In this document: positions 1-37,681 of the stretch, piece after piece
Numbering within the stretch: the first letter of the stretch is position 1
Layout: the number at the start of each line of letters is the position of its first letter
DNA from: a virus
IMG/VR virus record: IMGVR_UViG_3300017727_000043
Location: 1 to 37,681 of that record
DNA length: 37,681 bases
Direction: 5' to 3' (one strand)
Made by a program: the position numbers and the translations under genes
Notes under the pieces: model-generated
Told to the model about the DNA's origin: nothing
Database searches by the model: none
Seen by the model: only the letters and a program-made list of their open reading frames with translations

Positions 1-317
1 ACAGACACTAGCCATTGACTATGCTCCATTACGTATAGGGGAATAGACAACGTATCCTGTAAACGCCCTGGCATTTGCATCCCCCAACATCCCCAGAAAG
101 AACGTTCCTTCCACACACACACGCCCACTGGCAGCAACAGGCTTGCGGCTGGACTATATAAGGTCTTGTCCGTTAGGCGTTGACATATACAGGGGGGAAA
201 CACACTGCACCTGCCCTGATATTATGTCGCCAGCAGCCCACAGAATCCCCGTGCCAGCAGAATCGCCCTGCCAATGTGCCCGACAGCGACCCCCACCCCC
301 CCAAACGCCCGTGCTTG

Positions 318-353
318 CCCCTACACAATGGGTCTTTTCACACAGCGTAGGGG
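318..353 (+). terminator. Stem-loop before the first gene, possible terminator
   Basis: CCCCTAC at 318-324 is perfectly complementary to GTAGGGG at 347-353, giving a 7-bp stem with a 22-nt loop, followed directly by TATTTTA. The short T-rich tail is weak for a rho-independent terminator, but the position upstream of the promoter at 383-411 would suit a terminator for TerS transcription if the genome is circular. It could equally be a packaging-site structure. Confidence 0.35.
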
Positions 354-382
354 TATTTTAGGTATTAACTTGGGTTAACTAC

Positions 383-411
383 TTGAACATTAGTTAATAT
401 AGGGGTATGCT
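383..411 (+). promoter_or_regulatory. Sigma70-like promoter for the late/structural block
   Basis: TTGAAC at 383-388, a 17-bp spacer and TATGCT at 406-411. The predicted start lies about 7 nt after the -10 box, within 2-3 nt of the ATG at 421, so the message would be almost leaderless. GTTAA half-sites (365-369, 374-379, 393-397) surround and enter the spacer, like those at the other promoters in this window. It is the only clear promoter I found upstream of the 29-kb rightward block. Confidence 0.45.
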
Positions 412-420
412 ATTTGCATT

Positions 421-708
421 ATGGGCGATAAAGCGTGGAAACAAAGGGAAAGACAGGTAGCTGCTTATTTTGGTGGTGAGCGTACACCGTTATCAGGTGG
501 TAACGGCAAGATCACCCGTGCAGACGTAATACACGACAAGCTATTTATAGAATGTAAATTGCGTCAAAAACATAGTGCAGTAACTTTGTGGGATGATACA
601 AAGGTTATGGCAGACAAAGAAAACAAAACACCTGTTGTTGTGCTATGCGAAAAAAACCGCAAGGGTTTTTGGGTAATGGTACACAGTGATGATTTAAGTA
701 AATTGTAA
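421..708 (+). CDS. Small PD-(D/E)XK nuclease, Holliday-junction-resolvase-like
   Basis: The 95-aa protein has the core of an archaeal-resolvase or VRR-NUC-like PD-(D/E)XK nuclease: Glu10 in the first helix, Asp35 in RADV, then E44-C-K46 in the strand FIECK, the usual D-x8-E-x-K spacing. Such small nucleases are common beside phage terminases, where they may resolve branched DNA before packaging; that role is inference. Its stop overlaps the TerL start (TAATG at 705-709), implying translational coupling. No good Shine-Dalgarno lies close to the ATG; an AGGGG is 15 nt away, and the promoter at 383-411 predicts a nearly leaderless message. Specific function is less certain than the fold. Confidence 0.7.
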   Translation: MGDKAWKQRERQVAAYFGGERTPLSGGNGKITRADVIHDKLFIECKLRQKHSAVTLWDDTKVMADKENKTPVVVLCEKNRKGFWVMVHSDDLSKL

Positions 709-2126
709 TGACAGACGTATTAGCTAGGGCTGTAGAGATAGCCAAAGAATTAGAGCACAGAAAAGTGACTAATCGTATGTCTTATTATTCCCCATACGAA
801 TATCAAAAAAAATTCCATAATACTATTGCACAACAAAGATTGCTTATGGCTGGCAACCGTATTGGCAAATCTTTTAGTGGGGCTATGGAAATGGCCTACC
901 ATCTTACAGGACTATACCCTGATTGGTGGACAGGAAAAAGATTTACAAGACCTATTAGGGCGTGGGCAGGTGGTGCATCAAATGAAACTACCCGTGATAT
1001 TTGCCAAAAAGAATTAGTTGGGCAACCTGATGACCCTACAGCTAGGGGTACAGGGTCTATACCTTTAAAATTAATTGGCGAAACAGTCCGTAAAGCTGGC
1101 GTTCCTAATGCTATGAATAGTCTTGTCATTAAACACATTACTGGTGGATGGTCACGATTAGCATTTAAAGCCTACGAAATGGGCAAAGAAAAATGGATGG
1201 GTGAAAGCCTAGACGTTATTTGGCTAGACGAAGAACCCCCACAGTCTATTTACACTCAAAGTTTAACTCGTACTGCTGATAAAGGCGGAATTGTTTATAT
1301 GACATTTACACCTGAAAACGGTATGACAGATACGGTAACGCAGTTTGTCAATGACCTTAGAGAAGGACAAGCCTTGTTGCAAGCAGGGTGGGATGATGCA
1401 CCTCACATGACTCCCGATGTGCGAGAGCAAATTCTTTCTGCGTTACCAGCACATGAACGTAAAATGCGTGAACGAGGTATTCCGCAATTAGGCTCAGGTT
1501 TAGTGTTTCCTATGGCAGAAGATGACATGGTATGTGACCCAATAGAAATACCGTCACATTGGCCTAGAATATGTGGTCTTGATTTTGGTTGGGATCACCC
1601 GACAGCAGCAGCTTGGGTTGCTTGGGATAGAGATAGCGATATTATTTACATTTACGACACTTACTCTATGCGTCAAGAAGCCGTACCTATTCATGCAAGT
1701 GCTATAAAAGCACGTGGAATGTTTATTCCTGTAATTTGGCCTATGGACGGAAGACAAGCAGATAAAGGTTCTGGTAAATCATTAACAGAGCAATATCGTG
1801 CTGAAGGTGTGAATATGACACGTGAACACTTCACAAACCCACCACAGCAAGGTCAAAAAGATCATACAGGTGGTATATCGGTAGAAGCTGGTATACAAGA
1901 AATGTACACAAGGTTTCAAACGAATAGATTGAAAATTTTTAATAATCAGGGTAGACTGTTAGAAGAAATGCGTATGTATCATCGTAAGGATGGTAAAATC
2001 GTTGCAAAAAATGACGATGTTATATCTGCTATGAGATACGCTGTTATGAGTGTTAGACGGGCTAGAGTAAAGAATTACGAGCCTACTCAATTATATTCTG
2101 ACAGTAACTTTAGCGTATTTAATTAA
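708..2126 (+). CDS. terL: Terminase large subunit (TerL)
   Basis: The 472-aa packaging motor has an N-terminal ATPase and a C-terminal nuclease. The Walker A-like loop is GNRIGKS (49-55) and Walker B is VIWLDEE (170-176), with Glu175/176 as the likely catalytic carboxylate. The RNase H-like nuclease opens with GLDFGWDHPTA (D292 as first metal ligand), and a later DDVISAMRYA segment near the C terminus supplies the closing acidic residues. Length and layout fit the family. It translocates DNA into the prohead through the portal and cuts the concatemer. It starts one base inside the upstream nuclease stop. The partner TerS is at the right edge of the window, consistent with a circular map. Confidence 0.95.
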   Translation: MTDVLARAVEIAKELEHRKVTNRMSYYSPYEYQKKFHNTIAQQRLLMAGNRIGKSFSGAMEMAYHLTGLYPDWWTGKRFTRPIRAWAGGASNETTRDICQKELVGQPDDPTARGTGSIPLKLIGETVRKAGVPNAMNSLVIKHITGGWSRLAFKAYEMGKEKWMGESLDVIWLDEEPPQSIYTQSLTRTADKGGIVYMTFTPENGMTDTVTQFVNDLREGQALLQAGWDDAPHMTPDVREQILSALPAHERKMRERGIPQLGSGLVFPMAEDDMVCDPIEIPSHWPRICGLDFGWDHPTAAAWVAWDRDSDIIYIYDTYSMRQEAVPIHASAIKARGMFIPVIWPMDGRQADKGSGKSLTEQYRAEGVNMTREHFTNPPQQGQKDHTGGISVEAGIQEMYTRFQTNRLKIFNNQGRLLEEMRMYHRKDGKIVAKNDDVISAMRYAVMSVRRARVKNYEPTQLYSDSNFSVFN

Positions 2127-2141
2127 AGGAAGGATAACATT

Positions 2142-2393
2142 ATGGGTAGTGTAGTACGAGCAATATCAAAAGCAGTTGGCATAAGTAAGCCAAAACCGCC
2201 CCCAGTACAACAAGTTGCAAAAGAAACTGCAAGTCAAAAACAAACACAAAAAGGAAAGCAGTCTGCAATTGCGTCTAGTAGTTATGGTGGCAGCACTATG
2301 CTTACAGGTTCAGAAGGAATTACTGAAGAAGCAAATGTTGGCAAAACTGTTTTAGGTGGCGGTAAAGAGAAAAAGAAAAAAGTAGTAGCGTAA
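2142..2393 (+). CDS. Small basic virion-type protein, paralogue A
   Basis: The 83-aa protein is rich in Lys, Gln and Ser. A strong Shine-Dalgarno (AAGGAAGG) precedes its ATG. The C-terminal half holds YGGSTMLTGSEGITEEANVG then KTVLGG, which matches the C terminus of the gene at 2820-3032 (TVLTSGMGVEEEATTGKTML). From memory, small proteins with an LTG..G....KTLLG motif sit next to portal genes in many podoviruses and are suspected head or tail-assembly proteins, like T7 gp6.7/gp7.3. I could not check this. The function is unknown; position before the portal supports a virion role. Confidence 0.7.
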   Translation: MGSVVRAISKAVGISKPKPPPVQQVAKETASQKQTQKGKQSAIASSSYGGSTMLTGSEGITEEANVGKTVLGGGKEKKKKVVA

Positions 2394-2394
2394 T

Positions 2395-2829
2395 ATGATT
2401 GTATCACGTGTAGACGATTCAATACGTCAAAAAGCGTTTGAATGGATCGCACCTAGAGCACATATTGCTAGAGAAATGTTTGAAGACGATAGACATATAG
2501 CGTTTGTCGATGAAGAAAGTGATGAAATACAGGGATGCCTTTTGTTTTCTGATTATGATGGACATAATATTTTTGTTCACCTTGCTATAGATAACCCAAG
2601 GGTATGCCAAAGAAAAAATATAAAATTAATGTTTGATTATGCTTTTAACCAATGTAAATGTCATAGAATGAGTGCTTTGTGTGTTAATGGGTATGATCGA
2701 AATGAAAGATTGTTGGCTGGTACAGGTTTTGTTAAAGAAGGTGTTATCAGGCAAGCAATGAAAGTAAAGGGCACGTATGTAGATGCGGCTCTTTACGGAA
2801 TACTAAAAGGGGAATGTAAATGGGTATGA
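2395..2829 (+). CDS. GNAT-like N-acetyltransferase
   Basis: The 144-aa protein has the feel of a GCN5-related N-acetyltransferase: a beta strand around GCLLFSDYDGHNIFVHLAIDNPRVCQRKNIKLMFDYAF with the R/K-rich acetyl-CoA loop region and following helix, then a NERLLAGTGFVKEGVIRQAM segment typical of the C-terminal GNAT half (side-chain-swapped aromatic and G-F motif). GNAT-like proteins are often encoded beside podovirus terminase and portal genes; the target is unknown. It is sandwiched between two paralogous small genes and its stop overlaps the next start by 10 nt (or 4 nt if that gene begins at 2826). Confidence 0.65.
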   Translation: MIVSRVDDSIRQKAFEWIAPRAHIAREMFEDDRHIAFVDEESDEIQGCLLFSDYDGHNIFVHLAIDNPRVCQRKNIKLMFDYAFNQCKCHRMSALCVNGYDRNERLLAGTGFVKEGVIRQAMKVKGTYVDAALYGILKGECKWV

Positions 2830-3032
2830 AGTCATCACCATCAATGCCACCCCCTGTTGATAATAGCATGGTTGAGGAAACTAAGAAAAAAGAGGCCGCA
2901 CTAGCTGAAGAAAAAGCTAAAATGTTATCTTCAAAAAAGGGTGGAATGTATGGAACAGTTTTAACTTCTGGTATGGGAGTTGAAGAAGAAGCGACCACAG
3001 GCAAAACAATGCTAGGGGGTACGTTTAAATAA
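2820..3032 (+). CDS. Small virion-type protein, paralogue B
   Basis: The 70-aa protein has a Glu/Lys-rich helix in the middle and a C-terminal motif GMYGTVLTSGMGVEEEA followed by GKTMLGG, clearly related to the C terminus of the gene at 2142-2393. It overlaps the end of the acetyltransferase-like gene; a second ATG at 2826 would give an ATGA junction. Its stop overlaps the portal start (TAATG). Function unknown; a minor head-tail or ejected protein is my guess from position and from the related motif in other podoviruses. Confidence 0.7.
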   Translation: MGMKSSPSMPPPVDNSMVEETKKKEAALAEEKAKMLSSKKGGMYGTVLTSGMGVEEEATTGKTMLGGTFK

Positions 3033-4723
3033 TGAATTACGCATCGCCATTTGAGTATATCAAAAAAAGACAAAGCATGATGGCTTCTGCACGTGGAACG
3101 TGGGAAGATCATTGGCAAGAAATACTTGATTACGTTATGCCTCGTAAAGCAGACGTAACATTCATTAGATCAAAAGGCGAAAAACGTACTGAAGTTTTAT
3201 ACGACAGCACCGCTATTACCGCAAATACATTACTTGCAGCATCATTGCAAGGCACACTAACATCCCCATCCCTATCTTGGTTTTCATTAAAGTTACGTGA
3301 TCGTGAAGTAAACGAAGATCGTGAAGTGCAATTGTGGTTAGAAGATACTGCACAACGTATGTACGAAGCCTTTAATGATAGCAATTTTAATACTGAAGTG
3401 CATGAAATGTACTTAGATTTAACGTCTATTGGTACAGGTTGTTTGTTTGTTGAAGAAGCAAACGAAGGTTTTGAAGATGGTGGCATCCATTTTAATACAC
3501 TTCATATTTCAGAATATTACGTAAATGAAAGCGTAAATGGTTTGGTAGATACCGTTTATCGCAAATATAAAATATCAGCTAGGCAAGCGATTCAAGAATT
3601 TGGTGAAGATAATCTTGGCGAAAAGATATTAGAAGCTGCAAAAAACAAACCTGAAAAAGAATTTACATTTATTCATGCAGTAGAACCACAAGCAGATTAC
3701 GAGCGTGGTACTGGTCAAAAAAATACAAAATTAAAATTTCATAGTTGCCACGTATGCGAAGAAGATAAAATGACTGTTCGTACTGGTGGATACAACGAAT
3801 TTCCATATCTAGTACCTCGCTGGTCTAAAGCTACAGGCGAAACTTATGGGCGTTCCCCGTCATATAATGCGTTACCAGACATTAAAACTCTTAATAAAGC
3901 AGTAGAGATAGGTCTTAAAGCATGGGCAAAAGCAATTGACCCCCCTCTTTTGGTACAGGACGATGGCGTTATTGGCAGAGTAAGAACGACACCTGCTGGT
4001 ATAACTGTTGTAAGAAATGACGGTGCTATAAAGCCGTTGCAAATTGGAAACAATTGGCAAATAACAGATATGAAAGAAGGGCAGTTACGTACTGCTATTC
4101 GTCAGGCATACTATTCAGATCAGTTACAGCTTCAAGATGGCCCTCAAATGACAGCCACGGAAGTGCAGGTTCGTTACGAATTGATGCAAAGACTACTTGG
4201 CCCTACCCTTGGGCGTTTCCAATCAGAATTTTTAAATCCATTAATTGAACGTTCATTTGGTATTATGTTACGTGCTGGTGCTTTGCGACAGCCACCAGAA
4301 ATTATACAAGAAACTAAAATGGATATTGAATACGTAGGGCCATTAGCAAGGTCACAACGTATGGAAGAAGCTAATGCTATTGATCGTTTGTATCAATTAG
4401 CTATGAATATTGCACAAATTGACCCTGCTATCATGGACAATATAAATCATGACGAAGCTATTAGAATGAGGGCTAAATTACTTGGTGTTCCTAATTCTGT
4501 GCTAAATGGTAAAGACGATGTTGAAGAAAAACGTGAAGCACAACAAGCCGCAGCAGCACAGCAACAAGCAGCAATGGCACAACAACAACAAGCAGAAGTA
4601 GCTAAAACACAAGCCCAAGCATCTGAAATAGTTGCTAACCCTGATGTACAAGATGTTTTATCACAAGCTAATGCAGAAGCAGAACAAGCTATGGGTGCAG
4701 GTGACGGATCGGAGTTAATGTAA
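3032..4723 (+). CDS. Portal protein (head-tail connector)
   Basis: The 563-aa protein matches the T7/BPP-1-type head-to-tail connector family. The N terminus (ASPFEYIKKRQSMMASARGT then WEDHWQEILDYVMPRK), LLAASLQGTLTSPSLSWFSL, and the central WSKATGETYGRSPSYNALPD are hallmark segments, and the length is typical. As a dodecamer at one vertex it forms the channel for DNA entry and exit and docks TerL and later the tail adaptor. The C terminus (about residues 490-550) is a long Gln/Ala-rich helical tail, expected to form the barrel or an internal extension. It starts in a TAATG overlap with paralogue B and ends in another TAATG overlap with a 42-aa membrane protein. Confidence 0.93.
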   Translation: MNYASPFEYIKKRQSMMASARGTWEDHWQEILDYVMPRKADVTFIRSKGEKRTEVLYDSTAITANTLLAASLQGTLTSPSLSWFSLKLRDREVNEDREVQLWLEDTAQRMYEAFNDSNFNTEVHEMYLDLTSIGTGCLFVEEANEGFEDGGIHFNTLHISEYYVNESVNGLVDTVYRKYKISARQAIQEFGEDNLGEKILEAAKNKPEKEFTFIHAVEPQADYERGTGQKNTKLKFHSCHVCEEDKMTVRTGGYNEFPYLVPRWSKATGETYGRSPSYNALPDIKTLNKAVEIGLKAWAKAIDPPLLVQDDGVIGRVRTTPAGITVVRNDGAIKPLQIGNNWQITDMKEGQLRTAIRQAYYSDQLQLQDGPQMTATEVQVRYELMQRLLGPTLGRFQSEFLNPLIERSFGIMLRAGALRQPPEIIQETKMDIEYVGPLARSQRMEEANAIDRLYQLAMNIAQIDPAIMDNINHDEAIRMRAKLLGVPNSVLNGKDDVEEKREAQQAAAAQQQAAMAQQQQAEVAKTQAQASEIVANPDVQDVLSQANAEAEQAMGAGDGSELM

Positions 4724-4851
4724 TGGAATGGCTAACAGCAGACCTTGTTAACGCTATGAATGAAACATCGTGGGTAGATGGCATAGGAACTATTGTAGTC
4801 TTGTTGTTAGGTTATGCCGCTTACAAATGGATAAAAAATAAATTTAAATGA
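4723..4851 (+). CDS. Small single-pass membrane protein (42 aa)
   Basis: This short gene fills the space after the portal and is easily missed. It starts in a TAATG overlap with the portal stop and ends in an ATGA overlap with the next gene, so it is locked into the operon on both sides. The protein has a polar amphipathic N terminus, one hydrophobic stretch (GIGTIVVLLLGYAAY) and a basic tail (KWIKNKFK), so N-out/C-in topology is likely. Function unknown; being in the head region it may be a minor virion or membrane-interacting protein. Confidence 0.65.
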   Translation: MEWLTADLVNAMNETSWVDGIGTIVVLLLGYAAYKWIKNKFK

Positions 4852-5084
4852 AAAAAACAGAAACAGAAGAATTTTTCGATATTGCACGTGAACACAGCGA
4901 ACTTGTATCTTTTTACAAGCAGTGTTTTTCCTCACCTGCTGGTGAGCAAGTGCTAAAAGACTTAGAATCAGCATACGGAAACCGACTAAGTTACAGCAAA
5001 GACCCGTATGACACTGCTTTTAAGGAAGGGCAGCGTAGTTTATTGCTACGCATTAAATCAATGATAACTGAAAGGAAAGAATAA
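4848..5084 (+). CDS. Bbp19-like phage protein
   Basis: The 78-aa protein resembles the Bbp19-like family encoded between portal and scaffold genes of BPP-1-like phages: an N-terminal helix ending in FSSPAGEQVLKDLE and a C-terminal DTAFKEGQRSLLLRIKSMI, which I recognise as the family signature (AF.EGQRS..LRI). Its role in those phages is undefined, probably head morphogenesis. The ATG lies in an ATGA overlap with the preceding membrane protein, and the scaffold gene begins 3 nt after the stop. Family assignment is from memory of the motif. Confidence 0.6.
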   Translation: MKKTETEEFFDIAREHSELVSFYKQCFSSPAGEQVLKDLESAYGNRLSYSKDPYDTAFKEGQRSLLLRIKSMITERKE

Positions 5085-5086
5085 TT

Positions 5087-5914
5087 ATGTCAGAAGCAGA
5101 ACAGGCCGTTCAAACCGAACAGGTAACCGAAGAAGGTAGCAATACTTTTCTTGGGTCTGAAGGTAGCAGCGATAACCAAGACTGGAAATCAATGCTATCT
5201 GACGATCTAAGAAATGACCCTACCCTTAATAACTTTAAAGATGTTGAAAGTCTTGCCAAGACTGTTGTGCATCAGCAAAAGCAAATGGGAAATAGAATTC
5301 CTATGCCAAAGACTGATGATGAGTTTAAAGAACTCTACGGTAAACTAGGCAGACCAGAAGAAGCATCACAATATGAAACAAAAGTGCCTACGGAACTATC
5401 ATCATATTTTGATGAAGGTGCGTTAAATGAGTTTAAAGGCGTTGCTCACAACATTGGCTTAAACCAATCGCAAGTAGACGCTTTAATTCAATATCAAGCT
5501 GGTGCAATACAACATGAACTGGCAAACGAACCAGCTTCATTGCAAGCACAAGCAGAGGAAACTACTTCTACTCTAAAACAGGAATGGGGTATTGATTACG
5601 ACAAAAACTTACGTGCAGCAAAACGTGCACTACAAGTTTATGGCGATGATGAAATTATGGATTTAATGAATACATCAGCAGGTAATCACCCAGCAGTAGT
5701 AAAATTGTTTGCAAGATTGGGTTCAGAAGTTACAGAAGATATGGCAAAAAATACTCAACATAGCAATGTTGCAGTATCGCCATTAGACGCAAAAGATGAA
5801 ATTAATGCGACTATGGCAAACACAAAACATCCATATTTTGATGCTGCACACCCAGATCATAGAACAGCTATAGAGCGTATGAAACAGCTACATGAAAAAG
5901 TGTATGGTAATTAA
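5087..5914 (+). CDS. Capsid scaffolding protein
   Basis: The 275-aa acidic, helix-rich protein lies directly upstream of the major capsid gene. Motifs typical of podovirus scaffolds are present: DLRNDPTLNNFKDVESLAKT near residue 40, then QKQMGNRIPMPKTDDEFKEL and KLGRPEEASQYE. A long helical middle and a short polar C terminus (PHPDHRTAIERMKQLHEKVY region) fit capsid-binding scaffolds. It would nucleate prohead assembly inside the shell and leave on maturation. The 188-nt gap after it, before the capsid gene, is unusually long for this compact operon and is described separately. Confidence 0.8.
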   Translation: MSEAEQAVQTEQVTEEGSNTFLGSEGSSDNQDWKSMLSDDLRNDPTLNNFKDVESLAKTVVHQQKQMGNRIPMPKTDDEFKELYGKLGRPEEASQYETKVPTELSSYFDEGALNEFKGVAHNIGLNQSQVDALIQYQAGAIQHELANEPASLQAQAEETTSTLKQEWGIDYDKNLRAAKRALQVYGDDEIMDLMNTSAGNHPAVVKLFARLGSEVTEDMAKNTQHSNVAVSPLDAKDEINATMANTKHPYFDAAHPDHRTAIERMKQLHEKVYGN

Positions 5915-6102
5915 TTCGTTATATGGTATGATAAAGTACGAATTTAAGTCCGTTAGGATAACTTGAATCGTGGGTATGTGACCTAAAACACCGTTAGACA
6001 GTGCGTTACTGTAAGGTTTCCCTACTTTGTAGGACAAATACCGCAAACCAAACATAACAATGTTGTTGTGTTTAATTATAACTTAAAAAGAGAGGAACTG
6101 AT
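5915..6102 (+). ncRNA. Candidate structured leader of the major capsid gene
   Basis: A 188-nt untranslated gap in an operon where most genes overlap. It can form successive hairpins: GGT/ACC at 5973-5983; a bulged 10-bp stem 5990-6017 (ACC, TT, ACAGT paired with ACTGT, AA, GGT); CCTAC-ttt-GTAGG at 6021-6033; and an AU-rich 10-11-bp stem at 6050-6073. The motif CCGTTAG occurs twice (5950-5956 and 5991-5997). A good Shine-Dalgarno (GAGAGGAAC) precedes the ATG. It may be an mRNA-processing, stability or translation element boosting capsid expression, or a regulatory RNA. No clear promoter was found. Confidence 0.45.
6050..6073 (+). terminator. AU-rich hairpin upstream of the capsid gene
   Basis: AAACATAACAA (6050-6060) pairs with TTGTTGTGTTT (6063-6073) at every position, counting one U-G wobble; the innermost pair must open, leaving a 4-nt loop. 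The downstream sequence AATTATAACTT is not a clean U-run and the stem is AU-rich, so strong termination is unlikely. It is more plausibly a 5' stabilising or processing hairpin just ahead of the capsid ribosome-binding site. Confidence 0.4.
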
Positions 6103-6963
6103 ATGTCAGTGCAAATCACAACCGCTTTTGTAGAACAGTACAAAAGTAATGTGTTTCACTTGGCTCAACAGAAAGGTTCTCGTTTGAGAGATGCGGTACG
6201 TACCGAAACTATTACAGGTAAGTCACATTTCTTTGAGAGAATTGGTGCTGTTGCTGCTGCAAAGCGTACTTCACGCCACGCAGATACGCCAAGAATGGAC
6301 ACACCCCACTCAAGACGTAAAGTCACAATGGATGATTACGATTGGGCGGATTTAATCGACCAAGAAGATAAGGTTCGTATGCTAATTTCACCAACGAGCG
6401 AATATGCTCAAGCTGGTGCATTTGCTATGGGCCGATCAATGGATGACGCTATCATTGAAGCTGCTACAGGCAATGCCTTTGGCGGTGTAGCTGGTGGTAC
6501 AACTATTGCTCTACCTGCTGGTCAAAAAGTAGCACACGGTAGTGCTGGTCTTACACTGGAAAAACTAATTACAGCCAAAGAGATTTTGGATGCTAATGAC
6601 GTTGACCCAGATGAGCCTCGTTACATGATTGCCACTTCCAAACAAATGTCTAACTTGTTGAACATTGAGAAGGTAACTTCTAGTGATTACGCAAGCATTA
6701 AGGCTCTTGTTCAAGGACAGATCGACACGTATCTAGGATTTAATTTTATCCGTACAGAACGTCTAGGTTTGGACGGAAACGGTAATCGACAAGTGCTGGC
6801 TTTTTGTAAATCAGCAATCGGTCTTGCTGTTGGTTCAGATATTGCTACAAAAATTTCTGAACGTGCAGACAAGAATTATGCAACCCAAGTATTTCTATCC
6901 ATGACTATCGGAGCTACGAGAGTAGAAGACGAGAAAATGGTAGAAGTTGCTTGTCAAGAATAA
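6103..6963 (+). CDS. Major capsid protein
   Basis: The 286-aa protein is the size and type of the BPP-1 (Bbp17)-like HK97-fold capsid protein. Recognisable parts: the N-terminal ITTAFVEQYKSNVFHLAQQK, the E-loop region with HADTPRMDTPHSRR, DDYDWADLIDQEDKVR, and ILDANDVDPDEPRYMIATSKQ in the P/A domain. It follows a structured leader and a strong Shine-Dalgarno, as expected for the most abundant virion protein. The scaffold gene is upstream and a probable cement protein downstream, completing a head module. Confidence 0.92.
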   Translation: MSVQITTAFVEQYKSNVFHLAQQKGSRLRDAVRTETITGKSHFFERIGAVAAAKRTSRHADTPRMDTPHSRRKVTMDDYDWADLIDQEDKVRMLISPTSEYAQAGAFAMGRSMDDAIIEAATGNAFGGVAGGTTIALPAGQKVAHGSAGLTLEKLITAKEILDANDVDPDEPRYMIATSKQMSNLLNIEKVTSSDYASIKALVQGQIDTYLGFNFIRTERLGLDGNGNRQVLAFCKSAIGLAVGSDIATKISERADKNYATQVFLSMTIGATRVEDEKMVEVACQE

Positions 6964-6978
6964 AGGAGGGATTGATAA

Positions 6979-7443
6979 ATGGCTACTGTATATTCTATTC
7001 AGAAAACACAGTGGGGTGTTAACGACCCTTCTGAAAAAACTAAAACGAATGAAATGGCTGGGCGTGTACGTGTCGCATACGGAGAGTATGAGGCATCTTC
7101 ATTAGCTAGTGGTGATGTCATTCAAATGTTTAACCTTCCAAACGGTGCAAGGATTGTAGGTGCAAAACTAGGGCATGATGCTTTAGGTGGCTCTACTACT
7201 CTAGCCGTAGGTTATGCAGCACATACAGACAGTGCAGGTACAGCAGTATCAGCAGCAGCAGGTGCTTACAAAGCAGCAGCAGCATCCACAGCAGCCCAAG
7301 TGGTTGATGCGTGTGCAACGCTTGCTTTAGGTTTCGCATCTGAAACTAATGCTGATTACACTGGTGTTCCAGTTACAGTCACAATGGGTGGTGCAGCAGG
7401 TACAGGTACAATTACACTGACTATGCTGTATGTAACCGACTAA
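6979..7443 (+). CDS. Capsid cement/decoration protein (Bbp16-like)
   Basis: The 154-aa protein lies directly after the capsid gene, preceded by a very strong Shine-Dalgarno (AAAGGAGGG). It is Ala/Gly/Thr-rich and beta-prone (NLPNGARIVGAKLGHDALGG, VGYAAHTDSAG, PVTVTMGGAAGTGTITLTML), with low-complexity Ala runs around residues 90-105. In BPP-1 the gene in this position (Bbp16) encodes a jelly-roll cement protein that clamps capsid subunits, and the overall pattern fits. Assignment rests on position and composition, with moderate sequence resemblance. Confidence 0.7.
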   Translation: MATVYSIQKTQWGVNDPSEKTKTNEMAGRVRVAYGEYEASSLASGDVIQMFNLPNGARIVGAKLGHDALGGSTTLAVGYAAHTDSAGTAVSAAAGAYKAAAASTAAQVVDACATLALGFASETNADYTGVPVTVTMGGAAGTGTITLTMLYVTD

Positions 7444-7452
7444 AGGAATTAG

Positions 7453-7485
7453 CAGGGGTGGGTCAAACCGATGTACCTACCCCTG
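7453..7485 (+). terminator. GC-rich hairpin after the capsid/cement genes
   Basis: CAGGGGTGGGT (7453-7463) pairs with ACCTACCCCTG (7475-7485) along 11 positions with one G-U pair, leaving an 11-nt loop. It is followed by TTAACCCATT rather than a U-run, so it may be an attenuator or 3'-end stabiliser that sets high capsid versus low tail expression rather than a full terminator. It lies in the 63-nt gap between the cement and tail adaptor genes. Confidence 0.55.
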
Positions 7486-7506
7486 TTAACCCATTAAGGT
7501 GAAAAT

Positions 7507-8085
7507 ATGGCAACAGACGTATCAATATGTAGTAATGCTTTAAGGCGTTTAGGTGATGATCCTATCACCAGCTTTTCAGACGATACTGAACGTGCCAGAC
7601 TTTGTAACGCTTTTTTCCCTGACGCAAGAGATCACATTCTACGGTCACACCCGTGGAATTTTGCTATTACTAGGGCATCGTTAAGTAAATTAAGTGCAGT
7701 ACCTAAATATGGGTTTGCCTATATGTATTCACTTCCAAATGACCCGTATTGTCTACGTGTTTTGGAAATGGAATTTCCTGACTATATTTTTAAAATAGAA
7801 AACGATGCTACAAATGGGCGTGTTTTACTAACAGATCAGGATGCAGCAAAAATTCTATATGTTGCACGAATCACTAATCCATCACTTTATGATTCTATGT
7901 TTGTAGATTTGTTAACAGCAAAACTATCAGTAGATTTGTGCTATGCGGTAACTGGAAGTACAGCATTACAAACACAAATGGACAAAACCTATCAACAGAA
8001 ATTATCTGAAGCCCGTAGCATTGATGGACAAGAAGGATATATTGACGATCTTGTTTCCAACACATTTACGGATTTTAGAAAATAA
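7507..8085 (+). CDS. Tail adaptor (tail tubular protein A, T7 gp11-like)
   Basis: The 192-aa protein opens with VSICSNALRRLGDDPITSFS followed by DDTERARLCNAFFPDARDHILRSHPWNFA, the signature of the tubular protein A/gp4-like adaptor family. It forms the ring under the portal and carries the nozzle. The C-terminal helix (QTQMDKTYQQKLSEARSIDGQEG) is also typical. It is preceded by AAGGTG as ribosome-binding site, and its stop overlaps the nozzle start (TAATG). Length matches the family. Confidence 0.9.
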   Translation: MATDVSICSNALRRLGDDPITSFSDDTERARLCNAFFPDARDHILRSHPWNFAITRASLSKLSAVPKYGFAYMYSLPNDPYCLRVLEMEFPDYIFKIENDATNGRVLLTDQDAAKILYVARITNPSLYDSMFVDLLTAKLSVDLCYAVTGSTALQTQMDKTYQQKLSEARSIDGQEGYIDDLVSNTFTDFRK

Positions 8086-10568
8086 TGGCACGTGTACATC
8101 CTTTTCAAACCAATTTTACAGCAGGTGAATTAACTCCAAAAATTGCGGGTCAAACTGACTTTAAAAAATATAACAACGGAGTAGAGTTACTTGAAAATCT
8201 AACAGTATTCCCTCAAGGCGGAGCACAACGCAGATACGGCACAAGGTATGTTGCCCCTGTAAAAGACGCTACAAAGACTGTACGTATTATTCCTTTTGAA
8301 TTTAACGTAGAGCAAGCCTATGTGCTTGAACTTGGCGACCAATACATCAGGTTTTACAAAGATGGCGGTGCTATTTTAGAAAATGACGTAACAGTTACAG
8401 ATGTTACACAGGCGAATCCAGCCGTAGTAACAGCCGCAAGCCATGGGTACAGCAATGGCGATACAGTTATACTTAACAATGTTGTTGGCATGACTGAAAT
8501 AAATACTGATAGATATTTAGTAGCAAACCAAACTGCAAACACGTTTGAACTACAAAAACTAGACGGTACAAACTTAGATAGTACATCATTTACTGCGTAT
8601 GCAAGTGCTGGTGAAGTAAATAGAGTGTACGAAATTGCTACTACAATTACCGAAAGTATGTTGTACGAAATACAATTTACACAATCTGCTGATGTTATGT
8701 ACATCGTGCATGAAAGTATGCCGCCTAAAAAATTATCAAGAACAGGGCATACATCTTGGACAATTGTAGATGAAGAATTAAAAAACGGGCCGTATTTAGA
8801 TAAAAATACAGGCAATAGAACACTAAATTCTTCTTCTACTGCTGTAGGCACTAACAGAAGTTTGACAGCAAACAATGCTGATTTTAAGTCAGATGGTGGC
8901 GTTAATGGTTGGCAAGCTGGTGATATTGGAAGGCTAGTAAAGATTGGCGATGGTTATGGTGTAATCACTTCTATAACCAGCACTACAGTAGCCAGATGGG
9001 ATATTAAAAAAACAATAACGTCAAATAATTCTACTAATTGGTATTTAGGTGCTTATTCAGAAATTCTTGGTTACCCACGTACAGTTTCATTTTATGAGCA
9101 ACGTTTAGTTTTTGCAGGGTCTACATATTACCCACAAACAATATGGGCATCTCAATCAGGTTTATATACAGATTTTGACGTTGGTAACAGCGATGCTGCT
9201 GATGCTTTTATTTATACAATTGCAGCTAACAGAGTAAACGTTATTCGTTGGCTTTCGCCAGCACGTGACTTAATTGTTGGTACTGCTGGTGGTGAGTTTA
9301 AGGTAGGTAGACCTACTGGTGAGCCTCTAAAACCCGACAATGTAACAATTACACAGCAAACTACTTATGGTGGGTGGACTACAGAGCCAATACAAATTGG
9401 TAACATTATTTTGTTTGTGCAAAAACAACGTAAAAAGATACGTGAGTTTTCATACCAATTTGAAGACGATGGCTACGCTGCACCAGATATGTGTTTGTTA
9501 GCAGAACATATTACAGGAAATGGTGTATTTGACGTTACTTACGCACAAGAGCCTGAAAGTATTTATTGGGCAGTACGTGATGACGGTGTATTATTAGGTA
9601 TGACGTATAAACGTGAAGAAGATGTTGTTGCATGGCATAGGCATATTATTGGCGGTCAAAACAAAAAAATATTTAATGCTGCAACAGACATTACAAATAA
9701 CACAACTGATCCATTGCAAAATGGGTTTATTGAGATAACAGCACATGGATACCAAACTGGTGATGCAGTCCAATATAGTGCTAATGGAAACACACGAATA
9801 TCAGGATTGCAAGAAGGTCAATTCTATTATGTTGTTGTTAAAGATGCCAATAACATAGAACTTGCTCTAACATACGAGCAAGCAATTGATCGAACTATTG
9901 TGCAAATACCATCAGGCACGGGCAATCATATATTGGCTGGTGTTTCAAAAGTAAAATCTATTACTAGCATTTCTGAAGCTGAAGAAAATCAAGTATGGAT
10001 GGTGGTAGAACGTACAATAAACAACGAAAAAGTAAAATACGTAGAGTATTTAGACAAGACCGTTAATATGGATAGTGCCCTAGTTGGTCTTGTTAATGGT
10101 TCATCTTCAACAATTTCAAACCTAGAACATTTAGAAGGGGAAACTGTACAAGTCCTTATTGGTGATGCTGTGTACCCTTCACAGACTGTTACAAACGGAA
10201 GTATTAATGTAAGTATACCAATTGGCAGTGGGTATAAAAAAATTGAAATTGGTATGGGTTATGTTAGCAGATTAAAAACAATGCGTGTAGAGGCAGGTGC
10301 ACAAGCTGGCACACCGCAAGCACGTAAAAAAAGATATAACGAAGTTACAGTACGGTTTTTAAATACAATTGGTGCAACCATTAATGGTGACCAAATACCT
10401 TTTAGAACATCCGCTACACCTATGGGTCAAAGTATAGCACCATTTTCAGGTGATAAGCGTGTTACTAATTTAGGTTGGGATAGGGATGGACAAGTAATTA
10501 TAGAGCAAACACAGCCTTTGCCAATGACGGTATTAGGCATAACAGGAACGTTGGTGACAAGTGATTAA
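8085..10568 (+). CDS. Tail nozzle (tail tubular protein B) with FCCH-like inserts
   Basis: The 827-aa protein begins with FQTNFTAGELTPKIAGQTDF and FPQGGAQRRYGTRYVAPV, the classic start of podovirus nozzle proteins; the core continues with EQRLVFAGSTYYPQTIWASQ and VGTAGGEFKVG. It forms the hexameric tip of the tail tube. Two inserted modules (about residues 103-185 with SHGYSNGDTVILN, and 528-625 with AHGYQTGDAVQY and GLQEGQFYYV) match the ubiquitin-activating E1 FCCH-like repeat seen in marine phage proteins. The same module recurs many times in the giant fibre at 21553-27387. A strong Shine-Dalgarno-led internal virion gene follows. Confidence 0.9.
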   Translation: MARVHPFQTNFTAGELTPKIAGQTDFKKYNNGVELLENLTVFPQGGAQRRYGTRYVAPVKDATKTVRIIPFEFNVEQAYVLELGDQYIRFYKDGGAILENDVTVTDVTQANPAVVTAASHGYSNGDTVILNNVVGMTEINTDRYLVANQTANTFELQKLDGTNLDSTSFTAYASAGEVNRVYEIATTITESMLYEIQFTQSADVMYIVHESMPPKKLSRTGHTSWTIVDEELKNGPYLDKNTGNRTLNSSSTAVGTNRSLTANNADFKSDGGVNGWQAGDIGRLVKIGDGYGVITSITSTTVARWDIKKTITSNNSTNWYLGAYSEILGYPRTVSFYEQRLVFAGSTYYPQTIWASQSGLYTDFDVGNSDAADAFIYTIAANRVNVIRWLSPARDLIVGTAGGEFKVGRPTGEPLKPDNVTITQQTTYGGWTTEPIQIGNIILFVQKQRKKIREFSYQFEDDGYAAPDMCLLAEHITGNGVFDVTYAQEPESIYWAVRDDGVLLGMTYKREEDVVAWHRHIIGGQNKKIFNAATDITNNTTDPLQNGFIEITAHGYQTGDAVQYSANGNTRISGLQEGQFYYVVVKDANNIELALTYEQAIDRTIVQIPSGTGNHILAGVSKVKSITSISEAEENQVWMVVERTINNEKVKYVEYLDKTVNMDSALVGLVNGSSSTISNLEHLEGETVQVLIGDAVYPSQTVTNGSINVSIPIGSGYKKIEIGMGYVSRLKTMRVEAGAQAGTPQARKKRYNEVTVRFLNTIGATINGDQIPFRTSATPMGQSIAPFSGDKRVTNLGWDRDGQVIIEQTQPLPMTVLGITGTLVTSD

Positions 10569-10583
10569 GAAAGGGGATTCATA

Positions 10584-11072
10584 ATGGCATGGTGGGTAAT
10601 ACCAGCAATGGTAGCTTCTACTGCTGTAACCGTTATGGGTATTCAGCAGCAGAAAAAACAAATGAAAGCAAACGCTGCATGGCAAGATTATGAGCGTCAA
10701 TTAAATTTTCATTATGAAAAGGGCAAACGTTTACGTGACCAAAAGAAACTTATGTCTGAACAACGTGCGGCTGTAGGTGCGTCAGGTGCACAAATGTTTA
10801 CAGGCAGCAACTTATTAGTTGCAGCAGAAGATATGAATGAATTTGAAAACGATATGTGGTTTTTGGAAAAAGGCGTAGCTTTGGCTAAAGGTGCAGCCGA
10901 TAGCGAACTTAAAGGGGCAATAACATCAGCTAATTATCAAATAGGTTCTACGTTGCTAAGTAGTGCAGCAAGCGTAGGTCAATTTAAAGCTGACGCAGAT
11001 TATGCCGCTAAATACGGTACAGGCACAACAAGTGGCGGCACAACGCCAACAACGGGGACAGCAACATCATGA
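10584..11072 (+). CDS. Internal virion protein (T7 gp14-like)
   Basis: The 162-aa protein has a hydrophobic N-terminal segment (AWWVIPAMVASTAVTVMGI) followed by a long basic helix (QQQKKQMKANAAWQDYERQL), then a second moderately hydrophobic stretch and a Gly/Thr-rich C terminus. This is the pattern of the smallest ejection protein that inserts into the host outer membrane in T7-like phages. It sits immediately downstream of the nozzle and upstream of two larger internal proteins, the T7 gp14-gp15-gp16 order. Its stop overlaps the next start (ATGA). Confidence 0.75.
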   Translation: MAWWVIPAMVASTAVTVMGIQQQKKQMKANAAWQDYERQLNFHYEKGKRLRDQKKLMSEQRAAVGASGAQMFTGSNLLVAAEDMNEFENDMWFLEKGVALAKGAADSELKGAITSANYQIGSTLLSSAASVGQFKADADYAAKYGTGTTSGGTTPTTGTATS

Positions 11073-12886
11073 AGATACCTCGTTATAACCAGAGTGTAAG
11101 CGGCATAAACAGTGGCAGAAGTTTGTCTACTGGTACGCAAGGTACAGCAGCAATAGCACAAGCAGGTGCTAGTGCAGTACAAGCTATAGCAAGCTATGCT
11201 CAAAGCAAGATTAAACTTGATGCACGGATGCGTGATCTTGAAATTCAAACCAAACACGAAGATGCTAATAATGTAACGCTTACAAAAGAAAGCGATTTGC
11301 TATTTGATATAGATAGCAATATGCGTACTGACTACAACAATTGGGAAACTGAGTGGAAAAAAACCATGGATGGCCTTGCGACAGAACGCAAGAAAACCAT
11401 GGATGACTATGAATGGAAAACATACAAACAGCAGCATGACCTTGATTACACTAATGGGCTACAAAAATTACGTGGCAGAACCGTTAAAATAAAATTAAAA
11501 GAAGCTGAACGATCATACGGTCAATCCAAAGTAGATTTTGAAAAAAAGATTAATAACGCTACTAGCGTAGCAGAAATAACAACTATTTTTGCAACCCAAA
11601 AAACATCAATGGATAGTAAACAAACATTGGGATTTTTGGGAGTAGAAGCCTATCAAACTGATATGGGCAATGCAATGGCATTGGCTAATCAGAAAATGGC
11701 ATTTCTTCAAATTACAAAACATAATGGTTTATCAATTCCGCCAGTAAAAAGACCTACAGGTGAAGACGCTACTAATTGGGAAGAACTAGCAAAAGCAGCA
11801 GAAAACGAAGACGTTACTATATCTACTGTAGACGGAAGAAAATTAGATGTTAACTCGCCTGAACGTCAGGCTTTAATAAAATATTACCGTGATAAAGATA
11901 CAGCCCAAGATGCGTTTTTTAAACAAGAAAAAGAAAAAATAAATTTAGTAGAAGAAAAGAAAATAACTGATGGCATTGTTGGAATGACAATATCAGGAGT
12001 GCCTAACCCTGCCTTGTTAGAGCAAATTCAAAAAAGTACGTTAGAACCAGCTACAAAAAGAACATTAGAAAACGCATATTCAACAGCTATATCTAATGCC
12101 TCAAGCAAAACAAAATCATGGAATACACAAGAAGGCTATACTGCTCAAATTTATTTGGATTCTTTAATTTACACTGGTGCTATTGATAGCAAGGAAGAAG
12201 GCCAAAAAGTAGTAATGTCTTTAGCTATGAAGGGATTGTTAGACCCAGATAAAGTAGCAAGTTATTATGAGCGTATAGATAAAAATATTAGAGGCAGAAA
12301 CGATTACAGAAACAATTTGGTTAAAGATGGTATAAGAACTTTAGTCACTGAAATTGGTGGTCAAACTGCTGGTTTTGATGCTGACATGGTAGATTTAAGA
12401 ACACTTGATGCAAATGATCCTGAATCGTTTAATGCGTTAATGAGTAAAATTAACGGCAAATGGACTATTGAAACTAAACGTGCTGTTGAAAACTTTTATG
12501 AATTGTTGCGAGAAGGTGAGAAAAACGGCTATTCTTATAACAATATGCTAGGCAACGCTAATAGCAGTAATTACATTCTAAATGATCTTGTCACATCATA
12601 TAAAGATCAAACGGTAAAAGCTAAAGGAACGCAACTTCAATCTGATATTGATGAGTATATTGCTCAACCAGATATATTCAAAAACAATGGGTTTTCCTAT
12701 AGGATTGATGCTGAAAAATGGGCTGGCAGCAGTATTAGAACTGACCCAACATCAGTAGATGTAGAAGTACCAGCAGTAAAAGAAAACGAATCAATTGCAG
12801 ATTATATAAAGCGAGTAGATGCTTTGCAAACTACTGATGCTGATACAGATGCAAGTCTGTCTTTGTACAGGGGAATGTATAACTAA
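11069..12886 (+). CDS. Internal virion (ejection) protein, T7 gp15-like position
   Basis: The 605-aa, largely helical protein contains a charged coiled-coil region after residue 50 (ARMRDLEIQTKHEDANNVTL) and further helical repeats. I do not recognise a catalytic motif. Order and size suggest the middle ejection protein that forms the periplasmic conduit with its neighbours. A 13-nt direct repeat (AAAACCATGGATG at 11360-11372 and 11393-11405) duplicates KKTMD at an 11-residue spacing, consistent with hendecad coiled-coil packing. It overlaps both neighbours (ATGA before, TAATG after). Confidence 0.7.
   Translation: MKIPRYNQSVSGINSGRSLSTGTQGTAAIAQAGASAVQAIASYAQSKIKLDARMRDLEIQTKHEDANNVTLTKESDLLFDIDSNMRTDYNNWETEWKKTMDGLATERKKTMDDYEWKTYKQQHDLDYTNGLQKLRGRTVKIKLKEAERSYGQSKVDFEKKINNATSVAEITTIFATQKTSMDSKQTLGFLGVEAYQTDMGNAMALANQKMAFLQITKHNGLSIPPVKRPTGEDATNWEELAKAAENEDVTISTVDGRKLDVNSPERQALIKYYRDKDTAQDAFFKQEKEKINLVEEKKITDGIVGMTISGVPNPALLEQIQKSTLEPATKRTLENAYSTAISNASSKTKSWNTQEGYTAQIYLDSLIYTGAIDSKEEGQKVVMSLAMKGLLDPDKVASYYERIDKNIRGRNDYRNNLVKDGIRTLVTEIGGQTAGFDADMVDLRTLDANDPESFNALMSKINGKWTIETKRAVENFYELLREGEKNGYSYNNMLGNANSSNYILNDLVTSYKDQTVKAKGTQLQSDIDEYIAQPDIFKNNGFSYRIDAEKWAGSSIRTDPTSVDVEVPAVKENESIADYIKRVDALQTTDADTDASLSLYRGMYN
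11360..11405 (+). repeat. 13-nt direct repeat inside the ejection protein gene
   Basis: AAAACCATGGATG occurs at 11360-11372 and 11393-11405, 33 nt apart, giving two KKTMD copies 11 codons apart in the coiled-coil region. Confidence 0.8.
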
Positions 12887-15800
12887 TGAATGGCAAAATT
12901 ACAGCATTGCAATTACGTCAAGCAGGTTTCCCTGACGAGTTTGTATTAGATTACATTGAAGATCGTAGGCCATATTTAAAGCAAGCTGGCTTTACTGATA
13001 CTCAAATTAACAATCATTATGGAATTGAGCAGCAATATAACGGTGATTACGAAGACATTTTAGACAACCATGAATCTAATCAAGCTGTATTAACAAGCGA
13101 ACAGCATATTAGTAGCGGATCAGAAAGTTTTGCAGAAACGTTAACTGCTGAAAAAAAGGCACTTACAACAAATAAAAATGCAGAAACATCATTGTTACAA
13201 ACAGATGGACAACCTGTAAAAATAGAAAGCGGTGGCGAAGAAACAGCCGTAACTAATCAAGTAAATTCTGAAGCTAATTCTGTATTAGAAAATGCAGAAG
13301 TTGAAAGCAAAGAAAATGCTGACCCAATGGAAGCAACATTGTTCAATACGCAAATGTTGGGTAATTCAGAATTGCTGGCTAACGTAAACGCTGAAATAGA
13401 AAATGCTACTGAAGAAGGCGTAATGTTCTATGACCAGCTTACAGATGGTCAAAAAAAGATTTACAACCGAAACAGAAGGCCGCCAGCAGGTATCACTAAA
13501 ATTTTGTTTAGGGATGAAGAAGGTGTTACGGAAGAAGAAAAAGATAAAATGGGTGTGCTGCATACAGGTTACACCACAGGCAAATACACTGTAAATTATC
13601 AGGAAAAATTAATTTCAGATGGCATAACAGATTATTTTGGTGCAAAAACTCTTAATGAATATGCGTCATTTGTTGCACGTTTTGAAAGTGACAACGCAAA
13701 TATTATTAATGATGACAATACAAAATCTGGTCTTTGGCAACTTAACAATGAAGAATTGCCTAGTTTAATTCAAACATGGATTAACGACCAAAAATTAATT
13801 AACCCTGAGTTTAAAGTACCGCCTCAATTAAAGGAGGCAATGGTACATAAAAATGCAGCGAAATTGCCTATACCATTACAAAGAACCTTGTTTTGGGCAA
13901 AAATGCTTAACACAGATGGAATGGAAGATTTGCTACCACGTATTGCAAAGGGCGATAAAGTAGCAATGGCGGAAGGTTTAAATTTAATAAACCCACCTTC
14001 TATAAGAACACGATCTGAGCAAATAGAAAAAAACAAAAGAAGAATTACAGACATTATTGTAGATATGGCTCAATCAACTGCAATGAACGCTACAGGAATG
14101 GGCATGGGAATGAACCCATATGGCGACCCAGAGTTGTTGGAAGCTGAACTAAAAGAACTGCAAGATGCTACTACCAAATTAGAAAATGGTATCAACCAAG
14201 AAACATATGATTCAGCATTAGCAAATAAAACAGCTATACAAGAGCGTCTGCAAGAGATTAACAGGCTAATTGACACAGAAAACTATATGCAAGACGTTTC
14301 ATTGGATGCAATGGAACAGGGCATAAACACTGGTGATATAGAAGGTGCAGAAGACGAAGGCGAAGCTGCTCTTGAAAGACAAAAAAGATTAGAAAAACTT
14401 TCAAAAGAGCGTGAAGAATTAACAAAACAATTAGAAGAAACAGACAATGTATTACAAACAAATGTAGTGCCTGATGAATTTGTTGTTCCAAGACCTAACT
14501 TTGATGAACGTTCAGGCGAAACATTTAATGAATTTAACACTGCAAACTACAAATACCAATTACCTGAACTGGCATCTTTTAGCCAAGATGGTGTGGATTG
14601 GTGGGTAACTGAAAAACTAATTGAATCAGGTGCAGGTAAGTTTGTAAGATATTCAGGTGGTGCAGGGCCAAATACAGTATGGCAAAAAGGTGCAACTATG
14701 TCGGTTGCAGGGTTGGTGGCTCATTTTCATCAATTAGTTACTGTAGATGGTATGACACCTACAGAAGCCTACCAAGAAACGTTTATGTGGCAAACACAAA
14801 GTTTCGGGCAAGACATACTGCAATCAACTGCAACAATGGCATTAGACTTTCCCCTTATGGTAGGTGGGTGCGTTGCATTAAATGCAGGTGCAGGTCTAGC
14901 TACAGGCGGTGGATCAGCAGTATTAGCACCAGTAATATGCGGTGCAGGTGCGTTTGCTGTACCAGAAATGCTGCGTGATATTTACATGAGGGCTTTATCT
15001 GAAGGTAAAGTGTACAGCATGGGTGAGGTTATGGAACAATTGTTCAAAGCCGAAACATTTAAAACAGGGATCAAATACGGAACAATAGGTGGGGCAACAG
15101 CAGGTACAGGCCAATTTTTTAGATTAGCTGGTCAAGGTCTAAAACCTTTTGTATTGCCAAATGCCGCTTTGCAACAAGGGGCAAAGTATAACAAAAAGGG
15201 TGAATTGATCCTTACTAAAGGTGGTGCTGAAAAAGTATATGACGTTGCTACAACAGGTGCAGCTTATAGTGCCGAAATAGGAACAATGGTTACCCTTACG
15301 TCTATTTTTAATGGCGTAGCACCTACACGACATGATTTTGCTCACGCAGCCGTAATGATATTTGGCATGAATAGAGCACAAAAGGGCATGGGGTGGTTAG
15401 GCGAAATTTACCGTAAATACGGGTGGCATCCTAAAGATGTATATACACTTACTAAAAATCGTCCTGATATTAAAAACGAATTGCAACGTGGTGAAGAACC
15501 TGAATTCTTTATCAATCAATCACAAGCAATGCTTAACAAAATGGAAACGGCAACAGATACTAAATTTGTGCCAGAACCTAAATTTGAATTAGGCACAGTA
15601 GTTAATACATCTGCAAGCAGTACATCGACAGGAAAGGTTGTAGGACGCAGAACTGATAAGGATGGGCAATACGAATTAGAAATTCAAAAAGAAAATACAG
15701 GGGAAAGAGTTTTTGTCAAAGAGGCAGAAGTTACAGCCCATGAGCCTGTTGGCACAACAAAAGTAGAAGTAGACGCTAACGGCAAAGTAACGGTTACAAA

Positions 15801-18800
15801 CGAAGTCCGTACTGACTTTAAAGAACAGCAAGTTAAAAAAGTGTTTGAACCTGATGTTGTAGAAGTAGTGCAGCCAACAGTAACAGTAAAAAATAAAGCT
15901 ACAGGCAAAGATGTAGAAGTTAAAAAATCAGAAACTAGATTCAAAGAAGAAGTTGAAACAGAGGTAAAATCAGAACAAAAGTCAGAAACGTTTTTTAAAG
16001 ACCCAGACGCTACAATAGTAACAACCAAAAATGCTGCTGGTACTAAAGATGTTTTCTTTGATGTAGCTGCGTTTCCTTTGTTAGCAAAAATATTTAAAAA
16101 ATCAGCAAAAGAAACTGGTTCAACAAACAAACCAATAAAGGCTAACAGCAAAGGTGCGTTTTTTGAATTGGTTATGGGAAAGATACCATCTTCCAAATTT
16201 GTAGAAGTTGACCCTGTTTTTGGAATAAAGGCTGGCGGCACAACAGGTGCTAAATTTGACATGATTGTGCTGAAATCAGCAGGTAAAGAATTTATTGCTG
16301 TACCTAAAGACATATACAACGCAATTATTAGATATGTAGAACGTGGTGCTTTTAATAGAAAAATTGGCAAAGATGCAGAGGTTCAAGTAAATAATAGTGG
16401 AGTTGTGGTTTTAAGTGGCAAAGGGGAAGTTATTGCTGCCGTAAGGGGTAAAGTATTACAGGGCAAGATGAAGGAACAAGCCGAATACTATTACGAAAAT
16501 TATAAACGGGATAGCGATAAAACATATTACGATCATTCAAAAAGTGATGGTAGCCCTTGGGGTGCACCTAATGAAGTAGCCCCATCTGAAGTAACTATTA
16601 ACGCAGCATGGAAAGACTTGTTTAGAGAGGGTCTTGATACATTTGATTTAGTTGCCCTTACAGAAGTGTTAATTAATCAAACACCACAAGTAAAACGTAT
16701 GAAGTCTAATCTACGTGGATACTTTAAATCTATCACCCAGCCAGACGGTAAAGTTAATCCTAAACAGTTAGAAGTGGCTGTTAATAGGGCTTTGCAAGAA
16801 AACCCTAAAGATTTTACTATGACCCTTGCTCACGAAATTGGTCATTTGTTGGACTATTTGCCTCAAGCAACAATAGGCAAAAACAACATTCTTGGGCGTA
16901 TGGCTGCAATGAAAAAGTATATGAACGAATGGATTGATGCTACAGGCAAAGACGGAACGTTGCCTACTAAAGCAGAAATAGCAGAGATTAGAACAAAAGC
17001 AGAAGCAGAAGCAGCTAAAAATTTAAACAAAACAGACAAAGAGATTGAAACTAAATTAGAGATCAAGCCTGAAGAAATACTAGATATATTTCGTGACCCT
17101 GATATTAGGGCTAGGATTGACCCTGAATTTTACGATGCTTTTATAGGATTAAGCGGTGCTTTAAAAAAGCAAATAACTAAGACCGCAATGCGTAAAATGA
17201 TTGACCCACATATTAAAAGTATTGTGGAAGGCATAAACGCTAAACGTGCAAAACGTCCTGATGTTTCAGATGCAGCATTACGTAAAGAAGCTAATGATGT
17301 GTTTGCAAGAATGATGCAAAGGGAAATGACTGAGCGTGGTCTTGTAGATATATCTATTATCACAAAAGAACTGCAAAAGTTATCAGCTACATGGAAGCCT
17401 TTTAACAGGCAAAACGATCCAAAATACACTAAGTACCGTGATAGCAGTCCTGAATTAATGGCTGATTTTATGATGGCTTTCTTATTGCGTCCAAATTGGA
17501 CATATGTAAATGCCCCAAGGTCAAGCGAGTTGTTTTTAAATTATATGTCAAAACGTCCTGAAGTTATGGATGCGTTAAAGGATATACAATTTAAAATGGT
17601 AGCTGGTAAGTCTGCTAGGTTTGAAGAAGTTTATACAAGCCTTATGAACATGACAAAGACCAGTAACCGAAAAGTAGCGGAAGCTATGGAAAACGTCTTT
17701 AAAGAAAACAACGTAGATAATTTCAATGTTCAATACATTGATACTATGGGTTGGTTCTACAGACGCTTTCAAGGGCCAGAAGGGGGAACATTCCAATTAG
17801 GCAAAGGCCGTTGGATGGATAGCGAAACGCTAAACTTAAATTACAGAATGGAAAACTGGCGTTACCAGCAAGGCTTTATGGAACAATACATGGGCAATAT
17901 GCAACGTATTGTGCGTAACCTAGAAGATATGAATTTGCCAATAGAAGCATTTTCAACAATGCTTATTTTACGTAACTTAGCTATGAGTAAGCAACGTGCT
18001 GGCATGGCAAGCCCTAAAGGTTTGTGGGCAGAACTAAAAAGAGTAGACCCTGACGGTACGATAATACGTAACGAAATTGAGGGTGGACGTTCTGCGATGG
18101 AACTCTACAAAGAATTTAAAAAGAATCACCCTGCCTTAGATAAAGCTGCAACTGATTTTTATGCAGTAAGAATGGATTACATGGGTGAGTTGTTTAAATC
18201 TAGTCTGATGTTTAGCCGTAAACAAGTTAAAGAATTATTGGATAATGTTGAATACATATCCTTCAATAACCTAAAATCTTTGTTAAATCGTATTGATAAG
18301 TACGGTGTACAGACATTAGCTAACTCTAAAATAATGAAAACTAAAGGCACGTTTGAGCCTGTAGCTGATGTATTGTTGTCAACGGTACAAAAAGATTTGA
18401 TGCTTATTGATGCAATGAAGATGAACCGTGCCAAGTTAACTGCAATCCAATGGATGCAAAAGAACAAGGGATGGTTAGAAACTTTTGATGTAGCTAAAGC
18501 AGGTGAAAAAGATAGGGTTATACAAAAAGCTAAATACATTAGCAAAGGTGTAGTAGAGCCAGCCCCAACAGGAATGACTACTGTATCAGTCATGCGTCTT
18601 GGCAAACTAGAGTATTGGCACATGAATAAATTTGCTGCCAAGTCTTTTGCAAGCAATAGTGTTAACGCAAACAACGTAGTTTTAAAAGTTGCACAAGCAG
18701 GTAACGATGTATTTAGGGGTATATTTACAGAATATAATCCCCGTTTTTGGTCTAAGAACTTAGTAAGAGATATTGAAAGAACTGTACGTAACTTAGAAGG

Positions 18801-20385
18801 TGCAGCATTTTTTACTAAAATAGACCTTAAAGGATTTAGTAATCCTAAAGAAGCTATGGTCTATCGAATAATGTCATCTAGTAAAGATGCTTTTAAAGGT
18901 ATGATGGGCGGCAACAAAACAGAAATTGTAAACTACATGGAGCGAAACGGTTTCTTGTTGTCTACAAAGGAAGGATACCAAACTAACGCAGGGAAAAATG
19001 CCGTTAGGGATGCAGAATCAAAAGGCTATATATCAAGGGATCAAGCTATATTAGAACAGTATATGTTGGAGTTTGGATTACCTGCCCAACATAGAAAATG
19101 GTTTAACAAAATAATAGACCCTGTAGCAATTCGTATGCAAGTTACAGCACGTGCATTAGATCGTATGCCTAAAATTGGTGCGTACAAAGCAATAAAAGAT
19201 GCAGTGAAAACTGGTAAGCTAAATATGAATGAGCGTGAAATGATGCTCAAGGTGCAGCAAGATTATGGTTCACCAGCGTTTTTGCGTACATCAGAATTTC
19301 ATTCAGTTACTAATAACTTCTTAATTTTCTACAATGCTATGAAAGAAGGTATTAGGGGTGACTACGTAAGATTCCGTGAAGACCCTAAGTCAGTAGGTCT
19401 GAAGTATCTTGGTTACGAACTTATGCCAAAAATGATACAGAAAGCAGCAGAACTAAACTTTTTAGGTGCTTGGGGCACAGCTTTCTACATGGGTATATCT
19501 GACTACGATAAAGCTAACTACATAGTGATACCTTTAGGATGGTACACAGACCCTAATAACGGATCAAAACTTCCTGTTTACATGAGATTGCCGCAAGACG
19601 AAAACGCTAGAATTATTAATAACCTTTGGTATAAAGGTTTTAATGCAATGATTGGTGACACACCTGATGATTTCTTGTCTACGTTTGTAGATAACACAGC
19701 GTTGTCGCCTAACCCTGCTGCCGAACTTATGTTGGATGCAGTAAATATGTTTGTCCATGGCGAAAACCCTGTAAGTAGTTGGACAGGTGATTTTGCTATT
19801 GATGAAGACGTATGGAAAGCAGACAACCATTACACTACAAAAGAAAAATACAGGTATATTTGGAACAATTATGGTGGGAACACTTTGTATAATTGGGAAG
19901 ATGTATCACGGGAAGAAGTATATGAAGGTCTTGCATCAGTCTTAAACACGCCAGTGGCAGGGCCATTGATACAAAACTTTGTTAAAATTGGTGATACACC
20001 AGCAGGTAATTCAAGCACATTTAAGAAAGACATGGATTTGTATGAAAAATCCCAAGCAGCTTTGAGGGTTGCGGCTCAAGAAGCAAAGAGAAAATTGTTT
20101 AACGGTAAGCAAGATACGATTACCGATGAAGAAAATGCTGCTTTTAATGCTTTGTTCCCAGAAGATATATTTCAAGACCCGTTGTTTAAAAGAATGGTAA
20201 CTAAAAAACTAGGTGGTTCAGAATTAGTTTCCATGTACATAACAACTAAGGATAAGAAAAAACGGTTGTTAATGTTAAAAGAGATTAAAAGATTAATGGG
20301 TATGCAGGTAGAAGGTGAGTTTAATACCTTTGATGGTGAGGAAATACCTATTAATTTTCCAAAGCAAGGTGAAGATGTTAACTAA
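12886..20385 (+). CDS. Giant internal virion protein with lytic-transglycosylase-like and zincin-like motifs
   Basis: At 2499 aa this takes one fifth of the window. By position it is the T7 gp16-type ejection protein, thrown into the host to pass DNA through the envelope. Near residue 267, FARFESDN followed about 15 residues later by SGLWQLN resembles the catalytic Glu motif of SLT-type transglycosylases. Residues 643-700 are hydrophobic and could cross the inner membrane. Residues 1314-1321 are LAHEIGHL, an HExxH zinc motif (H1316, E1317, H1320), and E1523 in SPELMADF is a plausible third ligand, as in the zincins of large polyvalent proteins. The rest is mostly helical with charged repeats (about 1000-1080). 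Start is a TAATG overlap. Confidence 0.85.
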   Translation: MNGKITALQLRQAGFPDEFVLDYIEDRRPYLKQAGFTDTQINNHYGIEQQYNGDYEDILDNHESNQAVLTSEQHISSGSESFAETLTAEKKALTTNKNAETSLLQTDGQPVKIESGGEETAVTNQVNSEANSVLENAEVESKENADPMEATLFNTQMLGNSELLANVNAEIENATEEGVMFYDQLTDGQKKIYNRNRRPPAGITKILFRDEEGVTEEEKDKMGVLHTGYTTGKYTVNYQEKLISDGITDYFGAKTLNEYASFVARFESDNANIINDDNTKSGLWQLNNEELPSLIQTWINDQKLINPEFKVPPQLKEAMVHKNAAKLPIPLQRTLFWAKMLNTDGMEDLLPRIAKGDKVAMAEGLNLINPPSIRTRSEQIEKNKRRITDIIVDMAQSTAMNATGMGMGMNPYGDPELLEAELKELQDATTKLENGINQETYDSALANKTAIQERLQEINRLIDTENYMQDVSLDAMEQGINTGDIEGAEDEGEAALERQKRLEKLSKEREELTKQLEETDNVLQTNVVPDEFVVPRPNFDERSGETFNEFNTANYKYQLPELASFSQDGVDWWVTEKLIESGAGKFVRYSGGAGPNTVWQKGATMSVAGLVAHFHQLVTVDGMTPTEAYQETFMWQTQSFGQDILQSTATMALDFPLMVGGCVALNAGAGLATGGGSAVLAPVICGAGAFAVPEMLRDIYMRALSEGKVYSMGEVMEQLFKAETFKTGIKYGTIGGATAGTGQFFRLAGQGLKPFVLPNAALQQGAKYNKKGELILTKGGAEKVYDVATTGAAYSAEIGTMVTLTSIFNGVAPTRHDFAHAAVMIFGMNRAQKGMGWLGEIYRKYGWHPKDVYTLTKNRPDIKNELQRGEEPEFFINQSQAMLNKMETATDTKFVPEPKFELGTVVNTSASSTSTGKVVGRRTDKDGQYELEIQKENTGERVFVKEAEVTAHEPVGTTKVEVDANGKVTVTNEVRTDFKEQQVKKVFEPDVVEVVQPTVTVKNKATGKDVEVKKSETRFKEEVETEVKSEQKSETFFKDPDATIVTTKNAAGTKDVFFDVAAFPLLAKIFKKSAKETGSTNKPIKANSKGAFFELVMGKIPSSKFVEVDPVFGIKAGGTTGAKFDMIVLKSAGKEFIAVPKDIYNAIIRYVERGAFNRKIGKDAEVQVNNSGVVVLSGKGEVIAAVRGKVLQGKMKEQAEYYYENYKRDSDKTYYDHSKSDGSPWGAPNEVAPSEVTINAAWKDLFREGLDTFDLVALTEVLINQTPQVKRMKSNLRGYFKSITQPDGKVNPKQLEVAVNRALQENPKDFTMTLAHEIGHLLDYLPQATIGKNNILGRMAAMKKYMNEWIDATGKDGTLPTKAEIAEIRTKAEAEAAKNLNKTDKEIETKLEIKPEEILDIFRDPDIRARIDPEFYDAFIGLSGALKKQITKTAMRKMIDPHIKSIVEGINAKRAKRPDVSDAALRKEANDVFARMMQREMTERGLVDISIITKELQKLSATWKPFNRQNDPKYTKYRDSSPELMADFMMAFLLRPNWTYVNAPRSSELFLNYMSKRPEVMDALKDIQFKMVAGKSARFEEVYTSLMNMTKTSNRKVAEAMENVFKENNVDNFNVQYIDTMGWFYRRFQGPEGGTFQLGKGRWMDSETLNLNYRMENWRYQQGFMEQYMGNMQRIVRNLEDMNLPIEAFSTMLILRNLAMSKQRAGMASPKGLWAELKRVDPDGTIIRNEIEGGRSAMELYKEFKKNHPALDKAATDFYAVRMDYMGELFKSSLMFSRKQVKELLDNVEYISFNNLKSLLNRIDKYGVQTLANSKIMKTKGTFEPVADVLLSTVQKDLMLIDAMKMNRAKLTAIQWMQKNKGWLETFDVAKAGEKDRVIQKAKYISKGVVEPAPTGMTTVSVMRLGKLEYWHMNKFAAKSFASNSVNANNVVLKVAQAGNDVFRGIFTEYNPRFWSKNLVRDIERTVRNLEGAAFFTKIDLKGFSNPKEAMVYRIMSSSKDAFKGMMGGNKTEIVNYMERNGFLLSTKEGYQTNAGKNAVRDAESKGYISRDQAILEQYMLEFGLPAQHRKWFNKIIDPVAIRMQVTARALDRMPKIGAYKAIKDAVKTGKLNMNEREMMLKVQQDYGSPAFLRTSEFHSVTNNFLIFYNAMKEGIRGDYVRFREDPKSVGLKYLGYELMPKMIQKAAELNFLGAWGTAFYMGISDYDKANYIVIPLGWYTDPNNGSKLPVYMRLPQDENARIINNLWYKGFNAMIGDTPDDFLSTFVDNTALSPNPAAELMLDAVNMFVHGENPVSSWTGDFAIDEDVWKADNHYTTKEKYRYIWNNYGGNTLYNWEDVSREEVYEGLASVLNTPVAGPLIQNFVKIGDTPAGNSSTFKKDMDLYEKSQAALRVAAQEAKRKLFNGKQDTITDEENAAFNALFPEDIFQDPLFKRMVTKKLGGSELVSMYITTKDKKKRLLMLKEIKRLMGMQVEGEFNTFDGEEIPINFPKQGEDVN

Positions 20386-20433
20386 AATAACGGTTCATAA
20401 ATGATAATTTTAATGGTAAACTAGGGGAAGATT

Positions 20434-21543
20434 ATGACTATATCGACAACAATCATTAAGAATAGTTATAATGGTGACGGGGTTGAAGCTGTCTTCCCTT
20501 ACAACTTCAAGGTTCTAAATGAAGCTGACATTGAAGTAATACTAAGGGCGGCAGACGGAACTGAAACTGTTAAAACGATTTCTACACACTATACCGTTAG
20601 CGGAGTAGGCGAAGCTACTGGCGGTAACGTTACATTTACGTCTGGCAACGAGCCAATAACAGGCGTAGCAAATGTAATCCTACGTAGAGCAACAAACCAA
20701 ACACAAACACTTGATCTTGTAGAAAACGATCCGTTCACAGCAGATAGCGTGGAAGGTGCGTTTGACAGGTCAATTGCAATTGCACAAGAACTGCAAGAAG
20801 CTGTTGATAGATCAATAAAGATTTCAAGAACAAATACTATGTCTTCTACAGAATTTACTGTAGATGCAGCTAACCGTGCAAACAAAGTGCTGGCCTTTGA
20901 TAGTGTTGGTGAATTGTCAATTGCACAAACATTAGGTGATTTTAAAGGCAATTGGTCAACAGCAACAGAGTTTGGTGAGCGAGATATTGTAAAAGATTCT
21001 AGCAACGATAACATTTATCTTTGCGTTATTGCACACACATCAACAGGCTCAACGCCTATTTCTAGTAATGCAGATGTAGCAAAGTGGGCATTAATTGTGG
21101 ATGCCGCATCAGCAGCATCAGCTTCAGCAACAGCAACAGCAAAAGCAGCAGAAGCATCAACCAGTGCAAATGAGGCAGAAGCAAGTGCCACGACTGCATC
21201 AGGTCATGCAGGTACAGCAGATGTAGCTAAAAATGCAGCAATAGCAGCAAAAGATGTAGCGGTATCAAGTAGTAATACAGCAACTACACAAGCTGGCATA
21301 GCAACAACAAAAGCAGGTGAAGCAGATTCAAGTGCAACATCAGCAGCCGCTTCTGCTGCGTCTGCTGCTGCGTCATCAGGTGGCGGTGTTGTAAAGGTGA
21401 CAACTAACGATACAAATGCTAACGTATTACAAGAACAGTTATTGGGCGGTCTAGGCATAAACTTGAGGGTGGAAAATGCTGGTGGCGATGAAAAATTAAG
21501 GATAGCATCAGATGCAATTATCTATGCTATAGCTTTAGGATAG
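20434..21543 (+). CDS. Short tail fibre / fibre adaptor with T7 gp17-type N terminus
   Basis: The 369-aa protein starts with a tail-binding domain like T7 gp17 (NSYNGDGVEAVFPYNFKVLN, then ILRRATNQTQ, ENDPFTADSVEGAFDRSI and QELQEAVDRSIKI). Residues 190-225 hold a small carbohydrate-binding-like SKGNWSTAT/YLC pattern, then about 85 residues of Ala/Ser/Thr-rich heptads (225-310) that should form a trimeric coiled coil. The C terminus is short, without a receptor-binding tip, so it probably acts as an adaptor joining the tail to the giant fibre encoded next. Shine-Dalgarno GGGGAAGA precedes the ATG. Confidence 0.85.
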   Translation: MTISTTIIKNSYNGDGVEAVFPYNFKVLNEADIEVILRAADGTETVKTISTHYTVSGVGEATGGNVTFTSGNEPITGVANVILRRATNQTQTLDLVENDPFTADSVEGAFDRSIAIAQELQEAVDRSIKISRTNTMSSTEFTVDAANRANKVLAFDSVGELSIAQTLGDFKGNWSTATEFGERDIVKDSSNDNIYLCVIAHTSTGSTPISSNADVAKWALIVDAASAASASATATAKAAEASTSANEAEASATTASGHAGTADVAKNAAIAAKDVAVSSSNTATTQAGIATTKAGEADSSATSAAASAASAAASSGGGVVKVTTNDTNANVLQEQLLGGLGINLRVENAGGDEKLRIASDAIIYAIALG

Positions 21544-21552
21544 GGGTATAAA

Positions 21553-24500
21553 ATGTCAAAGAAATTAATACACAAATACACGTTTGATGCTTCAGCTAAA
21601 AGCATAGTTGTAAATGATGTGATCGGTCAAAGCCGATTCTTAACGATTACCAACGTAACTACGAATCAAATTATCTTTGCATTTGCTGATGATGAACGTG
21701 GTGCAGCGTCATTTACGCAAGACCTAACTAACAAAACAACTACTCTTGTTCTTGATTACGACACCACATCAATGTCTGATACAGACAAACTGCAAATTTT
21801 TATTGAAAAAGACAGCACAGAAATGCGTCCTGACAAGACGTACACTGACCCTGTATCTAAATTTCGTGTATCCCAACCTCAAAACCTTATCGACACTGAC
21901 TTTGAATACGGTCTACAAAATACAAAATGGGAAACACTAGAACTAATTAAAAACATTCCTACGTTCTTTTCACGTAACGGTGATACAGATTTAGATGTAT
22001 CAACAATTACGACTACTGCTAACAGTAACCTTGTCACAGTGGTTACTACTATTGACCATGAACTTGTGCAGGGTAATCCTATTATTGTGCAAGGTACAGC
22101 ACGTAGCACGTGTAACGGTGGGTTTGTTGTTACAACAATTGTTAACGCAACTACGTTCCAATATGCTGCAAAAGCCGAAATACCTATTACACAAAATATT
22201 AAAGAAACTTATACACAAATATTTTTAGGTTCTATTTATCAAGGTACAGAATTTAAATTAGCTAACATTGATGGAATTGTTACTAACAATGCCAACCCTT
22301 CAAAGCTAACTGTACAAACAGATTTTCCATTAGGATTTAATAACGAAACATCTTTCTTTCTTACAAATTCCGTAGGTCAAAAAGTTGTTAATTTTAATTC
22401 AGCAAATACTACATTTGAAAATTTTGCTAACAGAGGCAAGTCAACAACAGTTAACGTTCCTACAGGTGAAGTTAATTCACACGCTATAGGTGCTGTTGAT
22501 ACTTGGAACTGGCAACCCATTCATAACCCAGCAGTGGGTCTTAATGTTAAATGGTTTGTTCAAGGCACAGGCGGAACAAGCACAATCACAGTAAACACGG
22601 CAGGTGGCGTAGAAACGATTACCTTTACTGATGGCCCACACGGATTTGCAGATGATGATTATGTTGTCTATTGGCATGGCGATGGTAATGGTGCGATGGG
22701 CGGTCTTACAGATACCCGTCCATATTACGTTAATGTTGTAGACGCTAATACTATTTATTTATCAACTAGCTTAAATGGCGGAAGGGTGAATTTAAGTAAC
22801 CACGGTACATTTGCTGGCGTATCACGATCTTGTTTTGTAACAGCTTTTGACCCAACCAACGCATATACAGCATCAGCACAAGAGCAACTTAGGTTTGCTA
22901 ACGAAGTGCCATTGATTGCAGCCGACCGCAGCCAAGCAGTGATTATGAACTACACCACTACTGGTGGTCTGCCCTACATGAACAATAGTGACAACTTGGC
23001 TACATATGAACAGCCAGATAGCACTATCTTGTATACTAAGAACGTTACTGTAGCAGGTGGGCGTACAACTTGTCAGTTTGCATACACACCAAATGGGGCT
23101 ACACGAAATATTAATAGTGGCACAGTAAATGGTGCAATGGTTCTTATTGAATTAAACCCAACAAGAAATTCTATTTGGTATGCGAACCACGGTTTGCAAG
23201 ACATGGATTTGATTAGGTTTGGTTCTTCATCTTCAAGTGTTCCATCAGGATTAACCCGTAATCAATATTACACAGTACAAGTAGTTAATGATAACCGCAT
23301 TAGATTTCGTCAGTACAACCAGACCAGTATACGTGAACTATCATCACAAGGTTCGGTAAGTGCTACAGTAGATTTTACAGGTTATTCTTACCAAGACGGG
23401 GCAGATTATTTAGACGGTACGCAAACAATCACACAGGCTGCGGAAACTGTTACATACGTTGTAACTGTTAATCCAAAAGCAAGTGACCCAGCAGCAAACG
23501 CTTTTTATATTAATGGGCAAGAAGCAGATACATTAGAATTACGTGAAGGGTCTACATACACATTTGATGTATCAGACGCTTCAGCAGCAGGTCACCCATT
23601 AAAATTCAGCACAACAGCAGATGGCACACACGGTGGCGGTAGCGAATATACTACTGGTATAACAGTATCAGGTACGCAAGGCGATGCAGGTGCAACAGTG
23701 ACATTCGTTGTGCCATCAAGCACAGCACAGCTTTACTATTATTGTTCTGTACACGCAGGTATGGGTGGCATTGCAAACACGCCAGCACCAACTACTACCA
23801 CACAAGGTCATGGTCTAAGTGAAGGCGATGCCGTTGTGTACACAGATGAAAGCGGAACAACTATTGGTGGGTTGTCTAATGCAGGTAGTTATTATGTAGC
23901 ACAGCCAACTACAAATACTTTGCAGTTATCTACAACAGCAACAGGATTTAGTGGTTCAGACGTTACTGTTAACAACGCTACAAGTGGCAACAATACAGCA
24001 GGATATTTATACAATTACGATTATGTACGTAAATCAAACCATGGGTTTTCTACAGGTGACCGTGTTCAATACACATCATCAGCAGCAGCAGTAGGCGGAT
24101 TGCGTAACGGTGGTTTTTATTACATCAGAGTTATTAACACTACTTATTTTTATGTGTACCGTACATTAGCAGGGGCACAAAGTAATGCTGCTTGGCCTGA
24201 TCGTATTCGATTTGGGTTGCCGTATTCAGGAACATCACGTTTCCGTCAAACAGATATTGTAGATTTAACAGCAGCAGGTACAGGTACACAAAAACTTACT
24301 GCATCAGTAGCAGGTGCATCAGATGGTGTGTATAACATTTCTAATGTTGTAGATTCTAATACATTTGAAATGCAAGCTAGTGGTCAAATACCTACAAGGG
24401 TAATTGCGTTTGATCCAGCATCTTCAGTGTACATTGAAAGCGATGCTATTCGTATTGCTGATCATTTCTTTAGAAGCGGATATGCAGTTACATACAATGA

Positions 24501-27387
24501 AGGCACAACCGCAACAGGTGGTCTTGTAGATGGAACAGTATATTATGTAATACGTAATTCAAAAAATTGGATTCATTTAGCAGCAACATATGACGATGCA
24601 ATTGATGGAACAGCTATTACCCTTACATCACAAGGCGTAGGGCAAGCAACGCTTTCTACTAACAATTTGATTGGTGAAGTAAAAGGGCAAGGCACAGTAT
24701 CTATTGATAATGAAACAGTGAAGTTAAACGGAAGTAATACAAACTTTACATCGTTCTTTAAAACAGGTGACAACATTTCATTGTACGAACCTGAAGCATA
24801 TACAGAACGTACAATATCATCAATGGATGATGCCAACGATACTTTTGATACATCTGTTAACCATGGATTTACTGATGGTGATCTTGTTATTTACGAGGCA
24901 ACTACATCAAGAACTGGTTTAACAAGTGGGGTGTTCTATTACATCAAAACTGTAGACGCAAACACGTTGTCACTTTATCCAACAAACGCTGATGCCGTTG
25001 CTGGCACTAACAAGATTGCAATTAGCGGTACGGGTTCAAGCGAAACTCTAAAGAAATTGACTAGCACGGGTTCAACTATTGAAGTTGATGTTGCAACGGT
25101 TCTTTCACCAACAAAAATTAATTTGTCTGAACCAGTAACAAGTACATTATCTGATATTGAATATTCTGTAGGAACTTCATTGTTGTTACGTTCAGATGGG
25201 TTTGCATTGCACAGACCTTTTGATGGTGGTGTAGAACTTATACCTTCAACAAACCCTGATAGTCAGATGATACGTCAGACACGTAAATATTTCCGTTACC
25301 AATCAGGTAAAGGTATTCAAGTATCCTTTGCTGTAAACTTTAGTCCAACTGTTCCAATTGAAAGAATTACAACAACAGGCGGTAACAAGTATGGATATAT
25401 TTACACTAAATTCCCACATCGTTTGTCCGTTGATTTACCTATAACAGTAAGAGATGTTCCAACAATAGGCGGCTTAAATTACTTTAATAAAAGTTACTTA
25501 ACTAGCCAAGTTGTAGATGATTACCAAGTACGTATAGCATTTCCTGAAGTAGAAATTACTGGATCACAAAGCGGTACAACATTAACAGTAACAAGCACAA
25601 GTGAGTATCAAGACAATGCTACACTTACTGGCTTGATTGCTGGTATGTCTATTAGCACACCAACGCCAACCAAAATTGTTCGACAGTTAACAGGAACTAC
25701 AGGCAGTTTAGGTACGTATGAAGTAGACATTTCTCAAACTGTTTCTAGTGGAACGTTTACTGCAAGTTACTATCCGCTAACGTCAACTAGCACAGGCGGC
25801 TATGGACATTATGAAGTAGATAGCTGGAACAACAGCCATTTGCGTTGCGGTTTATTTGATGATCAAAACGGTATGTTCTTTGAGTACGATGGACAAGACT
25901 TGTACGTATGCCGAAGAAAATCAATTAAGCAACTTTCAGGATCAGTCAGTGTAACGTTTGGCAGTGGTGCAGTTACAGGCACAAACACTAAATTTTCTAC
26001 ACAGGCACAAGTGGGTGGTTACCTTGTTATTCGTGGGCAAAGCTATCTTGTCACTAAGATTAGTGATGATAACAATTTAAACATTGCTCCATCATATCGT
26101 GGTGCTTCAGCAAATAACGTAATTGTTACAATAACTGAAACAATACGTGTGCCGCAATCACAATGGAATATTGATACAGCAGATGGTAATGGGCCAACAG
26201 GTTATGTCCTTGATATTCATACTATCCAAATGGCTTACATTGATTATTCATGGTACGGTGCAGGTAAAATTAGATTTGGATTTAAAGACCAAGAAGGTGA
26301 CGTTCAATACGTACACGCTTTCATACACAACAATTTAGAAACAGAAGCGTATATGCGTTCAGGCAATATGCCAGCACGTTACGACATTCAAAACGTAGGT
26401 AAACCAACATATGTACCTGCACTAGCCCATTGGGGTACGTCTGTAATTATGGACGGTAGGTATGATGATGACAAAGCGTACATCTTTACCGCTTCATCCA
26501 ATGACGTACAGGTTACAGGTGCAGCAACAGTAAGTGTTACAGGGCGAGTAGCTTACCGTAGTAATTATTATTATGGTCTTGTAAATAACAGGCTAAGACG
26601 TATTGGTTGGGCTTTAGAAACCAATCAGTCATCTTCTTACAACCAGCTAACAGAAGGTCAGGTAATTACTGGTGCAAACTTACAAAGCAATACAAAGGTT
26701 GTTAACCCTCAAGATAATAATTTCCCACAACAACCGTACTTGCCTGACATTCTTTCGTCACAAGGGTACAGTTATTCAGGGCAATCTACACGTAACCTTG
26801 TAGTTATTGATAAACAACCATCAACAACAGCAGGTTCAGATAGCACTTACACAGTAACTTTATCGGCAGCATCAACCCCTGTTAATATTGATGTACCGCT
26901 AATTACTGTACGATTAGCACCATCCGTAGATACCAATACAATTGGTAACTTAGGTGAGCGTGAAATTATCAACCGTATGCAGCTTATCTTAAATTCTGTA
27001 GGCATCTTATCCACTCACGCAGCAGAAGTTTCGTTACGATTAAATGGGCAAGTTGATAACGTTGATTGGAATTCTGTACAAAATCCTTCATTATCACAGT
27101 TAGTGTTCCACGGAACAGGTGATAGTATTACAGGCGGTACAGATGTTTACAGATTCCGTGTGCAAGGTGGTACAGGTGCATCAGCTAGACAGCCTGTATT
27201 GACTACAGAACAATTGGCAGAAGTTGCTACGTTAGGTAACGCTATTATGGGTGGTGATAATACTTTCCCTGATGGGCCAGATATTGTAACCGTGGTAGTA
27301 AGGCTAACAGAAGACCCTTCTACTGTATCAGCATCCAACCCATTCAATTCATCAGCACGTATATCGTGGTCAGAGAGCCAAGCATAA
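21553..27387 (+). CDS. Giant modular tail fibre with FCCH-like repeats and a cupredoxin-like domain
   Basis: The 1944-aa fibre follows the adaptor fibre, with TAGGGGTATAAA as leader. About eight modules share the pattern H-G/E-x-G-D-x-V....GG/GL....YYV....NT; their His residues are at 169, 363, 546, 753, 830, 971, 1104 and 1289. A cupredoxin-like domain spans about 634-743: it starts YVVTVNPKASDPAANAFYIN, has His681 in GHPLKF, and ends YYYCSVHAGMGG with C731, H734 and M737, a complete type-1 copper ligand set. Residues near 1040 and 1450 carry a second repeat type (V.G..T.F...F..GD). The last 170 residues (from DTNTIGNLGEREIINRMQL) look like a conserved fibre C terminus. Likely role: host adsorption; domain function unproven. 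Confidence 0.85.
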   Translation: MSKKLIHKYTFDASAKSIVVNDVIGQSRFLTITNVTTNQIIFAFADDERGAASFTQDLTNKTTTLVLDYDTTSMSDTDKLQIFIEKDSTEMRPDKTYTDPVSKFRVSQPQNLIDTDFEYGLQNTKWETLELIKNIPTFFSRNGDTDLDVSTITTTANSNLVTVVTTIDHELVQGNPIIVQGTARSTCNGGFVVTTIVNATTFQYAAKAEIPITQNIKETYTQIFLGSIYQGTEFKLANIDGIVTNNANPSKLTVQTDFPLGFNNETSFFLTNSVGQKVVNFNSANTTFENFANRGKSTTVNVPTGEVNSHAIGAVDTWNWQPIHNPAVGLNVKWFVQGTGGTSTITVNTAGGVETITFTDGPHGFADDDYVVYWHGDGNGAMGGLTDTRPYYVNVVDANTIYLSTSLNGGRVNLSNHGTFAGVSRSCFVTAFDPTNAYTASAQEQLRFANEVPLIAADRSQAVIMNYTTTGGLPYMNNSDNLATYEQPDSTILYTKNVTVAGGRTTCQFAYTPNGATRNINSGTVNGAMVLIELNPTRNSIWYANHGLQDMDLIRFGSSSSSVPSGLTRNQYYTVQVVNDNRIRFRQYNQTSIRELSSQGSVSATVDFTGYSYQDGADYLDGTQTITQAAETVTYVVTVNPKASDPAANAFYINGQEADTLELREGSTYTFDVSDASAAGHPLKFSTTADGTHGGGSEYTTGITVSGTQGDAGATVTFVVPSSTAQLYYYCSVHAGMGGIANTPAPTTTTQGHGLSEGDAVVYTDESGTTIGGLSNAGSYYVAQPTTNTLQLSTTATGFSGSDVTVNNATSGNNTAGYLYNYDYVRKSNHGFSTGDRVQYTSSAAAVGGLRNGGFYYIRVINTTYFYVYRTLAGAQSNAAWPDRIRFGLPYSGTSRFRQTDIVDLTAAGTGTQKLTASVAGASDGVYNISNVVDSNTFEMQASGQIPTRVIAFDPASSVYIESDAIRIADHFFRSGYAVTYNEGTTATGGLVDGTVYYVIRNSKNWIHLAATYDDAIDGTAITLTSQGVGQATLSTNNLIGEVKGQGTVSIDNETVKLNGSNTNFTSFFKTGDNISLYEPEAYTERTISSMDDANDTFDTSVNHGFTDGDLVIYEATTSRTGLTSGVFYYIKTVDANTLSLYPTNADAVAGTNKIAISGTGSSETLKKLTSTGSTIEVDVATVLSPTKINLSEPVTSTLSDIEYSVGTSLLLRSDGFALHRPFDGGVELIPSTNPDSQMIRQTRKYFRYQSGKGIQVSFAVNFSPTVPIERITTTGGNKYGYIYTKFPHRLSVDLPITVRDVPTIGGLNYFNKSYLTSQVVDDYQVRIAFPEVEITGSQSGTTLTVTSTSEYQDNATLTGLIAGMSISTPTPTKIVRQLTGTTGSLGTYEVDISQTVSSGTFTASYYPLTSTSTGGYGHYEVDSWNNSHLRCGLFDDQNGMFFEYDGQDLYVCRRKSIKQLSGSVSVTFGSGAVTGTNTKFSTQAQVGGYLVIRGQSYLVTKISDDNNLNIAPSYRGASANNVIVTITETIRVPQSQWNIDTADGNGPTGYVLDIHTIQMAYIDYSWYGAGKIRFGFKDQEGDVQYVHAFIHNNLETEAYMRSGNMPARYDIQNVGKPTYVPALAHWGTSVIMDGRYDDDKAYIFTASSNDVQVTGAATVSVTGRVAYRSNYYYGLVNNRLRRIGWALETNQSSSYNQLTEGQVITGANLQSNTKVVNPQDNNFPQQPYLPDILSSQGYSYSGQSTRNLVVIDKQPSTTAGSDSTYTVTLSAASTPVNIDVPLITVRLAPSVDTNTIGNLGEREIINRMQLILNSVGILSTHAAEVSLRLNGQVDNVDWNSVQNPSLSQLVFHGTGDSITGGTDVYRFRVQGGTGASARQPVLTTEQLAEVATLGNAIMGGDNTFPDGPDIVTVVVRLTEDPSTVSASNPFNSSARISWSESQA

Positions 27388-27527
27388 TGGAACAATTAAT
27401 CACAATATGTGTAGGTTTTGTAGCTGGATATTTTGTTTGCAGAAAATACGACAACTCTATTTATTTGAAATGGGTAGACTTCAAAATCAATTACAAAAAA
27501 ATATTAAAAAAAATGATAGGTAAATAA
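27387..27527 (+). CDS. Small membrane protein (46 aa)
   Basis: This short gene bridges the fibre and the lysis region. TAATG overlaps exist at both ends (27385-27389 and 27525-27529). The N terminus is a hydrophobic helix (QLITICVGFVAGYFVC) and the rest is basic (KINYKKILKKMIGK), so it is a single-pass membrane protein with a cationic cytoplasmic tail, like small holin or spanin-associated proteins. No family recognised. The basic C terminus and its place in the lysis cassette are the only clues. Confidence 0.6.
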   Translation: MEQLITICVGFVAGYFVCRKYDNSIYLKWVDFKINYKKILKKMIGK

Positions 27528-27760
27528 TGATGGCAACTAGAGGGCGACCAAAAAAAACACCAACTAATGTTAGGTTGTCTGATGATGTGGTCTTGGTAAA
27601 GCTAGATCAAATTGAATGTATTATTAGGAAGAATTCACAGGACATAGAAGAACTAAAGAACCAAGTAGCTATGGGTAAAGGTGGCATAAAAACAGTTTTT
27701 GTTATTGGTGCTATCGTTGCAGCATTAGCAACAACTTTAGGATTTTACAGGGGGGGATAA
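27527..27760 (+). CDS. Small protein with AT-hook-like N terminus and C-terminal membrane helix
   Basis: The 77-aa protein starts ATRGRPKKTP, an AT-hook-like RGRP core flanked by basic residues, then an acidic/basic coiled-coil segment (LDQIECIIRKNSQDIEELKN) and a hydrophobic C-terminal helix (TVFVIGAIVAALATTLGFY). Such a design suggests a membrane-anchored protein in the lysis cassette, perhaps an accessory holin. DNA binding by the RGRP motif is only a possibility. The first two codons are ATG ATG; either could start. It is followed 2 nt later by the holin-like gene. Confidence 0.6.
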   Translation: MMATRGRPKKTPTNVRLSDDVVLVKLDQIECIIRKNSQDIEELKNQVAMGKGGIKTVFVIGAIVAALATTLGFYRGG

Positions 27761-27762
27761 TT

Positions 27763-28167
27763 ATGGCGTTTCCATTGTTAGGTTTAGTTGCAGGTCTATT
27801 TAAAAACCCTATTGTATCTGCTGTAGCAGACGCAACCATTGGTGCTGTAAAGCACAACATGGAAAAGAAAAAAATTATTCGTGCTGCTGAAATAGAAGCT
27901 GCTTCTACTGTAGATGTTGCAAAAATACAAGCAGGTATGCAGGTACAAACTGCACAAGTAAACGCATCATCATCATCTTGGAAAGACGAATGGCTCACTT
28001 TAGTTTTTAGCGGAATTATGGTGGCACATTTTATACCTCAATCACAACCATATATGGCAGAAGGTTGGGTAATGCTTGGCAATGCACCTGAAATGTTTTG
28101 GTACATCGTTCTTGCAATTGTATCAGGATCATTTGGTATTAACGCAATGACGAAGTTTAAGAAGTGA
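27763..28167 (+). CDS. Holin, three-TM family
   Basis: The 134-aa protein resembles the 3-TM holin family found in phages and gene-transfer agents. An N-terminal hydrophobic stretch (FPLLGLVAGLFKNPIVSAVA) precedes a charged helix, then the signature SSWKDEWLTLVFSGIMVAHF with two closing helices (to FWYIVLAIVSGSFGINAM). It would open the inner membrane at a set time, releasing the lysozyme encoded at 29034-29501, which has no signal peptide of its own. Its stop lies a few bases before the GTG start of the next gene. Confidence 0.75.
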   Translation: MAFPLLGLVAGLFKNPIVSAVADATIGAVKHNMEKKKIIRAAEIEAASTVDVAKIQAGMQVQTAQVNASSSSWKDEWLTLVFSGIMVAHFIPQSQPYMAEGWVMLGNAPEMFWYIVLAIVSGSFGINAMTKFKK

Positions 28168-28171
28168 TGAT

Positions 28172-28624
28172 GTGGTTGACCCTTTATCTATAGCTGTAGC
28201 ATCGTTTTCAGCGATAAAAGCAGGTGTTTCCGCAGGTAAAGAAATACAATCGTTAGCAAAAGATATTGGCTCACTTTGGGATAGCATTGATGCTGTCAAA
28301 GAAAACCATCAAAAGAAAAAAAACCAACCATTTCGTTCAGTAAACGAAGAAGCAATGGAAACATTCATTGCTAAAAAACGTGCTGAAGATATGGAAAATG
28401 AACTGCGTCAGATTATTATATACACACGTGGTCTAAACGCATGGCAAGAACTTATACGGCTACGAACACAGATCAAGAAAGACCGTCAAGAAGCCCGTAG
28501 GAAGGCCATACAAGCCCGTAGAGCAACATTAGAAGCAATAGGCATATCTGTACTTGCATTAGGAATTATTGCAATTTTGTGCGTCATAGGATATTTTTTA
28601 TTAAAGAGAAATAACTATGTCTGA
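28172..28624 (+). CDS. Membrane-anchored coiled-coil protein of unknown function
   Basis: The 150-aa protein begins at GTG (28172). An ATG a few bases upstream is in another frame, so GTG is the only good start. The N terminus (VDPLSIAVASFSAIKAGVSA) is amphipathic, the centre is a highly charged helix (NELRQIIIYTRGLNAWQELI then KKDRQEARRKAIQARRATLE), and the C terminus is a single TM (SVLALGIIAILCVIGYFLL) with a short basic tail. Such a C-tail-anchored coiled coil in a lysis cassette might act like a spanin or antiholin, but no family is recognised. It overlaps the next gene by 8 nt. Confidence 0.65.
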   Translation: MVDPLSIAVASFSAIKAGVSAGKEIQSLAKDIGSLWDSIDAVKENHQKKKNQPFRSVNEEAMETFIAKKRAEDMENELRQIIIYTRGLNAWQELIRLRTQIKKDRQEARRKAIQARRATLEAIGISVLALGIIAILCVIGYFLLKRNNYV

Positions 28625-28886
28625 CTTGTTAAAAAAGGTAGCCACTGCCATAGCACCATTGCTGTTAGCAGCTTTAGGTTTTCTATATTCAAGTATGATG
28701 GATGTGCGTGACCAAGTATCAGTGCTTCACCAAAAGATGTCTATACTTGTAGACATGGACAATCAAATTATCCCATCGCCAGACAATGCTATTGCACGTA
28801 TGGATGTTAAGGATGAATTGGTACAAAAAATTTATGAATTAGATAAACGAATATCTATTCTTGAATGGCGTAACGACAACAAATAG
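28617..28886 (+). CDS. Small signal-anchor protein, possibly lysis-associated
   Basis: The 89-aa protein has an N-terminal hydrophobic signal-anchor (VATAIAPLLLAALGFLYSS), then an alpha-helical periplasmic or cytosolic coiled coil (MSILVDMDNQIIP, ending ELDKRISILEWRND). It sits between two other lysis-region membrane genes and overlaps the previous one by 8 nt. The design resembles an inner-membrane spanin or a small phage DUF; no confident family. Absence of a lipobox means it is not an o-spanin. Confidence 0.55.
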   Translation: MSDLLKKVATAIAPLLLAALGFLYSSMMDVRDQVSVLHQKMSILVDMDNQIIPSPDNAIARMDVKDELVQKIYELDKRISILEWRNDNK

Positions 28887-28894
28887 GATTAACT

Positions 28895-29032
28895 ATGGCA
28901 AAAAAAGGTTTGTATTATAATATAAATAAAAGGAAAGCTGCTGGCACATCACGTACTAAGAAAAAATCTACTATATCTGATGAAAATTATCGGAATATGA
29001 AAAAGGGTTTTCCTAAAATTGGAAGGAAATAA
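28895..29032 (+). CDS. Small conserved basic protein (KGLYYNINKR type)
   Basis: The 45-aa, Lys-rich protein begins AKKGLYYNINKRKAAGTSR and continues KKKSTISDENYRNMKKGFP. I remember very similar short proteins (KGLY.NI..KR...G) across marine and enteric phages; they are unnamed and unstudied. It is basic and likely unfolded or nucleic-acid/virion-associated. It lies between a membrane protein and the lysozyme; the lysozyme ATG follows the stop by 1 nt and uses the GGAAGG at the end of this gene as its Shine-Dalgarno. Confidence 0.6.
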   Translation: MAKKGLYYNINKRKAAGTSRTKKKSTISDENYRNMKKGFPKIGRK

Positions 29033-29033
29033 C

Positions 29034-29501
29034 ATGGCGGAATACAAAATGCCCAGCGAAAGACTTGAATGGGAAGAACTTAAAAATAGAATCAAAGAGC
29101 ATGAAGGCTTTAGAGATACTATTTACAAAGATAGTCTTGGCAAAGCTACTATTGGTTATGGTCATTTAATTACAGAAGACGATCAATACCAAGAAGGGCA
29201 ACAATACAGCGTTGATCTTTTAGACAAACAATTTGATGTAGATTTTGACCGTTCTTTTATTGAAGCACAAGAACTGATGGAAGGCTACAACTTGCCTAAT
29301 CAAGCACAAGAAGTTGTTATTGAAATGGTATTCCAATTAGGAACACGGGGTGTATCACGGTTCAAAAATATGTGGGCTGCTTTAAAAGAACATGACTTTG
29401 TAGATGCGTCAGATGAAATGTTAGATAGCAGATGGTTTACTCAAACGCCAGAACGTTGTGAAGAATTAGCTGGTAGGATGGCATCATGCGGCATTGCTTA
29501 A
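29034..29501 (+). CDS. Endolysin, T4 lysozyme-type muramidase (GH24)
   Basis: The 155-aa protein has the GH24 catalytic triad with T4 lysozyme spacing: Glu24 (KEHEGFRD), Asp33 (YKDSLG) and Thr39 (KATIGYGH). The rest (FDRSFIEAQELM, QAQEVVIEMVFQLGTRGVSRF, SRWFTQTPERCEELAGRM) matches the second lobe of the family. No signal peptide or TM, so release needs the upstream holin. I chose the ATG at 29034 (Shine-Dalgarno GGAAGG) over a TTG 15 nt upstream. Its stop overlaps, by 4 nt, the stop of a leftward gene (TTAA at 29498-29501), so two transcription units meet with no terminator between them. Confidence 0.92.
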   Translation: MAEYKMPSERLEWEELKNRIKEHEGFRDTIYKDSLGKATIGYGHLITEDDQYQEGQQYSVDLLDKQFDVDFDRSFIEAQELMEGYNLPNQAQEVVIEMVFQLGTRGVSRFKNMWAALKEHDFVDASDEMLDSRWFTQTPERCEELAGRMASCGIA

Positions 29502-29713
29502 TCTTTGTTGTTTAATTCTATCTTAACTTTCTCAAGGTAAACTAAGGTATCCATTAATTCTTCTTGAGCGTCATTTATCCATTCAACTAATGGTTTGCTG
29601 GCTTGTTCCATTGTGCCGCCATAAGTAGTTAGCCCTTCATCCGCACGTTTAGCCATTCTTTTTAGGATACCCCTAACAAGACGGTCTTGTGTGTAGACGA
29701 AGGGCTTATCCAT
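29498..29713 (-). CDS. MazG-like helical protein (possible NTP pyrophosphohydrolase)
   Basis: The 71-aa protein, DKPFVYTQDRLVRGILKRMA onward, ends WINDAQEELMDTLVYLEKVK. The EExxD-like EELMD in a helix, plus the preceding TTYGG and WI.DA, recall the all-alpha MazG/dUTPase core. It is only half the length of a full MazG, so it may be a degenerate or minimal version; nucleotide pool sanitation is a guess. I chose the start at 29713 (a TAATG overlap with the upstream nuclease stop) over one 7 codons longer. It is last in the leftward operon and converges on the lysozyme. Confidence 0.5.
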   Translation of the reverse strand: MDKPFVYTQDRLVRGILKRMAKRADEGLTTYGGTMEQASKPLVEWINDAQEELMDTLVYLEKVKIELNNKD

Positions 29714-30600
29714 TAGAACGATACCTTTGTCCAATGTGTACAGTAATCACGAACAGCACAATAATGAGCACATCTAGTATCTTCACCAGCACGTAACACG
29801 ATCTTGCATCCTTTACCTTCAGACATACCGTTATCTTTGATAAATTGTTTAGCTTCATCCATTGACGGAAGCAAACGTACAGCAGACTTACGACCATCTT
29901 TCATTACAGCGTAAGTGTCTGGTTTGTTCCAGCGTTCTTCAGGACTACAGATAGGCGGTTCTTCCTGTAATGCAGCACTTTGATGCAATGCAATACGACC
30001 TTGAACGTATGCGTCTTGTTCTGCATCTGACCACATAGTAATAGGAATAGTAACTACCTGCTGCTTTGGATAGTCAACAGATGTTAACGCCTTCATTTTA
30101 GACCAATCACGTAAGATAGCTACAATAGAAAGTGACTTTACTTTGATGGGCAATTTAGTTTCACTATGTCTAATTAACCAATCAAGAATGTTTAGTTGTG
30201 CTTCCCATTCTGATTTGCCGTTCTTTAGTGCATCAACTACAGCCCATGCAGACGTAGTTTTAAAGTCAATTAAGTCACCATCTTTAGTTAAGTAATCAAA
30301 TTGACCTGATACAGTCCAGCCGTTTGTTTGTTCGTTGTTTACAAACACACGTTCTTCAGACAAGTCACCTTCTTGTGCTGCACGTTCAATGATGTGGTGC
30401 ACAGACTGACCAAGCAAACTAAATATGCGATCAGCAGCATCTTCTTCTAACTTATCCCAATGCTTTTTAGTTAGAATGTTTATACGTGGCGGTGCAAGCA
30501 AACGGGTTGCTGATATATCACTACCTTTACCATCATAAGGGTCATTGATAACCGCATTTACGATAGCTTGAGGCAAGTTTTGTAAGTTAGTTATTTTCAT
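29713..30600 (-). CDS. PD-(D/E)XK exonuclease, Cas4/RecB type with probable Fe-S motif
   Basis: The 295-aa protein shows the RecB/Cas4 order: GQSVHHIIER (G64, His68/69, E72), GQFDYLTKDGDLIDFKTT (D102, D112, K114) and a Q135 helix (EWEAQLNILDWL). The C-terminal third has CSPEERW (C218), YAVMKDGRKSAVRL, and RCAHYCAVRDYC (C277, C281, C287), a four-Cys set like the Fe-S clusters of Cas4 and AddB. It probably processes DNA ends for recombination or replication, working with the SSB-like protein encoded just upstream; that partnership is inference. GGGGG 5 nt before ATG is its ribosome-binding site. Confidence 0.8.
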   Translation of the reverse strand: MKITNLQNLPQAIVNAVINDPYDGKGSDISATRLLAPPRINILTKKHWDKLEEDAADRIFSLLGQSVHHIIERAAQEGDLSEERVFVNNEQTNGWTVSGQFDYLTKDGDLIDFKTTSAWAVVDALKNGKSEWEAQLNILDWLIRHSETKLPIKVKSLSIVAILRDWSKMKALTSVDYPKQQVVTIPITMWSDAEQDAYVQGRIALHQSAALQEEPPICSPEERWNKPDTYAVMKDGRKSAVRLLPSMDEAKQFIKDNGMSEGKGCKIVLRAGEDTRCAHYCAVRDYCTHWTKVSF

Positions 30601-30608
30601 ATCACCCC

Positions 30609-31232
30609 CTAAAACGGTACATCGTCATCAGAAACATCAGGATAAGGAACATCACCGCCATTGTGATCGTCACCCATATCTTGGCTATCTGCTAACTCTT
30701 GTGAGCGTAAAATGATTGCACGAATACCATCAGGCAACGCATTAAAAGCGTCACGGTTACCTTTTTGATAATCGTCTACGCTAAATATGACAGTGCTATG
30801 GTGCTGCTCAATCATTTCATCACCTTTAGGCAATGGCATGAGGGTAGAAATACGTGGTCTACCATTCTTGCCTTCAACAACATTCATCATACAAGGAACG
30901 CCAGCTAACTTTGAAATGTCAAAGCCTTGCTTTTCTAATTCAGTAAAAGCACGACCACGCCATGCCGTAAGGTCATTACCTAAGTTAGATTTTTCATGTA
31001 GTGAAATGGTGTAGAACTTACTAATAGTAAGCGGTTCACCGTTGCCGTTGGTTTCTGATGGCACTTCCCATATCAGCATACATTGACGCTTCCATGTGAT
31101 GTCACCTTGGTAGTCATTCTTTTGTGTACCAAGATCAATGACCTTGACGCACCTTGCTTTGTGTACCCCTACGGATACATCAGGGTAGCGACCTTCACCG
31201 CCTTGACCCATTGTTGCTATAATTGATGTCAT
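30609..31232 (-). CDS. Single-stranded-DNA-binding-like protein with DDDVPF tail
   Basis: The 207-aa protein begins TSIIATMGQGGEGRYPDVSV, preceded by AAAAAGGAAAAG. I chose this ATG over one 26 codons upstream because that one lies beyond the predicted transcript start. Segments ARCVKVIDLGTQ, KRQCMLIWEVPSE and DLTAWRGRAFTELEKQGFD are familiar from a phage family encoded with replication nucleases, OB-fold-like by strand pattern. The acidic tail ends SDDDVPF, almost identical to the DDDIPF tip by which bacterial SSB recruits partners. First gene of the leftward operon under the promoter at 31270-31298. ssDNA binding is inferred. Confidence 0.6.
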   Translation of the reverse strand: MTSIIATMGQGGEGRYPDVSVGVHKARCVKVIDLGTQKNDYQGDITWKRQCMLIWEVPSETNGNGEPLTISKFYTISLHEKSNLGNDLTAWRGRAFTELEKQGFDISKLAGVPCMMNVVEGKNGRPRISTLMPLPKGDEMIEQHHSTVIFSVDDYQKGNRDAFNALPDGIRAIILRSQELADSQDMGDDHNGGDVPYPDVSDDDVPF

Positions 31233-31269
31233 ATCTTTTCCTTTTTGTATATTTACTATTTGAACCACC

Positions 31270-31298
31270 ATGTTAATCAAAGTTAACCCATATGTCAA
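31270..31298 (-). promoter_or_regulatory. Leftward promoter for the SSB-like/nuclease operon
   Basis: On the - strand: TTGACA (31298-31293), a 17-bp spacer, and TAACAT (31275-31270). The -35 box is a perfect sigma70 match. The operator-like palindrome at 31272-31287 covers most of the -10 box and spacer, so binding there should block RNA polymerase. Start predicted near 31263, giving a leader of about 30 nt with a good Shine-Dalgarno. Confidence 0.75.
31272..31287. promoter_or_regulatory. Operator-like palindrome 1
   Basis: GTTAATCAAAGTTAAC: inverted half-sites GTTAA and TTAAC separated by 6 nt, 16 bp overall. It overlaps the -10 box and spacer of the leftward promoter. Its centre is 31 bp (about three helical turns) from palindrome 2, so two dimers of the Cro-like protein could bind on one face. 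The binding protein is inferred. Confidence 0.65.
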
Positions 31299-31302
31299 GT
31301 AA

Positions 31303-31318
31303 GTTGACAATAGTTAAC
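31303..31318. promoter_or_regulatory. Operator-like palindrome 2
   Basis: GTTGACAATAGTTAAC: the same GTTRA-N6-TTAAC layout as palindrome 1, with one changed base in the left half-site. It covers the -35 box of the rightward promoter, suggesting autorepression of the adjacent Cro-like gene. Confidence 0.65.
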
Positions 31319-31332
31319 ACAAAGAGTAGTAT
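31304..31332 (+). promoter_or_regulatory. Rightward promoter for the Cro-like gene
   Basis: TTGACA (31304-31309), a 17-bp spacer and TAGTAT (31327-31332), diverging from the leftward promoter. The start is predicted near 31339, leaving a 26-nt leader without an obvious Shine-Dalgarno. Confidence 0.65.
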
Positions 31333-31364
31333 TTACTTACGTTACAACAACAGAAAAATTGGTT

Positions 31365-31583
31365 ATGGATAACAGATCACTGCGTATTTTAGCAGAAGAA
31401 CGAAAAGTAGAGATTGTGCAGAAGTACGGTGGTAGGAATCTATCACGTATGCTTGGCATCAGTCACCCTGCGGTTTCTAAATGGGATGTAATACCACAAT
31501 TGAGAGCGTATCAAATAGCAGAACTAGGTGATTTTGACCTACAGTACATCAGGCCAGATTTAAAGGTTACGACTGTACAGTAA
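31365..31583 (+). CDS. Cro/YdaS-like helix-turn-helix regulator
   Basis: The 72-aa protein carries one HTH: YGGRNLSRMLGISHPAVSKW (about residues 21-40), then VIPQLRAYQIAELGDFDLQY, the pattern of small Cro or YdaS-type phage regulators where the recognition helix is HPAVSKW. It has no dimerisation or cleavage domain like CI. It sits beside two divergent promoters with matching palindromes, so repression of both is likely. I prefer the ATG at 31365 to a TTG 6 nt upstream. No good Shine-Dalgarno is present, suggesting low expression. No integrase is seen, so it more likely times early genes than maintains lysogeny. Confidence 0.75.
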   Translation: MDNRSLRILAEERKVEIVQKYGGRNLSRMLGISHPAVSKWDVIPQLRAYQIAELGDFDLQYIRPDLKVTTVQ

Positions 31584-31602
31584 TTTGATAAACTAACATT
31601 GT

Positions 31603-31643
31603 GGTGGTTGGGGTTTTTTGCTCCGTTGTTTTCCCCTTCCACC
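31603..31643. other. Interrupted stem-loop in the candidate origin
   Basis: GGTGG-TT-GGGG (31603-31613) pairs with CCCC-TT-CCACC (31633-31643) around a TT/TT internal loop, with a 19-nt loop rich in T. No T-run follows, so it is not a standard terminator for the Cro-like gene. Confidence 0.5.
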
Positions 31644-31707
31644 CGCCTTTGCCAATCGTATAGCAATGCCATAGCTTACCTATAAAAAGCTAATGCGATT
31701 TAATCCC

Positions 31708-31743
31708 CTTCATCTTCATCTTCACCTTCAACTTCACCTGCAT
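31708..31743 (+). repeat. Six tandem CTTCAN-type hexamers
   Basis: Consecutive hexamers CTTCAT, CTTCAT, CTTCAC, CTTCAA, CTTCAC, CTGCAT form a strand-asymmetric pyrimidine-rich tract just upstream of the replication-gene promoter. They may be iterons bound by an initiator, an easily melted tract, or a remnant of a gene tail read on the opposite strand. Confidence 0.75.
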
Positions 31744-31755
31744 CCCAAGATAAGG

Positions 31756-31784
31756 TTGACAGGCATCACCAATTTGGTTAACAT
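31756..31784 (+). promoter_or_regulatory. Promoter for the replication operon
   Basis: TTGACA (31756-31761), a 17-bp spacer and TAACAT (31779-31784), the same hexamers and spacing as the leftward SSB promoter. GGTTAACATTAACC (31776-31789) and a further TTAAC at 31794-31798 overlay the -10 box and start, so the same regulator may act here, although the half-site spacing differs. Confidence 0.7.
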
Positions 31785-31817
31785 TAACCTAAATTAACAT
31801 TTACAAATGATGAACCT

Positions 31818-32213
31818 ATGAGAAAACGCAAAAATGACGAGCAATCACCAGCGTTTCAATTCTACGCAAACGATTGGATTAGTGAACCTTCACGTATGAA
31901 GATGTCACTAGAAGAACAAGGGGCTTACGTACTACTTTATTGCCATTGTTGGCGTGGGTTTCGTGTGCCTATGGATTACGAAATTTTATCCAAGATGTGT
32001 AATTGCACTATAGATAAAATCAAAAAGATGCTGCCAAAAATAAAACCTTTGTTTAAAGAAGTTAAGGACAAGGATGGTCTTGTTTATTTGGTGTGCATAC
32101 AAGCAGAAGAAGAACGGATCGAACAAGAATTGAACCGTAAAAAGCGTCAGGCAGCAGGTAAAAAAGGTGCTGAGGCTAGATGGGGGGCAAGTGATGTACA
32201 ATCCGATAAGTAA
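31818..32213 (+). CDS. DUF1376-like (YdaU-type) replication-region protein
   Basis: The 131-aa protein has the DUF1376 signature: FQFYANDWISEPSRMKMSLE then EQGAYVLLYCHCW, a winged-helix-like domain seen in prophage replication modules where it often precedes a helicase loader or primase. The C-terminal third is charged and helical (QAEEERIEQELNRKKRQAAG), ending GKKGAEARWG, a motif often found after such domains and thought to contact DNA or partners. The ATG overlaps the TGA of a tiny upstream frame (31807-31821). It overlaps the primase start by 20 nt. Its exact activity is unknown. Confidence 0.75.
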   Translation: MRKRKNDEQSPAFQFYANDWISEPSRMKMSLEEQGAYVLLYCHCWRGFRVPMDYEILSKMCNCTIDKIKKMLPKIKPLFKEVKDKDGLVYLVCIQAEEERIEQELNRKKRQAAGKKGAEARWGASDVQSDK

Positions 32214-33015
32214 TTATGGCTACTTTATGGATGTGATCGGCAAACAAAATAGTTTTCAAACGTTTGATGATAAAGGCAAAGACAAACGGTTGGTCAAACA
32301 GTTGCATGGAACACTTGAGCAGCACATAAAAGAATTATGGAATCTTAACAAACGTGGTGCAGGTGTATTTTTCACAGTCAATCAAACTGATTTACTAGGG
32401 CGTACTACTAAAAACATTACTAAAGTAAGGGCAGTGTTCATTGATTTGGATGGTGCACCATTGCCTAGTAAGTTTGATTTGCAGCCTCATATGATAGTCA
32501 ATACATCACCTGATAAATACCATGTGTATTGGTTGGTGCATGATATGCCGCTTGAAAGTTTTACATTGTATCAACAGGCATTGGCTGCAAAGTTTGATGC
32601 AGACCCCAAAGTTAAAGATTTGCCACGTGTCATGCGGATTGCTGGTTTTTTTCACAACAAAAAGCAGCCTTATCCAATTAAAATACACAAGATGATGGAT
32701 GCTGATCCTTATTCTATGGCAGAAATAAGGGATGGCCTTGGTTTAAAGCGTCCTGAAGTGACACGGGTTAAGGTAGATTACAAACCCTCAATGTACAAAG
32801 GCAAGTATTCTGGCACTTTACGTTATGGTGTAGGTGAGGGCGATAGGCATGAAGCGTTGGTTAAAATGTTGATTGCAATTCGTATGCGTGGCGAAAGTTA
32901 TGATTATGCACAAGCAGAAGCACAATCATTTGCAAACGCCTGTAACCCACCTGAAGACATGAATGAAGTTATGTTTCAGGTAAGAGATATATGGAAACGC
33001 TATGCACCTTCGTGA
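32194..33015 (+). CDS. RepB-type DNA primase (AEP superfamily)
   Basis: The 273-aa protein shows the archaeo-eukaryotic-primase motifs of the RepB_primase family: FIDLDG (82-87, metal-binding D84 and D86), SPDKYHVYW (H110, nucleotide binding) and RVMRIAGFFHNK (145-156). A helical C terminus (GDRHEALVKMLIAIRM and following) resembles PriCT-type domains. It should make primers at the phage origin. The start at 32194 is chosen for the strong GGGGGG 6-11 nt upstream; a start 9 codons earlier lacks one. The helicase start overlaps its stop by 14 nt, so primase and helicase are likely made together. Confidence 0.8.
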   Translation: MYNPISNYGYFMDVIGKQNSFQTFDDKGKDKRLVKQLHGTLEQHIKELWNLNKRGAGVFFTVNQTDLLGRTTKNITKVRAVFIDLDGAPLPSKFDLQPHMIVNTSPDKYHVYWLVHDMPLESFTLYQQALAAKFDADPKVKDLPRVMRIAGFFHNKKQPYPIKIHKMMDADPYSMAEIRDGLGLKRPEVTRVKVDYKPSMYKGKYSGTLRYGVGEGDRHEALVKMLIAIRMRGESYDYAQAEAQSFANACNPPEDMNEVMFQVRDIWKRYAPS

Positions 33016-34492
33016 TTATCAACAGTTAGCACTAGAAAATATACGCAACAGTTTTCGTAATGGTAACAAGAAAGTTTTACTTGTAAGCCCAACAGGTAGC
33101 GGAAAGACTGTAATTGCATCAGCAATGATACAACAAGCTACAGAAAAGCTAAAAAAATGTCTGTTTGTTGCTCATAGGCGTGAACTTGTCATGCAATGTA
33201 GCAATAAACTGCATGATTTTGAAGTAAACCACGCATTATTGATGGCTGGCAAGTCAGGCGGTTATGCAAGAACTACCATTGCCAGCGTTCAAACGTTCAA
33301 TGCACGTAAAGATAACGAGTATTTCATGAAGCCTGATGCTGATTTAATCATATTGGATGAAGCACACAGGTCTGTCAGTAAATCGTTCCGTGATTTAGTA
33401 GCTGAGTACCCCAATGCGTATGTAATTGGATTGACTGCAACGCCATGTAGGTCAGATGGCAAGGGGTTAGCGTCTATGTATGACGATCTTATTGAATGTG
33501 GGAGCATAAGAAAACTTACAGATCAAGGTCACCTTGTACCAACAAGAATAGTTGCACCAACAATGCCTGATCTTGAAGGGATAAGAATAATAGGCGGTGA
33601 TTATGAGAAGGGCAGCCTATCAGAACGTATGAACAAACCTAAATTAGTGGGTGATTTAGTTACGCATTGGTTAAAGTTTGCAGAAGGCAGACCAACAGTA
33701 GTGTTTTGCACATCTATTGCCCACAGTCGCTATGTTGCACAAATTTTTAGACGTAATGGCATAGCAGCAGGTCATGTTGATGGTGATATGCCTGAAATAG
33801 AGCGTGAGCAGGTGCTTAACGATTTGCATACAGGTGAAATAAAAGTGTTAGCAAATTGTCAGGTTCTTACTGAAGGCTGGGATGAACCCAAAGTTAGTTG
33901 CGTAATCTTAGCTAGACCAACTAAGTCATATGCAATGTATCTGCAAATGGTTGGGCGTAGTCTTAGGCCATTTGAGGGCAAAAAAGACACGTTAGTTATA
34001 GACCATAGCGGTTGTGTTTATGAGCATGGTTTTCCTGAAGACACGCCTGAATGGATATTAACTGATGGCAAAGTCATTGATTCAAAGAAGAAAGAACCAC
34101 AACCAATAGAGAAGCAGCCATTCACCTGCATCAAGTGTCAAGCGGTCTACAAACCATTTAAAGGTGCTATTGAATGTCCTGAATGTGGATTTGCACCAAC
34201 AGCACAAGAAAAGATGGTGCTTATCAAGCAAGGCAGGTTGGTTGAACTACCAAAAGAAAAGGTAACTACAAACGACAAGCAAAACTTTTATGCCCAACTT
34301 GTATTTCATGCAAAGCAAAAGGGATACAAAGAAGGGTGGGCAAGCTGGACGTTTAAAGAAAAGTTTGGTCACTTTCCACATACTAAACGTGTTCATCCAA
34401 TGCCAATGGGTGAGGAAGTGAAGGGGTTTTTACAACATTTAAGAATTAAAAAAGCTAAATCACAAGGGGGTGCATATGTCAGAAGAAGCTAG
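33002..34492 (+). CDS. SF2 DEAD/DEAH-type helicase with zinc ribbon
   Basis: The 496-aa helicase contains the Q-like start (LRDYQQLALENI), Walker A PTGSGKT (30-36), AHRREL (motif Ia), DEAH (119-122), LTATP (144-148), a second RecA lobe with VVFCTSIAHS, and motif VI QMVGRSLRP (315-323). C376, C379, C392 and C395 form a zinc ribbon after the core, and a helical C terminus follows. This architecture is like RadD/ResIII-type helicases that phages use for replication or recombination. It starts inside the primase gene and overlaps the next gene. Confidence 0.9.
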   Translation: MHLRDYQQLALENIRNSFRNGNKKVLLVSPTGSGKTVIASAMIQQATEKLKKCLFVAHRRELVMQCSNKLHDFEVNHALLMAGKSGGYARTTIASVQTFNARKDNEYFMKPDADLIILDEAHRSVSKSFRDLVAEYPNAYVIGLTATPCRSDGKGLASMYDDLIECGSIRKLTDQGHLVPTRIVAPTMPDLEGIRIIGGDYEKGSLSERMNKPKLVGDLVTHWLKFAEGRPTVVFCTSIAHSRYVAQIFRRNGIAAGHVDGDMPEIEREQVLNDLHTGEIKVLANCQVLTEGWDEPKVSCVILARPTKSYAMYLQMVGRSLRPFEGKKDTLVIDHSGCVYEHGFPEDTPEWILTDGKVIDSKKKEPQPIEKQPFTCIKCQAVYKPFKGAIECPECGFAPTAQEKMVLIKQGRLVELPKEKVTTNDKQNFYAQLVFHAKQKGYKEGWASWTFKEKFGHFPHTKRVHPMPMGEEVKGFLQHLRIKKAKSQGGAYVRRS

Positions 34493-34823
34493 AGAGCAGC
34501 AGTTACATAAATTAAGAACAATAGGTGAAGAACACGCAAAAGCAAAGCAAACGCTTTCCGTGTTAGAGTACGGAAGGCAAATTCTATTGTCTAAATTAAT
34601 GAAGGAATTTTTAGTTGCAGGTGAGAAGACCGCAGCAGCCCAAGAAAGAGAAGCCCGTGCTCATCCATCGTACCAAGAACATATTGAGGCGTTGGGAATT
34701 GCCATTCATGAAGAATCAAAATGGGCGTGGGAAAAAAAGATCGTTGATATTAATTTTGAACGATGGAAGACAAACATGATCAACCAAACCATAGAAAAGA
34801 AAAACTACAATGCCAAAGGCTAA
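34476..34823 (+). CDS. Coiled-coil phage protein of unknown function
   Basis: The 115-aa protein is almost entirely helical and charged (EQQLHKLRTIGEEHAKAKQT, KLMKEFLVAGEKTAAAQE, HPSYQEHIEALG, WEKKIVDINFERWKT). I recall similar small proteins in recombination modules of other phages, without known activity. The ATG at 34476 is preceded by AAGGGGG, so I chose it over a GTG two codons earlier. It overlaps the helicase by 17 nt and the HNH gene by 14 nt, so it is probably part of the replication-recombination complex. Confidence 0.65.
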   Translation: MSEEAREQQLHKLRTIGEEHAKAKQTLSVLEYGRQILLSKLMKEFLVAGEKTAAAQEREARAHPSYQEHIEALGIAIHEESKWAWEKKIVDINFERWKTNMINQTIEKKNYNAKG

Positions 34824-35181
34824 AACAGCACGGGAAAAACTGCACATGAACTGCGTTGCAGAATTGGGCTGCATTGCTTGTGCCCAACTAGGATACTATG
34901 ACAGCCCAACAGAACTACACCACATCAAGCATCAAACGGGAATGGGCAGACGTTCAAGCCATTACGAAGTTATACCGCTTTGTTATGTGCATCATAGGGG
35001 GCATTATGGTTATCATCATTCGCCAGCAGAATTCACGGGAACATTTGGAACACAATTAGAACTGTTAGAGCAAACGTTAGATGCCTTGTCTTTAGACGGC
35101 TGCAAATGTGGTTGCGTAAAAAAAACAGGTCAGACTGCGAAGCCTAACCCGTTTAATAGGTTTAATAAGTTTTACGAATAA
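34810..35181 (+). CDS. Ref-like HNH nuclease (RecA-dependent nuclease family)
   Basis: The 123-aa protein has a zinc-binding pair C21/C24 (GCIACAQLG), the HNH start ELHHIKHQTGMGRRSSH (H37/H38), and IPLCYVHHRGHYGYHHSP ending in H61/H62, closely following the P1 Ref/NinG-like layout in which FG.Q..LL comes after. Ref proteins cut DNA at RecA-made displacement loops; whether this one needs RecA is unknown. The C terminus adds a CKCGC cluster and a basic tail. Its stop abuts, with no spacer, the stop of the leftward gene at 35182. Confidence 0.75.
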   Translation: MPKAKTAREKLHMNCVAELGCIACAQLGYYDSPTELHHIKHQTGMGRRSSHYEVIPLCYVHHRGHYGYHHSPAEFTGTFGTQLELLEQTLDALSLDGCKCGCVKKTGQTAKPNPFNRFNKFYE

Positions 35182-35520
35182 CTACAAGATTTGATGTTTC
35201 AAGGCATAACCATCATCAAACAATTCATGCCCTAGTTGGTGGATTACATGAAAACCCATATCCATACCACCGCCAGAAACACCCATACAACGGGTTTTAT
35301 TCTTAAACCTGTAACCAAGAGCATCGCACATTAGCATCGTCAGGCAATGGCGTATGATACGGTCTTGACCTTCTTCAAATTCATCTTTGATGCCAAAATG
35401 ATAGAAATCAATATGGCGGAACATACCGCTATTTGATACATTCTTGACGATAAAATAAATTGTATCGCCCTTGCTTACAATTCGCTTCAATTCTTCTACT
35501 GCTTGTTTTTTCGTTGTCAT
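35182..35520 (-). CDS. Conserved phage protein of unknown function (SGMxRHID type)
   Basis: The 112-aa protein belongs to a widespread but unnamed phage family I recognise by the pattern GDTIYFIVKNVSNSGMFRHI, DALGYRF and GGGMDMGFHVIHQLGHELF, ending YALKH. It is alpha/beta with conserved Ser, Arg, His and Gly residues, which might form an active site; no activity is known to me. The start at 35520 follows AAGGAAG; a start 13 codons upstream lies in the previous gene and lacks a Shine-Dalgarno. Last gene of the leftward right-end cluster. Confidence 0.75.
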   Translation of the reverse strand: MTTKKQAVEELKRIVSKGDTIYFIVKNVSNSGMFRHIDFYHFGIKDEFEEGQDRIIRHCLTMLMCDALGYRFKNKTRCMGVSGGGMDMGFHVIHQLGHELFDDGYALKHQIL

Positions 35521-35524
35521 TGTT

Positions 35525-35692
35525 TTACTTCCTTTTGTTGTTTTCCACAGTGAACGCATGAACCGCCCACATGATAATTAAAATTATGCAAGCACCTGCC
35601 GCTAGTTTGCCGTGTAAATCAGGCATATGCCTAAACACACCGACAAACCAACTGGCAATCGCTAACCGCCAAACGATATTGAAATAAATCAT
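35525..35692 (-). CDS. Two-pass small membrane protein (55 aa)
   Basis: A short gene not obvious from length alone. It starts in an ATGA overlap with the stop of the upstream leftward gene, after AAAAAGGTC, and ends 4 nt before the next start, carrying that gene's AAGGAAG in its last codons. The protein has two hydrophobic helices (VWRLAIASWFVGVF and AGACIILIIMWAVHAF) joined by a short polar turn, and a basic tail. Function unknown; a membrane role such as superinfection exclusion is only a guess. Confidence 0.65.
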   Translation of the reverse strand: MIYFNIVWRLAIASWFVGVFRHMPDLHGKLAAGACIILIIMWAVHAFTVENNKRK

Positions 35693-35934
35693 TTGACCTT
35701 TTTCCGTACTAGCTGCGGAATGGATTTGCCTTCAACATTGTTCCAGCCCTTCCATTCGTTAACGCAATCGCATATAGCTTGATTGATGCCGCTATATAAT
35801 TTGCCATCATGGTTAACAATAAACCGCACCGCATCTTTTTTTTGTGACGGTGATAACTCTTTAAATTTTTGATTGACGATTGATTCTATCCATTCCTTGT
35901 CAATCTTAATTAATGCAGATTTATCATATCCCAT
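35689..35934 (-). CDS. Hypothetical protein (81 aa)
   Basis: A small basic alpha/beta protein, MGYDKSALIKIDKEWIESIV then KFKELSPSQKKDAVRFIVNH and SGINQAICDCVNEWKGWNNV. I do not recognise a family. It overlaps the upstream gene by 11 nt and the downstream membrane protein by ATGA, so it is firmly part of the leftward operon. No membrane segment or signal peptide. Confidence 0.65.
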   Translation of the reverse strand: MGYDKSALIKIDKEWIESIVNQKFKELSPSQKKDAVRFIVNHDGKLYSGINQAICDCVNEWKGWNNVEGKSIPQLVRKKVK

Positions 35935-36436
35935 GATTGCCCCCGTTTAACTCGTAACCTGCTTCTTCTAGTTTAAGATTAATAATATCTACAATCTCGT
36001 GCATAGCGTCCATTTGATGACCGCCAACGTGCCAACTGGTTATTTGCTCAACTGGTGTGCCTTGATGACCTAGATAAGCCTTGCCATCTTTCCAATTGTA
36101 AACCGTTGCAATCAAACCGCTTGGCAATTCAAACGACCATTCAACGTCTATTTTGTTTTCTATATCGTCAAAGTTGTCGAATTTGTAATGCGGTTGACCT
36201 AGAGCAATTATCAAAGCCTCATAAGGCATGATGAATTTCCCCTGCAAATGTGTTCCGTTTATTTCGTTTGTCATTTTAAGCATTGTTTCTTCCCTTCTGT
36301 GTTTGTCTTGTAATCCCCAGCCGATGACGGTTGCCAAACGACTAGCCTTGTCGGTTGATTGCTCAACCAATAAATCAGCTAACTTGTCCAATTCAGAATC
36401 AGACAAGCCAGCTATTGTTTTATGCAGATTATTCAT
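35924..36436 (-). CDS. Hypothetical protein with IYNW-type / WHVGG motifs (170 aa)
   Basis: The N-terminal 70 residues are helical and charged. The C-terminal half holds VEWSFELPSGLIATVYNWKD, YLGHQG and SWHVGGHQMDAM, a pattern (T/VYNWKDG..YLG......WH.GG) that I have seen in cellular and T4-like phage proteins, often with the middle strand as IYNYK. It reads like a small beta-fold with conserved Trp, His and Gly. No activity known. It is the largest gene in the right-end cluster and overlaps both neighbours. Confidence 0.65.
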   Translation of the reverse strand: MNNLHKTIAGLSDSELDKLADLLVEQSTDKASRLATVIGWGLQDKHRREETMLKMTNEINGTHLQGKFIMPYEALIIALGQPHYKFDNFDDIENKIDVEWSFELPSGLIATVYNWKDGKAYLGHQGTPVEQITSWHVGGHQMDAMHEIVDIINLKLEEAGYELNGGNHGI

Positions 36437-36626
36437 CTTCAGACATCCAGACTAAAAATCCACCAAAACACATCGCAATAATACCGCCAGCCGATATTAA
36501 AAGCATATCGCCCAGACTGTTTGCATTTTCCATGCAATGACCATCACAATCACCGCCAGAACCAGCAACGGCCATCAAACCAATGATGACCAAGCCAGCT
36601 CCCATAATTTTCATTGTTGTCTTCAT
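36429..36626 (-). CDS. Two-pass membrane protein with a Cys-containing loop (65 aa)
   Basis: Two hydrophobic helices (IMGAGLVIIGLMAVAG and LLISAGGIIAMCFGGFLVWM) flank a loop GSGGDCDGHCMENANS with two Cys, two Asp and one His, which could form a disulfide or bind metal in the periplasm. A basic N terminus and an acidic C terminus (SEDE) predict both ends in the cytoplasm. It overlaps the next leftward gene by 8 nt. Preceded by GGGGGAAAT as ribosome-binding site. Function unknown. Confidence 0.6.
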   Translation of the reverse strand: MKTTMKIMGAGLVIIGLMAVAGSGGDCDGHCMENANSLGDMLLISAGGIIAMCFGGFLVWMSEDE

Positions 36627-36635
36627 AATTTCCCC

Positions 36636-36830
36636 CTATTGAAACAATTGATAATATTCATGGTCACGCAAAAACGTGCCAAAACTTGAACCAAGCGAAT
36701 CAGCTAACTGCCATTCATTGCGAAAATGATAAGCATCATCACCCTGCAACAAAAATGACCAGCCAGCTTCAAACTCGCTAACTTCTATCGCAAAGCCTCG
36801 ATCTATCATGCTAAATCCACCGATAATCAT
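36636..36830 (-). CDS. Hypothetical protein (64 aa)
   Basis: A small acidic protein, IEVSEFEAGWSFLLQGDDAY then HFRNEWQLADSLGSSFGTFL, ending HEYYQLFQ. The start at 36830 makes an ATGA overlap with the upstream gene; an ATG 7 codons later (36809) is the alternative. The Trp- and Asp-rich sequence looks like a soluble binding protein. No family recognised. Confidence 0.55.
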   Translation of the reverse strand: MIIGGFSMIDRGFAIEVSEFEAGWSFLLQGDDAYHFRNEWQLADSLGSSFGTFLRDHEYYQLFQ

Positions 36831-37024
36831 TTAACCACCCTCGCCATAGTCATTAAAACAAAGAACCCTGTTAGCGTGAATATTGTAGACGTTCCCCAGA
36901 CAACCCAATCAGTCAGGTTGCTGGTTGCAATGTCAGTATTCACAAAATCAAGAATTCCAATCCCAGCGACAATATAGCCAACTGCTATAATGCCGCCCAA
37001 TGTGTATTTAAGAACGCCCAACAT
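36827..37024 (-). CDS. Two-pass membrane protein (65 aa)
   Basis: Two hydrophobic helices (YTLGGIIAVGYIVAGIGIL and GTSTIFTLTGFFVLMTMA) are separated by a polar loop (DFVNTDIATSNLTDW), with a short basic C terminus. Its ATG follows the upstream TAG directly (TAGATG) and its TGA overlaps the next ATG. The third membrane protein of this leftward cluster; function unknown. Confidence 0.6.
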   Translation of the reverse strand: MLGVLKYTLGGIIAVGYIVAGIGILDFVNTDIATSNLTDWVVWGTSTIFTLTGFFVLMTMARVVK

Positions 37025-37324
37025 CTAAGCCGCCATCACTACACGATTAAACCAATCGTCAATCCATGTGACTGCTTCACGGCTAACGCTATAGTCAGAA
37101 ACTTCATCACCGCCATCGTTGCCAAGAACGATAAACGCCCAGCCCATATCGTTGCCATCAGCATCACGGAACAATAACTGTGATTCGTCTACTGATTCCA
37201 TTGCGTCTTTAATTGCTGGCAAAGATGTTGACCGTTTGACCTGCCATTCTTCACCATCCCAAACTGATACGGTGTAACCCATATCTTTCACTGCGTGAGT
37301 GACTAAGTTATAATGTGCCTTCAT
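37025..37324 (-). CDS. Hypothetical soluble protein (99 aa), first gene of the right-end leftward operon
   Basis: An acidic alpha/beta protein, HAVKDMGYTVSVWDGEEWQV then KDAMESVDESQLLFRDADGN, GWAFIVLGNDGGDEVSDYSV and a helical end. The core VSVWDGEEW.VK.S and E.VSDY patterns look familiar from T7-like early proteins, but I cannot name a family. GGAG 8 nt before ATG is the ribosome-binding site; the promoter at 37358-37387 drives it. Confidence 0.65.
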   Translation of the reverse strand: MKAHYNLVTHAVKDMGYTVSVWDGEEWQVKRSTSLPAIKDAMESVDESQLLFRDADGNDMGWAFIVLGNDGGDEVSDYSVSREAVTWIDDWFNRVVMAA

Positions 37325-37343
37325 GATTAATACTCCGTTCGTT

Positions 37344-37359
37344 GTTAATGTAGGTTAAT
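37344..37359. promoter_or_regulatory. GTTAAT direct repeat at the right-end divergent promoters
   Basis: GTTAAT-GTAG-GTTAAT: two half-sites in direct orientation overlapping the -10 edge and start of the leftward promoter. It shares the half-site with the palindromes at 31272 and 31303 but not their inverted layout. Confidence 0.4.
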
Positions 37360-37387
37360 TATATAATACATTTTAAAATATACGCAA
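37358..37387 (-). promoter_or_regulatory. Leftward promoter for the right-end gene cluster
   Basis: On the - strand TTGCGT (37387-37382), an 18-bp spacer and a perfect TATAAT (37363-37358). Start predicted near 37351, about 27 nt before the first ATG. Confidence 0.6.
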
Positions 37388-37408
37388 GAATTTATTTACA
37401 TTAATTTA

Positions 37409-37436
37409 TTGAACGTCACCTGCTTTAGGTTATAAT
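37409..37436 (+). promoter_or_regulatory. Rightward promoter for TerS
   Basis: TTGAAC (37409-37414), a 16-bp spacer and a perfect TATAAT (37431-37436). The expected start, 6-7 nt downstream, coincides with the ATG at 37443, so the message may be leaderless; no Shine-Dalgarno is possible in that case. The -35 box is the same as in the left-end promoter at 383. Confidence 0.6.
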
Positions 37437-37442
37437 GAGTGT

Positions 37443-37681
37443 ATGAGTACAAAAACCCTTACAGATAAACAGATTGCGTTTGTGGAAAACTTTAGTCAGT
37501 CGGGCAATGCAACACGTGCCGCAATAGCTGCTGGATACTCACCAGCAACAGCAGAACAGCAAGGCTATGAACTCAAAAAGAAACTGGCACAGCATATAGA
37601 TGAGGCAACACGGGCGGCATTAGGTCACGCTGTACCAATGGCGGTTGAGAAACTGCAAAGCCTCATCACTGATGACAAGGT
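37443..37681 (+). CDS. terS: Terminase small subunit (TerS), cut by the window edge
   Basis: The visible 79 codons start STKTLTDKQIAFVENFSQSG, then NATRAAIAAGYSPATAEQQG, the HTH DNA-recognition domain of Terminase_2-type small subunits (LT.KQ..FVE.Y...GNAT.AA..AGYS). TerS binds the packaging site and loads TerL. The gene runs off the right edge in codon 80 (GT-). Joining to base 1 completes it as GTA, and the frame runs 14 more codons to TAG 44-46. A 94-aa product would be short for the family, so the true C terminus is uncertain. Confidence 0.85.
   Translation, partial: MSTKTLTDKQIAFVENFSQSGNATRAAIAAGYSPATAEQQGYELKKKLAQHIDEATRAALGHAVPMAVEKLQSLITDDK

Follow-up and report, generated by a model that had tools for sequence, protein, structure and literature searches.

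A cupredoxin domain with a predicted type-1 copper site inside a giant phage virion structural protein

We identified a cupredoxin domain inside a giant virion structural protein encoded by a virus genome of 37,681 bases, a complete IMG/VR record that was analyzed at its full length and is referred to here as the window. Residues ~634-743 of this 1944-aa protein are almost certainly a cupredoxin homologue with a complete type-1 copper site. Computational analysis established the fold, the identity and register of the ligands, their joint conservation, the cassette-like insertion of the domain, and its recurrence in unrelated marine phage virion proteins and in surface-type proteins of marine bacteria. 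This is a known fold with a known site, those of the classical cupredoxin superfamily, in a new setting, a phage virion protein. We know of no blue-copper metalloprotein class in virions, and no literature on cupredoxin or plastocyanin domains in phage virion proteins was found among open-licence papers. The features discussed below are the following:

20434-21543, + strand: T7-gp17-like tail fibre gene, 369 aa (PHROG tail and tail-fibre matches)
21553-27387, + strand: giant virion structural protein, 1944 aa, which carries the cassette (ORF call)
~23413-23805, + strand: inserted cassette, residues 621-751, ~131 aa (comparison with homologous giant proteins that do not have the domain)
23452-23781, + strand: cupredoxin domain, residues 634-743 of the 1944-aa protein (AlphaFold2, Foldseek and VIA, profile-to-PDB matches)
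23593-23595, + strand: His681, first predicted type-1 copper ligand, followed by Pro682 (invariant in the 107-member alignment; aligned on the plastocyanin ligand His)
23743-23745, + strand: Cys731, predicted thiolate copper ligand (invariant in the 107-member alignment; at a strand end; aligned on the plastocyanin and nitrite reductase Cys)
23752-23754, + strand: His734, second predicted His ligand (at least 90% conserved; aligned on the ligand His)
23761-23763, + strand: Met737, predicted axial ligand, in a C-x2-H-x2-M loop (at least 90% conserved; aligned on the ligand Met)

The cupredoxin domain and its predicted ligands

The initial annotation, made from the sequence alone, had proposed a cupredoxin-like domain at 23452-23781 with H681, C731, H734, and M737 as a type-1 ligand set. 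In the ORF translation, the four residues are at the claimed positions, and the coordinates fit the domain. Structure prediction also agreed with the proposal, as the predicted fold is a Greek-key beta sandwich and not another fold. AlphaFold2, run on the domain with 107 sequences, gave a mean pLDDT of 96.0 and a pTM of 0.88, and the model is all beta except for one short turn. H681 immediately precedes a strand; C731, the one cysteine of residues 634-743, is at a strand end; and H734 and M737 are in the next loop, which is, in this model, the cupredoxin layout. When a 321-aa insertion context was folded on 8 sequences, the cupredoxin was predicted confidently and its flanks poorly, for an overall pLDDT of 63.8.

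Comparison of the model with known structures led to copper proteins. Foldseek against the PDB, with modest E-values, had rusticyanin as its top match (E=9.9e-4), followed by AcoP. VIA-align gave Z scores that, at 7-9, only just exceed what the tool itself describes as common: 8.9 for the N-terminal cupredoxin of a three-domain nitrite reductase (2dv6), 8.4 for rusticyanin, 7.7 for auracyanin A, and 7.0 for a Synechococcus plastocyanin. A laccase was also among the best PDB fold matches. Among the VIA-align matches listed, 50 of 50 are copper proteins, and copper proteins dominate the Foldseek results as well, over the full length. The best fold matches (rusticyanin, AcoP, auracyanin, and the N-terminal nitrite reductase cupredoxin) all have type-1 copper, but they share only ~20% identity with the window domain, and none of them is part of a particle: they are periplasmic electron carriers or domains of enzymes. 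Since a common arrangement can produce VIA Z scores in this range, the sequence evidence matters.

A profile of the domain family, built from 107 relatives, matched PDB sequences of copper nitrite reductase (E=7.9e-6) and of plastocyanins (E=2e-3). In the profile alignment (HMMER), His681, Cys731, His734, and Met737 are in register with the type-1 ligands of plastocyanin and copper nitrite reductase, as expected for the complete ligand set that had been proposed. The cupredoxins were reached via the family profile only, since phmmer with the single window domain gave no match below E=1 among PDB sequences. At E≤0.01, members of the family gave NCBIfam matches to amicyanin (8), plastocyanin (6), and rusticyanin (2) and Pfam matches to Copper-bind (10). 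The At5g54830-like domain PF25489 was matched by 25 of the 107 members at this threshold (best E=6.6e-7), and the PF25489 match of the window domain itself is under the curated cut-off. The window domain had no curated Pfam, PHROGs, or NCBIfam match naming the domain, its PHROG matches being unspecific, and it did not reach the curated cut-offs of PF00127, PF13473, and TIGR02657. Because it misses the curated plastocyanin and azurin families, we consider it a separate, unnamed branch of the cupredoxin superfamily.

Like plastocyanin and amicyanin (TIGR02656, TIGR02657, PF00127), the window domain combines a Greek-key beta sandwich with a His...Cys-x2-His-x2-Met ligand pattern, and the length of its C-x2-H-x2-M loop is that of amicyanin. 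Some of its relatives give weak matches to these families, whereas the window domain gives none. It also differs from them in its location, a 1944-aa virion protein with no signal peptide and no known electron partner, and in the residue that follows the first His, which is Asn in plastocyanin and Pro in this family (82% of the representatives).

A chance occurrence of the motif was rejected, as H-x(40-60)-C-x2-H-x2-M is found once in the 1944-aa protein and is present in only 3 of 20,000 shuffles of that protein. Conservation is a stronger test than motif shuffling. Three residues (H681, Y729, and C731) do not vary across the diverse 107-member alignment, in which H734 and M737 reach at least 90% conservation; among 45 representatives of 60% identity clusters, the ligand columns are at conservation ranks 4, 5, 6, and 8 of 92. 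The viral and cellular relatives keep all four ligands in 226 of 234 cases when clustered at 90% identity, in 87 of 94 at 70%, and in 45 of 51 at 60%, so that the site is retained in homologues, as the original proposal required. Ligand loss tends to be joint: 7 sequences of the 90% clusters have two ligands or fewer (0.74 expected if losses were independent), as do 6 of the 70% clusters (1.5 expected), in permutation tests that ignore kinship and are therefore indicative. All 33 representatives from bacterial and archaeal contigs keep the four ligands. As a check on ascertainment, representatives free of motif-bearing search peptides were counted separately, and 174 of 180 keep all four ligands, with the proviso that a profile built on the domain family may under-detect decayed copies.

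The giant protein and its removable cassette

Judged from its genes, the window phage is a podoviral relative of the HTVC010P-type pelagiphages, and its major capsid protein and gene order both agree with that group. It shares 79% identity with Pelagibacter phage EXVC032P Baldr in the major capsid protein, and as far as the fibre region its structural genes follow the Baldr order. The T7-gp17-like fibre gene lies directly upstream of the gene for the 1944-aa protein. In a PHROG search, the latter matched phrog_5838 (E=7.9e-180) and also phrog_1645; its top PHROG is described as "virion structural protein" in the category head and packaging, and the fibre and baseplate matches are weaker. A "virion structural protein" of a cyanomyovirus is matched by the N- and C-terminal parts of the giant protein. 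It is plausible that the giant protein is a tail fibre. Of note, it contains repeated HG[LF]-x-x-GD-x-V-x-Y motifs at residues 753, 830, and 1104, as well as a weak Pfam match to a ubiquitin-E1 FCCH-like domain, which is probably a phage repeat domain and not a ubiquitin enzyme.

The limits of the insertion were set by homologous giant proteins that do not carry the domain. The Manatee Spring freshwater podovirus encodes a 1736-aa virion structural protein that is homologous to the 1944-aa protein and from which the cupredoxin is absent. Its residues 1-615 correspond to residues 1-620 of the window protein, and its residues 619-1196 to residues 752-1330; the piece that is absent is the cupredoxin with short linkers, ~131 aa. 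The giant proteins of marine viral contigs L399-L402 are also without the domain and show the same clean gap. Those of L395, L396 (with its near-duplicate L397), and L398 have the cupredoxin at the same site, and all of these carriers, at ~55-77% identity, keep the four ligands.

In the closest isolated relatives, which are Pelagibacter podoviruses, the cupredoxin is not in the giant protein but forms the end of the T7-like fibre. The T7-gp17-like fibre of Baldr and HTVC028P, a homologue of the product of window 20434-21543, has a C-terminal cupredoxin; the window and Baldr fibres are 61% identical over 283 aa, and the cupredoxin is at residues 613-703 of the Baldr protein. Within the contig DNA examined, no cupredoxin accompanies 79 of the 80 fibre-gene relatives, indicating that it is dispensable; only one (L404) has it, in a neighbouring protein. 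The carrier and non-carrier giant proteins, the fibre ends of Baldr and HTVC028P, and L404 together lead us to regard the module as sporadic and shuffled among fibre-region proteins.

Related domains in phages and cells

The initial annotation had mentioned similar strings in other marine phage and bacterial proteins, and both turned out to exist. Using tblastn (E≤1e-3), the domain was found in 301 of 50,697 phage records, almost all of them marine, with carriers that include Synechococcus and Prochlorococcus phages, four Pelagibacter phages, and four Methylophilales phages. A scan of IMG/VR confirmed at least 586 relatives, to which four more scans with divergent members added others. Bacterial and archaeal genome contigs yielded 39 loci in a scan with a 12-row alignment, the 107-row alignment being too diverse for this purpose. 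Plasmids gave no match to the domain.

In the Kyanoviridae, a phage can have as many as five copies, which are located in proteins of the tail and baseplate. Five matches each were found in P-SSM2, where they include proteins annotated as tail fibre and tail spike, in P-HM2, and in S-SM1, where they include a copy with all ligands in gp9 (baseplate wedge tail fibre connector). In S-TIM66, the domain is part of a structural protein whose gene is close to that of the portal. Some copies have decayed sites: the S-SM1 "structural protein" SSM1_042 contains a ligand-less copy, a copy in ACG-2014b has lost its ligands, and cyanophage PSS2 encodes a stand-alone 112-aa ORF (CSPG_00077, L090:5019-5357) that is the domain alone, with three of the four ligands lost. 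Since these copies keep the domain without all or most of the ligands, the scaffold has metal-free uses. The virion proteome of S-CREM2 has been published (PMC10665884); in the genome stretch examined, the detected baseplate and fibre proteins of this phage have no such domain, and one weak match elsewhere is without ligands.

Among the cellular loci, the SAR86 contigs L374, L381, and L384 encode small lipoproteins with a lipobox-like N-terminus, a glycine run, and one cupredoxin each, which are apparently unstudied bacterial surface cupredoxins. A marine Euryarchaeota MAG (L369, PBUX01000034.1) encodes a lipoprotein-like archaeal protein in which collagen-like GPP repeats are followed by a four-ligand cupredoxin, and in L373 and L376 (Woeseiaceae/SAR86) the domain is at the C-terminus of the protein. 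Short proteins of L353 and L358, whose MAGs are labelled as Porticoccaceae and SAR116, combine an N-terminal module of the "SGFRYPL...LVGPD" type with a C-terminal cupredoxin; as these proteins resemble phage structural proteins, the contigs are probably viral. In a tree of weak resolution, viral and cellular domain sequences are intermingled, a pattern that suggests repeated exchange.

Possible roles of the copper-type site

The initial annotation had suggested three roles, namely stabilisation of the fibre, redox sensing, and docking onto a host cuproprotein receptor. We think that copper is probably bound in the mature virion. The reading we favour, while giving it about an even chance of being right, is that the domain is a copper-binding accessory surface module that aids host binding or the endurance of the virion in seawater. 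The cupredoxin would be exposed in the tail or fibre region and would bind one copper ion outside the reducing cytoplasm, acquired in the envelope of the host, during lysis, or from seawater. The metal would lock the exposed beta sandwich and ligand loop into a stable form, and the stabilised domain could then contact the host envelope or protect the virion. A copper-dependent surface module is favoured because the domain is found in adhesion-region proteins, is gained and lost sporadically, and retains its ligands. Studied type-1 sites, on the other hand, usually transfer electrons and do not staple folds, which counts against this reading, as do the ligand-less copies and the dispensability of the module; that the role is one of copper-dependent surface binding or stabilisation, rather than electron transfer, is put forward tentatively.

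The site could instead be a redox-active electron-transfer module, in which Cu(I)/Cu(II) would sense the redox chain of the envelope or host, or quench oxidants, and thereby trigger or protect the virion. Electron-transfer cupredoxins keep this very combination of a full ligand set, axial Met included, with a loop of amicyanin length. The Pro that follows His681, reminiscent of laccase and CotA T1 sites, also suggests a raised potential, and a fairly high redox potential is offered here as a testable guess. However, no partner, second redox centre, or conserved docking patch was identified, and the domain is isolated in large structural proteins, now terminal and now internal; we consider such a role decidedly unlikely. 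A plain beta-sandwich decoration domain with no metal role, in which the His/Cys/His/Met residues would be ancestral core residues or would bind zinc or nothing in vivo, seems very unlikely. The other core residues F671, Y729, Y669, G666, and L727 are equally conserved and ligand-less copies exist, but decaying sites lose their ligands together while the domain match persists, which fits joint selection, and it is hard to see what an axial Met would do in a site that held zinc or was purely structural.

By analogy with iron, the domain might also act as a copper "Trojan horse", copying host surface cupredoxins and docking on their envelope partner, such as copper uptake or oxidase machinery. 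The same domain is found in SAR86 lipoproteins and other surface-type proteins, cellular and viral sequences are interleaved in the tree, and the cassette moves among fibre-region proteins. A precedent, the nearest idea found in the literature, has been proposed in the tail fibre of an Alteromonas phage, with iron on HxH sites (PMC11705849). This proposal and the Ferrojan Horse idea likewise put a metal site on the adhesive part of marine phages, but they concern iron on HxH motifs, whereas the window domain is a cupredoxin with a copper-type site. Since the domain is also in the baseplate connector gp9 and in the near-portal protein of S-TIM66, it need not face a receptor, and we regard mimicry of this kind as unlikely.

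Related domains occur in hundreds of marine phages, and copper may therefore have a function in the particles of many ocean viruses. If copper is bound, blue-copper domains are carried on the particles of pelagiphages and cyanophages, which are among the ocean's most abundant viruses, the metal makes a phage surface module accessible to spectroscopy, and trace-metal chemistry is tied to infection. A domain now labelled only "hypothetical", "structural", or "tail fibre" would thereby gain a meaning. The natural carrier and non-carrier versions of the giant protein make the copper question directly testable. We view as doubtful the broadest proposal, namely that a widespread copper-loaded cupredoxin family in marine phage particles is shared with host surface lipoproteins, and that copper from the host envelope or seawater is needed for adsorption or the triggering of infection. 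Should copper be needed in this way, the domain would be for copper what the proposed Trojan horse is for iron, and would link ocean copper chemistry to phage host range.

Two other genes of the window may be mentioned. The 2499-aa ORF at 12886-20385, which had zero PHROG matches at E≤1e-3, is ~30% identical to a 2329-aa hypothetical protein of Baldr. An Acyl-CoA N-acyltransferase-like gene at 2395-2829 has the terminase on one side and the head-tail connector on the other, and Baldr encodes a putative acetyltransferase at the equivalent position.
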